Shown here: positions 1 to 64,000 of the stretch, in pieces
How positions within the stretch are numbered: position 1 is the first letter of the stretch
How the letters are laid out: each line of letters begins with the position of its first letter
Source: Paucibacter sp. KBW04
GTDB taxonomy: Bacteria > Pseudomonadota > Gammaproteobacteria > Burkholderiales > Burkholderiaceae_C
Assembly (NCBI RefSeq): GCF_003852425.1
Contig: NZ_QAJN01000004.1
Coordinates: 186,001 to 250,000, forward strand
Direction: 5' to 3'
DNA length: 64,000 bases
Position numbers and translations under genes: made by a program
Notes under the pieces: generated by a model
The model's input: the letters and a program-made list of their open reading frames with translations, nothing else
Database searches by the model: none
Told to the model about the DNA's origin: nothing

Positions 1-338
1 GCCACGGCGATCAAATTGCTGATCAAGCTGGGGCTGGCGGTGAAGCCGCTCATCGCGCCCAAGACCGTGGTGGCCATGAAGGCGCCCAGGGCGATGAAAA
101 CGCCGTGGCCGAAGTTCAAGACATCCATCAGGCCGAAGACCAGGGTCAGGCCGGAGGCGATGATGAAGATGATCAGCCCCATGGCCAGGCCTGCCACGGT
201 CAGCGTGGCCCAGGTGCTGGGGCTGCCTATCAGAGGCAAGGCCAGCAAGGCCAGAGCAGCGATCAAGAGCAGGGGAACAAAGTCGAAGCGGGCCTTGGGG
301 ATGGCATCGACTTTGGAAGTTACTGAATTTTTGGTCAT
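1..338 (-). CDS. Branched-chain amino acid-type ABC transporter permease, N-terminal part
   Basis: Only the first 112 codons are in the window; the gene runs off the left edge. The start ATG overlaps the livF stop in a TGATG arrangement, so the two are translationally coupled. The translation has a short cytoplasmic lead, a hydrophobic segment (about residues 21-38), then a second rich in Gly/Ile leading into the LivH-family signature GLTLVFGLMDVLNFGHG. It would be an inner-membrane channel subunit working with LivF, LivG and the periplasmic binding protein. LivH-type is more likely than LivM from the signature. The substrate cannot be told from the sequence. Confidence 0.85.
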   Translation of the reverse strand, partial: MTKNSVTSKVDAIPKARFDFVPLLLIAALALLALPLIGSPSTWATLTVAGLAMGLIIFIIASGLTLVFGLMDVLNFGHGVFIALGAFMATTVLGAMSGFTASPSLISNLIAV

Positions 339-1078
339 CACTGATGCGCTCCCAAGCTCAAACCCAGCAAGCGCTGCTGCAAGCCTTCATCCGCCGCCAA
401 GTCGGCCATGGCCCCGGCGTGGACGACGCGGCCGTCATCCATCACCGCCGCCCGGTCGCCCAAGGCCTTGGCCACCACAAAGTTCTGCTCCACCAGCAGG
501 ATGGTGGTCTGGGTGGACTTCAGCTCTTTCAAGGCTTCCACCATATTGCGCACCATGGCGGGGGCCAGGCCCTTGCTGGGCTCATCGATCAGCAGCAGGC
601 GGCGCGGCTCGATCATGGCGCGGGCGATGGCTAGCATCTGTTTTTGCCCGCCGCTGAGCTTGCCGGCCGGGTAGAGCCAGAATTTCTTCAAGGCCGGGAA
701 CAGGCCGAATAGCCACTCCAGGCGTTGCGTATCCAGGTCCTTGAGCGAACGCGCGCGGCGAGCGGCCAGCAAGAGGTTCTCGGCCACGCTGAGGTCGCTG
801 AAGATGCCCATGCTCTCAGGCACATAGGCCACATCTTGCTGGGCGATTTCCGGCGTGCCCAGAGCGGTGCAGCCCGGCCCGGCGATCTGCTGATTGCTTA
901 GCAAGACCTGACCCTGGCTGGCTTTCCAAAGCCCCATGATGGTCCGCAAGGTGGTCGTCTTGCCCGCACCGTTGCGGCCCAAGAGCATGGTCAGTTGGCC
1001 GGCCGGCACCTCCAGATCCACGCCATGCAGGATGTGATACGCCCCGATATGGGTATGAACGCCGCGCAAGCTCAGCAT
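338..1078 (-). CDS. livF: Branched-chain amino acid-type ABC transporter ATP-binding protein LivF
   Basis: A 246-residue ABC ATPase of the LivF type. Walker A is GRNGAGKTT (about residues 35-43), the signature is LSGGQKQ and Walker B is LLLIDEP, so it should be catalytically competent. It sits in the cytoplasm as one of two ATPases energising the importer. Its start overlaps the livG stop by 7 bases and its stop overlaps the downstream permease start, giving a tight operon order livG-livF-permease. The true solute is unknown; Liv-type systems also carry amides, urea and aromatic acids. Confidence 0.93.
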   Translation of the reverse strand: MLSLRGVHTHIGAYHILHGVDLEVPAGQLTMLLGRNGAGKTTTLRTIMGLWKASQGQVLLSNQQIAGPGCTALGTPEIAQQDVAYVPESMGIFSDLSVAENLLLAARRARSLKDLDTQRLEWLFGLFPALKKFWLYPAGKLSGGQKQMLAIARAMIEPRRLLLIDEPSKGLAPAMVRNMVEALKELKSTQTTILLVEQNFVVAKALGDRAAVMDDGRVVHAGAMADLAADEGLQQRLLGLSLGAHQ

Positions 1079-1839
1079 GGCTGCGGCTCCGTCGCTTGGA
1101 CATCCAGGCCCAGATAGGCTTGCTGCACCACAGGCGAGGCGATCACGGCGGCGGGTTCGCCGTCGGCCACCAGCTGGCCCATGTGCAGCACGATGATGCG
1201 GTCGGCCAGTTCGCGCACGATGTCCATCTTGTGTTCGACCAGCAAGATCAGGTGTTGGCGGCTGGCTTTGAGTTCACGGATCAGGTCGAGAATCACCGGC
1301 ACCTCGTCCACGCTCATACCGGCCGTGGGTTCGTCAAACATATAGACCAGGGGTTGCAGCGCCATCAGCATGGCCACCTCTAACTTGCGCTGATCGCCGT
1401 GCGGCAGGCTAGCGGCGGGGTGGTGGGCACGGGCTTGCAGGTGGACGCGCTCGACGATGTGCATGGCTTCGTCCGTTAACTCGCGGTGCTGCAACCAGAC
1501 CGACAGCAGGCGCAGGCCTTTGCCGGCGCGGGCTTGGACGGCAAGGCGGATGTTCTCGAGCACGGACAGATTGGGGAAGAGCTGCGTCAGCTGGAAGGCG
1601 CGGCCGAGGCCGGCGCGGGTGCGCAGAGGAGCTGGCAGAGGGGTCAGGTCTTGACCATTCAGCAAAACTTGGCCGGCGGTGGCGCGGAGTTGGCCGGAGA
1701 TGAGATTGAAGTAGGTGGTCTTGCCTGCGCCGTTGGGGCCGACGATGGCGGTGAGGGTGCCGGGTTCGAACCGACACGAGACGTTGTCGACCGCTGTGTG
1801 GCCGCCGAATTTAATCGTTAGATCTTTGGTTTCCAGCAT
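1072..1839 (-). CDS. livG: Branched-chain amino acid-type ABC transporter ATP-binding protein LivG
   Basis: A 255-residue ABC ATPase. It has Walker A GPNGAGKTT near residue 34, a LivG-style signature region with LPHGDQRKLE in place of canonical LSGGQ, and Walker B YMFDEPTAGMS. It pairs with LivF. No strong Shine-Dalgarno precedes the ATG. The gene is 413 bases downstream of the binding-protein gene on the same strand, and that gap is almost filled by a very large inverted repeat, so its expression may be set apart from that of the binding protein. Confidence 0.93.
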   Translation of the reverse strand: MLETKDLTIKFGGHTAVDNVSCRFEPGTLTAIVGPNGAGKTTYFNLISGQLRATAGQVLLNGQDLTPLPAPLRTRAGLGRAFQLTQLFPNLSVLENIRLAVQARAGKGLRLLSVWLQHRELTDEAMHIVERVHLQARAHHPAASLPHGDQRKLEVAMLMALQPLVYMFDEPTAGMSVDEVPVILDLIRELKASRQHLILLVEHKMDIVRELADRIIVLHMGQLVADGEPAAVIASPVVQQAYLGLDVQATEPQPC

Positions 1840-1870
1840 GAGCGTGTTGGCAAGTATTTCTTTAGAAGTG

Positions 1871-2225
1871 AGCGCCGGATGCTCGGCTACTGCGCGACTC
1901 CAGGCCGTCGTTGCGGGTCCCCCCGTGAATCCTCACGTAGCGCTGCTACGCTCCGGTTCCCGGGTCCTCCCGCGCCTAGTCCTGAAGCCGCTCGCTACGC
2001 CTCGGGCGCTGACGATGCGGCCTTGTGGCAAAGGGTGATGTCGGCATGCTTCTCAGCCTGTGCCTTGGGTGGACAGCCCATGGCTAGCGCCCGAGGCGTA
2101 GCGAGCGGTTCTTGGGCTAGGCGCGGGAGGACCCGCAGACCGGAACGTAGCAGCGCTACGTGAGGATCTGGGGGAGGACCCGCAACGACGGCCAAGGGCC
2201 GCGCAGTAGCCGAGGATTCGGCGCT
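1871..2225. repeat. Large imperfect inverted repeat, two 140-base arms
   Basis: Bases 1871-2010 and 2086-2225 are inverted copies of each other: by hand alignment 120 of 140 positions match without any gap, around a 75-base loop (2011-2085). Each arm also begins AGCGCC and ends GGCGCT, so each is itself bounded by a 6-base terminal inverted repeat. Each arm holds a nested perfect hairpin CGTAGC-GCT-GCTACG. It fills most of the non-coding stretch between the binding-protein gene and livG (1840-2252). It contains no convincing gene. It could be two inverted copies of a MITE-like element, or an RNA hairpin limiting read-through into livG. Confidence 0.9.
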
Positions 2226-2252
2226 CTAGCTAACCAACGCAACGCAAACAAA

Positions 2253-3461
2253 TCAGCGCTTATTCCGAATCGGCACGACCATCTCTTCCGGCATAATCTC
2301 ACGCACCAACTCCGGCACCCCCCACGCAAACGCGGGATCCACCTTAATCTTGAAGTGATACATCGACTGCATCGCTTGGTGGTCTTCGGGTCGGAACGTC
2401 ATCTTCCCCTTCGGCGTCTCAAAGCTCATCCCCTCCATCGCCTTGATCAGCTTGTTCGTCGTCGTGTCCCCAGCGGTCTTCTTCAAAGCTTCGACCACCG
2501 CAATCGCCGCACTCATGCCACCGGCGGTAAAGAAGTCAGGCGGCGCCTTGAACTGTTTGTAGTGATTGGCCACCAGCCACTCGTTGACCGGGTTCTTGGG
2601 CATGCCGAAATAGTAGTAACTGGCACCTTCCATGCCAGGGAACTGCTTGTACGCCGTCATGGCGGGCAAGATATTGCCGCCGGTGGCGATCTCGATGCCA
2701 TAGCGTTTGAGGTCCAGGTCCGCAATCTTGAAGGGGTTGCCGGCACCGGCCCAGATCACAAAAATAATCTTGCGGCCGGGCTGATCCTTGAGTTTGTCGA
2801 TCAGGCGCTGCGCACCGGCCGTGAAGTCGGTGGTCGTCGTCGGCAAATACTCCTCGTGCACGATCTTGGCCTTTTTGATCGCGTCCTTGAACGCCTTCAC
2901 CCCGTCGCGGCCGAAGGCATAGTCTTGGGCCAAGGTGGCAATGCTCACACCGGCCTTGTCCAGGGCCACGGCATTGGCAATCGCGTCCTGGCTGGAGTTG
3001 CGGCCGGTGCGGAAGATGTATTTGTTCCACTTATCGCCGGTGATGGAGTCCGCCACGGCCGGCTCCACCAACAGAATCTTTTTGTACTCCTCGGCCACCG
3101 GCAACAAGGCCAGGGCAACGCCAGATGAAGACGGCCCCACGGCCAGATCGGCCTTGTCATCGCCATAGGCCGTGGCCAGCAAGCTCTTGCCCACATCGGG
3201 CTTGCCTTGGTCGTCTTTCTCGATCACCACGATCTTCTTGCCCGCCACGGTGAAGGTTCCGCCGGTGGCGTAGTCCAGGCCCATCATGAAGCCGGTTTGC
3301 GTCTGCTTGCCGTAAGCCTCCAGCGGGCCGGTCTTGGAGTACACATGCGCGATGCGGATCTCGGGCCCGGCGGCTTGCGCCGTTAGGGTCGAGGCCAGCG
3401 GCAAGAGCGTAGCCGCAACGATGGCAAAGCCGCGACGAGTCGTGGTCAAAGGGAAAGGCAT
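2253..3461 (-). CDS. ABC transporter periplasmic substrate-binding protein (Peripla_BP_6 type)
   Basis: A 402-residue secreted binding protein. The N-terminus has Arg residues followed by a hydrophobic stretch ending LTAQAAGPE, a typical Sec signal with cleavage near residue 31. The mature part starts IRIAHVYSKTGPLEAYGK, the usual opening of the Leu/Ile/Val-type bilobed fold. The ATG has an AGGAG seven bases upstream. It is the first gene of the transporter operon and is preceded by a -24/-12 type promoter. The ligand is not predictable; amide, amino-acid and organic-acid binders all share this fold. Confidence 0.9.
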   Translation of the reverse strand: MPFPLTTTRRGFAIVAATLLPLASTLTAQAAGPEIRIAHVYSKTGPLEAYGKQTQTGFMMGLDYATGGTFTVAGKKIVVIEKDDQGKPDVGKSLLATAYGDDKADLAVGPSSSGVALALLPVAEEYKKILLVEPAVADSITGDKWNKYIFRTGRNSSQDAIANAVALDKAGVSIATLAQDYAFGRDGVKAFKDAIKKAKIVHEEYLPTTTTDFTAGAQRLIDKLKDQPGRKIIFVIWAGAGNPFKIADLDLKRYGIEIATGGNILPAMTAYKQFPGMEGASYYYFGMPKNPVNEWLVANHYKQFKAPPDFFTAGGMSAAIAVVEALKKTAGDTTTNKLIKAMEGMSFETPKGKMTFRPEDHQAMQSMYHFKIKVDPAFAWGVPELVREIMPEEMVVPIRNKR

Positions 3462-3543
3462 GTCTTGTCTCCTGAGCGTGTCTTGTGAGAGTCGGTCGAG
3501 CCGCTTGCACTCACCGACCCATCGATCTTGTGCCTGGAGCTAC

Positions 3544-3558
3544 GCAACTGCCGTGCCC
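3544..3558 (-). promoter_or_regulatory. Sigma-54 (-24/-12) promoter upstream of the binding-protein gene
   Basis: On the minus strand the sequence reads GGGCACGGCAGTTGC. It matches the RpoN consensus TGGCAC-N5-TTGC at all but the first base, with the invariant GG and GC at correct spacing. The predicted start of transcription near 3532 leaves a leader of about 70 bases before the ATG at 3461. A sigma-54 activator gene lies immediately upstream on the same strand. Confidence 0.75.
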
Positions 3559-3663
3559 AAATCCCCTCACTCAGGGAAGACCCCGAAGCCAGGCCAGCAA
3601 CAGCGCCTACTCAGCACCCAAAGAGCGCCCAGCGCCAGGCCTCAGCTCGCGCGCCGTCCAGGC

Positions 3664-3712
3664 TTCAGACAGCCTGGGCGGCACTTTTGCCTGACTTTCA
3701 GACAGTGTCTAA
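3664..3712. promoter_or_regulatory. Candidate activator-binding sites (UAS) for the sigma-54 activator
   Basis: The nonamer TTCAGACAG occurs at 3664-3672 and again at 3697-3705, 33 bases apart, about three helical turns. The second copy is part of a dyad, TTCAGACAGTGTCTAAA, which contains the perfect palindrome AGACAGTGTCT (3700-3710) and overlaps the activator's own stop codon. The first lies inside the inverted repeat CCAGGCT-TCAGAC-AGCCTGG. Both are roughly 105-150 bases upstream of the -24 element, a normal distance for enhancer sites. Confidence 0.5.
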
Positions 3713-5212
3713 ATTTCGGACAAGCCCTTCGGCCACCCCCAGCTCGGGCCAGCGCGCTAGGCGCTCGTACAAAGAGGCGCGGGAAATCTGCAACAGGCGG
3801 GCCGCGGCCAGCCGATTGCCTGCCGTCTGGCGCAGGGCCCGGGCAATCGCCTCGCGCTCCAGCGCTTCAATCGCCTCGGGCAAGGGGCGCAGCAACATCG
3901 CCTCGGCATGGGCCGGCGTGGGCGGCGGCATCAGGGTCTTGAGCGCAGGACGGGCCAGCTCGCCCGCCGCCGCGCAGCGGCTGCCAAAGCTGCTTGCCGT
4001 CAGCACCGCCTCTTCGCTCATCAAGCTGGCCTGCTCCAGCACATTGCGCAGCTCGCGGATATTGCCGGGCCAGCTCTGCGCCGCCAGCCATTCCAGTGCG
4101 TCGGTGCTCAGCGGCTTGTGCGGCATGGAGGAGCGGCGAGCGATGTCCTCCAGCAAGGTCTCCACCAGGGCCTCCAGATCCGCCATGCGCTCACGCAAGG
4201 GCGGCACACGCAGGGGCAGGACATTGAGGCGGTAGTAAAGATCGGCACGGAACTCGCCACTTGCCACCATGGCCGCCAGATCACGGCTCGTGGCCGCCAC
4301 CACCCGCACATCGACGGCCGTGACCTGATTGCTGCCCAGGGGCTCAAACTCCTGCTCTTGTAAAACGCGCAAGAGCTTGGACTGCAGGGCCAAGGGCATA
4401 TCGCCGATCTCGTCCAGAAACAAGGTGCCGCCGTCCGCCACCTTGAACTTGCCCTCGCGGCCCTTGCGCTCCGCGCCGGTGTAAGCGCCGGGCGCCACGC
4501 CAAAGAATTCGGCCTCCAGCAAGGTGTCGGGCACGGCGGCGATATTGATGCTGACCAGGGGCTTGGCCGCGCGGGCCGAGGCCGCGTGGATGGCGTGCGC
4601 CAGCAACTCCTTGCCGGTGCCGGTTTCGCCCAGCAGCAGCACGGTGGAATCGGTCAGGGCCGCGCGGCGCGCCTGGCGCTTAAGTTCCAGGGCCGCAGGG
4701 CTGGAGCCGATGAAGCTGGCAATCGTGTGCTTGGGCCGGCGGCTTTTGACCTGCTCGGCTGCGAGCTGGCGACGGGTTTCGATCAGCTCCTGCTGCAGCT
4801 CGGCAAACTTTTGCATCAAGGGCCGCAGCGTCGTTTCGGGGTGATCGAGCAAGACCATGCCCAAAGCGCCAATCACCTCCCCCGCTTCGTTGCGCAGCGG
4901 CAGGCGGCTGACCAGAAAACTGCCGGCTTTATTCGTGAGCAGGTCGACCAAAATCGGCTGGCCGGTCTCAATCACCTGGGCCATCAAGGTATTGGGCACT
5001 ACCTCCTCAACCCGGCGGCCGACGAACTCGCGCTCATCGCCAAAACCCAGGGCCGGCAAGAAGCGCTTATAGCCCTCGCTGATCCAGACAATGCGGTGCT
5101 CGCGGTCCAGCACCATCATGCCCTGCACCGAGGTCTCCAGGACCTGGAACAAAGACTGGGCGGCCATGCTCAAAGCGGCATCAAGTCCTAGCGGCAACTG
5201 GTGGGTGGGCAC
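3698..5212 (-). CDS. PAS-domain sigma-54-dependent transcriptional activator
   Basis: A 504-residue enhancer-binding protein. It has an N-terminal PAS sensor (about residues 20-125, [13 protein letters not shown]), a short linker, an AAA+ domain with Walker A GETGTGKE and the sigma-54 contact loop as GAYTGA, and a C-terminal Fis-type helix-turn-helix ([16 protein letters not shown]). I chose the GTG at 5212 because AGGAG lies seven bases upstream; a longer frame exists but has no ribosome site. It points at the transporter operon, which has a sigma-54 promoter, and is back to back with matB. The PAS ligand is unknown. Confidence 0.9.
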
Positions 5213-5319
5213 GGGGCGGCTCCTGGGAATTGAAGCAGCAATGTAGCAGTCAGCGGCCGCCTGAACAGGGGGCACAAACGGCAGGACGAAGGAGCCCGCG
5301 CATTGGCGACAATGCGGGC

Positions 5320-6867
5320 ATGAGCAATGCCAACCTCTTCAGCGCCCTGCGCGCCGCTTTCCCTGCCGACCTGGACGCCGTGGCGATTGAATGCGCCGAT
5401 CAGCTGGGCTCCGACGGCCATGCCCTGCGCTACAGCTGGCGCGATCTGGAGCGCGGCACGGCCATGCTGGCCAATCTGCTGCTGTCTCTCGACCTGCCCG
5501 CCGGCAGCCGTATCGCCGCCCACACCGAGAAGAGTGTGGAAGCCCTGATGCTTTACCTGGCGGTGCTGCGCGCGGGATTCGTTTACCTGCCGCTCAACAA
5601 CGCCTACCAGGCGGCCGAGCTGGACTACTTCATCAAGAACGCCGAGCCCGCCGTGCTGGTCTGCGCGGGCAAGAATTTTGGCTGGGCTTCCAAGCTGGCT
5701 TTTATGGCCGGCACCCAATATGTGTTCAGCCTCAACGAAGACCGGACCGGCACCTTGCTGGACCGCGCCGCCTCGCAAAGCGATCAGCACGAGATCGCGC
5801 CCAAAGAGGCGAACGAGCTGGCCGCCATCCTCTACACCAGCGGCACGACAGGGCGTAGCAAGGGCGCCATGCTCAGCCACGGCAATCTGCTCAGCAATGC
5901 CCTGACGCTGAAAGACTTGTGGGACTGGAAGCCCGGCGATGTGCTGATCCACGCCCTGCCCATCTTCCATGTGCACGGCCTCTTCATCGCCTCGCATGGC
6001 GCGCTGCTGAACGGCAGCAAGATGATCTGGTTCGCCCGCTTCGAGCCCCGCGCCGTCATCGAAAAATTCGCCGAAGCCACGGTCTTGATGGGCGTGCCAA
6101 CGCTTTATGTGCGCATGCTGGCCGAAGGCGCGCTAACGCCCAAGGCCTGCGAGCATATGCGGCTCTTCATCAGCGGCTCGGCGCCCTTGCTGATAGCCAC
6201 TTTTGAGGAATGGCAGGCCCGCAGCGGCCATCGCATCCTGGAGCGCTACGGCATGAGCGAGACCTTGATGCTGAGCTCCAACCCCTGCCGCGGCCTGGAC
6301 GGCGAACGCATCGCTGGCACCGTCGGCCCAGCCCTGCCCGGCGTGGGCGTGCGCGTCAGCCGTGAAGATGGCCAGCCCTGCGCGGTGGACGAGATCGGCG
6401 CCATCGAGGTGCGCGGCCCCAATGTCTTCAGCGGCTACTGGCGCATGCCGGAGAAAACAGCCGAGGAATTCAGCGCCGACGGCTGGTTCAAGACCGGCGA
6501 TGTGGGCCGGGTCGATGCCAACGGCTATTTCACGATTGTGGGTCGCGCCAAGGACTTGATCATCAGCGGTGGCTACAACGTCTACCCCGCCGAGATTGAA
6601 AGTTACCTCAACGAAATGGAAGGCGTGCTGGAATCGGCCGTGGTGGGCGTGCCGCATCCCGATTTTGGCGAGGCGGTGATCGCCGCCGTCGTGCCACGGC
6701 CCGGCGAGACCCTGGACGGCGAGGCCATGATCGCCACCCTGAAGCGCCAGATCGCCAACTTCAAGGTGCCCAAGCAGGTCTTTGTGTTGGCGGAATTGCC
6801 TCGCAACACCATGGGCAAGGTGCAGAAAAACTTGCTGCGCCAGCAGCACCAGGGCTTGTTTGCATGA
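5320..6867 (+). CDS. matB: Malonyl-CoA synthetase-like acyl-CoA synthetase
   Basis: A 515-residue class I adenylate-forming enzyme. The P-loop motif is AILYTSGTTGRSKGAM, followed by LPIFHVHGLF and MGVPTLYVRML, which are typical of malonate/methylmalonate CoA ligases, then YGMSET, the GDVGRVD hinge region and the catalytic Lys in NTMGKVQKNLL. The reaction is malonate + ATP + CoA to malonyl-CoA. The ATG at 5320 aligns with family starts; the frame stays open upstream but shows no homology. Its stop overlaps the next start (ATGA). Substrate assignment beyond malonate-like acids is inference. Confidence 0.85.
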   Translation: MSNANLFSALRAAFPADLDAVAIECADQLGSDGHALRYSWRDLERGTAMLANLLLSLDLPAGSRIAAHTEKSVEALMLYLAVLRAGFVYLPLNNAYQAAELDYFIKNAEPAVLVCAGKNFGWASKLAFMAGTQYVFSLNEDRTGTLLDRAASQSDQHEIAPKEANELAAILYTSGTTGRSKGAMLSHGNLLSNALTLKDLWDWKPGDVLIHALPIFHVHGLFIASHGALLNGSKMIWFARFEPRAVIEKFAEATVLMGVPTLYVRMLAEGALTPKACEHMRLFISGSAPLLIATFEEWQARSGHRILERYGMSETLMLSSNPCRGLDGERIAGTVGPALPGVGVRVSREDGQPCAVDEIGAIEVRGPNVFSGYWRMPEKTAEEFSADGWFKTGDVGRVDANGYFTIVGRAKDLIISGGYNVYPAEIESYLNEMEGVLESAVVGVPHPDFGEAVIAAVVPRPGETLDGEAMIATLKRQIANFKVPKQVFVLAELPRNTMGKVQKNLLRQQHQGLFA

Positions 6868-7070
6868 GCACGGCACCGGCCAAGGCACTCCCCGATGATC
6901 GCTGCCCGCGCTGCGGCGGCGGCTTTCATTGCGGCGCCCAGGACGCGCGCTGCGACTGCTTTGATTTGCAGCTCAGCCAGGCCCTGCGCCAGCGCCTGAG
7001 CCAGCAGTACAGCAGCTGCTTGTGCTTGGCCTGCCTGCGTCAGCTGCAGGCCGAGGAATCTAAAGCCTAG
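6864..7070 (+). CDS. Small cysteine-rich CWC-type protein
   Basis: A 68-residue protein with a CPRCGGGFHCG knuckle, a CDC motif and a CLCLACL motif. Eight cysteines in this pattern match the cysteine-rich CWC family of proteobacterial small proteins, probably metal (zinc) binding. The ATG overlaps the matB stop codon, so translation should be coupled. The 3' end overlaps the convergent chemoreceptor stop by four bases. No function is known to me for the family. Confidence 0.75.
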   Translation: MSTAPAKALPDDRCPRCGGGFHCGAQDARCDCFDLQLSQALRQRLSQQYSSCLCLACLRQLQAEESKA

Positions 7071-8599
7071 TTCGACAACTTGAAGGCCCCCACCGCCTGC
7101 ACCAGGCGCTGGGCTTGCTGATTCAGGCCCTCGGCGGCGGCGGCGCTTTGCTCCACCAGGGCGGCGTTCTGCTGCGTGGCCTGGTCCATCTGCGAGACGG
7201 CCGACTCCACATTGCTGACGCCGCTGCTTTGCTCGGCGCTGGCCACGCTGATCTCGGCCACGATATCGCTGACGTTCTTGATCGCACTGACGATCTCGCC
7301 CATGGTCTGACCCGCCTGGTTCACCAGGCCCGTACCCTGCTCCACCTGCTCGACGCTGGTGCTGATCAGGGTCTTGATCTCGCGTGCAGCCGCCGCGCTG
7401 CGGCCGGCCAGGCTGCGCACCTCGGTCGCCACCACCGCAAAACCGCGCCCCTGCTCACCCGCGCGGGCAGCTTCCACCGCCGCATTCAGGGCCAGGATAT
7501 TGGTTTGAAAGGCGATGCCGTCGATGACGCTGATGATGTCGGAGATCTTGCGCGAACTGGCATTGATGCCGCTCATGGTTTCTATCACCCGCTCCATCAT
7601 CTGCCCACCCTGCTGGGCCACGCCGGATGCCCCGGCCGCCAGCTGATTGGCCTGCCGCGCGTTGTCGGCGTTATTGCGCACATTGACGCCTAACTCATCC
7701 ATGGTGGAAGCGGTTTGCTGCAGAGCATTGGCCTGCTGCTCGGTGCGGTTGGACAGATCTTGATTGCCTTGCGCGATTTGCACACTGGCCGTGGCCACCT
7801 CGTCGGCATTGGACTTGACCTCGCGCACGATGTCGGCGATATGGCTTTGCATGGCCGCCATCGAGCCCAGCAGCTGCTGGGTTTCGGCATTGCCCTGCGT
7901 TCGAATTTCGGAGCTGAGAATGCCCTGGGCCATGCGTTCAGCCACGGTCACCGCATGGGCCATGGGCCCGGCGATGGCACGGGTCAACCAGGTCGAGGCG
8001 GCCAGCATCAGTGCCGCAGCGGCCAGCATGGCCAGGCCCATGGCCCATTGGGTTGTGCGCACCGCCTGCTGCGCTTCCTCGTTGAGCTTCTCGCCGTTCT
8101 TCTCGATGGCTTCGCTCAGCCCCGCCATCAGCTTCTCCAACTCGCCGAAGCTGCGCTGCAAGCCCTGCGCAGACTGCTGCGCCAGCTGAATATCCGTCTT
8201 GGCGGCATTGATGACCTGCTTGGCATCGGCGCCATAGCGGCTCATGGTGGGGCGCACATTCTTCAGCGCGGCCCGGCTTTGCTCGGACAGCTGCAGCGTC
8301 TCCAGCTTGTCCAGCGCCTTTTCAAACACGGCCACATGCTCGGCCAAGTCCTTGCTGGCCTCTTCCACATGCTCGGGGTTCTTCTCCATCGCGCCCAGCA
8401 AGGCCAGCTGCGCATCGCCGCGGATGGCGTCATGCATCATGTCGGCTTCTTGGCTCAGCTGCAGGGCGCTGCCGGCCGAGATGGCGTCGTCCACGGCCGA
8501 GCCCAAACGGGCCGAGGAAAACAAACCAATGCCCCCGGTCAGCAAAGCTCCCAAGACGCCGGCCAGGCCCAAGGCGGTGATCTGCGTGCGCAATTTCAT
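7067..8599 (-). CDS. Methyl-accepting chemotaxis protein
   Basis: A 510-residue inner-membrane chemoreceptor. It has TM1 at about residues 9-30, a periplasmic four-helix-bundle sensor (31-185), TM2 (about 188-210), a HAMP segment, and a long coiled-coil signalling domain with the conserved hairpin tip around ISDIISVIDGIAFQTNILALNAAVEAARAGEQ split over the CheA/CheW contact region. The ATG follows GGGAG. No sigma-28 box was found upstream. The ligand is unknown. The nearby cheR-like gene at 15.9 kb belongs to a different signalling cluster. Confidence 0.92.
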   Translation of the reverse strand: MKLRTQITALGLAGVLGALLTGGIGLFSSARLGSAVDDAISAGSALQLSQEADMMHDAIRGDAQLALLGAMEKNPEHVEEASKDLAEHVAVFEKALDKLETLQLSEQSRAALKNVRPTMSRYGADAKQVINAAKTDIQLAQQSAQGLQRSFGELEKLMAGLSEAIEKNGEKLNEEAQQAVRTTQWAMGLAMLAAAALMLAASTWLTRAIAGPMAHAVTVAERMAQGILSSEIRTQGNAETQQLLGSMAAMQSHIADIVREVKSNADEVATASVQIAQGNQDLSNRTEQQANALQQTASTMDELGVNVRNNADNARQANQLAAGASGVAQQGGQMMERVIETMSGINASSRKISDIISVIDGIAFQTNILALNAAVEAARAGEQGRGFAVVATEVRSLAGRSAAAAREIKTLISTSVEQVEQGTGLVNQAGQTMGEIVSAIKNVSDIVAEISVASAEQSSGVSNVESAVSQMDQATQQNAALVEQSAAAAEGLNQQAQRLVQAVGAFKLSN

Positions 8600-8821
8600 C
8601 GAGCGACTCCCTGCTACAACGGTGTCCGCAAGCCTGCTCCAGGAGCCAGCTGTGGAGAGTCCTCACTTGAACCGAAATAACCCCGCCTGTCTAGAGCGTC
8701 GTGGCTGCAAGCAACAGGAATTTTTCGCCTCTACTCCATGTTTTGAAGCCCGCCAGGAGCCGGCATAACGCAAGATCAAAGCAGTTGGGCCTGGGGCCCA
8801 CAAAGGTGTTGCGGCCAGGGC

Positions 8822-9478
8822 TCAGACCAAGTCCCTGAAGGGACCGCTGCCAAGCCAGCGTTCGATCTGCGCTTGGCGGTCATTGCCCCAGAAGGACTCG
8901 CCGTCGATGATGAAGAAGGGCGCGCCAAACACGCCGGCGGCGATGGCGGCCTCGTTGGCAGCCTTGAGCCTGTCCTTCCACTGCGGGTCTTGCCAGGCGG
9001 CCTGTGCCGCTTCGGGGTCCAGGCCGCACTCTTGCGCCAAGGCCTTCAGCTGATTTTCGTCGTTAAGAGCCACATTGCGGGTGAAGTAGGCCCGCAAGCC
9101 GGCCTTGGCCCAAGCCACGGCGCGGGCGGGGTCCTGGGCATGCAGCCACCAGAACACGCGCGCGGCGTTCTGCGTGGCGATGGGGAAGGCGCTGGGCTGC
9201 TTATAAGGCAGGCCGGCGAAATAGGCCGAGCGGGCAAAGTCGCGCAGCACATAGTCGCGCTTGAGCGGATAGGCCACCGGAGGCTTGAGCTCGGCGGCCT
9301 GAAAGGTCACGCCCAGCAAGATGGCATGCCACTGCACCGGCCGACCATGGCGGGCGGCCACGGCCGCGATCCACTCCGAGGCGATATAGGAATAGGGCGA
9401 GGAGAAATCGAAGTAAAACTGCACGGGGCTGCGCGGCACGGCCTGCACAGCACGTTCGGGAAAGGCGGACTCGATCAT
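8822..9478 (-). CDS. 2-hydroxychromene-2-carboxylate isomerase family protein (DsbA fold)
   Basis: A 218-residue thioredoxin/DsbA-fold protein. The N-terminal motif [12 protein letters not shown] has Ser in place of the CxxC cysteines, as in glutathione-dependent kappa-class GST and HCCA isomerases, and the C-terminal [13 protein letters not shown] with cis-Pro followed by FWGNDR is a family hallmark. It has no signal peptide, so it is cytoplasmic. It is monocistronic, and nothing nearby belongs to naphthalene degradation, so the natural substrate may differ. Confidence 0.85.
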
Positions 9479-9760
9479 GGGCCCACCTTAGTCCAATTCA
9501 GCGCCGCGCCACCCCCAGGGTTTCACCCAGGCACCCTGTGTTTCGGGGGCCAATTGGCCTGGCTGGGCGCGGCTCGCACAAGCAAGACGCGGCCCGCCCG
9601 TTCCATTGGCGCCACGGGATCAAAAAAGATGGGGATGGCCGCGCCGCTTTTGTCGAATGATCATGGCGTAGCGCAAAAAAGAAGAACGTCGTCCGCCACC
9701 GGTTTCATAAGCGGCGAGAGCGCGCAGCAGGGAGCGTCAAGAAGAAGTCGGAGCCTCGCT

Positions 9761-11056
9761 ATGTTGACCCCTGAACTCGCCCAGATGCTGACCCAGGAAG
9801 TGGCCCAGCGCATCGACCTGCCCAAGCGGGCCATCGCCCTGGTCCTGGCCGGCGGCCGTGGCAGCCGCCTGCACCATCTGACCGACCGCCGCGCCAAGCC
9901 GGCCGTCTACTTTGGTGGCAAATTCCGCATCGTTGATTTCGCCCTGTCCAATTGCCTGAACTCCGGCATCCGCCGCGTCGGCGTCATCACCCAATACAAA
10001 AGCCACAGCCTCTTGCGCCATCTGCAGCGCGGCTGGGCTTTTTTGAAAAGCGAGATGAATGAGTTCGTCGATCTGCTGCCGGCCCAGCAGCGCATGGACG
10101 AAGAGAGCTGGTACCGCGGCACGGCCGACGCCGTCTCGCAAAACCAGGACATCCTGGACGGCTACAAGGCCGAGTACGTCGTCGTGCTGGGCGGCGACCA
10201 TATCTACAAGATGAACTACGCCCTGATGCTGGCCGACCATGTGGCCAAAGGCCGCGAGTGCACGGTGGCCTGCATCGAGGTGGGGCGCGAGGAGGCCAAG
10301 GGCTTTGGCGTGATGGCGGTGGACAAGGAATGGAAGATCACCGACTTCGTCGAAAAGCCTGCCGATCCCCCCACCCTGCCCGGCCAGCCCGAGCGCTGCC
10401 TGGCCAGCATGGGGATTTACATCTTCAACGCCCAATTCCTGCGCGATGAGTTGGCCCGCGATATGGCCGACCCCAGCTCCAGCCACGACTTCGGCAAAGA
10501 CATCATCCCGCGCGCCGTGCGCCTGGGCCAGGCGGCGGCTCACCCCTTCAGCATGAGCTGCGTGGGCAGCGCGCCGGACAAAGCGCCCTACTGGCGCGAT
10601 GTGGGCACCATCGATTCCTACTGGGACGCCAATATCGACCTCACCGCCACCGAGCCCCTGCTCAATCTCTACGACACCCAGTGGCCGATCTGGACCTACC
10701 AGGCCCAGCTGGCCCCGGCCAAGTTTGTGCACAACCAGCCCGATCGCTGCGGCATGGCGCTGGAGTCGCTGATCTCGGGCGGCAGCATCATCTCGGGCCA
10801 GGTCTTGCGCTCGGTGCTGTTCTCCAGCGTGCGGGTGCACTCCTACAGCCGGGTCGAATGGGCGGTGCTGCTGCCCGATGTGGAGGTGGGCCGCCATGTG
10901 CGCCTGAACCGGGTGGTGGTGGACCGCGGCTGCCGCATCCCCGACGGCCTGGTCATCGGCGAGGACCCGGTGGAAGACGCCCGCCGTTTCTTCCGCACCG
11001 ATAGCGGCATCACCCTGGTCACCCGCGAGATGCTGGCACGCCTGCAAGCGCCATGA
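9761..11056 (+). CDS. glgC: Glucose-1-phosphate adenylyltransferase
   Basis: A 431-residue ADP-glucose pyrophosphorylase, the committed step of bacterial glycogen synthesis. It has the nucleotide-binding loop [21 protein letters not shown], the [16 protein letters not shown] region, [10 protein letters not shown], and a C-terminal left-handed beta-helix. The ATG at 9761 fits the family; an open frame extends far upstream but covers the opposite-strand isomerase gene. glgA follows directly and the stop overlaps a possible upstream glgA start. The 282-base gap before it shows no obvious operator. Confidence 0.93.
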
Positions 11057-11091
11057 ACCCAAGACAAGCCCTTGCCAAGAAAGGCCAGACC

Positions 11092-12549
11092 ATGAAAGTC
11101 CTGCAGCTCGGCGCCGAGATCTTTCCCCTGGTCAAGACCGGCGGTCTGGCCGATGTGATGGGCGCCCTGCCCCAGGCCTTGCAGGCCGCCGGCTGCGATG
11201 TGCGCCTGCTGCTGCCCGGCCTGCCCGCCGTGCTGGCCGTGGCCGAGCAAGCGCAAACCCTGTGCAGCTTCGGCCCCTTGTTCGGCGCCGCCCGCATCCG
11301 CCTGCTCAAGGCCAGGCTGCCGGGCAATCCGGTGCCCGCTTATTTGATCGACGCGCCCTACCTCTACCGGCGCGGCGGCGGCCCCTATCAGGACGAGCAA
11401 GGCCGCGCCTGGCCGGACAATCTGCAGCGCTTCGCCCTCCTGGGCTGGATGGCCGCCCACCTGGCGGCCGGTGAGCTGGACGAGGACTGGACGCCCGATC
11501 TGGTCCATGGCCATGACTGGCATGCCGGCCTGGCCGGCGCCTATATGGCCGCCCACCCCGGCACTCGCGCGGCCTCGCTCATCACCATCCATAACCTGGC
11601 ATTCCAAGGCCTGTGCCCGGCCGCCGACTTTGAGCTGCTCGGCCTGCCGCGCGCCTTCATGCAACCACGCGGCATGGAGTTCCACGGCCAGCTCTCCTTT
11701 TTGAAAGCCGGCCTCGTCTATGCCCAGCGCATCACGGCCGTCAGCCCCACGTATGCACGCGAGATCGCCACCCAGGAATTCGGCTGCGGCCTGGACGGGG
11801 TGATACGCCAGCGCGGCAGCGAGGTCACAGGCATTCTCAATGGCGTGGACGAGCAGGTCTGGTCACCCCAGACCGACACCCTGATTCACAGCCGCTACGA
11901 CAGCGACAGCGCGCCCAGCGGCAAGGCCGCCTGCAAGCTGGCCCTGCAGCGCGAGATGGGCTTGGCCGAGCAGGCCGAGGCCCCGCTGTTTGGCATGGTC
12001 AGCCGGCTCAGCGCGCAAAAAGGCGTGGACCTCTTGCTGGCCGCCCTGCCCGCCTTGTTGGCCGGCGGCGGCCAGCTCTTTGTGCAAGGCAGCGGCGAGG
12101 CCCAGTTGGAAGCCGGCCTGCATGCCGCTGCCGCCGCCCACCCCGGCCGGGTGGCGGTGCGCACGGTCTACGACGAGGCCCTGGCCCACCGCGTCATGGC
12201 TGGGGCCGATGTGGTGCTGCTGCCCTCACGCTTCGAGCCCTGCGGCCTGACCCAGCTCTATGCCATGCGCTACGGCGCCCTGCCCCTGGTGCGGCGCGTC
12301 GGCGGCCTGGCCGACACGGTGGTGGACGCGAGCGCCCTGGCCATCCAGCAAGAGCGTGCCACCGGCTTCCGCTTTGAAGAAGCCAGCCCACCAGCCCTCA
12401 GCTTCGCCCTGCAGCGCTGCCTCTCGGCCTATCGCCAGCCGGGCTTGTGGCGGCAGCTGCAGCGCCAGGCCATGGCCCAGCGCTTTGGCTGGGAGCAGGC
12501 GGCCCAGCAATACCTGCGCCTGTACCGCGAGCTGCTGCCCATGGCCTGA
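11092..12549 (+). CDS. glgA: Glycogen synthase (ADP-glucose type)
   Basis: A GT5-family glucosyltransferase of 485 residues that extends alpha-1,4-glucan from ADP-glucose. It has the N-terminal [19 protein letters not shown] motif with the KTGGL substrate loop, the HDWHAGL segment, and a C-terminal [19 protein letters not shown] retaining-GT motif. I chose ATG 11092 because AAGAAAGG stands seven bases upstream and the product starts where other GlgA proteins do; an in-frame ATG at 11053 overlaps the glgC stop but lacks a clear ribosome site. It forms an operon with glgC. Confidence 0.92.
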
Positions 12550-12712
12550 TCGCGCGGCCTAAGCTGGCGGCCCGAAAGGCCCCCCCGCTGAATTGGCAGA
12601 ACGCAAGCGCTGGGCCCAGGACGCCAAGCGTTAGAGTGGAGCCAATACGGTGCGGCGCGCCGTCCGCGGCCGGCCTGCGCAGGGTGGCCCTGAATTGCAT
12701 GGAGTCCCCGGT

Positions 12713-15700
12713 ATGGCGAGTGAGAAGTTCTCGTTCAAGACGCAACTCTTCGGCCTCTTGGCCCTGCTGCTGCTTTTGATGGCCAGCTCGGTCGGCGTGG
12801 CCCTGCGCTACCTCGATGTGCAGAACGACAAGAACGACTACGTCACCGATGTGGTGGCCGAGCGCGTCATCGTGGCCCAGCAGTGGATCACCAGCTTGTT
12901 GGAGTCGGCCCGCCACATCCGCAACACCTTGATCCTCGACGACCCCGCCCTGATCAGCAAGGAACTGGTCGGCTTGCGTGGGGAAATCCAGGAGCGCAAA
13001 AACCATCTGGCAGCGCTGAAGCAGCTCAGCCACGACGAGGCTTCGCGGCGCATGTTCGAGCGCATCGCCAGTGCGCGCGAGATTTACCTGCCGCTGGAGC
13101 AGGACTTCGTCCGCTTGATCGAGACCGGCCAGTTCAAGGCGGCCAAGCAGCAGCTGCTGGAGGCCGCCCGGCCCGCCCAGCTGGCCTATATCGAGCAGCT
13201 CTACAAATACATTGAGCCGGCTCACGCGCAGCTGAGAGCCGCCACGGCGGCCTCGACGGCCGAGATGGAAAGCGTGCGCCGCCAGGTCCTGGGCCTGGGC
13301 GTGTTGACGGTCTTGTTCGCCGGCCTGATCGGCTGGCGGGTGTCGCGCAACATGCTGGGCCAGCTGGGTGGCGAACCGCAGGCCGCCGTGACCTTTGCCA
13401 ACCGCATCGCCCAGGGTGAACGCCATCTGACCGTGCCCGTCGCCAATGCTGACAGCCACAGCTTGATGCACGCGCTGAACGCGATGGCCAAGGCCCTGAC
13501 GCAAAGCCATCTGAGCAAGGAGCGCAGCGACTGGATCAAGACCGGCCTGGCCGAGCTGAACCTGATCACCCGGCGCGAACTGCCGCCGCAGGAGCTGGGG
13601 CGCGAAGTGCTGCGCTATGTGATGCAAAGACTGCAAGCCGTGGTCGGCGCCCTGTATTTCTTCGAGGTCGGCAGCCAGGACTTGAGGCGGGTGGCGGCCG
13701 AGGGCTTGCTGGACGAGCCGGGCCAGAGCAAGCGCTTCGCACTCGGTCAGGGCCTGGTCGGCATGGCCGCCAAGAATGCCGAGCTGCAACACATCAGCCC
13801 CCTGCCCGCCGGCTATCTGCGCGCCAGCTCGGGCACCGGCGAGGCCGCACCCGCAGCCCTGCTGCTGTTGCCGCTATTCGACGCCGGTGGCCTGATCGGC
13901 CTGCTGGAGCTGGGCGCCTTCCAGCCCTTTGACGAGATGGGGCTGGAGTTCAGCGAGCTGGCCCGCGAAGGCCTGGGGATAGGCCTGGGCTCGGCCTTGT
14001 CGCGCCAGCGCACCCACGAGCTGCTGGCCACCACCCAGGCGCAGAGCGAGGAGCTGCAATGCCAGCAAGAGGAGCTGGAGCAGAACAACCAGGAACTGCA
14101 AGCCCATGCCCTGGCCCTGGAGTCGCAGCGGCGCGAACTTGATCTGCGCAATGCCGAGCTGCGTGACAGCGGTCGCGAGCTGGAATGGCGGGCCCAGGAG
14201 CTGGAGCGGGTCAGCCGCTACAAATCGGAGTTCCTGGCCAATATGTCGCATGAGTTGCGCACGCCGCTGAACAGCATGCTGATGCTCTCGGCCCTGCTGC
14301 AGGACGAGCGCGAACAAAGCTTGAGCGAGAAGCAGGGCAAGTTTGTCGGCGCCATCCATGCCGCCGGCCAGGACTTGCTCGCCCTGATCAACGACATCCT
14401 CGACCTCTCCAAGATCGAGGCCGGCCAGGTCGAGTATCTGTTCGAGCCCCACACGGTGGAAGAGTTGATCGCGCCGCTGCGCCAGATGTTCCTGCCCCTG
14501 GCCCAGCAAAAAGGCCTGCGCCTGAGTTTCAGCGTTTCGTCCCAGCTGCCCGAGCCGCTTCAGCTTGATCTACGCCGCACCCAACAGGTCTTGAAGAACT
14601 TGCTGTCCAACGCCATCAAGTTCACCCAGCAAGGCCAGGTCGAACTCAAGCTCAGCACCCTGGCCGCCGCCGACAGCCCCCTGGGGCAGGCCACGCTGGC
14701 CCTGGCCGTGAGCGACAGCGGCATCGGCATCGCGGCCGACAAGCAAGCCCTGGTTTTCGAGGCCTTCAAACAGGCCGACGGTGGCATCAGCCGCAGCTAT
14801 GGCGGGACGGGCCTGGGCCTGTCCATCTCACGCCAGCTGGCGCAGGGCCTGCAGGGCAGGCTGGACCTCATCAGTCAAAGCGGCCAGGGCAGCACCTTCA
14901 CGCTGCTGCTGCCTCTGCATCCCGAGCCCGCTCCCGCGCTCGAACTTGGCAAGGTGCTCGGCAAGCCGCCCACCCTGCCCTCGGCCGACGCGCAGGCGCC
15001 GAGCCCGCCAGTGCCGAGCCGCAGCAGCGCACGGGTCTTGATCGTGGAAGACCATGCAGCCGAGGCCTTTGCCTTGAGCGAGCTGCTGGGTGGGCCGGGC
15101 ATGGCGATCGAGATCGCCAGCTCGGGCCAGCAAGCCCTGGACTACTTGCGCGATCGCCCGCCCTTCGACGCCCTGGTGCTGGACCTGGGCCTGGGCGATA
15201 TGGCGGGCGAAGAGCTGTTGCAGCAGATCCGCAGCCAGCACAGCAAGGAAGCGCTGCCGGTGCTGGTGCACACCGGCCGCCAGCCCACGCCCAGCCAGGA
15301 GCGCAGCCTGCGCCATCTGGCCCAGGTCTTGATCGTCAAGGGCGACCACAGCCCCGCCCGCGTCCGGCAGGATTTGCAAGCCCTGTTGGCCAAGCGCCCC
15401 GGGCCGGCCGAGCCCCTCAGCGAGAACAGCGCCCGCCCCGCCTTGGCTGCACCGGGCTTGGGCGCCTTGCAGGGTCGAACCGTGCTGCTGGCGGACGACG
15501 ATATGCGCAATGTGTTTGCCATCGGCAGCTTGCTGAGCTACCACGGCGTGCGCCTGATCGAGGCCGAGAACGGGCGCGAGGCCTTGAGCCTCTTGAGTGC
15601 CAACCCGCAGATCGAGCTGATCTTGATGGACATCATGATGCCGGAGATGGATGGCTACACCACCATGCGCGCCATCCGCGCCCTCGGTCCCAACAGCGCC

Positions 15701-15883
15701 CATCCCGAGCAAGCCCGCCTGCCCATCATCGCCATGACGGCCAAGACCATGCCCGGCGACCGCGAAGCCTGCCTGGCCGCCGGCGCCAGCGACTACATCG
15801 CCAAGCCCCTGGACAACGAGCAGCTGCTGTCCATGATGCAGGTCTGGCTGGGCCGCAGCCCGGCGCGGGCGAGCGATGACTGA
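12713..15883 (+). CDS. Hybrid sensor histidine kinase with GAF domain and two receivers
   Basis: A 1056-residue membrane kinase. It has TM1 (about residues 10-30), a helical periplasmic sensor, TM2 (about 198-215), HAMP, a GAF domain (about 300-430), a long coiled coil, HisKA with the phospho-acceptor His513 in SHELRTP, HATPase_c with [14 protein letters not shown], then receiver 1 (Asp824) and receiver 2 (Asp973 in [11 protein letters not shown]). The ATG at 12713 follows GGAG. The stop overlaps the cheR start by eight bases. The domain order resembles the multi-component kinase/CheB/CheR-type signalling sets. The output target is not visible. Confidence 0.9.
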
Positions 15884-16769
15884 GCTCAACCAGTTCCAGC
15901 CAGCCCCGGCCGCCACCGCCGAGGGCAGCGCGGGCCTGAGCGAGCTGGAGCGGGTCGAGCTGGATCTGCTGGTCCAGGGCCTGTACCGGGTGCACCGGGT
16001 GGATCTGCGCTCTTATGCGCCGGCCTCCTTGCAAAGGCGTTTGCGGCGCTGGCTGGTGTTGCAAGGCCTGCCCAGCTTCTCCGCCGCGCTGCATCCCTTG
16101 CTGCGCGATGCCGCCCTGGTCCAGACCCTGCTGCAACAAGTCACCGTGGGCGTGACCGAGATGTTCCGCGACCCCGAGGTCTTTGGGCGCCTGCGCAGCG
16201 AGGTCCTGCCGCATCTGGCCACCTCCCTGGCCATCAAGGTCTGGCATGCCGGCTGCGCCAGCGGCGAGGAGGCGTTCTCCATGGCCATCCTCTTGCGCGA
16301 GGCGGGCCTGGAGGCGCGCAGCCGCATCTACGGCACCGACATCAACGAGGCCGCGCTGGAGCGCGCCCGCCAGGGGGCCTACACGCTGGAGAGCCTGCGC
16401 CTGGCCACCCGCAACTACCAGGCCAGCGGTGGCCAGGCCTCGTTTGGCGACTATTACCGCGTCGATCAAGGTCTGGCTTTGATGGACCCCAGCCTCAAAC
16501 AAAGCATGGTGTTCGCCAACCACAACGCCGTCGGCGATGCGGACTTTGGCGAGATGGACCTGATCCTCTGCCGCAATCTGCTGATCTATTACGACCGCGA
16601 GGCCAAGGCGCATTGCTTCACGCTGCTGGACCGCAGCCTGCGGGTCGGCGGCTTCCTGGTGCTGGGCGCGCAGGAGACGCTGGAGCTGCAAAGCATTGCC
16701 GGCCGTTACCAGGAACTGGCCCCGGGCTCACGCATTTACCGCAAGATCACGGCCACGCCCGCACGTTAG
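15876..16769 (+). CDS. CheR-type protein-glutamate methyltransferase
   Basis: A 297-residue SAM-dependent methyltransferase with an N-terminal helical CheR_N domain and a catalytic domain. The SAM loop is [17 protein letters not shown] and the later [16 protein letters not shown] and [13 protein letters not shown] motifs are diagnostic. The start lies inside the end of the hybrid-kinase gene, so the two are coupled. Being embedded in a kinase operon with no receptor gene suggests it modifies something in that pathway, not the standard chemotaxis receptors; that is inference. Confidence 0.88.
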
Positions 16770-16810
16770 ACTGGCCGCCGCATCCCCGCAGTCCTTGCCC
16801 ACAATTGCCG

Positions 16811-18112
16811 ATGTCCCAAGTCCAAGAACTGGTGCCCATCCTGGTCGTCGATGACCAAGCCAGCAATCTGCTGACGATGGAAGGCCTGCTCGAGAGCATG
16901 GGCCTACCCCTGCAGGTGGTCAGGGCTGAGGACGGCAACCGAGCCCTGCGTCTGTGCCTGCAACAGCCCTTCGCCCTGATCCTGCTCGATGTGCAGATGC
17001 CCGGCATGAATGGCTACGAGGTGGCCGAGTTGCTGCGCAGCCATCCCAAGACCGGCACCCTGCCGATTATTTTCGTGACCGCCGGCCTGACCAACACCCC
17101 GCATGTAATCCGGGGTTATGAGTCGGGGGCGGTGGACTATCTGCCCAAGCCCCTGGACCGCCATCTGCTGACCAGCAAGGTCCGGGTGTTTACCGAGCTA
17201 TTCCAGCAGCGCCGCCAGCTGGAGCGCCACGAAGAGCATCTGGAGGCCGAGGTGAAGCGCCGCAGCGCCGAGCTGCGCGCCCTGAATGCCGAGCTTGAAC
17301 ACCGGGTGGAAGAGCGCAGCCAGCAGCTCAAGCAGGCCTTGCTGCGGGTGGTCGAGGCCGAACAGCATGCGGCCCTGGGCCGTATGGTGGCCGGCATTGC
17401 GCATGAGATGAACACGCCCATCGGCAATATTCTGCTGGCCTCCTCCACCCTCAGCGCGGAGCTGGGTCGCATGGCCTCGCTGCTCAAGGGCGAGCGGGTC
17501 TCACGCCAGGACCTGCTGGCCCTGGGCGAACAAGGCCATAGCGCGGCCCTGATGATTGAAAGCAATGCGCACCGCGCCGCCGCCCTGGTGAACAACTTCA
17601 AGGAGCTGGGCTCACGCTCGGAGCACGAGACCCCGACCCGCTTCAAGATCGCCAACGCCATCGAAGCCAGCCTGACGGCCATGAGCACCCAGCTGCGCGC
17701 GGCCAGGGTCAGGCTGGAGCTGGAGGTCGACGCGGACATCACCAGCCTGGGCTTCCCCGAGGCCTTGCACCGCATCATCACCCTGCTGGTCAACAACTCC
17801 CTGGTGCACGCCTTCCAGGCCCAGCTACAGCCGCCTCAGCCCTGCATACGCTTGCAGGCCGAGGCCAGAGACCAGCAGCTGCTGCTCAGCTACAGCGACA
17901 ACGGCTGCGGCGTCAGCCCGGCCAATCTGCCCCGGCTGTTTGACCCCTTCTTCACCACCCGCCTGGGCCAGGGAGGCTCCGGCCTGGGCCTGAGCATCGT
18001 GCGCAAGCTGGCGGTGGAGCAGATGAAGGGCGAGGTGCGCGCCTGCACCCCCGTTGGCGGCGGCCTGCGGCTGGACTTCCGCTGGCCGCTCGATCTGAGC
18101 CTTGAGGCTTAG
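16811..18112 (+). CDS. Response regulator-histidine kinase hybrid (receiver first)
   Basis: A 433-residue soluble protein. It has an N-terminal receiver domain with phospho-acceptor Asp60 (LLDVQMPGMNGYEV), a coiled coil rich in Glu/Arg (about 125-185), a HisKA-like segment with His198 in GIAHEMNTPIGN, and a HATPase_c domain with SDNGCGV and GGSGLGLSIVRKL. There is no membrane segment, so it probably takes phosphate from the upstream hybrid kinase. It ends four bases into the convergent acyl-CoA dehydrogenase gene. A separate DNA-binding output regulator is not present nearby. Confidence 0.88.
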   Translation: MSQVQELVPILVVDDQASNLLTMEGLLESMGLPLQVVRAEDGNRALRLCLQQPFALILLDVQMPGMNGYEVAELLRSHPKTGTLPIIFVTAGLTNTPHVIRGYESGAVDYLPKPLDRHLLTSKVRVFTELFQQRRQLERHEEHLEAEVKRRSAELRALNAELEHRVEERSQQLKQALLRVVEAEQHAALGRMVAGIAHEMNTPIGNILLASSTLSAELGRMASLLKGERVSRQDLLALGEQGHSAALMIESNAHRAAALVNNFKELGSRSEHETPTRFKIANAIEASLTAMSTQLRAARVRLELEVDADITSLGFPEALHRIITLLVNNSLVHAFQAQLQPPQPCIRLQAEARDQQLLLSYSDNGCGVSPANLPRLFDPFFTTRLGQGGSGLGLSIVRKLAVEQMKGEVRACTPVGGGLRLDFRWPLDLSLEA

Positions 18113-19239
18113 GCCAGGGCGCGGCCGATCAAGATCTTCTGCACCTCGGACGTGCCCTCGTAAATCTGGCAGACCCGCACATCGCGGTAAATGCGCTCAA
18201 CCGGGAAGTCGCTCAGATAGCCGTAACCGCCATGCACCTGAATGGCCTCGGAGCAGACGCGCTCGGCCATCTCGGTGGCGAAGAGCTTGGCCATGGCCGC
18301 TTCCTTCAAGCAGGGCAGGCCGGCGTCCTTCAGCGAGGCCGCATGCCAGATCAGCTGGCGGGCGGCTTCGATTTGCGTGGCGATATCGGCCAGCTTGAAC
18401 TGCACCGCCTGGTGGTTGAAGATGGGCTGGCCGAAGGTGACCCGATCCTTGCTGTACTTCAGGGCCGCCTCCAAGGCGGCGCGCGCCATGCCCACCGCCT
18501 GCGAGGCGATGCCGATGCGGCCGCCTTCCAGGCCCGAGAGCGCGATCTTCAGGCCCTGGCCTTCTTCGCCCAGGCGGTTGGCGGCCGGCACACGGCAGTT
18601 CTCGAACACGATCTGCGCCGTGTCGCTGGCATGCTGGCCCATTTTTTCTTCCACCCGTGCGACCTGGTAGCCGGGCGTGTTGGTGGGCACGACGAAGGCG
18701 CTGATGCCTTTCTTGCCGGCCGCCTTGTCGGTCACCGCCATGACGATGGCCACATCGCCGTTCTTGCCGCTGGTGATGAACTGCTTGACGCCGTTCAGCA
18801 CATAGTCGTCCCCATCACGCACGGCGGTGGTCTTCAGGCCACCGGCTTCCGAGCCCACATGCGGCTCGGTCAGGCAGAAGGCGCCCAGCATCTCACCGCG
18901 CGCCAGCGGCTTCAGAAAGCGCTGCTTTTGATCCTCGTTGGCAAAAGCCATCAAGATGGAGCAGACCGGGCAGTTGTTGACGCTGACCACGGTGGAGGTG
19001 GCACCATCGCCCGCGCCAATTTCTTCCAGGATGATGCTGAGTGCCAGATAGTCCAGGCCCGCGCCGTCGTACTCGGTGGGCACGGCCACACCGTAACAGC
19101 CCAGCTCGGCCAAACCCTTCAGCTCGGCGGCGGGGAAGTGATGGTTCTTGTCCCACTCGGCCGCCTTGGGCGCGATCTGGTCTTGCACATAGGCGCGCAC
19201 GGCGTCTTGGACGGCGCGGTGGTCTTCAGAAAGAATCAT
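18109..19239 (-). CDS. Acyl-CoA dehydrogenase
   Basis: A 376-residue FAD flavoprotein of the short/medium-chain type. It has the [18 protein letters not shown] substrate/FAD region, [36 protein letters not shown] with the C-terminal catalytic Glu position, and ends at IGRALA. The ATG at 19239 aligns with family starts; an open frame further upstream is non-homologous. It removes two hydrogens from acyl-CoA and passes electrons to ETF. The SDR gene lies 56 bases upstream on the same strand and they probably share a transcript. Chain-length specificity is not predictable. Confidence 0.92.
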
Positions 19240-19295
19240 GGCGTTGTGACTCGCTGGGAGATGGAAGAAGGGTGGAGAAGTAGCAAGCCCAGGCC

Positions 19296-19967
19296 TTACC
19301 AGGCCAAGGCTTGCCCGTCGTAATTGAGGAAGGAGCCATTGTCTGCCGCGCTCAAGCGGCTGAGTGCGGCGCGCATGCCCGCCACACTGGTCTGCACATC
19401 GATATCGGCCTGCTCGCCGCCCATATCGGTCTGCACCCAACCGGGGTGCAGGCTGACGCAGAGGGCGCGGCCGGCGAGTTCCAGCGACAGGTCTTTCAGA
19501 TAGGAATTCAGCGCGGCCTTGGAGGCGCGGTAGAGGCTGCTGCCGGCGCTGCTGCGCAAGCCCATGGAACCCATGCGCGAAGAAAGCAGGGCCAGCCTGG
19601 CCTGCGGCGCCAGGGCGTCCAAGATCTGCGGCAGCACCCGCATGGGACCCAAGACATTGGTCTGCATCACCTGGCTGAACTCGGCCTCGGTGGGCAGCTG
19701 GCGGATATTGGCTGTGCGCGGGCCAAAAACGCCGGCCACCACGGCCACCTCGTCGAATTGATAGCCATCAATCTGCCAGGCCAGGCCGGACACACTGGCC
19801 GCATCGCTGACATCCAGCTGCAGGGCCACGGCGCCCAGCTCGCGCAGGCGCTGCAAGCCGGCTTCGTCACGGGCGGTCGCGACCACCCGGCTCCCTGCCG
19901 CACGGGCCTGGCGCACCCACTCCAAACCGATGCCCCGCGAGGCGCCCACCACCAAAACACAAGTCAT
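19296..19967 (-). CDS. Short-chain dehydrogenase/reductase
   Basis: A 223-residue Rossmann-fold SDR. It has the nucleotide motif VVGASRGIGLEW near the N-terminus, the SSRMGS serine, and the catalytic YRASKAALN (Tyr and Lys). Compared with classical SDRs the NNAG motif reads VVAGVFG, as in the C-factor-like subgroup. The ATG at 19967 has AAGGA upstream. It likely shares a transcript with the acyl-CoA dehydrogenase downstream and is divergent from the SARP-type regulator, with 113 bases between them. The substrate is unknown. Confidence 0.88.
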   Translation of the reverse strand: MTCVLVVGASRGIGLEWVRQARAAGSRVVATARDEAGLQRLRELGAVALQLDVSDAASVSGLAWQIDGYQFDEVAVVAGVFGPRTANIRQLPTEAEFSQVMQTNVLGPMRVLPQILDALAPQARLALLSSRMGSMGLRSSAGSSLYRASKAALNSYLKDLSLELAGRALCVSLHPGWVQTDMGGEQADIDVQTSVAGMRAALSRLSAADNGSFLNYDGQALAW

Positions 19968-20080
19968 CGTCCGTCCTTTTGCTGCCGCATGCTGCAGGGC
20001 CAATTCTGCCCCAGGCCCATAGTCGCCCAGCGCAGGCATACTCCCGCCTCGATTGCCTCCCGTCCAAACGTTCACCCTCC

Positions 20081-23000
20081 ATGCCATCCAAGCGCCCCGC
20101 CGCAGCCGCTGATCCCAGCACCAGGCCAAGTCTGCTGCTGCTGGGCGGCTTCGAACTGCGCAATGCGCAGGGCGAGCTGCAGAACCTGCCTTACGACAAG
20201 GCCCGTGCCCTGCTGGCCATGCTGGCCCTGCAAACCGGCCCGCTGCAGCGCGAGGCCCTGGCCGAAACCCTCTGGCCCGACTCCCCCCTGCCCCAGGCCC
20301 GCGCCAATCTGCGCCGGGCCCTGTTTGATCTGCGCCGCTGCCTGGACGGCCTGTGGCTGCAGCCCCCCGCGCTGGAGCCCCTGCCGGCCGACAAAAAACA
20401 GTTGCACCTGCGTGAGACGCTGGACCTGACGCTGGACTGCCAAGACTTCGCCCAAGCCCAGTTGGACGCCGCCACCCCCCAGCGCGAGGCCCGCCGCCAG
20501 GCCTTGCAGCAATGCCTGGCCCTCTACCGCGGCCCCTTGCTGGCCGGCCTGAACCTGAGCGAGGCCCCGGGCTTTGAGCAATGGCTGGCACCACGCCGCG
20601 AGGCCTTGCATCGCCAGGCCTTGCGCTGCCTGGAGGCCCTGGCCCAGCTGCAGGAAGAAGACGGCGACCACGCCGCCGCACTGGCCAGCGCACGTCAACA
20701 CCTGGCCCTGGACCCCTGGTGCGAGGCCGCGCTGCGCCGCTGCATGCGCCTGGCCGGGCCGACCCAGACGGGCGAGGCCCTGGCCTTGTTCGAGCAATTC
20801 CGCAAACAGCTGCAGGCGGAGCTGAAAGCCCAGCCCCAAGAAGAAACCTTGGCCCTGGCCCAAGAGCTGCGCCAGGCCCAGGCCGGCCCGGCCGAGCCGT
20901 CCTTGGCGGCCAGGCCCGAGCGCCGCCGCGTCGTCGCCTTGGCCTGCGAATGGGACCTAATTGAGGCCTTGCAAGCCCAGGCCGAGGAATCCCAGGCCTC
21001 CGAGCATTTGGCTCAGCAGATGCAGCTGCAGCTGAACCAGGCACGCCAGCTCCTGCTGGCCCAGGGCGGCCATGTGCAAAGAGCCGAGGGCGGCGAGTTG
21101 CTGGCCTTCTTCGGCCACCCGCAGGCCTTGGAGCAAGCGCCGCGCCTGGCCTTGTCGGCCGCCTTGGCCTTGCTGCGCCAGCCCCGCGATCCAAGCCTGA
21201 ACCTGCGCCTGGGCCTGCATGTGGGCTGGGTGCATGCCGCGCCGGAACAGGCCTCGCCAGACGGTGTGGGCGCGCTCTCGCGCCAGGCTCGCAAGCTGGC
21301 CCTGCTGGCAGAGCCCGGCCGCGCCCGCATCAGCGCGGAGTTGCAGCAACAAAGCGAGCGCCATCACCGCTTCGAGCCCGCCCTGCCCGACGGCAGCGCC
21401 CACTTGGCCGGCGAAGGCCCCGGTGCCCGCAATGAGCTGCTACGCCAACTGCTGCCCATGGTGGGCCGCGAGGCCGAGCTGGCCCAGCTGCTGCAGCAGT
21501 GGGAGCAGGCCCAGCATTCGACCCGCGCCGTCTGGTTGCAAGGCGAGCCCGGTCTGGGCAAGACCCGTTTGCTGCAAGCCTTGCGCCAGGCGCTCAGTGC
21601 CAGCCCAGCCCAGCCGCGCGTGCTGCAACTGCAGTGCCGGCCCGAGACCATGCACAGCCCCTTGCAGCCCGTCGTCGCCCTGCTGCGCCGCAGCCTGCCG
21701 CCCGATGGCAGCGCCCGCGATGCCGAGGCCGGCCTGCAAGCCCTGTTGCAAGACGCAAGCCTGGATAGCGCGCCGCACCGTGCGCTCTTGCAGCAACTGC
21801 TGCAGCTGCAAGGCGCGGCGCAAGCGCCGGTGATCGAGCCCCTGCACAAACGCCAGCTGCTGCTCTTGCTGAGCCGCTTGTTTGAACGCATGGCCGGCGG
21901 CCAACGCCAGCTGCTGATCATTGAAGACCTGCACTGGGCCGACCCCTCCACGCTGGAGCTGCTGAGCCTGCATCTGGCGGCGGCCAGCAAAGCCGCACCG
22001 GGCTTGCTCATGCTGAGTTCGCGCCAGGCCCCACCCGATGCGCTGAACACGCACCTGGGTTTGCGCCTGCATCTGCAGCCCCTGCCCGCAGAGCAGATGG
22101 CGCAGCTGATCGCCCAGCTGGCCCACGCGCCGACCAAGCCCGAGCTGCGCCGCGAGATCATGCAGCGCGCCGACGGCGTGCCCCTGTTCGCCGAAGAACT
22201 GGCCCGCTCGCTAGGCAGCGCCCGCGACGGCAGCGTGCCCGCCACCCTATGGGATCTGCTGGCCGCCCGCCTGGATCGCCTGCCCCCGCTGGCCAAGCGC
22301 CTGGCCCAGGGCGCGGCCCTGCTGGGCACCGGCTGGGAGCCCGATCTCTTGCAGGCGCTGCTCGGCCTGAGCGCGGCCCAGCTGGCTCAGGGCCTGAGCC
22401 AGCTGCAGCAAGAAGGCCTGCTGCAGTTGAGTGTGAGCGGCGTCTGGCAATTCCGCCACGCCCTGCTGCGCGAAGCGGCGCTGGAAACCCTGGCCCCGGC
22501 CGAACGCCGGGCCCTGCACCGCCGCGCCGCCGAGGCCTTGATGGGCCACTTTGCCCTGCGTGCAGCCGAAGCCCCCGAGGCCCTGGCCCGCCATCTGCAC
22601 GCCGCCCAGGACCCAGCCGCCGCCCATTACTGGCTGCAAGCCGCCGAACGCGCCGCCGCCCAATCGGCACAGGTCGAGGCCTGCCATCTGTACGAGCAAG
22701 GCCTGGACGCCTTGCAATGGCCGGCGGCTGCCGATCCGGCCGATGCCACGCTGGCCGATCGCCTGCGCCCGCCCCTGCTGCTGGGCCTGGGCCACTGCCT
22801 GCTGGCCCTGCAAGGCTATGGCTCGGCGGCAGCCCGCAGCTGCTACACCCAAGCCCTGGACGCTTGCCAGCAAGCGCCCGAGCGCAGCCGGGGCCTGCGC
22901 TTTCAGGCCCTGTGGGGTTTGTGGCTGGGCAGCCGCAGCGGCCCGGGCGAAGCCCCAGCGCTTGAATTGGCGGCCGAACTGGGCCAGGTGGCCGCGCAAG

Positions 23001-23806
23001 ATCACGATGCCGCCGCCGCGGTGCAAGCCCAATACGCCCTGGGCAATAACCTGTTCTTCGCCGGCCAGCTAGAGGCCGCTTGCCAGGCCTTGCGCGATGC
23101 CGCAGAGGCCGGCCAGCGCCTCACTCCCACCTCGCTGACCGGCCGCTACGGCGAGCATGGCGGCATCACCGCCCGCACCCTGCTCAGCTGGCCGCTGGCC
23201 CTAGCAGGCCAAACCGAGGCCGCCCAAGCCCAGGCCCGCGAAGGCCTGGCCCAGGCACGCGCCCTGGGCCATGTGCAGACCCTGGGCTTCAGCCTGGCCA
23301 TCGTCGCCGTGCTGCAGCGCCATCTGCGCGAGCTGGGCCCCGCCGAGACCTTTGCCCTCGAGCTGATCGAGCTGGCCGAACGCTACGGCATGGCGCTGTG
23401 GCGGGTGGTGGGCGACCTGGTGCTGGGTTGGACGCAATGCCAGCGCGGCGAGCCCGCAGGCCTGGGGCTTATCGAAGCGGCCTGCGCCGCCTCGGCCATT
23501 GCCATGCCCAGCACCGAGGCGACGTTCATGTCCTTCTTGATCGAAGCCCAGCTGCAGCTAGGCCTGGCCGAACCCGCCCTGCAAAACATCGCACACGCCC
23601 TGCCCATGGCGCAGGAACGGCAGGAGTTCTATCTGCTTCCAGAGCTATGGCGCATGCGGGCTTTGGGCCTGCAGCTGAACCAGGCTGAGGATGCGGCGGT
23701 GAGTGCGAGTCTGGACCTGGCCCTGGCGCATGCCGAAGCTTTTGGGGCGGAGTTGCTAAGGCAGCGCTGCTTGAGCCAGCGGGCGGCTTTTCAGGCGGCA
23801 ACGTGA
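20081..23806 (+). CDS. SARP/BTAD-type regulator with cyclase-like and AAA ATPase domains
   Basis: A 1241-residue protein. It has an N-terminal winged-helix of the AfsR/SARP sort (about residues 12-90), a bacterial transcriptional activation (BTAD) helical domain (about 95-240), a region resembling a class III nucleotide cyclase (about 285-430) that seems to lack the metal-binding Asp pair, an AAA_16 module with Walker A GEPGLGKT near residue 490 and Walker B LLIIEDLHWAD near 615, and a TPR-rich C-terminus. The ATG aligns with the start of the DNA-binding domain but has no clear ribosome site. Such STAND-like regulators commonly switch on a nearby gene; the SDR is divergent. Confidence 0.8.
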   Translation: MPSKRPAAAADPSTRPSLLLLGGFELRNAQGELQNLPYDKARALLAMLALQTGPLQREALAETLWPDSPLPQARANLRRALFDLRRCLDGLWLQPPALEPLPADKKQLHLRETLDLTLDCQDFAQAQLDAATPQREARRQALQQCLALYRGPLLAGLNLSEAPGFEQWLAPRREALHRQALRCLEALAQLQEEDGDHAAALASARQHLALDPWCEAALRRCMRLAGPTQTGEALALFEQFRKQLQAELKAQPQEETLALAQELRQAQAGPAEPSLAARPERRRVVALACEWDLIEALQAQAEESQASEHLAQQMQLQLNQARQLLLAQGGHVQRAEGGELLAFFGHPQALEQAPRLALSAALALLRQPRDPSLNLRLGLHVGWVHAAPEQASPDGVGALSRQARKLALLAEPGRARISAELQQQSERHHRFEPALPDGSAHLAGEGPGARNELLRQLLPMVGREAELAQLLQQWEQAQHSTRAVWLQGEPGLGKTRLLQALRQALSASPAQPRVLQLQCRPETMHSPLQPVVALLRRSLPPDGSARDAEAGLQALLQDASLDSAPHRALLQQLLQLQGAAQAPVIEPLHKRQLLLLLSRLFERMAGGQRQLLIIEDLHWADPSTLELLSLHLAAASKAAPGLLMLSSRQAPPDALNTHLGLRLHLQPLPAEQMAQLIAQLAHAPTKPELRREIMQRADGVPLFAEELARSLGSARDGSVPATLWDLLAARLDRLPPLAKRLAQGAALLGTGWEPDLLQALLGLSAAQLAQGLSQLQQEGLLQLSVSGVWQFRHALLREAALETLAPAERRALHRRAAEALMGHFALRAAEAPEALARHLHAAQDPAAAHYWLQAAERAAAQSAQVEACHLYEQGLDALQWPAAADPADATLADRLRPPLLLGLGHCLLALQGYGSAAARSCYTQALDACQQAPERSRGLRFQALWGLWLGSRSGPGEAPALELAAELGQVAAQDHDAAAAVQAQYALGNNLFFAGQLEAACQALRDAAEAGQRLTPTSLTGRYGEHGGITARTLLSWPLALAGQTEAAQAQAREGLAQARALGHVQTLGFSLAIVAVLQRHLRELGPAETFALELIELAERYGMALWRVVGDLVLGWTQCQRGEPAGLGLIEAACAASAIAMPSTEATFMSFLIEAQLQLGLAEPALQNIAHALPMAQERQEFYLLPELWRMRALGLQLNQAEDAAVSASLDLALAHAEAFGAELLRQRCLSQRAAFQAAT

Positions 23807-24208
23807 ATTAAAGATTGAATGAGTCGGGCTGAACGGCGTCGGCTCAAACAAATGGTTGGGGCTCGGTCTGGAGAAATTGACCTACCCCCTCCGGCCGTAC
23901 CACTGAAGTTGAAGTCCGAGCTGAAAGTTACTTGATACCGTTCCTTGAAGCCAATGGCGGCTGGTTCTTGGCCCGTTGGCATCGAGAGGACTTGGTTGGG
24001 GGGTATTCGCCGCAAGGCTGCTGCGCGGCCTCACCTCGTTGCCTTGCCGATGTTCAGAACACTGGTCAAGAAAAGGCAAAGACCCCTAAGGGTCAGGTCT
24101 TGCCTTTGGAGCTTGAATCGGTGAGGAGTCCTTGTAGACCAGTTAGGCCCAGACATTGCACAACCAGGACATTTGCCCATTTCTCTGCTACTTGATGGCA
24201 CGGCCAAA
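23807..24208. other. Non-coding stretch with one copy of the dispersed repeat
   Basis: These 402 bases separate the SARP-type regulator from a small opposite-strand membrane-protein gene. Base composition is lower in GC than in the neighbours. Bases 24090-24110 (GGGTCAGGTCTTGCCTTTGG) are a half copy of the repeat found complete at 34.4 and 38.8 kb; just before it, AAAGGCAAAGACCCC forms an imperfect hairpin partner. I see no credible gene, although short open frames exist. Confidence 0.7.
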
Positions 24209-24562
24209 CTAAGTAGCGAATAAATACAAAGAGTACAAAAAAGCCAAGGTGAATGAAATGATGAAGGATCTACGGTGCCGTGCTGGCCTTGCCGCTTTGT
24301 AGAAAACGACTATTTGGAATGGAAGACCAACTAGGCAGGCGACTGGTGCAAAAAACAAGCCGGCAATTGCCACGACAGTACCGTCAAACTCATTCACCCT
24401 TCCCGGTACCTGAGCATGATGCCACTGGAGAATTGAAGCACCTACGACTAGCACATAGCACATGGCCGAATGAATTGCCAAATGAAACAACAAAGCACCA
24501 AGTGAGATCTTCCTGGCTACCGGTGAGCCGTGGATTTGGCTTGTGGAGTATGGTTTATCCAT
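24209..24562 (-). CDS. Hypothetical small membrane protein
   Basis: A 117-residue protein I do not recognise. It has three hydrophobic stretches likely to span the membrane (about residues 20-46, 61-88 and 98-116), separated by a charged loop with HHAQVPGRVNEFDG and an Arg/Lys-rich loop KAARPARHRR; the positive loop suggests its cytoplasmic side. Codon use is less GC-rich than in the neighbouring genes, suggesting acquired DNA. It stands alone between two non-coding stretches. It may be a real gene of a lineage-specific family or a chance frame. Confidence 0.5.
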   Translation of the reverse strand: MDKPYSTSQIHGSPVARKISLGALLFHLAIHSAMCYVLVVGASILQWHHAQVPGRVNEFDGTVVAIAGLFFAPVACLVGLPFQIVVFYKAARPARHRRSFIISFTLAFLYSLYLFAT

Positions 24563-24947
24563 TCGAATCCTAACGCCTTTATTAATCGGCTATCGAGGGC
24601 CTTTCGGCGGAATGAGAAGTTGGACGGAGCCGCTACGCGGTGCAAAGACCCGAACGCCGTAGGCCTCATGTTTGTTCAGCCTCATGGACACCCATTCTAA
24701 AAACGTTGTTCCGCTGTTTTTTTGGGGGGCAGTTCGTAGCTGTCCATGAATTCCCACCAAATTCGGCTTCTCCCCCTTTTCGAGTTAGCGGTTCGAGCCT
24801 CCTGGCGCAGCTCCAGGCGGCTCTCCTACCAGCGTTGAACTCTTCAACGCAAATTCAACGCTCGCTCTGCAAAGTCCTGCTCACTCCAACAGCTCCGATC
24901 CCGCCACCAGGCTGGCCGGATTGCTGCAAAGGCAAGCAAGGACTTTC
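24563..24947. other. Non-coding stretch upstream of the porin/partner-switch operon
   Basis: The 385 bases before the porin-like gene are less GC-rich than average and contain a run of T (24718-24727) followed by GGGGGGC. The promoter of the following operon must lie here, but I could not pick a confident -35/-10 or -24/-12 pair. A Shine-Dalgarno AAGGA sits five bases before the ATG at 24948. Confidence 0.5.
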
Positions 24948-26381
24948 ATGGACAAACAAGCAGCACCACGGCTCCGCCTGCACAGGCTGGCCGCCGCCTT
25001 CGCCCTGGCTTGGCTAAGCCTGGCGGGGGGACCCGCTGCCGCCGCAGGATTGGCAAAGGCAACAGCGGAAGGTGAATCGCCGGCCAGCGAGGCGGCACGG
25101 GCGGAAAACAATACGAACAACAACGGCAGCAGCAACAACGGCCTTCGCCTCTCCGGCTTCGCCACCCTGGGCCTAACGCATAACGACAACGCCACCGCCG
25201 GCGCCATCAGCTCCTTCTCGCAGACCCGGCCGGTGCGTCAGGGCTGGTCGGCCAATCTGGACACGGTGCTGGGCTTGCAGCTGGAGTGGCAGCTCCTGAC
25301 CCAGACCTCGCTGCTGCTGCAGGGCGTGGCACGGGCGGGCGAGGACATGCAGCCGCAGCTGCGCATCGCTTACCTGCGCCAGCAGCTCGCCCCCGGCCTC
25401 AGCGCTCGCCTGGGTCGGCTGCGCACGCCGCTTTACTTCGACTCCGACATTGCCGAGATCGGCTACGCCAACCTCGCCGTGCGCCCGGCTTTGCCGCTCT
25501 ACGGCATGGTGAACAGCGTGGCCAGCCTGGACGGCGGCGATCTGCAATACCGCCACAACATCGGCGACGCCAGCCTGCTGCTGCAAGCCTATGCCGGCGG
25601 CTACGACTACCAGCACCGCTTCCACAACCTGAACCCGGTGCAGAGCGCCGATGCCAGCCTGCGCGGCCTGCGCGGCTTCAGCCTCAGCGCCCATCTGCCC
25701 CAGGCCATGCTGCGCTTCTCGCGCACCGAGATCGATCGCTACACCTTGCGCTCCGAGCAGGTCACGCAGCTCAACACCGGCCTGGCCCAGCTGGGCGGCG
25801 CCCTGCAGCAAATGGCCAGCAACCCGCAGCTGACCCAGCCCTTCGCGGCCGCGCTGGCGGCCAAGGCGCAGGCCTTGCCGGCCTTGAGCAACCCCTTTGA
25901 CAACCGCCCCATCTACACCAGCCTGGGGGCGGACGCGAACTGGCAGCAGTGGCGGGTCTTGGCCGAGCTGACCCATATGGACTCGCGCAGCGATCTGGTC
26001 GGCCGTTACCGCGGCTATAGCTTCACGCTGGCACGCAGCTGGGGCGACTTCACGCCTTACCTCAGCGTGGCGCGCCAGCAGCGCCTGGGGCCCAAGCTGG
26101 ACACCAGCGCACTCGCGCCCCTGGGCCTGGACCCAGCGCTGGACGTCGGCCTGAGCCAGCTGCGGGCCGGCCTGGAGCAAGCCCAGCAGTTTGCGGACCT
26201 GTCCACCCGCTCTTTCAGCCTCGGGCTGCGCTGGGACTGGCGCGAGAACATGGCGCTAAAGGCCCAGTTCGACACCGTCCAAACCCCCGATTCCCGCACG
26301 CCGGGCGCGCTGGCCGTACCAGCCCTGCCCTTTGTGCCCAAGCTGCAACTGTTCAGCCTCACGCTGGACCTGGTGTTCTGA
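24948..26381 (+). CDS. Outer-membrane porin-like beta-barrel protein
   Basis: A 477-residue exported protein. The N-terminus has Arg/His residues and a hydrophobic run ending AGGPAAAAGLA, a Sec signal peptide. An Asn/Ser-rich linker (about residues 53-64) follows, then alternating hydrophobic strands with many aromatic ends, RLSGFATLGLTHNDN at the start and a C-terminus ending LTLDLVF, the terminal Phe that marks outer-membrane barrels. It resembles porin-like proteins of unknown specificity. It is the first gene of a co-directional run with a PstS-like protein and a SpoIIE-RsbW-STAS-permease set, spaced 13 bases from the next gene. Confidence 0.75.
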   Translation: MDKQAAPRLRLHRLAAAFALAWLSLAGGPAAAAGLAKATAEGESPASEAARAENNTNNNGSSNNGLRLSGFATLGLTHNDNATAGAISSFSQTRPVRQGWSANLDTVLGLQLEWQLLTQTSLLLQGVARAGEDMQPQLRIAYLRQQLAPGLSARLGRLRTPLYFDSDIAEIGYANLAVRPALPLYGMVNSVASLDGGDLQYRHNIGDASLLLQAYAGGYDYQHRFHNLNPVQSADASLRGLRGFSLSAHLPQAMLRFSRTEIDRYTLRSEQVTQLNTGLAQLGGALQQMASNPQLTQPFAAALAAKAQALPALSNPFDNRPIYTSLGADANWQQWRVLAELTHMDSRSDLVGRYRGYSFTLARSWGDFTPYLSVARQQRLGPKLDTSALAPLGLDPALDVGLSQLRAGLEQAQQFADLSTRSFSLGLRWDWRENMALKAQFDTVQTPDSRTPGALAVPALPFVPKLQLFSLTLDLVF

Positions 26382-26394
26382 GCAGGGGCCGGCC

Positions 26395-26859
26395 ATGAAA
26401 CTTACTGTGCACTTCCTCTCTCTGACTTCCCTCCTCCTGGCCCTGAGCGCCGCGCCCCTGGCGCCCGCTGCCGTGGCCGCGCCCGGCGAGCCCACGCTGC
26501 TGCTGATCGCCCACAAAGACGTTGCCCTGGACAAGCTCAGCCCCGAGCGCGCCACGCAGATCTTTCTGCGCCAGCAGCAAAACTGGCCCGATGGCCAGGC
26601 GATCCAGCCCATCGACCTGCGCGAGGGCAATGCCTTGCGCCGCGCTTTCTACGAGCAGGTCACCGGCCGCAGCCCCGGCCAGCTGCGGGCCTACTGGGCG
26701 CGCCAGAGCTTCACCGGCATGGGCTTGCCGCCGCGCCAGGCTGACAACGACGAAGAGGTCGCCCGCCTGGTGCAGAGCACGCCGGGCGCCGTCGGCTATG
26801 TCACCCGCAAACCTGCCGGCGCTAACGTCAAAGTCCTGCTCACTGCCAGCCTGGAATGA
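26395..26859 (+). CDS. PstS-like periplasmic substrate-binding family protein
   Basis: A 154-residue exported protein with a signal peptide ending APAAVAAPGEP. The mature part (LLIAHKDVALDKLSPERATQIFLRQQQNWPDG...) is the single-lobe PstS/phosphate-binding-like domain often found beside porins and phosphatases; it is about half the size of a true PstS. Its stop codon overlaps the start of the SpoIIE phosphatase gene (ATGA). A sensory role, presenting a periplasmic ligand to the membrane phosphatase, is plausible but inferred. Confidence 0.8.
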   Translation: MKLTVHFLSLTSLLLALSAAPLAPAAVAAPGEPTLLLIAHKDVALDKLSPERATQIFLRQQQNWPDGQAIQPIDLREGNALRRAFYEQVTGRSPGQLRAYWARQSFTGMGLPPRQADNDEEVARLVQSTPGAVGYVTRKPAGANVKVLLTASLE

Positions 26860-28892
26860 GCTTGCCTTTGAACCCCGCTGCGGCCCTGCCGCGGCTCTTG
26901 GCCCCGGCCAGCTGGCTATCGGGGCGCTTGAGCTTCTCGCGCAAATTCATGCTGGTGGGCACGGTGATGCTGATCGCCCTGGCCCTGCTGAGCTGGCCGC
27001 TGCTGCGCAAGAGTTATCTGGAGGCGCAACACACCCAGCAGGAGCGCCGGGGCCTGGCCGCGCTCGCCAGCCAAGGCCAGCTGCTGGCCGGCTTGATCAA
27101 TCTGCGCGGCCAGCCCGCCGCCAGTGCGCCCGGCCCGGCCGAGCTCAACCATCTGGCCACCGAGATGCAGCGCCTGCAGCACTGGGCGAATCAAGCCCAG
27201 CTAGGCCCCAGCGCCTTGCCCGAGCTGGCCGCTCGCCTGCAGCAGCAATGGCTGCAGCAACTGGCCTTGAGCCCAGCGGATGAAGCCCAGCGCCGCTTTG
27301 CCGCCCACACCGGCAGCATCAATGCATTGCTGGCCCTGATGCGCGAGGGCGCCCGCGTGCATCGTCTGAATGTGGACCCGACGCTGGACGCCGCCTTCGA
27401 CATGCTGGCCCACCGCCTGCCGCTCCTGCAAGAGACCCTGGCCAAACAACGCGACGCGCTCAACCTGGCCAGCGATGACATGGCCAGTTATGCCGTGGCT
27501 GCCCAGGTGGTCTTGAGCGAAGCCATGCCGCCGCTGCGTGCGGGCATGAGCCAGCTGCTGGCGGGCGAAGGCGATGCGCGCCTGCAAGCCCAGCTGAATG
27601 CCTTGCTCAGCGGTGTCGAGGCGCAGCAAGATGCGGTGGACAAGGTGCTGGACCAGCCCGCCGCCATCGCCGAACTGCGCCCCCTGGCCCAGACCAATCT
27701 GACCCTGGTGCGCGCGCTGGGCGCCGCCAGCATCGCCCAGGCCGACGCCCGCCTGGAGGCGCGGCTGGAGGCCTTGCAGCGCAGCCAGTGGCAGGTGGGC
27801 GCCCTGCTGGTGGGGGCGATGGCGGCCATCGCCTACCTGTTTGCCGGCATTTATGTGTCGACCCTGGGCTCGCTGCGCCAGCTCGCCAAAGGCACGCAAG
27901 ACTTCTGCGCCGGCCGGCTGGACACCCGCATCCGTGTGGACACGCAGGACGAGTTGGTGCTGGTGGCGGGCAACTTCAACAGCGTGGCGGCCGAGGTGAG
28001 CCGGCTGCTGGACGTGATCCGCGAGCAAAACGAATCGCGCCAGCGCGAGCTGGAGCGCCTGGTGCACGTGCGCACCCTGGAGCTGGCGGACAAGAACGAT
28101 CAGCTGCATCTGGCCGCCCTGCGGGTGCAGGAGGAACTGGCCTCGGCGCGGGACATGCAGCAAGCCATCCTGCCCCAGCACTTCCCGGACACGGCGGAGT
28201 TCTCCATGCGCGCCTGCATGCACCCGGCGCGCGAGCTGGGCGGCGATTTTTACGACTGCTTTGCCCTGGCCGATGGGCGCTGGGGTTTCCTCGTCGCCGA
28301 TGTGGCGGGCAAGGGCGTGGGCGCGGCGTTTTTCATGGCCGTCTCGCGCACGGTCTTGCAAGACCTGGCGCAGTCCGGCCTGGCCCCGGCCGAGGTGCTG
28401 GCCCGCGCCAACGACGTACTCAGTGGTCGCAACCCGATGGAGCTGTTCGTGACGGCTTGCTACGGCATCTACGAGCCACGCACGGGTGAGCTGGTGTACG
28501 CCTGCGCCGGCCACCCCGCGCCCCTGCTGCGCAATCGGCGCGGTGATTTGCAGGCCCTGGCCTGCGCTTGCGAGATGGCCTTGGGCGTTCTGCCCGGCAT
28601 GAGCTATAGCGACAGCCAGGCCCAGCTGCAGCCCGGCGACACCTTGCTGCTTTACACCGACGGCATCACCGAGGCCTTCAACCGCCAAGGCCATGCCTAC
28701 GGCGAGGCCCGCCTGCAAGCCTGGCTGGCCGACAGCCAGGGCGAAGCCGCGGCCGAGAAGCTGGACAGCCTGGTGGCCGATGTGGCGGCCTTTGTCGGCG
28801 AGGCCGAGGCCTCGGACGACCTCACCGCCCTGCTGCTGTGCCGCAAGGCAAACCAGCCCAATCTACCGATGCTCAAGGAGAGCTCAACGTGA
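26856..28892 (+). CDS. Membrane-bound SpoIIE-type PP2C serine phosphatase with HAMP
   Basis: A 678-residue protein. It has TM1 (about residues 31-51), a long helical periplasmic region (52-310), TM2 (about 313-335), HAMP, a coiled coil, and a PP2C-like SpoIIE domain (about 420-670). Metal-binding Asp residues are visible in ARELGGDFYDCF, FLVADVAGKG, LLLYTDGITEA and SDDLTALLL. It should dephosphorylate a STAS-domain anti-anti-sigma factor, here the one encoded two genes on. The gene overlaps both neighbours. It is the signal-input component of the partner switch. Confidence 0.92.
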   Translation: MSLPLNPAAALPRLLAPASWLSGRLSFSRKFMLVGTVMLIALALLSWPLLRKSYLEAQHTQQERRGLAALASQGQLLAGLINLRGQPAASAPGPAELNHLATEMQRLQHWANQAQLGPSALPELAARLQQQWLQQLALSPADEAQRRFAAHTGSINALLALMREGARVHRLNVDPTLDAAFDMLAHRLPLLQETLAKQRDALNLASDDMASYAVAAQVVLSEAMPPLRAGMSQLLAGEGDARLQAQLNALLSGVEAQQDAVDKVLDQPAAIAELRPLAQTNLTLVRALGAASIAQADARLEARLEALQRSQWQVGALLVGAMAAIAYLFAGIYVSTLGSLRQLAKGTQDFCAGRLDTRIRVDTQDELVLVAGNFNSVAAEVSRLLDVIREQNESRQRELERLVHVRTLELADKNDQLHLAALRVQEELASARDMQQAILPQHFPDTAEFSMRACMHPARELGGDFYDCFALADGRWGFLVADVAGKGVGAAFFMAVSRTVLQDLAQSGLAPAEVLARANDVLSGRNPMELFVTACYGIYEPRTGELVYACAGHPAPLLRNRRGDLQALACACEMALGVLPGMSYSDSQAQLQPGDTLLLYTDGITEAFNRQGHAYGEARLQAWLADSQGEAAAEKLDSLVADVAAFVGEAEASDDLTALLLCRKANQPNLPMLKESST

Positions 28893-29332
28893 GCCGTGCA
28901 CCGCTGCAACTCAAGCACACCACCCGCTTGCTGGACTACCGCCTGGCCAGCCGGGTAGAAGAAATCGCTCCGCTGGCCGAGGCCGTGAGCCGCGCCCTGG
29001 CCCAGCGGCCCGACCTGGCCTTCGCCGTCAATCTCTGCCTGGAAGAGCTGATCACCAACATCATCCAGCACGGCCTGCAGGGCGCGCCAGATCGCTTCAT
29101 CCACATCCGCATGTCGCGCTCCGACGAGTGGCTGGAGATCAAGCTCAAGGACGACGCCCCGCCCTTCGACCCCTTCGAGCAAGCCCCCGAACCCAGCCTG
29201 GACGCCGAGGTGGAAGAGCGCCCCATGGGCGGCCTGGGCGTGCATCTGGTCAAAAACATGATGGACGACGTGCGCGCCTTCTACGACGGCAGCGGCAATC
29301 TGATCGTTCTGTTCAAAACCCTCAAGCGATAA
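28889..29332 (+). CDS. RsbW-like anti-sigma serine kinase (HATPase_c_2)
   Basis: A 147-residue single-domain GHKL ATPase. The N box is CLEELITNIIQHG, followed by KDDAPPFDP (G1 box) and MGGLGVHLVKNMMD (G2 box). I chose the GTG at 28889: it overlaps the phosphatase stop (GTGA) and has AAGGAG eight bases upstream. By family it phosphorylates the STAS partner on Ser/Thr and may sequester a sigma factor or other target. No sigma factor gene is adjacent, so the output is open. Confidence 0.92.
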   Translation: MSRAPLQLKHTTRLLDYRLASRVEEIAPLAEAVSRALAQRPDLAFAVNLCLEELITNIIQHGLQGAPDRFIHIRMSRSDEWLEIKLKDDAPPFDPFEQAPEPSLDAEVEERPMGGLGVHLVKNMMDDVRAFYDGSGNLIVLFKTLKR

Positions 29333-29343
29333 GGATCCAAACC

Positions 29344-29697
29344 ATGAGTTTCGAACATCAACGCAGCGAAGAGCAAGGCAGCCAGCTGGTGAACCTGCGC
29401 GGCCGCATCGACAGCGCCAGCGCTAGCGCCTTCGAGCAAGCCGTGCTCGACCTGTTCAGCGCCCCCGGCCGCCGCGCCGTGCTGGACTTTGGCGGGGTGG
29501 ACTACATCTCCAGCGCCGGCCTGCGGGTGGTGCTGATGGTGGCCAAGCGCGCCAAGCAGGGCCAGGGCCGCTTGCTGCTCTGCGGCCTGGCCCCACATGT
29601 GCGCGAGGTCTTCGAGATCAGCGGCTTTCTGAAGATCATCGACACGGTGGACGATCGCGCCGTCGCTCTGCGCAATTTGGCTGCCTGCCCGCTATGA
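29344..29697 (+). CDS. STAS-domain anti-anti-sigma factor
   Basis: A 117-residue STAS protein. The phospho-acceptor loop is DFGGVDYISSAGLRVVL, with Ser residues in the usual position before AGLR. It follows the kinase by 11 bases with AAGGA before its ATG, and its stop overlaps the permease start. Together with the phosphatase and kinase it completes a partner-switching trio. It could bind the kinase or the extra domain on the downstream transporter. Confidence 0.93.
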   Translation: MSFEHQRSEEQGSQLVNLRGRIDSASASAFEQAVLDLFSAPGRRAVLDFGGVDYISSAGLRVVLMVAKRAKQGQGRLLLCGLAPHVREVFEISGFLKIIDTVDDRAVALRNLAACPL

Positions 29698-31496
29698 ATT
29701 TGCAGCTGCCCCTGGCGCAATGGCTGAAGCGCTGGCTGCCGCCCTCCAAACCCGGCCGCCGGCCCTTTGAGCTGATCTACGCGGCCGATGAATGCCCGCC
29801 GCCTGCGGCCTTGGGCCTGCTCTCGATGCAGCATGCGGCCACGGTGCTGGCCCTGATCACCCATGTGCTGGCGGCCGCCAAGATCGCGGGCCTGAGCCTG
29901 CCGCAAACGCATTCCATCGTAGCCGTCACCCTCTTGGGCATGGCCATGGGCACGGCCTTGCAGGCCTGGGGCGGGCGCTGGGGCAGCGGCACTTTGCTGG
30001 TGTTCCAACCCGACCCGATGATGATCACCGTGGCCGGCGCGGCGATTGCCTCGCAAGGCGTGGGCGCCCTGGTGCAGGTGACGGTGGTGACGGCCCTGGT
30101 CACGATTGGCCTGGGGCCCTTGATGCGCTTTCTGCGCCCGCTGTTTCCGCCGCCGGTGGTGGGCACGGTGATCTGCATGGGCGGTCTGGCCTTGGTGGAG
30201 CCGGCCGTGCGCAACTCCCTGGGCGTGAACGCGCAGATGCAGGTGGACGGCGTCAGCCTGCTGATCTCGGGCACGGCCCTGGCCAGCATCGTGGCGCTAT
30301 CGGTCTGGGGCGGGCGGCGCTTCAAGCTGCTGGGCTTGATGATGGGCATTCTGGCGGGCCTGCTGATCGCGGCATTAACCGGCCGTCTGGTCGGCATGGA
30401 ATGGGTGGCCAGCGCGCCCCTGCTGGCCCTGCCCCAACCCATCGCCCCCAGCTTCAGCCTGGGGCCCGAGATCCTGATGGCCATCGTGCTGATCGCGGCG
30501 CTGAACCAGCTGGACAATATCGGCTGCCTGATCGTGATGGACAAAACGAACAACGCCGACTGGCGCCGCGCCGATATGCAGATGGTGGGCCGGGGCATAC
30601 GCGCCAACGGGGTTAGCGATTTGCTCAGCGGCCTGTTCGGCAGCTTCCCCACGGCACCCAGCTCGGCCAATATCGCCCTGGTGCATGCCACCAGCTCCAG
30701 CTCGCGGGTCATCGGCCTGGTGGCGGCCGGCCTGCTCTTGCTGATCGCGCTCAGCCCCAAGCTGACCATGGCGCTCACGCTCATTCCGCACGCCGTGCTG
30801 GGCGCGGTGGAGCTGTATGCCGCGGCCTATCTGATCGTCTCGGGCATCGAGCTGATCGCCACCCGCGCCCTGGACAGCCGCGGCATCTTCATGGTGGGCC
30901 TCTCGCTGTGCGCCGGCCTGGCCACGATGCTGATGCCCGGGCTCTCGCAAACCCTGCCGGAGAGCCTGCGCTTTCTGGCCGGTGACGGCTTTGTGGTGGC
31001 GGGCTTAACCGTTGTTCTGCTGAACCTGCTGTTCCGCCTGGGCACGCGGCGCACAGCCCACGGCGAGCTGGACCCGGCCCTGGGCCCGCTGACGCACCAG
31101 ATCACCGCCTTCGTCGAACGCCAGGGCGGCGCCTGGGGCGCCCGCATGGACATCGTGCGCCGCGCCGCACTGGCCGCGCTGGAAGCCAGCGAGGCGATCC
31201 AAGCCGCAGGCGGCGGCCGGGTGTTGGCCCTGAACGGCAGCTTTGACGAATTCAACTTCGACCTGGAGTTGCTGCACGAAGGCAAACCCCTGCCCGTGGG
31301 CGACGGGCCTGGGGCCACCCAATACAGCACCGTGGACCTCCACGCCTTGCTAGACGGCGATGCCGAGGACGACAGCCAACTCGACTCCGCCATGCAACGC
31401 GTCTCCGGCGTACTGATGCGCAACCTGGCCGACAAACTCAGCAGCGCGGCCATCGGGGACGATGTGGCGATGCTGAAGCTGCATTTTGATCATTGA
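29694..31496 (+). CDS. NCS2 (uracil/xanthine-type) permease with C-terminal GHKL-like extension
   Basis: A 600-residue protein, about 140 residues longer than a usual nucleobase permease. Residues 1-455 form the 14-helix NCS2/UraA fold, with LVFQPDPMMITVAGAAIASQG, NQLDNIGCLIVMDKTN and FPTAPSSANIAL in the substrate-binding positions. Residues about 460-600 are soluble: MDIVRRAALAALEASEAI, SFDEFNFDLELLHEGKPLPV, and MQRVSGVLMRNLADKLSS resemble, in order, the N-box helix, central strands and G2 region of an RsbW-like domain, but the Asn and Gly motifs are weak. The start overlaps the STAS stop. The canonical NCS2 QNxGxxxxT motif is altered, so the solute may not be a purine or pyrimidine. Confidence 0.82.
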   Translation: MNLQLPLAQWLKRWLPPSKPGRRPFELIYAADECPPPAALGLLSMQHAATVLALITHVLAAAKIAGLSLPQTHSIVAVTLLGMAMGTALQAWGGRWGSGTLLVFQPDPMMITVAGAAIASQGVGALVQVTVVTALVTIGLGPLMRFLRPLFPPPVVGTVICMGGLALVEPAVRNSLGVNAQMQVDGVSLLISGTALASIVALSVWGGRRFKLLGLMMGILAGLLIAALTGRLVGMEWVASAPLLALPQPIAPSFSLGPEILMAIVLIAALNQLDNIGCLIVMDKTNNADWRRADMQMVGRGIRANGVSDLLSGLFGSFPTAPSSANIALVHATSSSSRVIGLVAAGLLLLIALSPKLTMALTLIPHAVLGAVELYAAAYLIVSGIELIATRALDSRGIFMVGLSLCAGLATMLMPGLSQTLPESLRFLAGDGFVVAGLTVVLLNLLFRLGTRRTAHGELDPALGPLTHQITAFVERQGGAWGARMDIVRRAALAALEASEAIQAAGGGRVLALNGSFDEFNFDLELLHEGKPLPVGDGPGATQYSTVDLHALLDGDAEDDSQLDSAMQRVSGVLMRNLADKLSSAAIGDDVAMLKLHFDH

Positions 31497-31650
31497 GGAA
31501 TGGCGCTGCGCCTGGACCTGCTGAACGCGCCCCCTTTTAAGAGCTGGGCGAGCTGCGCCCAAAACAAGGACTAAGCGACAGGAGGTAAGGCAGTACCGCA
31601 CCTTGTCTGATACAAGCTCGCTCACTTCAACCAGGGACGGAGTGACAAGC

Positions 31651-32814
31651 ATGAATCGGATCTACACCAGCATCTGCCTGATCGCAGCCTTAGGCGGCGC
31701 GGGCCAGAGCGCAAACGCCAACACCGCATCGGCCAGCGAGGCCGACAGCAGCAAGGCCGTCGCCATAGAGCGCCTGATTCAAAGCGAGATGAGCGCGCGC
31801 GGAATCCCTGGCGCCCAGCTCACCGTGGTGCAGGGCAAGAAGATTGTGTTCAGCGGCGCCTACGGCCAGAGCAATCTCGAGACCGGGGCGCCGGTGACGA
31901 AGCAAACCATCTTCGGCGTCAACTCGATCAGCAAGGCCTTGACCGGCGTGGCGATCATGCAATTGGTCGAAGCGGGCAAGCTCGATCTCGATGCGCCGCT
32001 GGTCAGCTACCTCCAGACGCTGCCGCAGGCATGGAAGGACGTCAGCGTCCGGCAGGCGCTCACCCACACCTCAGGGCTCCCAGAGATCATTGACGACAAC
32101 GTCCGCCTGCTCGATGGCGCCGAACCCGAGCTTGCCTGGGCCAAGGTGCAAGAGCTGCCGCTGAACTTCCCGTCGGGCACGCGGTTTGAGTACTCACAGA
32201 CCAACTATGTGGTCGCCGGGAAAATAATTGAGAAGCTCAGCGGGCAGTCCTTCGCTGAGTTCGTGCGCGAACGGCAGTTCAAACCCGCAGGCATGAAGTT
32301 GAGCGGCTTCAGCGATACCACCGCAATCAAGCCGCCCGTGGCGACGCTGTACACCCATCTGACGCTGCAGATCAAGGGCATGAAAACCGTCGGCGCGGAG
32401 CGCAGCAAGACGCCTTTTGTCCGCCATGAGCCGCTGCCAGAAATATTCCTGCCGATCGGCGGCGTCCGCAGCACCTCCACCGACTTGGCCGAATGGGCGA
32501 TTGCTCTGCAAGAACAAAAGCTGGTGAGCAAGAGCAGTCTGGAACAACTCTGGAAACCGCAGCTGCTCAAGGACGGCACGCAACGCGGCTTCAACGCCAC
32601 CATCAATGGCTACGGGCTGGGCTTTCCAAGCATTCAACGCCCCGCGCATCCCGCGCTGGCGCTCACCGGCGGCGCCCGCGCAGCCGTCTTCATCTACCCC
32701 AAGGACGATCTCACGGTCATCGTGCTGAGCAATCTGCTGGGCGCCACACCGCAGAGCTTCATCGACAAGATCGCTGCTTTCTATCTGCCGGGCTTGAACG
32801 CCGAGACCAAGTAG
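31651..32814 (+). CDS. Serine hydrolase, beta-lactamase class C/penicillin-binding type
   Basis: A 387-residue exported protein with a signal peptide ending around AGQSANA. The catalytic SxxK is SISK (in FGVNSISKALTG); the second motif is YSQ within FEYSQTNYV in the Tyr-x-Asn position, and LTGGARAAV replaces KTG. It belongs to the broad S12/AmpC-like family of esterases and DD-peptidases; true beta-lactamase activity cannot be assumed. The ATG at 31651 follows GGAG. It appears monocistronic; the preceding 154 bases would hold its promoter. Confidence 0.88.
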   Translation: MNRIYTSICLIAALGGAGQSANANTASASEADSSKAVAIERLIQSEMSARGIPGAQLTVVQGKKIVFSGAYGQSNLETGAPVTKQTIFGVNSISKALTGVAIMQLVEAGKLDLDAPLVSYLQTLPQAWKDVSVRQALTHTSGLPEIIDDNVRLLDGAEPELAWAKVQELPLNFPSGTRFEYSQTNYVVAGKIIEKLSGQSFAEFVRERQFKPAGMKLSGFSDTTAIKPPVATLYTHLTLQIKGMKTVGAERSKTPFVRHEPLPEIFLPIGGVRSTSTDLAEWAIALQEQKLVSKSSLEQLWKPQLLKDGTQRGFNATINGYGLGFPSIQRPAHPALALTGGARAAVFIYPKDDLTVIVLSNLLGATPQSFIDKIAAFYLPGLNAETK

Positions 32815-32820
32815 GCGGTT

Positions 32821-32862
32821 GGCTGCCAGTGCCAAGCGAAAGCCACTGGCTGGCGGTCAGCC
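32821..32862. repeat. Hairpin repeat (GCCAGTG...CACTGGC), copy 1
   Basis: Directly after the hydrolase stop codon, GCCAGTGCCAAGCGAAAGCC plus ACTGGC forms a stem with arms GCCAGTG and CACTGGC. A near-identical unit is at 38801-38837. It lies between convergent genes and could end transcription, but no T-run follows, so a REP-like element is equally likely. Confidence 0.65.
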
Positions 32863-33372
32863 GCGCCGTTCCAGGTAATGCGCGTCCGGCCCGTAGCTGG
32901 CCAGCTTGCGGCGCAGTTGGGCAGACACCGGCCGGGGCGCAAAGCCCCAGCGGCCCCAAAAACTGGCCGAGTTTTGCACCGCGATCAGGCAGGCGCGGTC
33001 CAAGCCGCTGGCTTCCAGGCTTTGCAGAAAGCGCTGTACCAGCGCCTGGGCCAGGCCGCTGCCACGGGCTTTGGGGTGCACCGACAAATCATGCAGATAC
33101 AGGCAATCGGCCCGCGCGGGCAGCACGCAATCGGCGGCGTCCAGCAAGGGGGGCGCCTCGGCCCGCCAAGGCAGGGCAAACAGGTAGGCGGCCAGTCCGC
33201 CGGAGCCCTGATGCGCGGCAACCCAGCAATGCGCAGGAGCAGCCTGCAATTTGGCGGCCAAGGAGGCCCGAGACTCGGGCTGCAGTTCGGTGAAGCATGC
33301 AGCCTGGATGTGCAGCACCTCAGGCAAGTCAGCCGCCTGCATGGGGCGGATCAGGAAGGTCGGGGACAACAT
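32857..33372 (-). CDS. GNAT-family N-acetyltransferase
   Basis: A 171-residue acetyltransferase. The start FLIRPMQAADLPEVLHI, the strand LYLHDLSVHPKARGSGLAQALVQRF (acetyl-CoA-binding loop split as R-G-S-G-L-A), and the end NSASFWGRWGFAP follow the family order. I took the ATG at 33372, which precedes the conserved fold; the frame is open for 25 more codons upstream without homology, and no Shine-Dalgarno is evident. The substrate is unknown. Transcription is towards the serine hydrolase gene. Confidence 0.85.
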   Translation of the reverse strand: MLSPTFLIRPMQAADLPEVLHIQAACFTELQPESRASLAAKLQAAPAHCWVAAHQGSGGLAAYLFALPWRAEAPPLLDAADCVLPARADCLYLHDLSVHPKARGSGLAQALVQRFLQSLEASGLDRACLIAVQNSASFWGRWGFAPRPVSAQLRRKLASYGPDAHYLERRG

Positions 33373-33599
33373 GGCACAACAACAGAAAACAGCGCAGCGC
33401 AGCAGAGTCGCCGAGCGCAAAAACCGCTTATTGTCGGCGAAGCGCACAGGGCCAGCAGGCGCGAGCCTCAGGCCCTCAATCTGACCGGATTCAGCCTGAC
33501 CCCGTCACGGGAAACGCCGCGTTCAACTTGATCATCAGAGGCTGTCCAAAGCGCTTGGCATTGATGTTGGACGCCCAGGCTTGGGGGGCTCAACTCAGC

Positions 33600-34241
33600 T
33601 CACCCCCGCCCCATCTCCTGCAACAAGCTCCTCACCTTGGTGGTGATGATGTCCACCGCCGGGCCGTTGGCGCCGTGGGGCAGGATGACGTCGGCGTTGC
33701 GCTTGGTCGGCTCGATGAACTGCTTGTGCATGGGGCGCACGGTGTCCAGGTACTGCTTCACCACCGACTCGGTACTGCGGCCTCGCTCTGAAATATCGCG
33801 CTGCAGGCGGCGGATGAAACGCACGTCCGAGGCCGTGTCCACGTAAATCTTCAGCGACATCATATTGCGCAGCTTGCTGTCGTACAGGGCGAACAGGCCC
33901 TCGACCACGATCACCGGCGCGGGCTGCACGGTGATGGTGTCGCTGGAGCGGTTGTCGGCCGCGAAGTCGTAGACCGGCATGGCGATCGCCTCGCCCTTGC
34001 GCAGCGCGGCCAGGTGCTGGGTCATCAGCGGCCAGTCAAAAGCATCCGGATGGTCGTAGTTCTGCTTGCGCCGGTCCTCCGGCGGCATATGGGATTGGTC
34101 GCGGTAGTAATCGTCCTGCATCACCACCGCCACGTTCTCAGCCCCGATGGCGGCCACCACCTGGCGCGTCACCGTCGATTTGCCGCTGCCGCTGCCGCCT
34201 GCGACACCGATGACGAAAGGTTTGTGGGTAGATTTGGGCAT
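33600..34241 (-). CDS. udk: Uridine kinase
   Basis: A 213-residue P-loop kinase of pyrimidine salvage (uridine or cytidine + NTP to UMP/CMP). Walker A is GVAGGSGSGKST, then MQDDYYRDQSHMP, NYDHPDAFDW and PVYDFAADNRS, in the standard Udk order; VIVVEGLFALYD carries the Walker B region. I used the ATG at 34241, where other Udk proteins begin. It stands alone; no promoter was identified. Phosphoribulokinase is related but differs in the YDHPDAFD region. Confidence 0.93.
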   Translation of the reverse strand: MPKSTHKPFVIGVAGGSGSGKSTVTRQVVAAIGAENVAVVMQDDYYRDQSHMPPEDRRKQNYDHPDAFDWPLMTQHLAALRKGEAIAMPVYDFAADNRSSDTITVQPAPVIVVEGLFALYDSKLRNMMSLKIYVDTASDVRFIRRLQRDISERGRSTESVVKQYLDTVRPMHKQFIEPTKRNADVILPHGANGPAVDIITTKVRSLLQEMGRG

Positions 34242-34341
34242 AGGAAGCTGCAGCGGGAGAGGACGAGCCCTGCAAATTGGTAAGTAAAGAAACAAACCTA
34301 CAGGCGGGGCGGGGAATGCTGGATTTTATGAGTGGCGTGGC

Positions 34342-34425
34342 CGAAGGCTTGGTTGACTTCCCACGGGTCGGCGCTCTTGGCCTCTCAGCCGTTTTGGATA
34401 GCAGCGATTGGATGACACTCACCGG
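34342..34425 (-). pseudogene. Remnant of an acetyl-CoA acetyltransferase (thiolase) gene
   Basis: These 84 bases align without gaps to bases within the intact thiolase gene at about 41646-41730, with 69 of 84 positions identical by eye. On the minus strand the remnant still reads DPWEVNQAFG, against DLWEVNEAFA in the intact protein, but has a stop codon just before it (Asn-Gly-stop). It is an internal fragment without either end of the gene, left in the gap between udk and the MAPEG gene and followed 18 bases later by a dispersed repeat copy. Confidence 0.75.
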
Positions 34426-34442
34426 AGCAGTCGAAGCCTGCA

Positions 34443-34480
34443 GGGGTCAGGTCTTGCCTTTAGATTCGAGACCCGACCCC
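34443..34480. repeat. Dispersed repeat GGGTCAGGTCTTGCCTTT, copy B
   Basis: Begins GGGGTCAGGTCTTGCCTTTA and continues ATTCGAGACCCGACCCC, forming a hairpin with arms GGGTC(A)GGTCT and its complement. It is almost identical to copy D at 38841-38877. It sits in the 438-base non-coding stretch between udk (34241) and the MAPEG gene (34680), which otherwise holds the thiolase remnant and no gene. Confidence 0.8.
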
Positions 34481-34679
34481 GAAGCCGCTGTGATCCGTAT
34501 GCCTCTGGACCAGAAGCGCGAGCAGGATGTTGAGGTCGTCACGCCCAAGCTGTAATTCAAGCGAGGATCGCTTGCGCGAAGCTGAGGCGCGCTTCGGGTT
34601 CGGGGCTTGACTCTAGACAAACCCCGACCCGATCTCGATGCCTAGAATTTCGCCAGGCTTCACACTCGCCCGGCTCGCC

Positions 34680-35096
34680 ATGAAATCCACCACCATCTTC
34701 CTGCCCGCACTCGCGCTGATGCTTTGGACTTTGCTCGTTTTGGTGCAGGTGCCGATCCGTCGCTTTGCAGCGTTCTTTCGCAAGCGCGTTGCCGTGCAAG
34801 ATTTTCGTTATGGTGAGTCCGAGAACGTGCCCGTGGATGTGGCCTTGCCGAACCGCATTTTTATGAACCTGGTCGAGGTGCCGGTGCTGTTTTACGCGCT
34901 GACATTCATCGCCTTCGCAAGCAACCAGGTCGATGCCCGCACGCTGGGCATGGCATGGGTTTATGTGGCATTGCGGCTGGCGCACAGCCTCATCTACTTC
35001 AGCTACAACCACGTCATCCACCGTTTCGCGGTCTTTGCCAGCAGCAATCTGGTCCTGCTGGCCATGATTCTTTACCTCGGCAAGGGGCTGATCTAG
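34680..35096 (+). CDS. MAPEG-family membrane protein
   Basis: A 138-residue four-helix inner-membrane protein. The hydrophobic helices fall at about residues 3-24, 61-80, 88-108 and 115-135, with NRIFMNLVEVPVLFYALTFIAF and ALRLAHSLIYFSYNHVIHRF carrying the MAPEG signature (E..P and R..HS..). The family includes glutathione S-transferases and leukotriene synthases in eukaryotes; bacterial roles are poorly known. Neither this ATG nor one 42 bases upstream has a clear ribosome site. It converges on nrtR, with 13 bases between stops. Confidence 0.85.
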   Translation: MKSTTIFLPALALMLWTLLVLVQVPIRRFAAFFRKRVAVQDFRYGESENVPVDVALPNRIFMNLVEVPVLFYALTFIAFASNQVDARTLGMAWVYVALRLAHSLIYFSYNHVIHRFAVFASSNLVLLAMILYLGKGLI

Positions 35097-35109
35097 GACT
35101 GGGGCCGCC

Positions 35110-35796
35110 TCAGCTGATCTGGCGGCCAAGAATCGCCAGTTCTTCCCGCAGGCTGTAGCCCTGGGCTGGGCGCCCGCCGGAGTGGCGGATCAACTCGGTC
35201 TCCACCAGCACGCCTTCGTCCAGGACCTTGCGCCGGAAGTTGTCTTTGTTCGTCGAGGTGCCGGTAACGATCTCGTACACGGCCTGCAGGTCGGCCATGC
35301 GGAACACCTTGGGCAGCAGGTGCGCGACGATGGTGGAGTAGCTGGCCTTGGCCTTCAATCGCGCCAGCGCGGTATCGATGAGCTGCAGGTGGTCAAAAGC
35401 CAGGTCACGGGTCTTCAAGCTCACGCTCGGGATCACCTCGTGCAAGGTGAGCTTGCCGGCGTCCACCAGGGGCTGCACCGCGTCCTGGTGATGCAACGCC
35501 AGATGCACCACGCTGGCCGACCAGCCACGCGGGTCGCGCTTGGGGCCAGAGGCGGTGCAAACCTGCTCCAGATGGCTGGGCTTGAAGCCCAGCTTGCTCC
35601 GCAGGATGCGCAGCATGGCCGCATCCGTCGAGGCATCGACCTTGCCGGCCTCGGGGTCCGCATAAACATAACCGCCCGGCAGGGCCAGTTGACCAGCGCA
35701 GGGTTCGTCCTCGCGCTGCATCAAGGCGACCATGAGCTTCTCACCGACCAGGGTGAGGATGACGGCATCGACGGTGAGGACGGGGGTCTTGAACAT
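35110..35796 (-). CDS. nrtR: NrtR-type Nudix-related transcriptional regulator of NAD metabolism
   Basis: A 228-residue protein with an N-terminal Nudix-like domain (LTVDAVILTLVGEKLMVAL; LALPGGYVYADPEAGKVDAS, in which the Nudix box is degenerate) and a C-terminal winged helix (about 155-225, MADLQAVYEIVTG, NFRRKVLDEGVLVET). This two-domain plan is that of NrtR repressors, which sense ADP-ribose. It starts 49 bases after nadV ends on the same strand, in an operon with the NAD-salvage genes it presumably controls. Confidence 0.88.
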   Translation of the reverse strand: MFKTPVLTVDAVILTLVGEKLMVALMQREDEPCAGQLALPGGYVYADPEAGKVDASTDAAMLRILRSKLGFKPSHLEQVCTASGPKRDPRGWSASVVHLALHHQDAVQPLVDAGKLTLHEVIPSVSLKTRDLAFDHLQLIDTALARLKAKASYSTIVAHLLPKVFRMADLQAVYEIVTGTSTNKDNFRRKVLDEGVLVETELIRHSGGRPAQGYSLREELAILGRQIS

Positions 35797-35845
35797 GGTC
35801 TTTAAACTCTCTTGCGCTTGGAGCAAGGCTCGGGCTCTTCGGCGC

Positions 35846-37444
35846 TCAGGCTGCAGCTCCAGCGCCTGCCTTGGCCCTGGCGCGGATGTCGGCAAAGCTT
35901 TGCTCGCGCAGCAGCTTGCCGTTCTCAAACACCAGCTCCAGCAGGCCTTGCGCTTCTTGCTCGGGCGTCTGGCGATCGAAGAGCACATAGTCCCCGTCGA
36001 TCTTTTCCACACGCAGCAGGCCAACGGCTGACTTCTTGACGCCGCTGTCGGTCTTGGGGTCCTTGGACAGCTCGCGAAGCTCGCCGCCGACGATGCCTGC
36101 CGTGGCCTTCATGGCCATGCCGAAGCTGTCGCGCGTCAAGAACTGATAGCTATAGCTTCCCACGCCTAGCACCACATTGGTCGAGGCGAAACCCTTGGCC
36201 TGCAGGCGCGACAAGATCTGCTGCGCCCGCTCCAGAGTGATCGAGTCGCCGTAAATCAAGCCCACGCGTTCATGCAGCACCTTGTAGCCCTTGGCGGTTT
36301 CGCTGCCGCCGAAGATGTCCCACAGGCATTGCACCGAACCGCGCCGCTCGGCTTCCGAAATCAGATGGCCGTTGCGGAGCACGGTGTAACGGCCCTGCTC
36401 GTCACGCAGGAGCTGATCCTGTCCATCGACGGCCAATTCGGTGTCCAGATAGCCGCTGAGGATAAGCACCGGGTCGCCGGAGTCGGGCCTGAACACCACC
36501 TTGGCCTGACCCAAGGCATTGGGCTGGCGGGCCAGGATCTCCTGCTTGAGCGTGGCGGCGTGGTGGGTGATGACCTGCCAGTAGTCCCAGGTGTCAGAGA
36601 CGATGCTGACGATGCCGCTGGGGTAGACCTCGGTGATCAGGCGGCGGAAGGTCGAGACCTCATCCAGCTGACCGCCCATGCTCATTACGCTGTGCTCGGT
36701 GGCAGGCACCGAGCCGCCCAGCAGTTCCTTGTCGCTGTCGGCGCCGTAGAAGTCTTCCGCATAGTCAATCGCCGAGACGGTGTCCGTGCCGCAGAAGCTG
36801 ACCAAATGGCCGGCACCGCAACGGCTGGCGTCTTCCGGGTTGGCCATGCCACGGGCCGAGAAGTCATGCGCCTGCCAGTCGATGAAGCTGGCATCACCGC
36901 CGGTTTGTTCGCAAAAATCCTCCAGCAGGCGGCGATACTGGCGCGCGATGGTGGCCACCGTCATCGGCTTCCAAACACCGTTGGACAGCATGGTTTCCAG
37001 GTAGTTCACCAGCCAGAAAAAGGCGGGGACGGTTTCGGTGATGGTGAACACCGGCACCTTGATATTCACCAGCGAACCTTCGGGCAGCGCCTTGATGCGA
37101 ACCGGCAGATAGCCCAGCTCATGCAGCGCTTCGATGTGATGCACAGGCACGGCACCTGGGCCCAGGGCGTTATCCATGCGGCGCTGGTAGCGACGCACGG
37201 CCTTGTCCTTGGGCAGTTGAAAGAATTGCTGGTCGAACAGCTCGATCAAGAACTCCTTGATAAAGCCCTGCAGCCCAAAGAAGAGCACCCGCCCGTCAAA
37301 GGCGCCAGGGCCTTGGCGCAGCACCGGCGCCAGCCGATCCGAGCGTGGCGTGAAGTTCGAGTACACCTTCTGGGTGCCCTCGGGGTACTGGAAGACATGG
37401 CCCGACTTGTAAAAATCGATCAGGTTCAGCGGATTCATTTTCAT
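35846..37444 (-). CDS. nadV: Nicotinamide phosphoribosyltransferase
   Basis: A 532-residue NAMPT/NadV-type enzyme, clearly longer than nicotinate phosphoribosyltransferase. It opens NPLNLIDFYKSGHVFQYPEGT, contains DFSARGM, GTDTVSAIDYAEDFYG, ATEHSVM and VSDTWDYW, and the PRPP-binding VFRPDSGDPV. The reaction is nicotinamide + PRPP to NMN. The ATG follows GAGGA by four bases. It lies between prs and nrtR; the PRPP synthetase upstream would supply its co-substrate. Confidence 0.93.
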   Translation of the reverse strand: MKMNPLNLIDFYKSGHVFQYPEGTQKVYSNFTPRSDRLAPVLRQGPGAFDGRVLFFGLQGFIKEFLIELFDQQFFQLPKDKAVRRYQRRMDNALGPGAVPVHHIEALHELGYLPVRIKALPEGSLVNIKVPVFTITETVPAFFWLVNYLETMLSNGVWKPMTVATIARQYRRLLEDFCEQTGGDASFIDWQAHDFSARGMANPEDASRCGAGHLVSFCGTDTVSAIDYAEDFYGADSDKELLGGSVPATEHSVMSMGGQLDEVSTFRRLITEVYPSGIVSIVSDTWDYWQVITHHAATLKQEILARQPNALGQAKVVFRPDSGDPVLILSGYLDTELAVDGQDQLLRDEQGRYTVLRNGHLISEAERRGSVQCLWDIFGGSETAKGYKVLHERVGLIYGDSITLERAQQILSRLQAKGFASTNVVLGVGSYSYQFLTRDSFGMAMKATAGIVGGELRELSKDPKTDSGVKKSAVGLLRVEKIDGDYVLFDRQTPEQEAQGLLELVFENGKLLREQSFADIRARAKAGAGAAA

Positions 37445-37483
37445 GGGGTCCTCTTCAGTGTTCTTTGAAAGAATGGCCTGAGC

Positions 37484-38347
37484 TCAGGCAGGCGTGGGGG
37501 GTTGAATTTGGGTCAGTGCCGCCAGGGCGGGATCGGCGCAGAAGGGCGTAAAAATGCCGTCGAAGTGCGCTTCCAAAGGGCCCAGCCCTTTGGTGAAGAG
37601 CCCGTGCGTAACGTAAAGAAACAGCGGCTGCTGGCTGCGTTCGCGCAGCGCTGCCGCCAGAGCGATGAAAGTGCCGCCACCATCGCAGATGTCGTCCACC
37701 ACCAGCAGCGGCAGCTCGGGAAGCTCGGACTCAACAGCCGCGTCGCTGAGCTTGCCGGTCAAGGGGTTGCGGCGCTTGCTCGCATAAACCACGGGCGCCC
37801 CGATCGCCTTGGCCACAATCTCCACACGCTTGCGCGCGCCGGCATCCGGTGCGACGAGGGCAAGCTTTTCGATAGGGGCCAAGGCCCCCTCGCGCAGCTG
37901 CTTGACGTAATGAGCCGCAGGGACGACGCGAACGTTCTTCAGCAAGGCAGGAACGACATCGCTGTGGGGGTCGCTGACGGTGACGGAGGCGAACTCCGCG
38001 CTATTGATCAGCTGGCAGAAAACGGCGGCCGACAGCGGCTCACCTTCGACGGCGACGCGATCCTGGCGCGCGTAAGGCACGTAGGGCAGCCGCAGATGAA
38101 TCTGCGCCCCGGCCCGAACCGCACGCTTGAGCGCGTCGGTCAAAAGCAGTAGATCCATCACCCCATCGGCCGAATAGAGACCGGCCGTAATGGTCCAGCA
38201 GCCATCTGTACAGCCAAGCACGCTCTCGGGCAAACGCACATGGCGCTCGCCGCCGGGAAATTGAAGGCGCTGAATGCCCAAGTGTTCCCGGGCGGTCTCG
38301 AGGTCGCCAAGGAAGGGGGAGGAGTGAAGCGTCAGGGTGGATTGCAT
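37484..38347 (-). CDS. prs: Ribose-phosphate pyrophosphokinase (PRPP synthetase), NAD-salvage type
   Basis: A 287-residue PRPP synthetase, shorter than housekeeping Prs (about 315 residues) and of the form found with nadV. It has the LPYVPYARQDRVA ATP-site segment, SDPHSD metal site, APDAGARKRV, the catalytic-flap region YASKRRNP, and the PRPP loop LLVVDDICDGGGT. It makes PRPP from ribose-5-phosphate and ATP. It is the first gene of the operon prs-nadV-nrtR. A palindrome lies 14 bases before its start codon. Confidence 0.9.
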   Translation of the reverse strand: MQSTLTLHSSPFLGDLETAREHLGIQRLQFPGGERHVRLPESVLGCTDGCWTITAGLYSADGVMDLLLLTDALKRAVRAGAQIHLRLPYVPYARQDRVAVEGEPLSAAVFCQLINSAEFASVTVSDPHSDVVPALLKNVRVVPAAHYVKQLREGALAPIEKLALVAPDAGARKRVEIVAKAIGAPVVYASKRRNPLTGKLSDAAVESELPELPLLVVDDICDGGGTFIALAAALRERSQQPLFLYVTHGLFTKGLGPLEAHFDGIFTPFCADPALAALTQIQPPTPA

Positions 38348-38360
38348 GGCTTGTTTTCCG

Positions 38361-38381
38361 TTTGATGCATCCTACATCAAA
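38361..38381. promoter_or_regulatory. Palindromic operator candidate (NrtR site)
   Basis: A 21-base near-perfect dyad, TTTGATGCAT-C-CTACATCAAA, with 8 of 10 base pairs matching between arms, sits 14 bases upstream of the prs start. It is surrounded by AT-rich DNA (AAATTAAACAAACAAAACAA), where the promoter should be. The position in front of an operon that ends in nrtR makes an NrtR operator the natural guess. Confidence 0.6.
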
Positions 38382-38666
38382 TTAAACAAACAAAACAAGC
38401 AGTAAACGGATGTGAGATCTTCACCAGGGCCAATCGAGTCGAGCGCTAGAGGCCAGGGCAGTCAAGGGGGCGCTCAGCTGGTCGAAGTGCCCTTGCTCTG
38501 CCCGGCTTTGATGGCCCGCTGCTGTGGCGCCAACAGCGATGGCGCTTGCCCGCCACTCGCTGGCAAGAGCGTCGGTAGCCCTCCCGCTGCCAGCAAGAGT
38601 CATCCACCGATTGCTGCCCTTGCAATCGCCTCGCAACGCAACTCAAGATCTCGGGCCGGCGATAAA

Positions 38667-38708
38667 GGGTCAGGTCTTGCCTTTGGATTCGAAACCTGGC
38701 TCCGACCC
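38667..38708. repeat. Dispersed repeat, copy C
   Basis: GGGTCAGGTCTTGCCTTTGG is followed by ATTCGAAACCTGGCTCCGACCC. The left part equals the other copies; the right arm is altered and has an insertion, so the hairpin is weaker. It lies 133 bases before copy D. Confidence 0.75.
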
Positions 38709-38800
38709 TTCGAGTCAAGCAGTTGATCAAGAAGTTTGAGGACTTGAAATTTAGGGCCTGGCCTTGCGCCACCTTGGGCGCCTCCGCTGAGCGGAGGGCC

Positions 38801-38837
38801 GGCGGCCAGTGCCGAGCCAAAGCCACTGGCGGGCGGA
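38801..38837. repeat. Hairpin repeat (GCCAGTG...CACTGGC), copy 2
   Basis: GGCCAGTGCCGAGCCAAAGC then CACTGGC repeats the unit at 32821-32862 with a few base changes, stem arms conserved. It abuts copy D of the other repeat family (38841), suggesting a composite element. Confidence 0.65.
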
Positions 38838-38840
38838 GAG

Positions 38841-38877
38841 GGTCAGGTCTTGCCTTTAGATTCGAGACCTGACCCCA
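38841..38877. repeat. Dispersed repeat, copy D (complete hairpin)
   Basis: GGGTCAGGTCTTGCCTTTAG continues ATTCGAGACCTGACCCC. The arms GGGTCAGGTCT and AGACCTGACCC are exact inverted complements, making this the most complete copy of the family in the window. It lies 186 bases upstream of the island gene. Confidence 0.82.
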
Positions 38878-39062
38878 AAGCCGGCTCATACCTTCTCCCG
38901 ACCTCGTACCCCCCCCGTTGGCAAGGCCGAAAACCAGCGATGATTGAGGTGGCAAGGTACAAAGGCGGTATACGCAAGCAAAGGCATGCGATGGTGCTTT
39001 GCCAAAAGGGATGATGGCCACGCCCAAGACAGCGGCCGCACTAAATAGAACAGACTAAATCT

Positions 39063-41177
39063 ATGGCACTCGACGTTCCAGGCGGCCGCAAAAACACGGC
39101 TGTGAACCACAGCGACTATGTTGTTTTTGAGGAAATGCTCTCAAACGCAATCGACTCCTACCTAATTCGGAGGAGCCGTTTGGCTACAGCGCCTCCTTTC
39201 TGGATGAGCGTAGTTGTCAAAATTTCGCAGGCCGACTTGTTCGATTCGAAGTTCAGTGTCGAGATTTCCTGCACCGACAACGGTGCAGGCTTTGGCGACG
39301 ACGAGGTAAAGGCCTTCGTGACGAAGGATTCAACCTTTAAAGACCTTCTACAGATTCCGGGTATCGGTAAGTGCAAAGGGGCGGGGCGAATTCAATTTTT
39401 CCACCACTTTGAGCGGATGCTCATCGACAGCGTGTTCGAGCGCGATGAAAAAATTAAACGCAGGCAACTCCAGGTCGACGACTCCACTCGCTTAGTTTCC
39501 GAGCAGTCATTCGTCACTACGCCTGCCGATGGAAGCCAGATTACGACCACGTTCACCTTGAAGGGTCGTCGACAGGTTGCTCTGACTCCAGAACAAAGAG
39601 CCGACGAAGCTTCGGTACCTGAGATTTTCTCGGCGAAGGCGATTGTCGATCACCTTTACACCACTTTTCTCCAGCGCTTCATCATCCTGAAGAAGCTCAT
39701 CGGTGACTTCAAGATCGAAGTGGAGTCCCGCCACGGCAACGTTTTCAAGACGGAGTTCATCGACGACAAAGTGCTACCGGAACCCGTTGGCGAGGTCGCG
39801 CGCCTGCCACTTGTTTGCGCCCATAGCAAGGAGTTGCGCACTGGCCCCACGCTGCTGATTACAAGGTACTCGTTCTCCCAGGCCATCTTCCCGACCTTCC
39901 AGCATGAAGTGGCCCTCTGTGCCAACTCAGCAGTTGTCCAGCAAATCACCAAACGCTACCTTCGCAATTCGATTGATCGAAAACGTCCTACAGCAGGACG
40001 CTTTGAGTTACTACTCGTCGAAAGTGATCTTTTCGAAGAGAAGGTGAACCAGCAGCGAGATGGCTTCAACATCCCGGCGACCTGCACTGAGAGCGATACC
40101 CTAAAAGAGGAATTTTCGCTGGAAGACGTGGTCAGCTCGCTCGAAGACTACGTTTTCCAGATCATCACTCCGCCGGATTTCGACAAGGACGGCTTAGTTC
40201 GTTCCACCGAGCAGCGCTTCGGCATCACCCGGCAGATGATGGAGGGGACGAATATCAAGATCCACTACGGCGACAACGAAGAGAACATTGCGCGCCGCGT
40301 TTTGAAGAAGCTTCAAGAAGAGATCGTCGGCGACACCTCGAACCTTTTCACGATGAAGAACGAGCTGTTGAAGCTAGACCCTCGCTCCGCTGACTTCAGA
40401 GGTAAGGTCTCAGAACTTGCCTGGAAGTACACGAGTTCTATCAAAAAGATGGACATGACGAACCTGTCCCAGCTCGTGGTCCGTCGCAGCGCGATGATCG
40501 AGGTGCTCGGCATGGCCGTTGACGGCCTGCTCAACTGTCAGGCACCGGAACCTGGGAAGAAGAACGAGAACGAGCGGATCATCCACAACATCTTCTTCCC
40601 CATGGGGAAGGACTCCATAGAAACGGCAGAACACGACATCTGGCTGCTCAACGAGGAGTACCAATACTTTGAGTACATCGCGTCGGACAAACCTCTGAAG
40701 TCCATCAAATGGACAGCCACAGAGAGTATGTTCGAGCCAGATATTGATGAGAGCTTGGAGAAACTTTTCGCAGCTAACAACAAAAACCATGACTCAAAGC
40801 GACCTGACATCGCGCTCTTCACAAAGGAAGGTTCCGCAATCATCATCGAGTTCAAGGCACCAGATGTCGGTCTTCAGGAACATATCCCAGACTTAGCTCA
40901 GTACGCGCGGCTGCTAGCGGCAAAGTCCAATGGCCGAATCAGAAAATTTTATGGCTATCTGATTGGCTGCACCATTGATCCCAATCGGATGGACACGTCG
41001 TATACGCAGTTCGCCGACGGCCGGGGTTTTTTCAAAAGCGACCAGTTGCGGGACTTTGCGACCGGTAGAGCCTATGGCGAGATCTACACCGAGGTGCTGC
41101 TTTACCAGCACTTCATCGACAGGGCTGAAGTGCGGCTCCGTGTCTACAAGGACAAGTTGAAGGTTCAACTGGACTGA
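39063..41177 (+). CDS. GHKL (MORC/Hsp90-like) ATPase with PD-(D/E)XK nuclease-like C-terminus
   Basis: A 704-residue orphan protein. The N-terminal ATPase shows Glu24 and Asn28 in EEMLSNAIDS (N box), DNGAGF at 72-77 (G1) and GIGKCKGAGRIQF at 100-112 (G2/lid). A transducer-like middle and a helical part (about 380-480) follow. The C-terminus has RPDIALFTKEGSAIIIEFKAP-type spacing: Asp582, Glu596 and Lys598 form a D-x13-ExK site. There is no signal or membrane segment. Codon use is much less GC-rich than its neighbours, and it is flanked by repeats, so it was probably acquired. GHKL ATPases joined to nucleases occur near restriction-modification and anti-phage genes; a defence role is inferred. 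No clear Shine-Dalgarno is seen. Confidence 0.75.
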   Translation: MALDVPGGRKNTAVNHSDYVVFEEMLSNAIDSYLIRRSRLATAPPFWMSVVVKISQADLFDSKFSVEISCTDNGAGFGDDEVKAFVTKDSTFKDLLQIPGIGKCKGAGRIQFFHHFERMLIDSVFERDEKIKRRQLQVDDSTRLVSEQSFVTTPADGSQITTTFTLKGRRQVALTPEQRADEASVPEIFSAKAIVDHLYTTFLQRFIILKKLIGDFKIEVESRHGNVFKTEFIDDKVLPEPVGEVARLPLVCAHSKELRTGPTLLITRYSFSQAIFPTFQHEVALCANSAVVQQITKRYLRNSIDRKRPTAGRFELLLVESDLFEEKVNQQRDGFNIPATCTESDTLKEEFSLEDVVSSLEDYVFQIITPPDFDKDGLVRSTEQRFGITRQMMEGTNIKIHYGDNEENIARRVLKKLQEEIVGDTSNLFTMKNELLKLDPRSADFRGKVSELAWKYTSSIKKMDMTNLSQLVVRRSAMIEVLGMAVDGLLNCQAPEPGKKNENERIIHNIFFPMGKDSIETAEHDIWLLNEEYQYFEYIASDKPLKSIKWTATESMFEPDIDESLEKLFAANNKNHDSKRPDIALFTKEGSAIIIEFKAPDVGLQEHIPDLAQYARLLAAKSNGRIRKFYGYLIGCTIDPNRMDTSYTQFADGRGFFKSDQLRDFATGRAYGEIYTEVLLYQHFIDRAEVRLRVYKDKLKVQLD

Positions 41178-41344
41178 CGGTTTTCTCCAGGAATTGCCAT
41201 ACAGCTAGACGAATGCGTCGGTAAGCGAATCGCGGATCGGGGTCAGGGCTCTCTAAAGTCCAGCACCGCGTGCAAGCTCTGCAAGGTTCCAACACAACTC
41301 GGTCGAACCCCACCGGAATTTCCGAGGGCTACCCCCAAAGAACG

Positions 41345-41378
41345 AAAAGCCAGTGGCCCCAAAAGGCCGCTGGCTTTT
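41345..41378. terminator. Bidirectional rho-independent terminator
   Basis: AAAAGCCAG-T-GGCC-CCAAAA-GGCC-G-CTGGCTTTT: a 14-base stem with one mismatch, flanked by A on the left and T on the right, so it can act both ways. It lies between the GHKL-nuclease gene (+) and the thiolase gene (-) and should stop the long leftward operon. Confidence 0.85.
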
Positions 41379-41425
41379 CTTCTTCCCGTCTAAACCCGAG
41401 CCTATTTCAGCCCGGTACTAACTGC

Positions 41426-42607
41426 TTAGATCAGCTCCACACCCATTGCCGTCGCTTCGCCACCGCCGATGCACAACGAAGCCACGCCGCGCTTCAGGCC
41501 ACGGTGCTTCAACGCGCCGATCAGCGTGACCAGGATGCGAGCACCCGAGGCGCCGATGGGGTGGCCCAGGGCGACCGCGCCGCCATTCACGTTGACGATT
41601 TCATGCGGGAGCTTGAATTCGGCCATGGCGGCCATGGTGACGGCGGCGAAGGCTTCGTTGACTTCCCAGAGGTCGACGCTCTTGGCGTCCCAGCCGTTCT
41701 TGGCCAGCAGCTTTTGGATGGCGCCGACCGGGGCGGTGGTGAACCATTCGGGCGCGTTGGCGTGCACGGCATGGCCGACGATACGGGCCACGGGCTTGAC
41801 GCCCAGCTTGGCGGCGGTGCTTTCACGCATCAGCACCAGGGCGGCGGCGCCGTCGGAGATGGAGGACGAGGTGGCGGCGGTGATGGTGCCGTCTTTGACG
41901 AAGGCGGGCTTCAGGCCAGCGATCTTGTCCAGCTTGGCCTTGAAGGGCTGTTCGTCCTTGCTGAAGATGGTGTCCACGCCGCGGTTCGTGACCGTGACGG
42001 GGGCCATTTCCCAGGCGAAGGAGCCGTCTTCATTGGCGCGCTTGGCACGCTCGGTGGAGGCAACAGCGAAGGCGTCTTGCGCTTCGCGGCTGAAGGCGTA
42101 CTTGCTCACACACTGTTCGGCGAACACGCCCATGGCCTTGCCGCGCTGGTAAGCGTCTTCCAGGCCGTCCAGGGCCATGTGGTCGTACATGGCGGTGGCG
42201 CCGTACTTCACGCCCTTGCGAGCGAACATCAGGTGGGGCGCGTTGGTCATGGACTCCATGCCGCCGGCGATCAGCACGTCGGCGCTTTCGGCCTTGAGCG
42301 TGTCGTGGGCGAACATGGTGGCGCGCATGCCGGCGCCGCACATCTTGCTCAGGGTGACGGCACCGACCGATTGCGGCAGGCCGGCCTTGAGCACGGCTTG
42401 GCGGGCAGGAGCTTGGCCTTGGCCGGCCATCAGGCAGTTGCCGATGAAGGCTTCTTGAATCGCGTCGCCGGGGATGCCCGAGCGCTCAACCGCCGCCTTG
42501 ATGGCCACGGCTGCCAGTTCCCAAGCTTGCAGGCCGGCGAAGTCGCCCAGCAGGCCGCCGATGGGCGTGCGTGCGGCGGAAACGATAACGATGGAATCAG
42601 AGGACAT
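41426..42607 (-). CDS. atoB: Acetyl-CoA C-acetyltransferase (thiolase)
   Basis: A 393-residue thiolase of the acetoacetyl-CoA type. The nucleophilic Cys is in TLSKMCGAGMRA, the His in NVNGGAVALGHPIGASG, and the second Cys in SLCIGGGEATAMG. It would cleave acetoacetyl-CoA to two acetyl-CoA, the last step of leucine degradation, or run in reverse for PHB. GGAGAG stands ahead of the ATG. It is the last gene of the run starting with ivd, 30 bases after aceK. A phaA role cannot be excluded, but no phaB/phaC is nearby. Confidence 0.93.
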   Translation of the reverse strand: MSSDSIVIVSAARTPIGGLLGDFAGLQAWELAAVAIKAAVERSGIPGDAIQEAFIGNCLMAGQGQAPARQAVLKAGLPQSVGAVTLSKMCGAGMRATMFAHDTLKAESADVLIAGGMESMTNAPHLMFARKGVKYGATAMYDHMALDGLEDAYQRGKAMGVFAEQCVSKYAFSREAQDAFAVASTERAKRANEDGSFAWEMAPVTVTNRGVDTIFSKDEQPFKAKLDKIAGLKPAFVKDGTITAATSSSISDGAAALVLMRESTAAKLGVKPVARIVGHAVHANAPEWFTTAPVGAIQKLLAKNGWDAKSVDLWEVNEAFAAVTMAAMAEFKLPHEIVNVNGGAVALGHPIGASGARILVTLIGALKHRGLKRGVASLCIGGGEATAMGVELI

Positions 42608-42637
42608 GGGGACTCTCCTTCAAGGGTTTAGTAGCAA

Positions 42638-44497
42638 TTAGTGGACGGACAAATCGTGATGGCTGGCTTTGACAATCGCCGCGCCATCCACGCTGGGGAC
42701 TGGTGACTTCCTCGCCTCATTTCTGGCGGCGCCGTAAAAGCGCTTGTGCGCTTCGTAGGGAAACACATCGTGTACATGGCCGGCTTGGATGCGGGCCTTG
42801 TGCTGCTGCCAAAAGGCGGCGTCGAGCAGATCGGCGTGGTGGCGCATGAACAACTCGCGCACGCCGGGGTGGCCCAGCAAAAAGGGGCCGAAGGTCTCGG
42901 GGAAGACGTCGCGCGGGCCGACCTTGTACCAAATCTCGCCGGACATTTCTTCTTCCTCATTGCGCGGCGCGGGCACGTAGCGGAAGTTGCAGTCGCTGAG
43001 GTATTCGATCTCGTCGTAGTCGTAGAACACGACCTTGCCGTGGCGGGTGACGCCAAAGTTCTTCCACAACATATCGCCGGGGAAGATATTGGCGGAGACC
43101 AGGTCCTTGATGGCATTGCCGTACTCGATGACGGCGTGCTCCATCTGCTCGGGCGTGGCCTCTTGCAGATAGATGTTGAGCGGCACCATGCGGCGCTCGA
43201 TGTAAACGTGGCGCAGCACCAGGTTGTCGCCGCTCTCATCCAAAAGGCTGGGGCAGAAATGGCGCAGCTCGGCCAATAACTCTTCGTCAAAGCGGTAGCG
43301 CGGGAAGGCGACGTTGCTGTACTCCAGCGTGTCGGCCATGCGACCGACGCGGTCGTGCTGCTTGACGAGCAGGTATTTGCTCTTGATCAGCTCGCGGCTC
43401 GTTTCCTTCTGCGCGGGGTAAAAGTCTTTGATGACCTTGAAGACGAAGGGAAAGGACGGCAGGTCGAACACCAGCATCACCATGCCCTTGATGCCGGGCG
43501 CGATGCGGAACTTGTCGCTGGAGTGGCGCAGGTGGTAGAGGAAGTCGCGGTAGAAGAGGTTTTTGCCCTGCTTTTGCAGGCCGAGAGCGGCGTAGATTTC
43601 CGAGCGCGGCTTGCGCGGCATCAGCGAGCGCAGGAATTGCACATAGGCGCTGGGTACCTCCATGTCCACCATGAAGTAGGCGCGCGCAAAGCTGAACAGC
43701 ATCAGCAGATCGTCTTCGCCGAAGAGCGCCGCGTCGATATAGAGCATGCCGGTCTCGCCGTGCAAGAGGGCTAAGGCAAAGGCAGTCTCGTGAAAGCCGT
43801 TGATGATCTTGCCGACCAGGTAGGCGCCCTTGTTGCGGAAGAACAGGCTGGACAGCACCTGGATCTGGAAGTTGGTGCGGCGGCGGTAGTCGCCCATCTC
43901 TTGCTGCAGGGCGGCCATCACATGCTCGATGTCGCGGCCCAGGTCTTCAAACTCAAGGTCGAGCTGGAAGTTGGTGACGATGCGGCGCAGGGTCTCACGC
44001 AAAGAATCGCGCAAGGCCTCCTGCGAGCTATTCGGCGCGGGGTAGTAGGCGCGGAAGGTGGGTTTGGCGGCGGGCTCGTCGTTCTCGATGTACTCGGTGG
44101 AGACGGCCGGGCGCACGAAGATGAAGTCGTTATTGAAGTAGCTGTGATGCAGGATGCGGGTGCAGACCGAGTTGAAAAAAGTCTCGGCCAGCTCGGGCTG
44201 GTGGTGGTCTATCAGCAGGCCGATGTAGTGCAGCTTGACCTGCTGCCAGATCTCCATCGCCAGCTCGCTGGTCTGGAAGCGTTCTTCCAGGCTGGCCACG
44301 GTCTCGTCCACCCGCTTGTCGTAGAACTCGATGCGCTCGCGCTGCGCCGTTTGCTGGCCATGCCAGTCGGCCTGCTCAAAACGCTTCTTGGCCTCGGCGC
44401 TGGTGCCGCGGAACAAGCGGTAGTGCCGATTGAAGCCGCCCAGCATCGCTTTGGCGATTTCGAAGGCGCGAGGATCGGTCAGCTTCTGCGGGAACAT
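42638..44497 (-). CDS. aceK: Isocitrate dehydrogenase kinase/phosphatase
   Basis: A 619-residue bifunctional AceK that phosphorylates and dephosphorylates isocitrate dehydrogenase, steering carbon between the TCA cycle and glyoxylate shunt. Typical features are [16 protein letters not shown] near the N-terminus, the ATP loop region [24 protein letters not shown], and the catalytic area [31 protein letters not shown] 44497 is used; a TTG two codons earlier is also open. It lies in one run with ivd and thiolase, linking acetyl-CoA production with shunt control. Confidence 0.95.
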
Positions 44498-44532
44498 CGG
44501 CAATCCAGGCTGGGCGGGTCAGGGATGGGCGC

Positions 44533-45222
44533 TCAGGCTTCCGAGCTGAGTTGAGTAAAGCGCGCCTGCTCATAGCGCTGTTTGACGGCGCGCAAGGCAT
44601 GCTGAAAAGCGGGCGCCACTTCCTCGGCCGAGGCTGCCGTGATGGCCAAGTCTTCCAGCAAGCCGTTGTGCAGGCCGTAAACCCAGCCGTGCACCACCAC
44701 CTCCTGGCCACGCGCCCAGGCGTCTTGCACGACGGTGGTTTGGCAGGCGTTGCGGGCCTGCTCCAGCACATTGAGCTCGCACAAGGCATTGACGCGCTGA
44801 TCGGGCTGCAGCTGGTCCAGCCACTCTTGGTGATGGTTGCGCACGTCCTGCACATGGCGCAGCCAGTTGTCCACCAGGCCCACGCGAGAGTCCAGCAAAG
44901 CGGACTTGACGCCGCCGCAGTTGGAGTGGCCGACCACGATGATGTGCTTGACCTTCAAGGCATCGACAGCGAACTGCATCACCGAGAGGCAGTTGAGGTC
45001 GGAGTGCACCACCACATTGGCCACATTGCGATGCACGAACAGCTCGCCCGGCAGCAGGTTGACGAGGTCATTGGCGGGCACGCGGCTGTCGGCACAGCCT
45101 ATCCACAGGTATTGCGGCGTCTGCTGCTCCAGCAGACGGCTGAAAAATCCCGGCTCACGCGCCTCGGTGTTGGCGGCCCATTGCTTGTTGCTGTCCAGCA
45201 GCTCTTGAAGATTGGTACTCAT
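44533..45222 (-). CDS. can: Beta-class carbonic anhydrase
   Basis: A 229-residue Can-type enzyme interconverting CO2 and bicarbonate. Zinc ligands are visible as Cys in WIGCADSRVPAN, and His-x2-Cys in VVGHSNCGGV; the Asp-Arg dyad follows the first Cys. Its start overlaps the stop of the upstream GNAT gene (ATGA). Bicarbonate supply to a biotin carboxylase of leucine breakdown is a reasonable link to the operon, though that carboxylase is not in the window. A bicarbonate transporter gene lies 5 kb away. Confidence 0.94.
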   Translation of the reverse strand: MSTNLQELLDSNKQWAANTEAREPGFFSRLLEQQTPQYLWIGCADSRVPANDLVNLLPGELFVHRNVANVVVHSDLNCLSVMQFAVDALKVKHIIVVGHSNCGGVKSALLDSRVGLVDNWLRHVQDVRNHHQEWLDQLQPDQRVNALCELNVLEQARNACQTTVVQDAWARGQEVVVHGWVYGLHNGLLEDLAITAASAEEVAPAFQHALRAVKQRYEQARFTQLSSEA

Positions 45223-45809
45223 GTCTGAATTGTCGAGGGATCGGATGACGGCACGCTTGCGGCTTGGCGGTAAGCCGCCCAAACCACACGGTCAATCAAG
45301 CGGCCCGCTTTGAATGCACTTTGCGGCAAACGCGCCTCCAGCATGTAGCCCGCGCGGCGCGCCACCGCCTGCGAGCCTTGGTTCCAGGCAAAGATGGGGG
45401 CGTAGAGTCGACTCAGCTCGGGCTGCTCGCGCCAGGCCCAATCGCTTACCAGGCGCAGCGCCTCGCTGCAGATGCCGCGCCGCCAGAAGGCCTGGCCTAT
45501 CCAATAGCCTACCTCGGCATTGCAACGCAGCCAGCCTGACTCGGGCCGCACGCCGATGCAGCCGATCAGCTCGCCGGGCGTGTCGGCAGATTCGATGGCC
45601 CAAACGAAGCCGCCCATGCGCCAGCCGCCACCACACCAGGCCTCGGCATCGGCCAAGGTGTAGGGGTGAGGAAAGCCTTCAAACAGATTGCGCCAGACGG
45701 CCTCGTCATCGGCATGGCGCTGCAGAGCGGGCGCATCGTCCAGACGCAGCTCGCGCAGGCGGCAACGCTGGCCTTGCAAGCCGGGTGGGCTGAGCAGCTT
45801 CTCGCTCAT
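45219..45809 (-). CDS. GNAT-family acetyltransferase, RimJ/RimL type
   Basis: A 196-residue acetyltransferase. It opens GQRCRLRELRLDDAPALQRH, has AEVGYWIGQAFWRRGICSEAL (the acetyl-CoA loop R-R-G-I-C) and ends with NQGSQAVARRAGYMLEARLP, the Asn-x-x-S motif typical of ribosomal-protein/amino-group acetylases of this subgroup. Both ends overlap neighbours by ATGA junctions, so it is strongly coupled to the dehydratase upstream and carbonic anhydrase downstream. Substrate unknown. Confidence 0.88.
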   Translation of the reverse strand: MSEKLLSPPGLQGQRCRLRELRLDDAPALQRHADDEAVWRNLFEGFPHPYTLADAEAWCGGGWRMGGFVWAIESADTPGELIGCIGVRPESGWLRCNAEVGYWIGQAFWRRGICSEALRLVSDWAWREQPELSRLYAPIFAWNQGSQAVARRAGYMLEARLPQSAFKAGRLIDRVVWAAYRQAASVPSSDPSTIQT

Positions 45810-46735
45810 GCGGCGGCCCAGGACTGCAACAAGGCCAGCGAAACGCCGATGCCGCCGCAAACCTCGACCAGCGGGCGCTTGAACTCGGCCAGGGCCGAGG
45901 CGTGCACGCTCAGCGCCGCCAGGGCCGCGCCGCAAGCGGGCTCCACCATCACCCGCATGGCATCGGCAAAGCGCGCACAGGCCTGGGTGGCTTGGGCGTC
46001 GGTGACCGTCAGGCTGAGGGTGGGATGGTGTTGCGCCAGGCGCAAGGCCTCGTCGGCCACGCGGCGTGCACCCAGGGAGGTGGCGACTGAGGTGATGGCA
46101 GGCAGGGTGACGGCTTGCCCGGCGCGCAGGCTTTGACTCAGGCTGTCGGCGCCCAGGGTTTCGACGGCGATCACCGGCACCTGATGCAGGCCATGGCGCT
46201 GCAGGCCTTGCACGATGCCGCAGAACAGGCCACCGCCGCCGACGGCGGTGATGACGGCGTCAAAGTCCAGGCCCTCGGCGCGCACCTCATCGATCAGGGT
46301 CGAGTGGCCAGCCCAGAGCAAGGGATGGTCGAAGGGGTGGACATAGCGAGCCCCGCGCTCGGCCGCCAGGGCTTGGGCGAAGGCATTGGCTTCATCGAAC
46401 ACCGCGCCATGCCGCAGCACGGCGGCACCGCGAGCGGCGATCTTCTCGGCCACGGCGGCGCTGCTGCTCTCGGGCAGGACGATGGTGACGGCCAGGCCCA
46501 GGGCGAGTGCCGCGTGCGCGGCCGCAAAGCCGGCATTGCCGCCCGAGGCGCAGACGATTTCGCGCGCGCCCTCCGCCGCCGCCTGCTGCACCAGCCGCCC
46601 CACACCGCGCAGCTTGAAGCTGCCGCTGGGCTGCAGCGCGTCCATCTTGAGCCAGACCTCGGCCTGCGGAAACAGGCCGGGTGCGGCACGCAAAAGCAGC
46701 GTGTTGAGGTGCAGGGGCGCGGGGGCTTGGGTCAA
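45806..46735 (-). CDS. PLP-dependent threonine/serine dehydratase-like enzyme
   Basis: A 309-residue fold-type II PLP enzyme. The Schiff-base Lys lies in PSGSFKLRG, the phosphate loop in the Gly-rich AVGGGGLFCG, and SGGNAGFA binds the substrate carboxylate. It would deaminate serine or threonine to a 2-oxo acid. It starts with TTG immediately after the ivd stop; GGAG nine bases before the TTG supports this start. It lacks a C-terminal regulatory ACT domain, so it is of the catabolic type. Confidence 0.88.
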   Translation of the reverse strand: MTQAPAPLHLNTLLLRAAPGLFPQAEVWLKMDALQPSGSFKLRGVGRLVQQAAAEGAREIVCASGGNAGFAAAHAALALGLAVTIVLPESSSAAVAEKIAARGAAVLRHGAVFDEANAFAQALAAERGARYVHPFDHPLLWAGHSTLIDEVRAEGLDFDAVITAVGGGGLFCGIVQGLQRHGLHQVPVIAVETLGADSLSQSLRAGQAVTLPAITSVATSLGARRVADEALRLAQHHPTLSLTVTDAQATQACARFADAMRVMVEPACGAALAALSVHASALAEFKRPLVEVCGGIGVSLALLQSWAAA

Positions 46736-47914
46736 TTACATGGTCTCCGCAAAGAGTTCACGGCCAATCAACATGCGGCGGATTTCGCTGGTGCCCGCCC
46801 CGATTTCATACAGCTTGGCATCGCGCCAGAGGCGGCCCAGCGGGTACTCGTTGATGTAACCATTGCCGCCGAAGATCTGAACGCCTTCGCCGGCCATCCA
46901 GGTGGCTTTTTCGGCCGTCCACAGGATCACCGAGGCGCAGTCTTTGCGGACCTGGCGCACATGCTCGGCGCCCAGCAGGTCGAGGTTCTTGGCCACGGTG
47001 TAGGCAAAAGAGCGGCCGGCTTGCAGCACGGTGTACATGTCCGCGACCTTGCCCTGGATCAACTGGAACTCGCCGATGCTTTGGCCGAACTGCTTGCGGT
47101 CGTGGATGTAGGGAATGACGTTGTCCATCACGCTTTGCATGATGCCCAGCGGGCCGCCGGTCAGCACGGCACGCTCGTAGTCCAGGCCCGACATCAGCAC
47201 CTTGGCGCCGCCGTTGACCATGCCCAGCACGTTCTCGGCCGGCACTTCCACATTGTTGAAGACCAGCTCGCCGGTGTGGCTGCCGCGCATGCCCAGCTTG
47301 TCCAGCTTTTGCGCAATCGAGAAGCCCTTCATGCCCTTCTCGATCAGGAAGGCGGTGACGCCACGCGCGCCCAGCTCGGGCTCGCTCTTGGCGTAGACCA
47401 CCAGGGTGTCGGCGTCGGGGCCGTTGGTGATCCACATCTTGTTGCCGTTGAGCAGGTAGTAGCCGCCCTTGTCTTCCGCGCGCAGCTTCATGCTGAGCAC
47501 ATCGGAGCCGGCACCGGGCTCGCTCATGGCCAACGCACCGACATGTTCGCCGCTGATCAGCTTGGGCAGGTACTTGGCTTTTTGCGCCTCGTTGCCGTTG
47601 CGCTTGATCTGGTTCACACACAAATTGCTGTGCGCGCCGTAGGACAGGCCCACCGAAGCGCTGGCGCGGCTGATTTCTTCCATCGCGATCATGTGGGCCA
47701 AGTAGCCCATATTCGCGCCGCCGTACTCCTCGCCGACGGTGATGCCCAACACGCCCAGATCGCCCATCTTGCGCCACAGGTCCATGGGGAACTGGTCGCT
47801 GTGGTCGATCTCCGCCGCACGGGGCGCAATCTCTGCCTGCGCGAAATCACGCACCGCATCGCGCAGCGCGTCGATGTCTTCACCAAGTTGGAAATTCAAG
47901 CCGGGCAGATTCAT
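46736..47914 (-). CDS. ivd: Isovaleryl-CoA dehydrogenase
   Basis: A 392-residue FAD enzyme of leucine breakdown (isovaleryl-CoA to 3-methylcrotonyl-CoA). The opening [55 protein letters not shown], and [16 protein letters not shown] with the internal catalytic Glu that distinguishes IVD from other acyl-CoA dehydrogenases are all present. The ATG follows GGAG. It heads a six-gene leftward run. The 20-base palindrome at 48078-48097 lies in its promoter region. Confidence 0.94.
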
Positions 47915-47925
47915 GCGTGTCTCCA

Positions 47926-47953
47926 GAAATTATTGGGGTGAAATTATTGGGGT
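47926..47953. repeat. Perfect tandem 14-base duplication in the ivd leader
   Basis: GAAATTATTGGGGT occurs twice back to back (47926-47939, 47940-47953), then CAGAGTCAATTTTTTGG follows. It begins a few bases upstream of the ivd Shine-Dalgarno, so it lies in the untranslated leader. The TTGGGGTCAGAGTCAATTTT part resembles short intergenic repeats linked to REP-type elements. Confidence 0.75.
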
Positions 47954-48077
47954 CAGAGTCAATTTTTTGGCCCGCAAGCGCGAGCCGAGCGGGCCGCTGG
48001 GGCGCCCCATCCTAGGCCTGTGAGCGCAAGACCGCAGGACAGGAAAGCCCTTGCCCGGCGCTCGCCTCACCTTTATG

Positions 48078-48097
48078 TGACGTTTACGTAAACGTCA
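48078..48097. promoter_or_regulatory. Perfect 20-base palindrome upstream of ivd (LiuR-like operator)
   Basis: TGACGTTTACGTAAACGTCA is identical to its own reverse complement. It lies 164 bases before the ivd start and 72 bases after the end of the LysR gene, inside the only gap in which the ivd promoter can be. From memory, the MerR-family leucine/isovalerate regulator LiuR binds sites with TTTACGTAAA-like cores; no liuR gene is in the window. Confidence 0.7.
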
Positions 48098-48168
48098 ACT
48101 GGCGTCGGATTCTAAGCCGACAAAGCCTGCCGGGGCCAAGCCGCGTCGGTCGCATTTAGGGCCTTGAC

Positions 48169-49056
48169 TCATTCGCGATCTGGCAGCAAGCGGCGCACCA
48201 GCGGGTGCGAGATTTTCTTATTGGTGCCGATGGCGAAGTAATGCTCCTCCACCCCTTCGCAGACCCCCACCTTGCGCAGCTCGTAGCGGGCGGTGAGTTT
48301 TTCATGCATCAACTCGGCGGCGGGGAAGACGCCGAAACCGCCCGAACCAAAGGTGGCCAGCAAGGCACTGTCCTCAAACTCACCAACGATGCGGGCGCGT
48401 ATGCCCTGGCGCTCCAGCCATTGATCCAGGCGCAAGCGCACCGCTGCCTGGGTGGTGGGCAAGAGCAGGGGCACATCGGCCAGGGAACGGGGGAAGTCTC
48501 TCGCCGCCGCCTCGTACAAGGCCGCCGGCGCATACCAGGCCATGCTTGAGAAGCCCAATGAATGGCTGTAGACCTTGAGGTTAGGGTTGGTGGGCGCGGG
48601 CCGGTCGGACAAGACTACGTCCAAGCGGTGCAGGGCCAGCTCGGCCAGCAGGCCTTCGAACTGATCTTCGTGGCAGAGCAGGCGCAGATTGGGCTCGGCA
48701 TCGACGATGGGTTGCATCAGCTGGCGCACCGCCAGCTTGGGCAGGCCGTCCGAGATGCCCACCGCCAGGCGCACCACCGGTGAGCCCACGGCCTCGCGCA
48801 GCACAGCAGGCAGCTGTTCACCCAGCTGAAAGATCTGATCCGCCTGGCGCAGCGCCGCCACGCCGGCGTCGGTCAGAGCCACGCCGCGGCCGGCCGGTTT
48901 GAGCAGGGCAAAGCCCAGCGAGCGCTCCAGCTCGCGCACCTGGGTGCTGACCGTTTGCACCGCCATGCCTAAGCGCTCGGCGGCCTTGGACAAGCCGCCT
49001 TCCTTGGCCACAACCCAGAAGTAATAAAGATGCCGATAGCTGAAATCAAGACTCAT
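48169..49056 (-). CDS. LysR-family transcriptional regulator, NhaR-like
   Basis: A 295-residue LysR protein. It opens FSYRHLYYFWVVAKEGGLSKAAERL, which matches the NhaR subgroup (HLYYFW), with the winged-HTH in the first 60 residues and an effector domain after. AAGGAG precedes the ATG. NhaR members respond to sodium and activate Na+/H+ antiporter genes. Divergent from it are yccA and an SbtA-type sodium-dependent bicarbonate transporter, a fitting target. No antiporter gene is in the window. Confidence 0.87.
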   Translation of the reverse strand: MSLDFSYRHLYYFWVVAKEGGLSKAAERLGMAVQTVSTQVRELERSLGFALLKPAGRGVALTDAGVAALRQADQIFQLGEQLPAVLREAVGSPVVRLAVGISDGLPKLAVRQLMQPIVDAEPNLRLLCHEDQFEGLLAELALHRLDVVLSDRPAPTNPNLKVYSHSLGFSSMAWYAPAALYEAAARDFPRSLADVPLLLPTTQAAVRLRLDQWLERQGIRARIVGEFEDSALLATFGSGGFGVFPAAELMHEKLTARYELRKVGVCEGVEEHYFAIGTNKKISHPLVRRLLPDRE

Positions 49057-49207
49057 GCCCGCTCCTTGCTGGCCTCCGCCGCGATTGGAATGCCCAATGT
49101 TTTTCGGAAGCGTCTATCACCCATTCTCTGCTTTTTCTTGCAGGCTTGCTCGCCTATCCTGCCCCCATTCACGAAATCTCTTTTCGTCCACCGTCAAAGG
49201 AATCGCT

Positions 49208-49960
49208 ATGAGCCTGTACGACTCTTACCCCCGCCAAGACGCCAAGCCCGTCCAAGCCACGGCCCTGCCTTTTTCGCCCGAGGCCCAGCAGCAATACGGC
49301 ATGCACGCCTCGCAGAGTGGCAGCCAAGCCCTGGCTCCGTCGGCCAGCCGCGTGCTGCGCAACACCTATGCCCTGCTGTCCATGACCCTGCTATTCAGCG
49401 CGGCCGTGGCCGCCGCTGGCGTGGCCTTCAAGCTGCCGGCGCCCGGGCTGATCATCACCCTGGTGGCCTACTTTGGCCTGCTGTTCGCCATCCACAAAAA
49501 GCAGAACAGCGGCGTGGCCGTGCCCCTGGTGTTCGCCCTGACCGGCTTTATGGGTTACTCCCTGGGCCCCTTGCTGGCCAAGTCCCTGTCCCTGCCCGGC
49601 GGCGCGCAGACCGTGATGCTGGCTCTGGCCGCCACGGGTGCCACCTTCCTGGCCCTGAGCGCCTGGGTGCTGAGCTCCAAGCGGGATCTGTCCTTTATGG
49701 GCGGCTTCCTGTTCGCCGGCATGGTGATCGCGGTGCTGACCGGCCTGGCCGCTGCCTTCCTGCAGATCCCGGCGCTGAGCCTGGCTGTGTCGGCCATGGT
49801 GGCCCTGCTGTCCGCTGGCCTGATCATGTTTGAGACCAGCCGCATCGTGAACGGCGGCGAGACCAACTATGTGCTGGCCACGGTGAGCCTGTTCGTCTCC
49901 ATCTTCAATCTGTTCACCAGCTTGCTGAGCCTGTTCGGCTTCGGCAGCTCGGACGACTAA
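49208..49960 (+). CDS. yccA: Bax inhibitor-1/YccA family membrane protein
   Basis: A 250-residue protein with about 40 residues of polar N-terminus and then seven hydrophobic helices. SASRVLRNTYALLSMTLLFSA, LTGFMGYSLGPLL and the C-terminal FETSRIVNGGETNYVLATVSLFVSIFNLF match the YccA/BI-1 family; the last includes the conserved Asp/Glu positions of the pore region. In E. coli YccA interacts with and modulates the FtsH protease. AAGGA lies six bases before the ATG. It may be co-transcribed with sbtA (38 bases apart). Confidence 0.92.
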   Translation: MSLYDSYPRQDAKPVQATALPFSPEAQQQYGMHASQSGSQALAPSASRVLRNTYALLSMTLLFSAAVAAAGVAFKLPAPGLIITLVAYFGLLFAIHKKQNSGVAVPLVFALTGFMGYSLGPLLAKSLSLPGGAQTVMLALAATGATFLALSAWVLSSKRDLSFMGGFLFAGMVIAVLTGLAAAFLQIPALSLAVSAMVALLSAGLIMFETSRIVNGGETNYVLATVSLFVSIFNLFTSLLSLFGFGSSDD

Positions 49961-49998
49961 GAAAAGCAAGAACCGCGCGACGCCAAGCCTCCCCAGAC

Positions 49999-50976
49999 AT
50001 GCAGAGCTTTCTCGACCCCGCCATCCTGTTTTTTGTTTTTGGCATTTTGGCGGGGGCGCTGAAGTCGAATCTGGAGATTCCGGCCCCCATCTCGCGCTTT
50101 CTCTCGCTCTATCTGCTGATGGCGCTCGGGCTCAAGGGCGGCTTCGCCCTCGCAGAGTCTGGCCTGACGCGGGAAGTGGTATTGAGCCTGGGCCTGGCCC
50201 TGCTGCTGGCCGTGCTGGTGCCCGCCCTGGGCTATCTCGTTCTGCGCCGCCGCATCGGTGGCTTTGACGCCGCGGCGATTGCCGCCACCTACGGCTCGGT
50301 CAGTGCGGTGAGCTTCATCACCGCCACCCAATACCTGGGCAATCAGGACATCGCCTACGGTGGCCATATGGCGGCGGCCATGGCCTTGATGGAGTCGCCC
50401 GCCATCATCATGGCCGTGCTGCTGGCCAACTGGGTGCGCAAGAATCAGCGCCAGGCCGGCATGGCACCCTCAAAAATCAACGATGCCCCGCTGGGCAAGA
50501 TCTTGCATGAGTCGCTGACCGACGGCGCGCAACTGCTGCTCTTGGGCGCCATGGCCGTGGGCCTGCTCACCGGTGATGCGGGCCAGGCGGCGCTCAAGCC
50601 CTTCTCCACCGATCTGTTCAAGGGCATGTTGTCCTTCTTCCTGCTGGACATGGGTTTGGCCGCGGCGCGCAATATGGGCGGCCTGCGCAATCAATCGCCC
50701 TGGCTGATCGTCTACGCCCTGGCCTCCCCCCTGCTGCACGCGGGCCTGGCCTTGGGCATGGCGGCGGCCCTGAACCTCTCGGTGGGCGACACCGCCTTGC
50801 TGATGGTGCTGGCGGCCAGCGCGTCGTACATCGCCGTGCCGGCGGTGATCCGGCACGCCATCCCCGAGGCCAACCCCTCGCTGTATCTGGGCATGTCGCT
50901 AGGCCTGACCTTCCCCTTCAATATCTTGCTGGGCATCCCGCTCTACACGGCGGTGGCGCAGCGAGTGATGAGCTGA
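49999..50976 (+). CDS. sbtA: Sodium-dependent bicarbonate transporter, SbtA type
   Basis: A 325-residue permease with about ten hydrophobic helices. LDPAILFFVFGILAG, SRFLSLYLLMALGLKGG, YGSVSAVSFITATQYL and MALMESPAIIMAVLLA are typical of the SbtA (DUF897) family, in which Ser residues of the two half-repeats bind bicarbonate and Na+. No SbtB-like PII partner gene follows. The neighbouring NhaR-like regulator and a beta-carbonic anhydrase 5 kb away suggest bicarbonate supply to biosynthesis. Substrate is by family only. Confidence 0.87.
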   Translation: MQSFLDPAILFFVFGILAGALKSNLEIPAPISRFLSLYLLMALGLKGGFALAESGLTREVVLSLGLALLLAVLVPALGYLVLRRRIGGFDAAAIAATYGSVSAVSFITATQYLGNQDIAYGGHMAAAMALMESPAIIMAVLLANWVRKNQRQAGMAPSKINDAPLGKILHESLTDGAQLLLLGAMAVGLLTGDAGQAALKPFSTDLFKGMLSFFLLDMGLAAARNMGGLRNQSPWLIVYALASPLLHAGLALGMAAALNLSVGDTALLMVLAASASYIAVPAVIRHAIPEANPSLYLGMSLGLTFPFNILLGIPLYTAVAQRVMS

Positions 50977-51055
50977 GTCCGCGTCTCGCGACACGGAATC
51001 CGCCACTCGGGCGGATGCTCATGCCTGACTCACAGGCCGGCTGCGACACTGCGGC

Positions 51056-52093
51056 ATGGCCTTAACAAGCTCCAAGACTCTCTTGCTGCGGCTGCGCACC
51101 ACGCTGCTGGTCGCCTTGCCCGTCTATCTCTTCTTCTTGCCGATGTGGCTGGACCGCTGGGCCGCCCTGCTGCTGCGCATCGGTCTGCCCAGCTTGGCGG
51201 GGCTGGCGGCTTTTTGCATTGCCGAGCGCTGGCCACGCCGCTTGCCCCAATGGTTGGCGCGCTGGGCCTGGCAGGTGGGCGCGGTGGCCGTGGCGATTCC
51301 GCTCACGGTGCTGCTGTTCTACCAGCTGGCCTTCCCGGCCGAGGCCGGCCCTTTTTGGCAAGACCCCAAGCGGCTGGAGGCCGTGTTCGCCTTTTGCTTT
51401 CTGGGCACTTTGATCGGGCCCTGGGCGGCCATGTCCGCCCTGCTGCGCCAGCGCGACATCGCCATGCGCCAAGCCGAGCAGCGGCGCGGTGAGTTGGAGC
51501 GCCAGGTGCTGGGCGCCCAGTTGCAGTTGCTGCAAGCCCAGGTGCAGCCGCATTTTCTGTTCAACACCCTGGCCAATGTGCAGGCCCTGGTGGAAGACGG
51601 CTCGCCCCAGGCCGGCCCGGTGCTGAGCCAGTTGATCGCTTACCTGCGCGCCGCCGTGCCGCGCCTGCATGAGAGCCAGACCCGCCTCGGCCAGGAATTG
51701 GACATGGTGCGCGCCTACCTGGCCCTGATGCGGCTACGCATGCCGGATCGGCTGAGCTTCAACATCGAGGTCGCGCCCGATTGCGACACTCTGCTCTGCC
51801 CACCGCTGACCTTGATGACGCTGGTGGAGAACGCCATCCGACACGGCATCGACCCCAGCCTGGACGGCGGCCATATCGAGCTGCAAGTGCGCCGCCAAGG
51901 CGAGCGCTGCCTGGCCAGGGTCAGCGACAGCGGCGTGGGCCTACAGGCCCACAGCACGGGCTTGGGCACGGGCCTCAGCCGCTTGCGCGAACGCCTGGAG
52001 GCCTTGTTCGGCCCCGACATCGCCCTGCGCATCAGCGAGTTGCAACCCAAGGGCTTCGCGGTCGAACTCGAATGGCCGGCCCGCCGAGAATGA
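51056..52093 (+). CDS. LytS/AlgZ-type sensor histidine kinase
   Basis: A 345-residue kinase. Four hydrophobic helices lie in the first 125 residues, then a coiled coil leads to the His_kinase motif LLQAQVQPHFLFNTLANVQALV (phospho-acceptor His in QPHFLFN) and a HATPase with LVENAIRHGI and DSGVGL...TGLSRLRERL. It overlaps the response-regulator gene (ATGA) and forms a two-component pair with it. The ligand is unknown. Confidence 0.92.
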   Translation: MALTSSKTLLLRLRTTLLVALPVYLFFLPMWLDRWAALLLRIGLPSLAGLAAFCIAERWPRRLPQWLARWAWQVGAVAVAIPLTVLLFYQLAFPAEAGPFWQDPKRLEAVFAFCFLGTLIGPWAAMSALLRQRDIAMRQAEQRRGELERQVLGAQLQLLQAQVQPHFLFNTLANVQALVEDGSPQAGPVLSQLIAYLRAAVPRLHESQTRLGQELDMVRAYLALMRLRMPDRLSFNIEVAPDCDTLLCPPLTLMTLVENAIRHGIDPSLDGGHIELQVRRQGERCLARVSDSGVGLQAHSTGLGTGLSRLRERLEALFGPDIALRISELQPKGFAVELEWPARRE

Positions 52094-52914
52094 GCGCCAT
52101 GAGCACCCCACCCCGCGCCCTGATCGCCGACGACGAACCGCTGCTGCGCGAGCGCCTGCAGCGCCAACTGGCCACTTGCTGGCCCGAGCTGCAAATCTGC
52201 GCCCTGGCCCGCCACGGCCTGGAGGCGCAGGAGATGTTTGAGCAGCAGCGGCCCGACGTCTGCTTCCTGGACATTCATATGCCGGGCCTGAGCGGCATCG
52301 AGCTGGCCCGCCTGCTGGCCGGCCGCACGCACATCGTCTTCATCACCGCCTACGACCAATATGCTTTGCAGGCTTTTGAGCGAGGCGCGCTGGACTATCT
52401 GGTCAAGCCTGTCGAGGCCGAACGCCTGGCCCGCTGCGTGGCCCGCCTGCGCGAACGCCTGGCCCTGAGCCCGGCAGCCCCGACCCTGGACGACGCCTTG
52501 TTGGCCCGCCTACTGCAGCAGCTGCATGCTCATTCACCCAGCCCTGCCCCGACCGCCCGGGCCGCCCAACCCGCAGCCCTGCGCTGGATCAAGGCATCGG
52601 TGGGCACGGTGCTGCGCCTGATCCCGGTGCAGGACATTGACTATCTGCGCTCCGACGAGCGCTACACCGTGATCGCCTGGCGCGGCGAGGGCGCGGGCCC
52701 GGCCGAGGCGGTGGTGCGGACGCCGCTGAAGGAGCTGCTCGCCCAGCTGGACCCGGCGCAGTTTCAGCAGATCCACCGCTCGGTCGCCGTCAATCTGGCC
52801 GCCGTGCGCCAGGTGGTGCGAGGCGCTAACGAGACGGCCGAGCTGCATCTCAAGCACCGGCCCGAGGTATTGCCGGTCAGCCGCAGCTTTGTGCATCACT
52901 TTCGCGCGGATTGA
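52090..52914 (+). CDS. LytTR-family response regulator
   Basis: A 274-residue protein with an N-terminal receiver (ALIADDEPLLRERL, phospho-acceptor Asp in VCFLDIHMPGLSG) and a C-terminal LytTR DNA-binding domain (about 165-270, DIDYLRSDERYTVIAW, FQQIHRSVAVNLAAVRQV). The first ATG overlaps the kinase stop; another lies nine bases on. The target could be the DUF4386 gene that follows 127 bases downstream, but this is only positional. Confidence 0.92.
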   Translation: MSAMSTPPRALIADDEPLLRERLQRQLATCWPELQICALARHGLEAQEMFEQQRPDVCFLDIHMPGLSGIELARLLAGRTHIVFITAYDQYALQAFERGALDYLVKPVEAERLARCVARLRERLALSPAAPTLDDALLARLLQQLHAHSPSPAPTARAAQPAALRWIKASVGTVLRLIPVQDIDYLRSDERYTVIAWRGEGAGPAEAVVRTPLKELLAQLDPAQFQQIHRSVAVNLAAVRQVVRGANETAELHLKHRPEVLPVSRSFVHHFRAD

Positions 52915-53041
52915 ATAGACACTGGCGTCGAATAGGCCGTCGCTCATGTCGCCAAAGCCGCGTCTGATACGCGGCGCAATGGCGCTCACGGGGGTGACAC
53001 GGCACAGTTCGTCTCACCCCAAAACCTGTGAGACAAACGTG

Positions 53042-53701
53042 ATGAACCCCAGCCGGACTTACTCCCCGAACCGCCTGATCGGCGGCCTGATGCTGCTGAG
53101 CTTTGCCCTGGGCATTCTTTCCAACTTCGCCCTGCAGCCGCTGGCTTGGGGCAAGGCAGGCTTTCTGGCCGCGGCCGCCCCGCAAGGCGCAGCGATTGGC
53201 GGGGCGGTGCTGATGGATCTGACCCTGGCCCTGCTAGGCCTGTGGATCAGCGTGCTGCTGCGCCAGCGCTATGGCGATCGCCAGCCCTTGCTGACGCTGT
53301 TCTGCCTGGCCTTGTCTGCCGCAGAGCTGGCGCTCTGCCTGGTGGAAGGCAGCGCCCTGATGGCCATGCGCACACTCAGCGCCAGCTATCTGGCCCACCC
53401 CCAGCTGGCCGAGGCCTACACCCCGGCGGCGGATCTGCTGAAGGGCTTGCGCAACGGCTTCCACTACTCGGGCAAGGCTTTTGGCGGCCTGGGCCTGCTG
53501 CTGTTCTTCGTGCTGCTGGCGCGTGCCGCCGCCCTGCCACTAGCCTTGCTGGGTTTGGTGATGGCCGCCACCGTGCTGCAAATCGTCACCGTGGCCCAGG
53601 GCTTTGTCGGCCAGGAAGCGAACTTGCTGATGCTGGCGCCGCTGGGCCTGCTCTACCCGGTGGCGGCAGCTTGGCTGCTGTGGCGCGGCCTGCCCCGATA
53701 A
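53042..53701 (+). CDS. DUF4386 family membrane protein
   Basis: A 219-residue protein with about six hydrophobic helices. RLIGGLMLLSFALGILSNF near the start and LLKGLRNGFHYSGKAFGGLGLLLFFVLL in the middle fit the DUF4386 family, whose function is unknown. The ATG at 53042 precedes the family start. It follows the LytTR pair on the same strand and ends one base before the convergent DUF1854 gene. Confidence 0.8.
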   Translation: MNPSRTYSPNRLIGGLMLLSFALGILSNFALQPLAWGKAGFLAAAAPQGAAIGGAVLMDLTLALLGLWISVLLRQRYGDRQPLLTLFCLALSAAELALCLVEGSALMAMRTLSASYLAHPQLAEAYTPAADLLKGLRNGFHYSGKAFGGLGLLLFFVLLARAAALPLALLGLVMAATVLQIVTVAQGFVGQEANLLMLAPLGLLYPVAAAWLLWRGLPR

Positions 53702-53702
53702 A

Positions 53703-54194
53703 TTACAGGAATCGTTCCAGCAATTTCTTCGAGCCCTTGTCCAGGGCGAAGCGATCGGGCACCAGCATCTGCAGGCCATGGCTGCTGGCGATCAGCAAAC
53801 GGCCTTCGCCCAGGCGGCGGATGTCTTCCTCGGTACGCAAGATGAACTGCGTCTCGCCGCGGTCGGTCTCCACCGTCCACTGGCTGGGGGTAGAGAAGGT
53901 CGAGACCTTTTTGATGCGCTGGATGCTGGGCATGAAGTCGCGGCTGGCCAGCTCGCTCTGCAGCAATTCGCGCTCGGGCGCGGGCAGGGCCGAGAGCCGC
54001 GCCACCCACAGCAGCTCGTGGCCGTCCTGGCCGACCAGGGACACGCCCTCGTCGGGTGCCGAGATGGGGTGAGCCCGCACGGGCACGACGCCCTCGTGCA
54101 CTTGGCCCTCGGTGTCGGTCAGCACCAGGCGGCCGAAGGTGTTGCGTTCCAGTTTTTGATAAGCGGTGATGGTCATGGTCGCGATCTCTGGCAT
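53703..54194 (-). CDS. DUF1854 protein, cyanophycin-locus associated
   Basis: A 163-residue soluble protein. The N-terminal LERNTFGRLVLTDTEGQ and the C-terminal WTVETDRGETQFILRTEEDIRRL, ASSHGLQMLVPDRFALDKGSKKLLERFL match DUF1854, a family I know as a companion of cyanophycin genes. The first ATG directly abuts the ABC transporter stop; a second ATG 18 bases on is also possible. Co-transcribed with the ABC exporter-like gene. Biochemical role unknown. Confidence 0.85.
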   Translation of the reverse strand: MPEIATMTITAYQKLERNTFGRLVLTDTEGQVHEGVVPVRAHPISAPDEGVSLVGQDGHELLWVARLSALPAPERELLQSELASRDFMPSIQRIKKVSTFSTPSQWTVETDRGETQFILRTEEDIRRLGEGRLLIASSHGLQMLVPDRFALDKGSKKLLERFL

Positions 54195-56471
54195 TCAGGC
54201 GCTGGCGGTATGGGCCGACAGATTGGGCGGCAGCAGGGGCACTTCGTCCTCGGCATCGATGCGGCGGGCCTGCGCTTCGTACAAACGCCAGTAATGGCCA
54301 CGCTTTTCCATCAGCTCGTCGTGCGGTCCGACTTCCACCACCTGGCCGCGGTCCATCACCACCAGGCGATCGGCCTTGCGCAGGGTGGACAGGCGGTGGG
54401 CGATGGCGATGGTGGTGCGGCCTTGCACCAAGTTGTCCAGCGCTTTTTGGATTTCCTTCTCGGTCTCGGTGTCCACCGAGGAGGTGGCTTCGTCCAGGAT
54501 CAGGATGCGCGGGTCGATCAGCAGGGCGCGGGCGATGGAGATGCGCTGGCGCTCGCCGCCGCTCAGGCCCTGGCCACGCTCGCCCACCAGGGAGTCATAG
54601 CCCTGCGGCAGGCGCAGGATGAACTCATGCGCGTGAGCGGCGCGGGCGGCAGCGACGATTTCTTCGCGGGTGGCGTCCGGCTTGCCGTAGGCGATGTTCT
54701 CGGCGATGGTGCCGAAGAAGAGGAAGGGCTCTTGCAGCACCAGGCCGATGTGGCGGCGGTAGTCGGCCACGCGGATGCGGCGCAGATCCACCCCGTCGAC
54801 GCGGATGCCGCCTTCGGTCACATCGTAGAAGCGGCAGATCAGATTGACCAAGGTGCTCTTGCCTGAGCCGCTGTGGCCCACCAAACCAATCATCTCGCCG
54901 GGCTTGATCTCCAGCGTCAGGCCACGGATGACGGCGCGGTTGCCGTAGCGGAAGCCGATGTCCTCGATCTGAAGGCCGCCCTGCACCTTGTTCAGCGCCA
55001 CCGGGTTGGTGGGCTCGGGCACATTGGACTGATGGTCAAGGATGTCAAAGATGCGCTTGGCGCCGGCGGCGGCCTTTTGCGTCACCGAAACGATGCGGCT
55101 CATGGAATCCATACGACCGTAGAAGCGGCCGATGTATGCCAGGAATGAGGTCAGCACGCCGACGGTGATGTCTTGATGAGAGATCAGGTAGATGCCGTAG
55201 GCCCAGACCACCAGCAAGCCCATTTCGGTCAGCAAGGAGACGGTGGGGGTGAACAAGCTCCAGGTCTTGTTGAGCTTGTCATTGACCTTCAGATTGTTGT
55301 CATTCGCCTCCTTGAAGCGCGTCGCCTCGCGCTTTTCCTGGGCAAAAGCCTTGACCACGCGGATGCCTGGGATGGTGTCGGCCAGGACCGAGGTGACCTC
55401 GCCCCAGACCCGGTCAATTTTCTCGAAGCCAGTGCGCAGGCGGTCACGCACCAGGTGGATCATCCAGGCGATGAAGGGCAGGGGCACCAGGGTGGCCAGG
55501 GCCAGCCAGGGGTTGATAGAAAACAGAATCACCGCCGTCATGGTCAGCATCAGTACATCGGTGATGAAGTCCAAGGCGTGCAGAGACAAAAACACGCTGA
55601 TGCGGTCGGTCTCCGAGCCGATGCGGGACATCAGATCCCCGGTGCGTTTATTGCCGAAATACTCCAGCGACAGCGAGAGCAGATGCTCAAAGGTATGGGT
55701 GCGCAAATCGGCCGCGATGCGCTCAGACACCAGAGCCAAGATATAAGTTTTGGCCCAACCCAGCAGCCAAGACACCAGGCCCGCGCCCAGCAAGCCGCTC
55801 AGATACATGGCAACCAGCCAGGGGTCGATTTTTTGTCCGGCCTGGAAGGGGATCAACACCTCGTCCATCAGCGGCCGGTAGAGGTAAGGGCCAACCAGGG
55901 TGGCGCCCGTGGCGCCCAACATCAGCAAAAAGCCCAGCAGCAGCTGGCCCTGATAAGGCCGGGCAAAGCGCCACAGGCGTAGCAGCACCCAGGTCGAGGG
56001 CGGGGTGTGCAGCTCGCGGGCGCAGGTAGGGCATTCCTCGCTCTCGGCGGGCAAAGGGGCTTTGCAGCTGGGGCAGAACTCCAGGTCCTCACCCTCGCCA
56101 GCGCCCGCTTCGGCGCGGCGCTCAAACGCCTCCTGAAAACGCTGGGCCTGCAGATTGATCTGCAGGGTGAAGCGCCAGAGAGCCAGGCGGCCCTGCTCAT
56201 TCTGCAGCTCCAGGCTGCCGATGCCGGCGTGATCGCTGATGCGCAGCTCAGTCGTCGGTGTCAGTGCCCACTCACGCCATTCGCCCGTGGCCGGATCCCA
56301 GGCCAGCAAACGCTTGTTCGTCAGCGCCAGCAGGCCGGCGGCGAAGCGCATTTGTGAGTCGAGGTCAACCTCAAGATGGGCTTGAACGTTCTCTTCGCCA
56401 GACAAGCGCGCTTGCAAGGCGGTCCATTGCGGATGCTGGGGCGACGCTTCAACAGGATGATGATGGTGCAT
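54195..56471 (-). CDS. Cyanophycin-associated ABC transporter (fused permease-ATPase)
   Basis: A 758-residue protein. The N-terminal 130 residues form a PH-like/soluble domain, followed by a zinc ribbon with CPSC and CPTC pairs (about 132-150), six transmembrane helices (about 165-460), and an ABC ATPase with Walker A GHSGSGKST, signature LSGGERQ and Walker B ILILDEATS. Half-transporters of the exporter type act as homodimers. The soluble head and zinc ribbon are unusual for exporters. It is divergent from the two cphA genes and coupled to DUF1854; transport of the polymer's building blocks or its breakdown dipeptide is inferred. Confidence 0.9.
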   Translation of the reverse strand: MHHHHPVEASPQHPQWTALQARLSGEENVQAHLEVDLDSQMRFAAGLLALTNKRLLAWDPATGEWREWALTPTTELRISDHAGIGSLELQNEQGRLALWRFTLQINLQAQRFQEAFERRAEAGAGEGEDLEFCPSCKAPLPAESEECPTCARELHTPPSTWVLLRLWRFARPYQGQLLLGFLLMLGATGATLVGPYLYRPLMDEVLIPFQAGQKIDPWLVAMYLSGLLGAGLVSWLLGWAKTYILALVSERIAADLRTHTFEHLLSLSLEYFGNKRTGDLMSRIGSETDRISVFLSLHALDFITDVLMLTMTAVILFSINPWLALATLVPLPFIAWMIHLVRDRLRTGFEKIDRVWGEVTSVLADTIPGIRVVKAFAQEKREATRFKEANDNNLKVNDKLNKTWSLFTPTVSLLTEMGLLVVWAYGIYLISHQDITVGVLTSFLAYIGRFYGRMDSMSRIVSVTQKAAAGAKRIFDILDHQSNVPEPTNPVALNKVQGGLQIEDIGFRYGNRAVIRGLTLEIKPGEMIGLVGHSGSGKSTLVNLICRFYDVTEGGIRVDGVDLRRIRVADYRRHIGLVLQEPFLFFGTIAENIAYGKPDATREEIVAAARAAHAHEFILRLPQGYDSLVGERGQGLSGGERQRISIARALLIDPRILILDEATSSVDTETEKEIQKALDNLVQGRTTIAIAHRLSTLRKADRLVVMDRGQVVEVGPHDELMEKRGHYWRLYEAQARRIDAEDEVPLLPPNLSAHTASA

Positions 56472-56755
56472 TGTGTTTTTGAGCCAAGGCGAAATAGAAG
56501 CGTTTTGGCGATGTTTGGTGCCGGATTTTCACTCATGCGCTTGTGCGCTCAGCGAATACAGCTGGATCTAACGGCTGGCTAACATAAAGCGTGCACAAAA
56601 CCAACGCAAACAACTGCACCAACGGGCTTACGCTCTTGCAAGACCCGTACCGGGCGTAGCACGCTCCCGAGAGAGTGCATAACTGAGCGCACAATTGCGC
56701 CCTGCTGCGTCCCCTCAACGCCGATTTCGCAAATCCCCTCCAGGCCACGCCATCC

Positions 56756-58945
56756 ATGAGCAAGAAAGAAGACATCAAGCTGTTGCGCATCAATTACCTG
56801 CGCGGTCCCAATATGTGGACCTACCGCCCGGTACTGGAGGTCTGGCTGGACCTGGGTGAGCTGGAGGACTATCCCAGCAATCTGCTGCCCGGCTTCACCG
56901 AAAGACTGACCACCGCCCTGCCCGCCTTGATCGAGCACCATTGCGGCGTGGGCGAACGCGGCGGCTTTTTGCAACGTTTGCAAGAGGGCACTTGGTGCGG
57001 CCATGTGCTGGAGCACATCGTCATCGAGTTGCTGAACCTGGCCGGCATGCCCACCGGCTTTGGCCAGACCCGCAGCACCAGCCAGCGTGGCGTCTACCGC
57101 ATGGTCTTCCGCGCCCGCGACGAGCAGGTCGCCCGCTGCGCCCTGGCCGAGGGCCACACCCTCTTGATGGCTGCCATCAATGACGAGGCCTTCGATGTGC
57201 AGGCCGCCGTGGCCCGGGTGCGCGACAAGCTGGACGACTGCTACCTCGGTCCCTCGACGGCCGCCATCGTGGCCGCCGCCACCGACCGTCGCATCCCGCA
57301 TATCCGCCTGAATGACGGCAATCTGGTGCAGCTAGGCCATGGTGCACGCCAGCGCCGCATCTGGACGGCCGAGACCGATATGACCAGCGCCATCGCCGAA
57401 GGCATTGCCGGCGACAAGGATCTGACCAAGACCTTGCTGAAGTCCTGCGGCGTGCCGGTGCCCGAAGGCGTGGCCGTCAAGACGGCCGAGGCCGCCTGGG
57501 AAGCCGCCCAGGACCTGGGCCTGCCGGTGGTCGTCAAGCCCTCGGACGGCAACCATGGCCGTGGCGTGACCCTGGACCTGCGGGTGCGCGAGGACGTGAT
57601 GGCCGCCTTCAAGCTCGCCGAGGAGCATGGCAGCGAAGTGCTGGTGGAGAGCTATATCCCCGGCAACGAGCACCGCCTGCTGGTGGTGGGTGGCAAGGTG
57701 GTGGCGGCCGCGCGCGGCGATATCGCCACCGTCACCGGCGACGGCACCCAAACCGTGGCCGAACTGATCGATTCTCAAATCAACACCGACCCGCGCCGCG
57801 GCCTGACCGAGGAATTCCCGCTCAACCGCATCAATGCCCTGGAAGACGCCGTCATCCTGCTGGATCTGGAGCGTCAAGGCCTGAAGATTGACTCCGTCCC
57901 CGCCGCCGGCCGCCAGGTGCTGATCCAGCGCAACGGCAATGTGGCCATCGACTGCACCGACCAGGTCCACCCCGATGTGGCCCACATCGTTTCGCTGGCT
58001 GCCCGGGTCATCGGCCTGGACATCGCCGGCATCGATGTAGTGGCCCGCGACATCGGCCGCCCCTTGCAAGAGCAAGGCGGCGCCATCGTGGAAGTGAATG
58101 CCGGCCCCGGCCTCTTGATGCACCTGAAGCCGGCCGAGGGCATGCCCCAGCCGGTGGGCCAGGCCATCATCGACCATCTGTTTGCCGAAGACGAAAGCGG
58201 ACGCATCCCCATCGTGGGCATCGCCGGTTCGCGCGGCACCCACACCATGGCTCGCATCGTCGCCTGGTTGCTGCACCTCAATGGCCGCCATGTCGGCCTG
58301 GCCTGCCGCGACGGCCTGTTCCTGGGCCCACGCCGGGTGGAGCGCAAGAACAGCGCGCGCTGGGATGCTTCACATCGCCTCTTGATGAACCGGGGCGTGG
58401 ACGCCGTGGTGATCGAGAACAGCGCCGAATCGGTGCTGCGCGATGGCCTGGCCTATGACCGCTGCCAGGTCGGCGTGATCACCGATATGGGTGGCATCGC
58501 ATCCCTGAGCGAGTTTGATGTGCACAGCGAAGATCAGCTCTACAAGGTCTTGCGCACCCAGGTGGACGTGGTGCTGAGCGAAGGCGCGGCCGTGCTGAAC
58601 GCGGATGTGGCCCGTTTGCTGGACATGGCCGAGCTGAGCGACGGCGAGGTGATTCTCTACGCCGCGGATGGCAACTCGCCGGCCTTGGTAGAGCACCGCG
58701 CCAAGGGCGGCCGTGCCGTCTTCTTGCAAGGCGGCGCCGCCATGCTGGCGCAAGGTTCTTCTGAGACCGCAGGCGCCAACGTGGATGCCTTGCTGCGCCG
58801 CTTTGCAGCCAGCTCGGCCGCGACCAGCGCCGAGATCGACGCCTCGGTGGCCTTGGCCGCCGTGGCCACCGCCTGGGCCATGAACATCCCGCCCGAGCTG
58901 ATCTCTGCCGGCCTGGACACTTTTGTGCCCGAACTCCAGGCCTGA
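56756..58945 (+). CDS. cphA2: Cyanophycin synthetase-like protein with degenerate Mur-ligase domain
   Basis: A 729-residue relative of CphA. The N-terminal domain (LRGPNMWTYRPVLEV) and ATP-grasp (about 210-470, VVKPSDGNHGRGV, EVNAGPGLLMHL) are intact. The Mur-ligase part reads GIAGSRGTHTMARIV where active CphA has GTNGKTTT, so the P-loop Lys is gone, and the C-terminal ligase domain is missing. This resembles the second-type cyanophycin synthetases, which keep only the ATP-grasp site and re-polymerise the beta-Asp-Arg dipeptide. It lies 62 bases before the full cphA, and in a divergent pair with the ABC gene. Confidence 0.88.
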   Translation: MSKKEDIKLLRINYLRGPNMWTYRPVLEVWLDLGELEDYPSNLLPGFTERLTTALPALIEHHCGVGERGGFLQRLQEGTWCGHVLEHIVIELLNLAGMPTGFGQTRSTSQRGVYRMVFRARDEQVARCALAEGHTLLMAAINDEAFDVQAAVARVRDKLDDCYLGPSTAAIVAAATDRRIPHIRLNDGNLVQLGHGARQRRIWTAETDMTSAIAEGIAGDKDLTKTLLKSCGVPVPEGVAVKTAEAAWEAAQDLGLPVVVKPSDGNHGRGVTLDLRVREDVMAAFKLAEEHGSEVLVESYIPGNEHRLLVVGGKVVAAARGDIATVTGDGTQTVAELIDSQINTDPRRGLTEEFPLNRINALEDAVILLDLERQGLKIDSVPAAGRQVLIQRNGNVAIDCTDQVHPDVAHIVSLAARVIGLDIAGIDVVARDIGRPLQEQGGAIVEVNAGPGLLMHLKPAEGMPQPVGQAIIDHLFAEDESGRIPIVGIAGSRGTHTMARIVAWLLHLNGRHVGLACRDGLFLGPRRVERKNSARWDASHRLLMNRGVDAVVIENSAESVLRDGLAYDRCQVGVITDMGGIASLSEFDVHSEDQLYKVLRTQVDVVLSEGAAVLNADVARLLDMAELSDGEVILYAADGNSPALVEHRAKGGRAVFLQGGAAMLAQGSSETAGANVDALLRRFAASSAATSAEIDASVALAAVATAWAMNIPPELISAGLDTFVPELQA

Positions 58946-59007
58946 TCCAGCAGCGCCGCCCCGAACTCATCTCTCTCTCCCCCAAAAGAATCGAAAGACA
59001 GCAAACC

Positions 59008-61587
59008 ATGGAAGTCTCTCGCACCCGTGCACTGCGTGGCCCGAATATGTGGAGCCGCCATACGGCCATCGAGGCCGTCGTGCATTGCCAGCCGCAAGAG
59101 CAATCAATGGCCGAGATGCCGGACTTCGAAGCCCGGCTGCGCGCGCTCTTCCCCAGCATCGGCGCGCTGCGGCCCGCCAGCGCCAGCCGCACGCCCATCT
59201 CCCTGGCCCATGTGCTGGAACAAGCCACCCTGGCCCTGCAGGCGCAAGCCGGCTGCCCGGTGACCTTCAGCCACACCCATATCACCTCCGAGCCCGGCAG
59301 CTATCAAGTGGTGGTGGAGTACAGCGAGGAAGACGTGGGCCGCCTGGCCTTCGAGCGCGCCTGTCAGCTGGTTGAAGCCGCGATGAACGGCGGCACGTTT
59401 GACGCCGACGCCACCCTGGCTCAGTTGCGAGAGCTGGACGAAGACGTGCGCATGGGGCCCTCGACCGGCTCCATCGTCAACGCCGCCGTGGCACGCGGCG
59501 TGCCCTACCGCCGCCTGACCCAGGGCAGCTTGGTGCAGTTCGGCTGGGGCGCCAAGCAGCGCCGCATCTGGGCCGCCGAGGTGGACGCCACCAGCGCCGT
59601 GTCCGAATCGATCGCGCAGGACAAAGACCTGACGAAACGTCTGCTGCAATCGGCCGGTGTGCCCGTGCCCATCGGTAGCCCGGTACACACGGTGGATGAG
59701 GCCTGGGCGGTGGCCCTGGACGTGGGCCTGCCGGTGGTCGTCAAGCCGCAAGACGGCAACCAGGGCAAGGGCGTGACGGTCAATGTCGTCACCCGCGAGC
59801 AGATGGAAAGCGCCTACAAGGCGGCCGAGGACATCGGCACGGTGATGGTGGAGAAATTCCTGCCCGGCAGCGACTACCGCCTGCTGGTGATCGGCGACAA
59901 GCTGGTCGCCGCCGCCCGCCGCGACCCGCCGCATGTGATCGGCGACGGCGTGCTGACCGTCAAGCAGTTGGTGGACAAGGTCAACTCAGACCCCAAGCGG
60001 GGCGATGGCCACGCCACTTCGCTGACCAAGATCCGCTTTGACGATATCGCCGTCGAGCGCCTGACCCAGCAAGGCCTGACGCCTGAGTCCGTGCCGGAAA
60101 AAGGCCGCCGCGTCATCCTGCGCAATAACGCCAACCTGTCCACCGGCGGCACCGCCACCGATGTGACCGATGACGTCCACCCCGATGTGGCCGCGCGCGC
60201 CATCGCCGCGGCCCAGGTCGTGGGCTTGCATGTCTGCGGCGTTGACGTGGTGGCCGAAGGCGTGCTGCGCCCGCTGGAAGAGCAAAGCGGCGGCATCGTC
60301 GAGGTCAATGCAGCACCTGGCTTGCGCATGCACCTGAGCCCCAGCTATGGCAAGGGCCGCAATGTGGGTGAGGCCATCATTGCCCATCTGTACGGCCATG
60401 GCCACAAGGGCGAGGACGGCCGCATCCCCGTGGTCGCCGTCACCGGCACCAATGGCAAGACCACGACCTCGCGCCTGATCGCTCACCTGTTTGCCACCTG
60501 CGGGCTCAAGGTCGGCATGACCAATACCGACGGCGTCTATGTGGACGGCCGCCAGATTGATAGCGGCGATTGCTCCGGCCCCAAGAGTGCCCGCAATGTG
60601 CTGATGCATCCCGATGTGGAAGCCGCCGTGTTCGAGACCGCGCGTGGCGGCGTCTTGCGTGAAGGCCTGGGCTTTGACCGCTGCCAGGTTGCCGTGGTGA
60701 CCAATCTGGGCGCCGGCGACCACCTGGGCATGAACTTCCTCAATACCGTGGAAGACCTGGCCCTGGTCAAGCGCGTCATCGTGCAGAACGTCGCGCCCAC
60801 CGGCTTTGCCGTGCTGAATGCCGCCGACCCCAATGTGGCCAGCATGGCCGCCACCTGCCCCGGCCAAGTCATCTTCTTCGCCGCCGACCGCCACCACCCG
60901 CTGATGGCCACCCATCGCGCCCAGGGCAAGCGCTGCGTCTATATCGACGGCGATATGCTGGTCGCGGCCCAGGGCTCCTGGCGCGAAAGCATTCCGCTGC
61001 GCGAAATTCCCATCACCCGCAACGGCGCCATCGGCTTCCAGGTCGAGAACGCCATGGCCTCGGTGGCCGCCGCCTGGGGCGTGGGTCTGGACTGGGACAC
61101 GGTGCGCCGCGGCGTGGCCAGCTTCGCCAATGACGCTGACAACGCCCCCGGCCGCTTCAATGTGATGGACTATCGCGGTGCCACGGTGATCGCCGACTAC
61201 GGCCACAACGGCGACGCCATGACGGCCCTGGTGGCCGCCGTGGAGGCTTTGCCGGCCAAACGCCGCTCGGTGGTGATCTCGGGCGCCGGCGACCGCCGCG
61301 ATGAAGACATCCGCGTGCAGACCCAGATCCTGGGCGAGGCCTTTGACGAAGTCATCCTGTTCCAGGACGCCTGCCAACGCGGTCGTGAAGACGGCGAAGT
61401 GCTGGCCCTGCTGCGCCAAGGCCTGGAAGGCGCCAGCCGCGTCAGTCAGATTGAGGAGATTCGCGGTGAGTTCATCGCCATCGATCGGGCGCTCGAAAAG
61501 CTGCAGCCGGGCGACCTCTGCCTGGTCCTGGTCGACCAGGTTGAGGAAGCGCTCGCTCACCTGGCACAGCGCATCGCCCAAGGCTAA
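59008..61587 (+). CDS. cphA: Cyanophycin synthetase
   Basis: An 859-residue full-length CphA, making multi-L-arginyl-poly-L-aspartate without a template. The N-terminal domain, ATP-grasp (about 220-475, VVKPQDGNQGKGVTV, EVNAAPGLRMHL) for one amino-acid addition, and Mur-ligase-like part (about 490-859, GTNGKTTTSRLIAHLF P-loop, and DYGHNGDAMTALVAAV) for the other are all intact. It is co-directional with the degenerate paralogue. No cyanophycinase gene is inside the window. Confidence 0.95.
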   Translation: MEVSRTRALRGPNMWSRHTAIEAVVHCQPQEQSMAEMPDFEARLRALFPSIGALRPASASRTPISLAHVLEQATLALQAQAGCPVTFSHTHITSEPGSYQVVVEYSEEDVGRLAFERACQLVEAAMNGGTFDADATLAQLRELDEDVRMGPSTGSIVNAAVARGVPYRRLTQGSLVQFGWGAKQRRIWAAEVDATSAVSESIAQDKDLTKRLLQSAGVPVPIGSPVHTVDEAWAVALDVGLPVVVKPQDGNQGKGVTVNVVTREQMESAYKAAEDIGTVMVEKFLPGSDYRLLVIGDKLVAAARRDPPHVIGDGVLTVKQLVDKVNSDPKRGDGHATSLTKIRFDDIAVERLTQQGLTPESVPEKGRRVILRNNANLSTGGTATDVTDDVHPDVAARAIAAAQVVGLHVCGVDVVAEGVLRPLEEQSGGIVEVNAAPGLRMHLSPSYGKGRNVGEAIIAHLYGHGHKGEDGRIPVVAVTGTNGKTTTSRLIAHLFATCGLKVGMTNTDGVYVDGRQIDSGDCSGPKSARNVLMHPDVEAAVFETARGGVLREGLGFDRCQVAVVTNLGAGDHLGMNFLNTVEDLALVKRVIVQNVAPTGFAVLNAADPNVASMAATCPGQVIFFAADRHHPLMATHRAQGKRCVYIDGDMLVAAQGSWRESIPLREIPITRNGAIGFQVENAMASVAAAWGVGLDWDTVRRGVASFANDADNAPGRFNVMDYRGATVIADYGHNGDAMTALVAAVEALPAKRRSVVISGAGDRRDEDIRVQTQILGEAFDEVILFQDACQRGREDGEVLALLRQGLEGASRVSQIEEIRGEFIAIDRALEKLQPGDLCLVLVDQVEEALAHLAQRIAQG

Positions 61588-61904
61588 ACGCCCGACTCAG
61601 GCGGCCTGAACCTGAGGCCTGGCCGCCAGCATCTCCCTGTTCATCGGGGTAAAGTTTTGAAAACAAGGGTTTCTCCCGCCCCCGTTTGTTGGGGAACTAG
61701 GGGGGTAAATTTTCAGACCTGCGGTCCATAATCAGTCCAGACAAGCTGGTGCAAGCCCTTTTGTCGGCTCATTTCGATTCGCGCTGCCAATCACCAATCG
61801 AGTGATGCGGTTCTTGGATTTCGAATTGCCCTTGCCGTTTGACGCAATGCCTGCGCCCCCGAACGGCTGACGATTTCTGTCACGTTTTCAGTGGAGATGC
61901 AACC
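61588..61904. other. Non-coding stretch between cphA and the PEP-CTERM gene
   Basis: 317 bases without a gene. GGGGTAAA appears twice (near 61647 and 61702) near runs of G. A weak -24/-12-like pair, TGGATT-TCGAA-TTGC (61815-61829), precedes the PEP-CTERM start by about 75 bases; PEP-CTERM genes are often RpoN-controlled in related bacteria. No clear cphA terminator was found. Confidence 0.4.
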
Positions 61905-62777
61905 ATGATTAGATGCAATAAATTGGTTCAGGGTTTGTTGGCGGCAGGACTTGCCACAGCATTGTCAAGCGGAGCATTCGCCTCCATCACGGTCAAGGAC
62001 GGCGTGGGCGGCACACTGGCCTCTGGCGTCACCGAATTTGACGAAAACTCTGCGGGCAGTGGAGTCATCATCGGCGGTGGCCCGGGCACACCACCAGTCG
62101 TGGGACAAATTCAAGACTTGTTGTATCAATCGAATGTGGTGGGCTTCACCGGCAGCTCATCTTCGGGCTTGAACAACAGCTTTGCTTCGGGTGGCTATGA
62201 GTTGACCTTGGTCGCGCATCTGCAACTCAAAGTCACCAGCGTGAACATGTTGGGTGGCGGAGCCTTTGTCGCGACTTTTTCGGCGGTGGCCGGAAATGCT
62301 GGCCTCTACTTTGACAACACCGCCCAAGGTGGCATGAAGTCAGACACGGCCTCGGGCAATGGCTTCGATGATGGCCGCCTGATCGGCATGTTCAATGTCC
62401 TGCCTGGCGGCGTATCGGCTTTCTACAGCCCCAACCCCGGCACAGGCATCGGCACTGCTGCCTTTGATTTCCAAACCGTCGGGATGGTCGACAGCAACTA
62501 CCTGAGCAGCACCACGGGTGCCATCACAGGGATCAATTTCACGTCCAACCAAAGTCTGCCTCCCGGAACTTCGTTGGCTACGTCTTTCCACAACAACACG
62601 CCCAACAACTGGTCGGACCTCTATCCGACCTATGTGGTGGGTCAGAACGACGTGCTGCTCAAGGTGGACGGCTCCAACACCTTCACCACGGCGGTGCCTG
62701 AGCCCTCGACCTACAGCCTCTTGCTGGCCGGTATCGGTGCGCTGGGTTTCCTGGCTCGTCGTCGCCGCGCCGACTGA
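61905..62777 (+). CDS. PEP-CTERM sorting-domain extracellular protein
   Basis: A 290-residue exported protein with a signal peptide ending SSGAFAS. The centre is Gly/Ser/Asn-rich with predicted beta structure. The C-terminus VPEPSTYSLLLAGIGALGFLARRRRAD has the PEP motif, a hydrophobic helix and an Arg tail, the signal for exosortase processing. GGAG lies eight bases before the ATG. Such proteins contribute to the exopolysaccharide matrix or flocculation. The exosortase genes are not in the window. Confidence 0.9.
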   Translation: MIRCNKLVQGLLAAGLATALSSGAFASITVKDGVGGTLASGVTEFDENSAGSGVIIGGGPGTPPVVGQIQDLLYQSNVVGFTGSSSSGLNNSFASGGYELTLVAHLQLKVTSVNMLGGGAFVATFSAVAGNAGLYFDNTAQGGMKSDTASGNGFDDGRLIGMFNVLPGGVSAFYSPNPGTGIGTAAFDFQTVGMVDSNYLSSTTGAITGINFTSNQSLPPGTSLATSFHNNTPNNWSDLYPTYVVGQNDVLLKVDGSNTFTTAVPEPSTYSLLLAGIGALGFLARRRRAD

Positions 62778-62805
62778 TCGCCCACCAGCTTTCATCAGCC
62801 CAAAC

Positions 62806-62833
62806 AAAAAGCAGCCGCAAGGCTGCTTTTTTT
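62806..62833 (+). terminator. Rho-independent terminator after the PEP-CTERM gene
   Basis: AAAAA-GCAGCC-GCAA-GGCTGC-TTTTTTT: a six-base GC stem with a GCAA tetraloop, followed by seven T, 29 bases after the stop codon. The A-run makes it partly bidirectional. A second stem, CAGCCC...GGGCTG (62892-62917) followed by CTTTTT, lies near the end of the convergent binding-protein gene. Confidence 0.85.
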
Positions 62834-62925
62834 GTGCCCCACCCGGCTTCATCGGAGGCCGGGCGCAGAACGATTTCCGCAATGAGGCAGACAGCCCTCG
62901 ACCAAGGACGGGGGCTGCTTTTTGC

Positions 62926-64000
62926 TTACTTGCTGCCGGGCAGCTTGCCGTCCACACCCTTGAGGTAGAAGTTGATGCCAGAGAGGAATTTGTCGTCCGC
63001 GACTTCATCCTTTTTCAGCACTTCCTTGCCGTCCTGGCCCAGCAGAGGACCCTTCCAGATGGTGTAGCTACCGTCCTTCAAACCGGCCTTGATCTTCTCG
63101 ACCTCGGCCTTGACTTCCGCCGGCACGGTGTCGGCAATCGATACCAGATCAATCGCGCCTTCCTTGACGCCCCACCAGGAATGCTTGCCCGGGCCGGCCG
63201 TCCACTTGCCGTCCAGCGCCTCACGCACGGTGGCGATGTAGTAGGGCGCCCAGTTGATGACCGCCGAGCCCAGGTGAGCCTTGGGGCCGTAAGCCGTCAT
63301 GTCCGAATCCCAGCCGAAGGCGTACTTGCCGTTCTTCTCGGCCGTCTGCAGCACGGCGCTGGAGTCGGTGTTCTGCATCAGCACATCGGCGCCACCATTG
63401 ATCAGGGTCTGGGCCGCCTCGGTTTCCTGCGGCGGGTCAAACCACTTATTGACCCAGACCACCTTGACCTTGATCTTCGGGTTGCCGGTCTGCGCGCCCA
63501 GGGTGAAGCTATTGATATTGCGGATCACCTCGGGGATGGGGATAGAGCCCACCACGCCCAGGGTGCCGGTCTTGCTCATCTTGCCGGCGATCACGCCCGC
63601 CAGATAAGCGCCCTCATAGGTGCGCGAGTCATAGCTGCGCAGATTGTCGGCCTGCTTGTAGCCGGTGGCATGCTCGAACTTGACGTCCTTGGCGTCCGGC
63701 GCGACCTTGAGCATGGACTCCATATAGCCAAAAGTCGTACCGAAAATCAGCTTATTGCCTTGGCCCACCATATCGCGGAAGACCCGCTCGGCATCGGCCG
63801 CCTCGGGCACTTTCTCGACGAAGGAGGTGGAAATCTTGTCGCCGAACTCCTTCTCCAGCGCCTTGCGGGCGTTGTCGTGGGCAAAGGTCCAACCCCCATC
63901 GCCCACCGGGCCGACATAGGCGAAAGCGATCTTCAGCGGCTCGGCCTTGGCAGGGGCAGCCGAAGCGGCCGAGGCGGGCTGGGCTGTTGCCGCAGCATCT
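62926..64000 (-). CDS. BMP-family ABC transporter substrate-binding protein, C-terminal part
   Basis: The gene enters from the right edge; 358 codons are in the window with no start. An Ala/Pro-rich linker (AAATAQPASAASAAPAKA) is followed by LKIAFAYVGPVGDGGWTFAH, ending with DGKLPGSK. GDGGWTFAHDNARK, GTTFGYMESML, and VNKWFDPPQETEAAQTLINGGADV belong to the basic membrane protein (Bmp/PnrA/YufN) family, periplasmic binders of nucleosides or purines. The partner ATPase and permease would lie outside the window. Signal peptide is out of view. Confidence 0.92.
   Translation of the reverse strand, partial: DAAATAQPASAASAAPAKAEPLKIAFAYVGPVGDGGWTFAHDNARKALEKEFGDKISTSFVEKVPEAADAERVFRDMVGQGNKLIFGTTFGYMESMLKVAPDAKDVKFEHATGYKQADNLRSYDSRTYEGAYLAGVIAGKMSKTGTLGVVGSIPIPEVIRNINSFTLGAQTGNPKIKVKVVWVNKWFDPPQETEAAQTLINGGADVLMQNTDSSAVLQTAEKNGKYAFGWDSDMTAYGPKAHLGSAVINWAPYYIATVREALDGKWTAGPGKHSWWGVKEGAIDLVSIADTVPAEVKAEVEKIKAGLKDGSYTIWKGPLLGQDGKEVLKKDEVADDKFLSGINFYLKGVDGKLPGSK

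Follow-up and report, generated by a model that had tools for sequence, protein, structure and literature searches.

The gene at positions 39063 to 41177 of the window (the whole analysed DNA stretch of 64 kb) quite probably encodes an anti-phage DNA nuclease of the paraMORC3 and VcSduA kind that is ATP-gated, works as a single protein, and was acquired horizontally. The computed architecture comprises a GHKL ATPase with an S5-like module, a helical stalk, and a Shedu-like nuclease, with the catalytic residues intact; the computed distribution is sporadic, with relatives in mobile and restriction-linked contexts. We regard the gene as a good defence candidate and not as a new kind of system, because its design matches a phage-defence protein tested in cholera bacteria; paraMORC3 (2008) and VcSduA (2025) both precede it. 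It offers a compact, testable example of possible Shedu-type nuclease control by an ATP clamp of the Hsp90/MutL type. An earlier note on this DNA had proposed a one-gene defence system, and the proposal gained support, as neither a C-terminal fold unrelated to PD-(D/E)XK nucleases nor a fixed syntenic place of the homologues was seen.

Reading frame, domains, and conserved residues

The open frame starts with ATG and runs over 704 codons with no internal stop, and the search of its own genome identified it as a single, stop-free copy. The features are as follows:

39063..41177, + strand, stop codon included: whole gene for the 704-residue GHKL ATPase / PD-(D/E)XK nuclease protein (open reading frame, own-genome search, alignment with 51 relatives)
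39063..39572, + strand: GHKL (Bergerat-fold) ATPase domain, about residues 1-170 (invariant residues in 52/52 rows, fold match)
39132-39146, + strand: N box E24/N28, within the GHKL domain
39276-39290, + strand: D72-G76, within the GHKL domain
39366-39389, + strand: G102-R109, within the GHKL domain
39633..40052, + strand: S5-like transducer (second) domain, about residues 191-330, boundaries approximate (model secondary structure and Hsp90/MORC/MutL alignments)
40119..40535, + strand: helical stalk, about residues 353-491 (model secondary structure)
40560..41174, + strand: PD-(D/E)XK nuclease domain, about residues 500-704 (conserved residues, fold match)
40572-40586, + strand: E504-H508, within the nuclease domain
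40806-40808, + strand: D582, within the nuclease domain
40848-40856, + strand: E596-x-K598, within the nuclease domain

In an alignment of 52 rows, consisting of the window protein and 51 relatives, the residues E24, N28, D72, G74, G76, G106, G108, R109, E504, H508, D582, E596, and K598 are invariant. Given this invariance, the aligned sequences indicate that the ATPase and nuclease motifs are not a matter of chance. The N, G1, and G2 boxes (E24...N28; DNGAGF, 72-77; GIGKCKGAGR, 100-109) and the Asp582...Glu596-x-Lys598 site were located exactly where the earlier note had placed them, in one protein with an intact frame; E504 and H508, as well as the insertion boundary described below, were missing from that note and were found here. 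Left out of the rows are the truncated L042, L062 with its gene cut off by the contig end, L050 (regarded as nearly identical to L044), the weakly matching L036, and repeat fetches of the same gene; the pairs L007/L089 and L034/L084 count as one entry each.

The model of residues 1-406 has the Hsp90/MORC/MutL fold in the structure comparison, and the two-domain modules of MutL, MORC, and Topo VI-B can be aligned with it over about residues 1-380, which places an S5 domain after the GHKL domain. The window protein thus shares the two-domain ATPase fold and the motifs of MutL, MORC, Hsp90, and Topo VI-B, but its C-terminal half is a Shedu-like nuclease and does not correspond to their C-terminal parts. 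Just past the transducer domain, a VNxxRxxF motif is conserved, with R332 present in the motif in 51/52 rows; this arginine is a candidate for the second-domain residue that would touch the ATP phosphate. Sequence searches of the PDB returned one row only with the single protein (E 0.38), and with the family profile just weak GHKL rows and chance-like rows. Matches in a viral structure library (topoisomerase, RIIA, and others) were read as matches to the GHKL half and set aside.

The nuclease half was folded alone because the whole-protein fold search was little informative on this part. When the resulting model was compared using VIA-align, the Shedu nucleases ranked first among the 50 entries listed, with the fold of classical SduA (E. 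coli 8ps4/8ps5, B. cereus 8ti8/8ti9) as the best structural match; judging from titles and recall, we take nearly all 50 entries to be restriction enzymes or other PD-(D/E)XK-type nucleases. The comparison thus yields a Shedu-type nuclease fold and bears out the PD-(D/E)XK assignment, against which an unrelated fold would have spoken. The Foldseek E-values for the nuclease model were weak (best 0.01; SduA 0.11). In Pfam, HATPase_c at the N-terminus (E 0.048) and VRR_NUC (0.0024), HSDR_N (0.0027), and HSDR_N_2 (0.016) at the C-terminus were all under their curated cut-offs, and these matches weakly indicate the same two domains as the motifs, GHKL and nuclease.

The gene also stands out by its base composition, as the claim of a low-GC island had implied: its GC content is 52.6% versus a mean of 64.6% in the 64-kb window, and it is the lowest stretch of its length, since among 619 sliding windows of gene length the only three equally low in GC each overlap the gene. 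No tRNA gene was found in a scan of the whole window and no Rfam match near the gene; promoter-like sites (2 versus 1.0 expected) and terminator-like sites (4 versus 4.8 expected) gave no signal.

Full-length relatives are found in Curvibacter (84% identity over the whole length, stop-free), in a Comamonadaceae metagenome assembly (74%), and in Undibacterium (72%). Four alphaproteobacterial plasmids, three genomes of the phylum, and four IMG/VR contigs (with one member running off its contig end) follow at about 40-44% identity, and further bacteria, plasmids, and IMG/VR contigs at about 16-23%. Some relatives are broken, such as the truncated L042 and the G550 match, which is split across two frames; the L042 piece (L042:7968-8531) is the C-terminal part of a close subfamily member (50% identity) in an apparent P2-like prophage. 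The viral-contig search detected no relatives with the single protein as query and 21 and 5 loci with alignments as queries, and a weak partial match was all that a search of phage records returned. The DNA of the viral-contig member L045, searched against E. coli genomes, gave no match.

Relation to paraMORC3, VcSduA, and Shedu

In the accessible part of the paper by Iyer, Abhiman, and Aravind (2008; PMC2292703), paraMORC3 proteins are described as a GHKL and an S5 domain followed by a C-terminal RE-fold nuclease with E-D-ExK, sporadic and prevalent in proteobacteria, with some members standing alone. The window family has intact N-terminal GHKL ATP motifs (52/52 rows) and an additional C-terminal RE-fold with E504, D582, and E596-x-K598 (52/52 rows, and by fold), and the genome counts and the empty site described below reveal a sporadic, laterally mobile distribution within the phylum. 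Compared by these described features and not by member sequences, we found no difference from paraMORC3, and by its features the window protein qualifies as a predicted member.

VcSduA of Vibrio cholerae, a GHKL ATPase with a DUF4263 domain, was assigned to Shedu type I-D in 2025 (PMC12137116). The accessible part of that paper describes it with a dimer model, reports that the E27A (ATPase) and K557A (nuclease) variants no longer protect, and names no partner restriction gene for the protection. As far as described there, VcSduA resembles the window protein in domain order and kind, in its C-terminal PD-(D/E)XK nuclease, in its mobile island, and in having a catalytic Glu in the GHKL part and a Lys in ExK; it differs in its published activity, whereas the window protein is known from sequence alone.

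We compared the window family with the VcSduA design by means of five stand-in proteins and not the VcSduA sequence itself. All five are GHKL proteins, and three match SduA_C (E<=1), weakly, the best with 27.2 bits versus a 27-bit cut-off. The hhalign comparison matched the window family to the stand-ins end to end (99.6%, E 1.3e-24, 520 columns), at about 18% identity in the profile alignment. E504 is kept in 3/5 and H508 in 4/5 stand-ins, R332 in 1/5, with W at that position in the other four. In the tree, a long branch divides the 52 rows from the stand-ins (support 0.857), and the window family is therefore a separate branch, in which the window protein belongs to a four-member clade (support 0.937) whose sister pair is L076/L077. 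A viral-contig search with the stand-in L073 found no relative. By analogy of design, the window protein would most likely work like VcSduA.

Seven Shedu proteins matched the window family by profile (E 6.9e-7); unlike the window protein, their N-terminal parts lack GHKL motifs, as judged from reading their sequences. By fold and profile comparison, the nuclease is predicted to be Shedu-like, and we make no formal Shedu assignment because the Pfam profile SduA_C (DUF4263) gave no row for the window protein at E<=1 and matched none of 26 members at E<=0.01. The branch escapes not only the Pfam Shedu profile but also PADLOC-DB 2.0.0 and NCBIfam: PADLOC and NCBIfam returned nothing for the window protein and no consistent family for the 26 members, among which there were weak HSP90 or kinase-like rows and one TmtA match at 0.0028. 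In the literature covered, including the accessible parts of PMC2292703, PMC8011034, and PMC12137116, with most subscription papers and bioRxiv preprints outside this scope, we did not find the window branch named. The accessible main text of DefensePredictor (PMC13092281) contains neither 'GHKL' nor 'MORC' and has 'HATPase' once, in a legend listing the domains of predicted systems.

Insertion site and neighbourhoods

The gene occupies a site that is empty in one other genome of the genus, as seen from the following features:

37484..38347, - strand: left flank, ribose-phosphate diphosphokinase-like gene, present at the empty site
38400..41431, no strand: segment of about 3.0 kb with no match in the same-genus genome G013, where 123 bp occupy the empty site
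38667..38710, + strand: REP-like 44-nt palindrome, diverged copy
38840..38883, + strand: REP-like 44-nt palindrome, best copy
34444-34487: REP-like 44-nt palindrome, third copy of the window
41426..42607, - strand: right flank, acetyl-CoA acetyltransferase (thiolase) gene, present at the empty site

In G013, the ribose-phosphate diphosphokinase-like gene and the thiolase gene are only 123 bp apart, and the flank alignment stops at position 38399 and restarts at 41432. The end of the segment, beyond about 41340, is probably part of the site itself, since the empty site has a similar hairpin. This empty site is that of a single genome, as the left flank matched in G013 only, among the matches listed; the thiolase gene is near full length in 16 of the 17 other genomes of the genus, and G1041 (76% complete) has short pieces only. 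The repeats that had been noted just upstream of the gene are the two palindromes at 38667 and 38840. Four copies exist in the genome (<=3 mismatches), three of them in the window, and the reversed control pattern had none; short palindrome matches occur in at least 8 of the 17 other genomes.

Protein matches, each count including the own genome, were found in 2 of 18 genomes of the genus, in 8 of 299 of the family (E<=0.001; two are full-length close copies, the own one included), in 2 of 369 of the class (E<=1e-20), and in 13 of 398 of the phylum (E<=1e-10; some partial). The second genus match (G1036:C1:2207014-2207307) is weak and limited to residues 502-610 (25% identity, E 5.2e-4, in an open frame of 629 residues) and is perhaps a distant relative elsewhere in that genome. 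As it was the only further match, all 17 other genomes of the genus lack a close copy, a statement that refers to the protein search because the DNA search of the genus scored 16 candidates per genome. Taken together, the gene was apparently acquired horizontally. No integrase or transposase was recognised in the translations of the open frames between 34 and 47 kb.

As read from translations, the neighbourhood differs in each of four cases, the window gene and the three relatives closest to it, so that the fixed position that would have argued against defence was not observed. Further relatives are located in restriction operons, prophages, islands, and plasmids. In L076 and L077, the gene is placed inside hsdM-hsdS-gene-hsdR operons (named from translations, in agreement with PADLOC and Pfam counts) and overlaps hsdS by 11 bp and by ATGA, respectively; hsdR follows directly in L077, and a Fic-type gene lies between in L076. 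In the latter locus (L076:5257-11091), hsdM is split across two frames and the intervening gene encodes a Fic-domain protein. At the end of a type I restriction locus in V. fluvialis, a member comes directly after a Shedu gene, a Salinivibrio member follows hsdS, and a Rhodococcus member is close to type I genes. Other members are near SAVED/ThiF/nucleotidyltransferase genes, which we take to be CBASS, adjoin an Abi gene, are close to SIR2 and DarT/macro genes, are flanked by annotated genes for a UvrD-type helicase and a restriction endonuclease, or lie between an MzaE-like gene (33.6 bits, far under cut-off) and type III Mod/Res genes, the last again from translations. At other members, such as those of R. 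etli and Tabrizicola, and at the window copy, no defence or restriction neighbour was recognised. The member in L087 (L087:9246-15462) adjoins a PAPS-reductase/DndC-like gene and uncharacterised genes, as read from translations, which is possibly another defence operon.

At 17 loci with matched control stretches, type I or III restriction genes were found at three member loci (L076, L077, and L088) and seen at none of the controls, yet the hand-calculated one-sided Fisher p was about 0.11, and we consider this small enrichment suggestive only. The PADLOC type I methyltransferase matched 5 of 130 member neighbours versus none of 133 control neighbours, and Pfam N6_Mtase (3), ResIII (4), and Methylase_S (2) matched member neighbours only; for the controls, these zeros apply to the first 25 families listed, so that lone restriction proteins there are still possible. 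The tables comprised the first 25 of 286 (members) and 40 (controls) PADLOC families and of 102 and 158 Pfam families, and type III genes in controls were judged from these tables only. Control PADLOC rows included mad3 (4/133) and single helicase-like rows, and AAA_21 and SMC_N were common to both sets. Control stretches lay half a contig away in 11 genomes and at the start of contig C1 in six, two of the latter being short (4981 and 11534 bases); two long control frames (3014 and 1651 aa) were left out. With phmmer, type I genes were detected at just 7 of 54 member loci, not counting the window; the queries came from member loci, which therefore count by construction.

Proposed mechanism and alternative explanations

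In GHKL ATPases, ATP binding closes a dimer clamp. We infer that the window protein dimerises and that ATP binding would close its two GHKL heads, which would then clamp DNA or a DNA structure that the phage has made; the transducer and stalk would relay this closure to the paired nuclease domains, and these would then cut the invading DNA so that the host survives, as proposed for VcSduA in the accessible part of PMC12137116. Possible triggers are DNA ends, replication intermediates, unmodified DNA, or a phage protein. The idea of an ATP-closed clamp in control of the nuclease draws on GHKL proteins in general and on the VcSduA dimer model, and the closure-gated cutting that had been suggested earlier matches VcSduA, whose ATPase and nuclease variants are both unprotective in the part of the study available (PMC12137116). 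Against a role in defence speaks that no restriction or other defence gene was recognised beside the window copy in the translations.

It is unlikely that the protein is instead an accessory subunit of type I restriction that acts with an unlinked HsdRMS as a clamp on DNA marked or translocated by the complex. The hsd operons of the sister pair, with their overlap of hsdS, point in this direction, as do two strong matches to N6_Mtase (HsdM-type) elsewhere in the own genome (on contigs other than the gene's, which had none), and unlinked restriction systems are offered as one option for solo paraMORC3 proteins in the accessible text of PMC2292703. However, no hsd gene was recognised beside the window gene or near its three closest relatives by reading, and phmmer found none at these three relatives; the low phmmer count, the split hsdM of L076, and the protection by VcSduA, for which the accessible text names no partner (PMC12137116), argue in the same direction. 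Rather improbable, too, is a reading in which the window branch is a distinct Shedu-like effector whose clamp is licensed by the type I complex: HsdMS/HsdR would mark or travel along unmodified phage DNA, the GHKL clamp would close, and a second, restriction-coupled killing step would follow, with solo copies borrowing an unlinked type I enzyme or having escaped this dependence. The close relatives that overlap hsdS raise the question of whether such clamps need type I restriction as a partner or act by themselves.

A host function in DNA repair or of the mismatch type, with the protein as a MutL-like ATPase-nuclease, is very unlikely, as close copies are missing from the 17 other genomes of the genus, relatives ride on prophages, islands, and plasmids, and the nuclease half is nearest to Shedu among the structures compared. 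That the gene is a decaying, non-functional remnant of a mobile element would fit the lack of a recognised integrase or transposase beside it and the broken relatives L042 and G550, but we consider it hardly credible in view of the intact frame, the retained catalytic residues, and the stop-free, full-length 84% identity to the Curvibacter copy. An ATP-gated anti-phage nuclease is our preferred reading.

Several IMG/VR loci have phage tail, tape-measure, or terminase genes adjoining the gene, as read from translations. In L049 and L057 (about 7800-10000), again by reading, the members lie within modules for the phage tail, immediately ahead of a tape-measure-like gene, an odd place for cargo. 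At the left flank of the window gene, a nicotinamide/nicotinate phosphoribosyltransferase gene adjoins the short ribose-phosphate diphosphokinase-like gene (35846-38347, - strand), and a gene at 35110-36024 resembles an ADPR-responsive NtrR/NrtR-type repressor, below the model cut-off. This pair resembles what we take to be two-gene NAD-rebuilding phage pathways that counter NAD-depleting defences, and it may simply serve NAD salvage.
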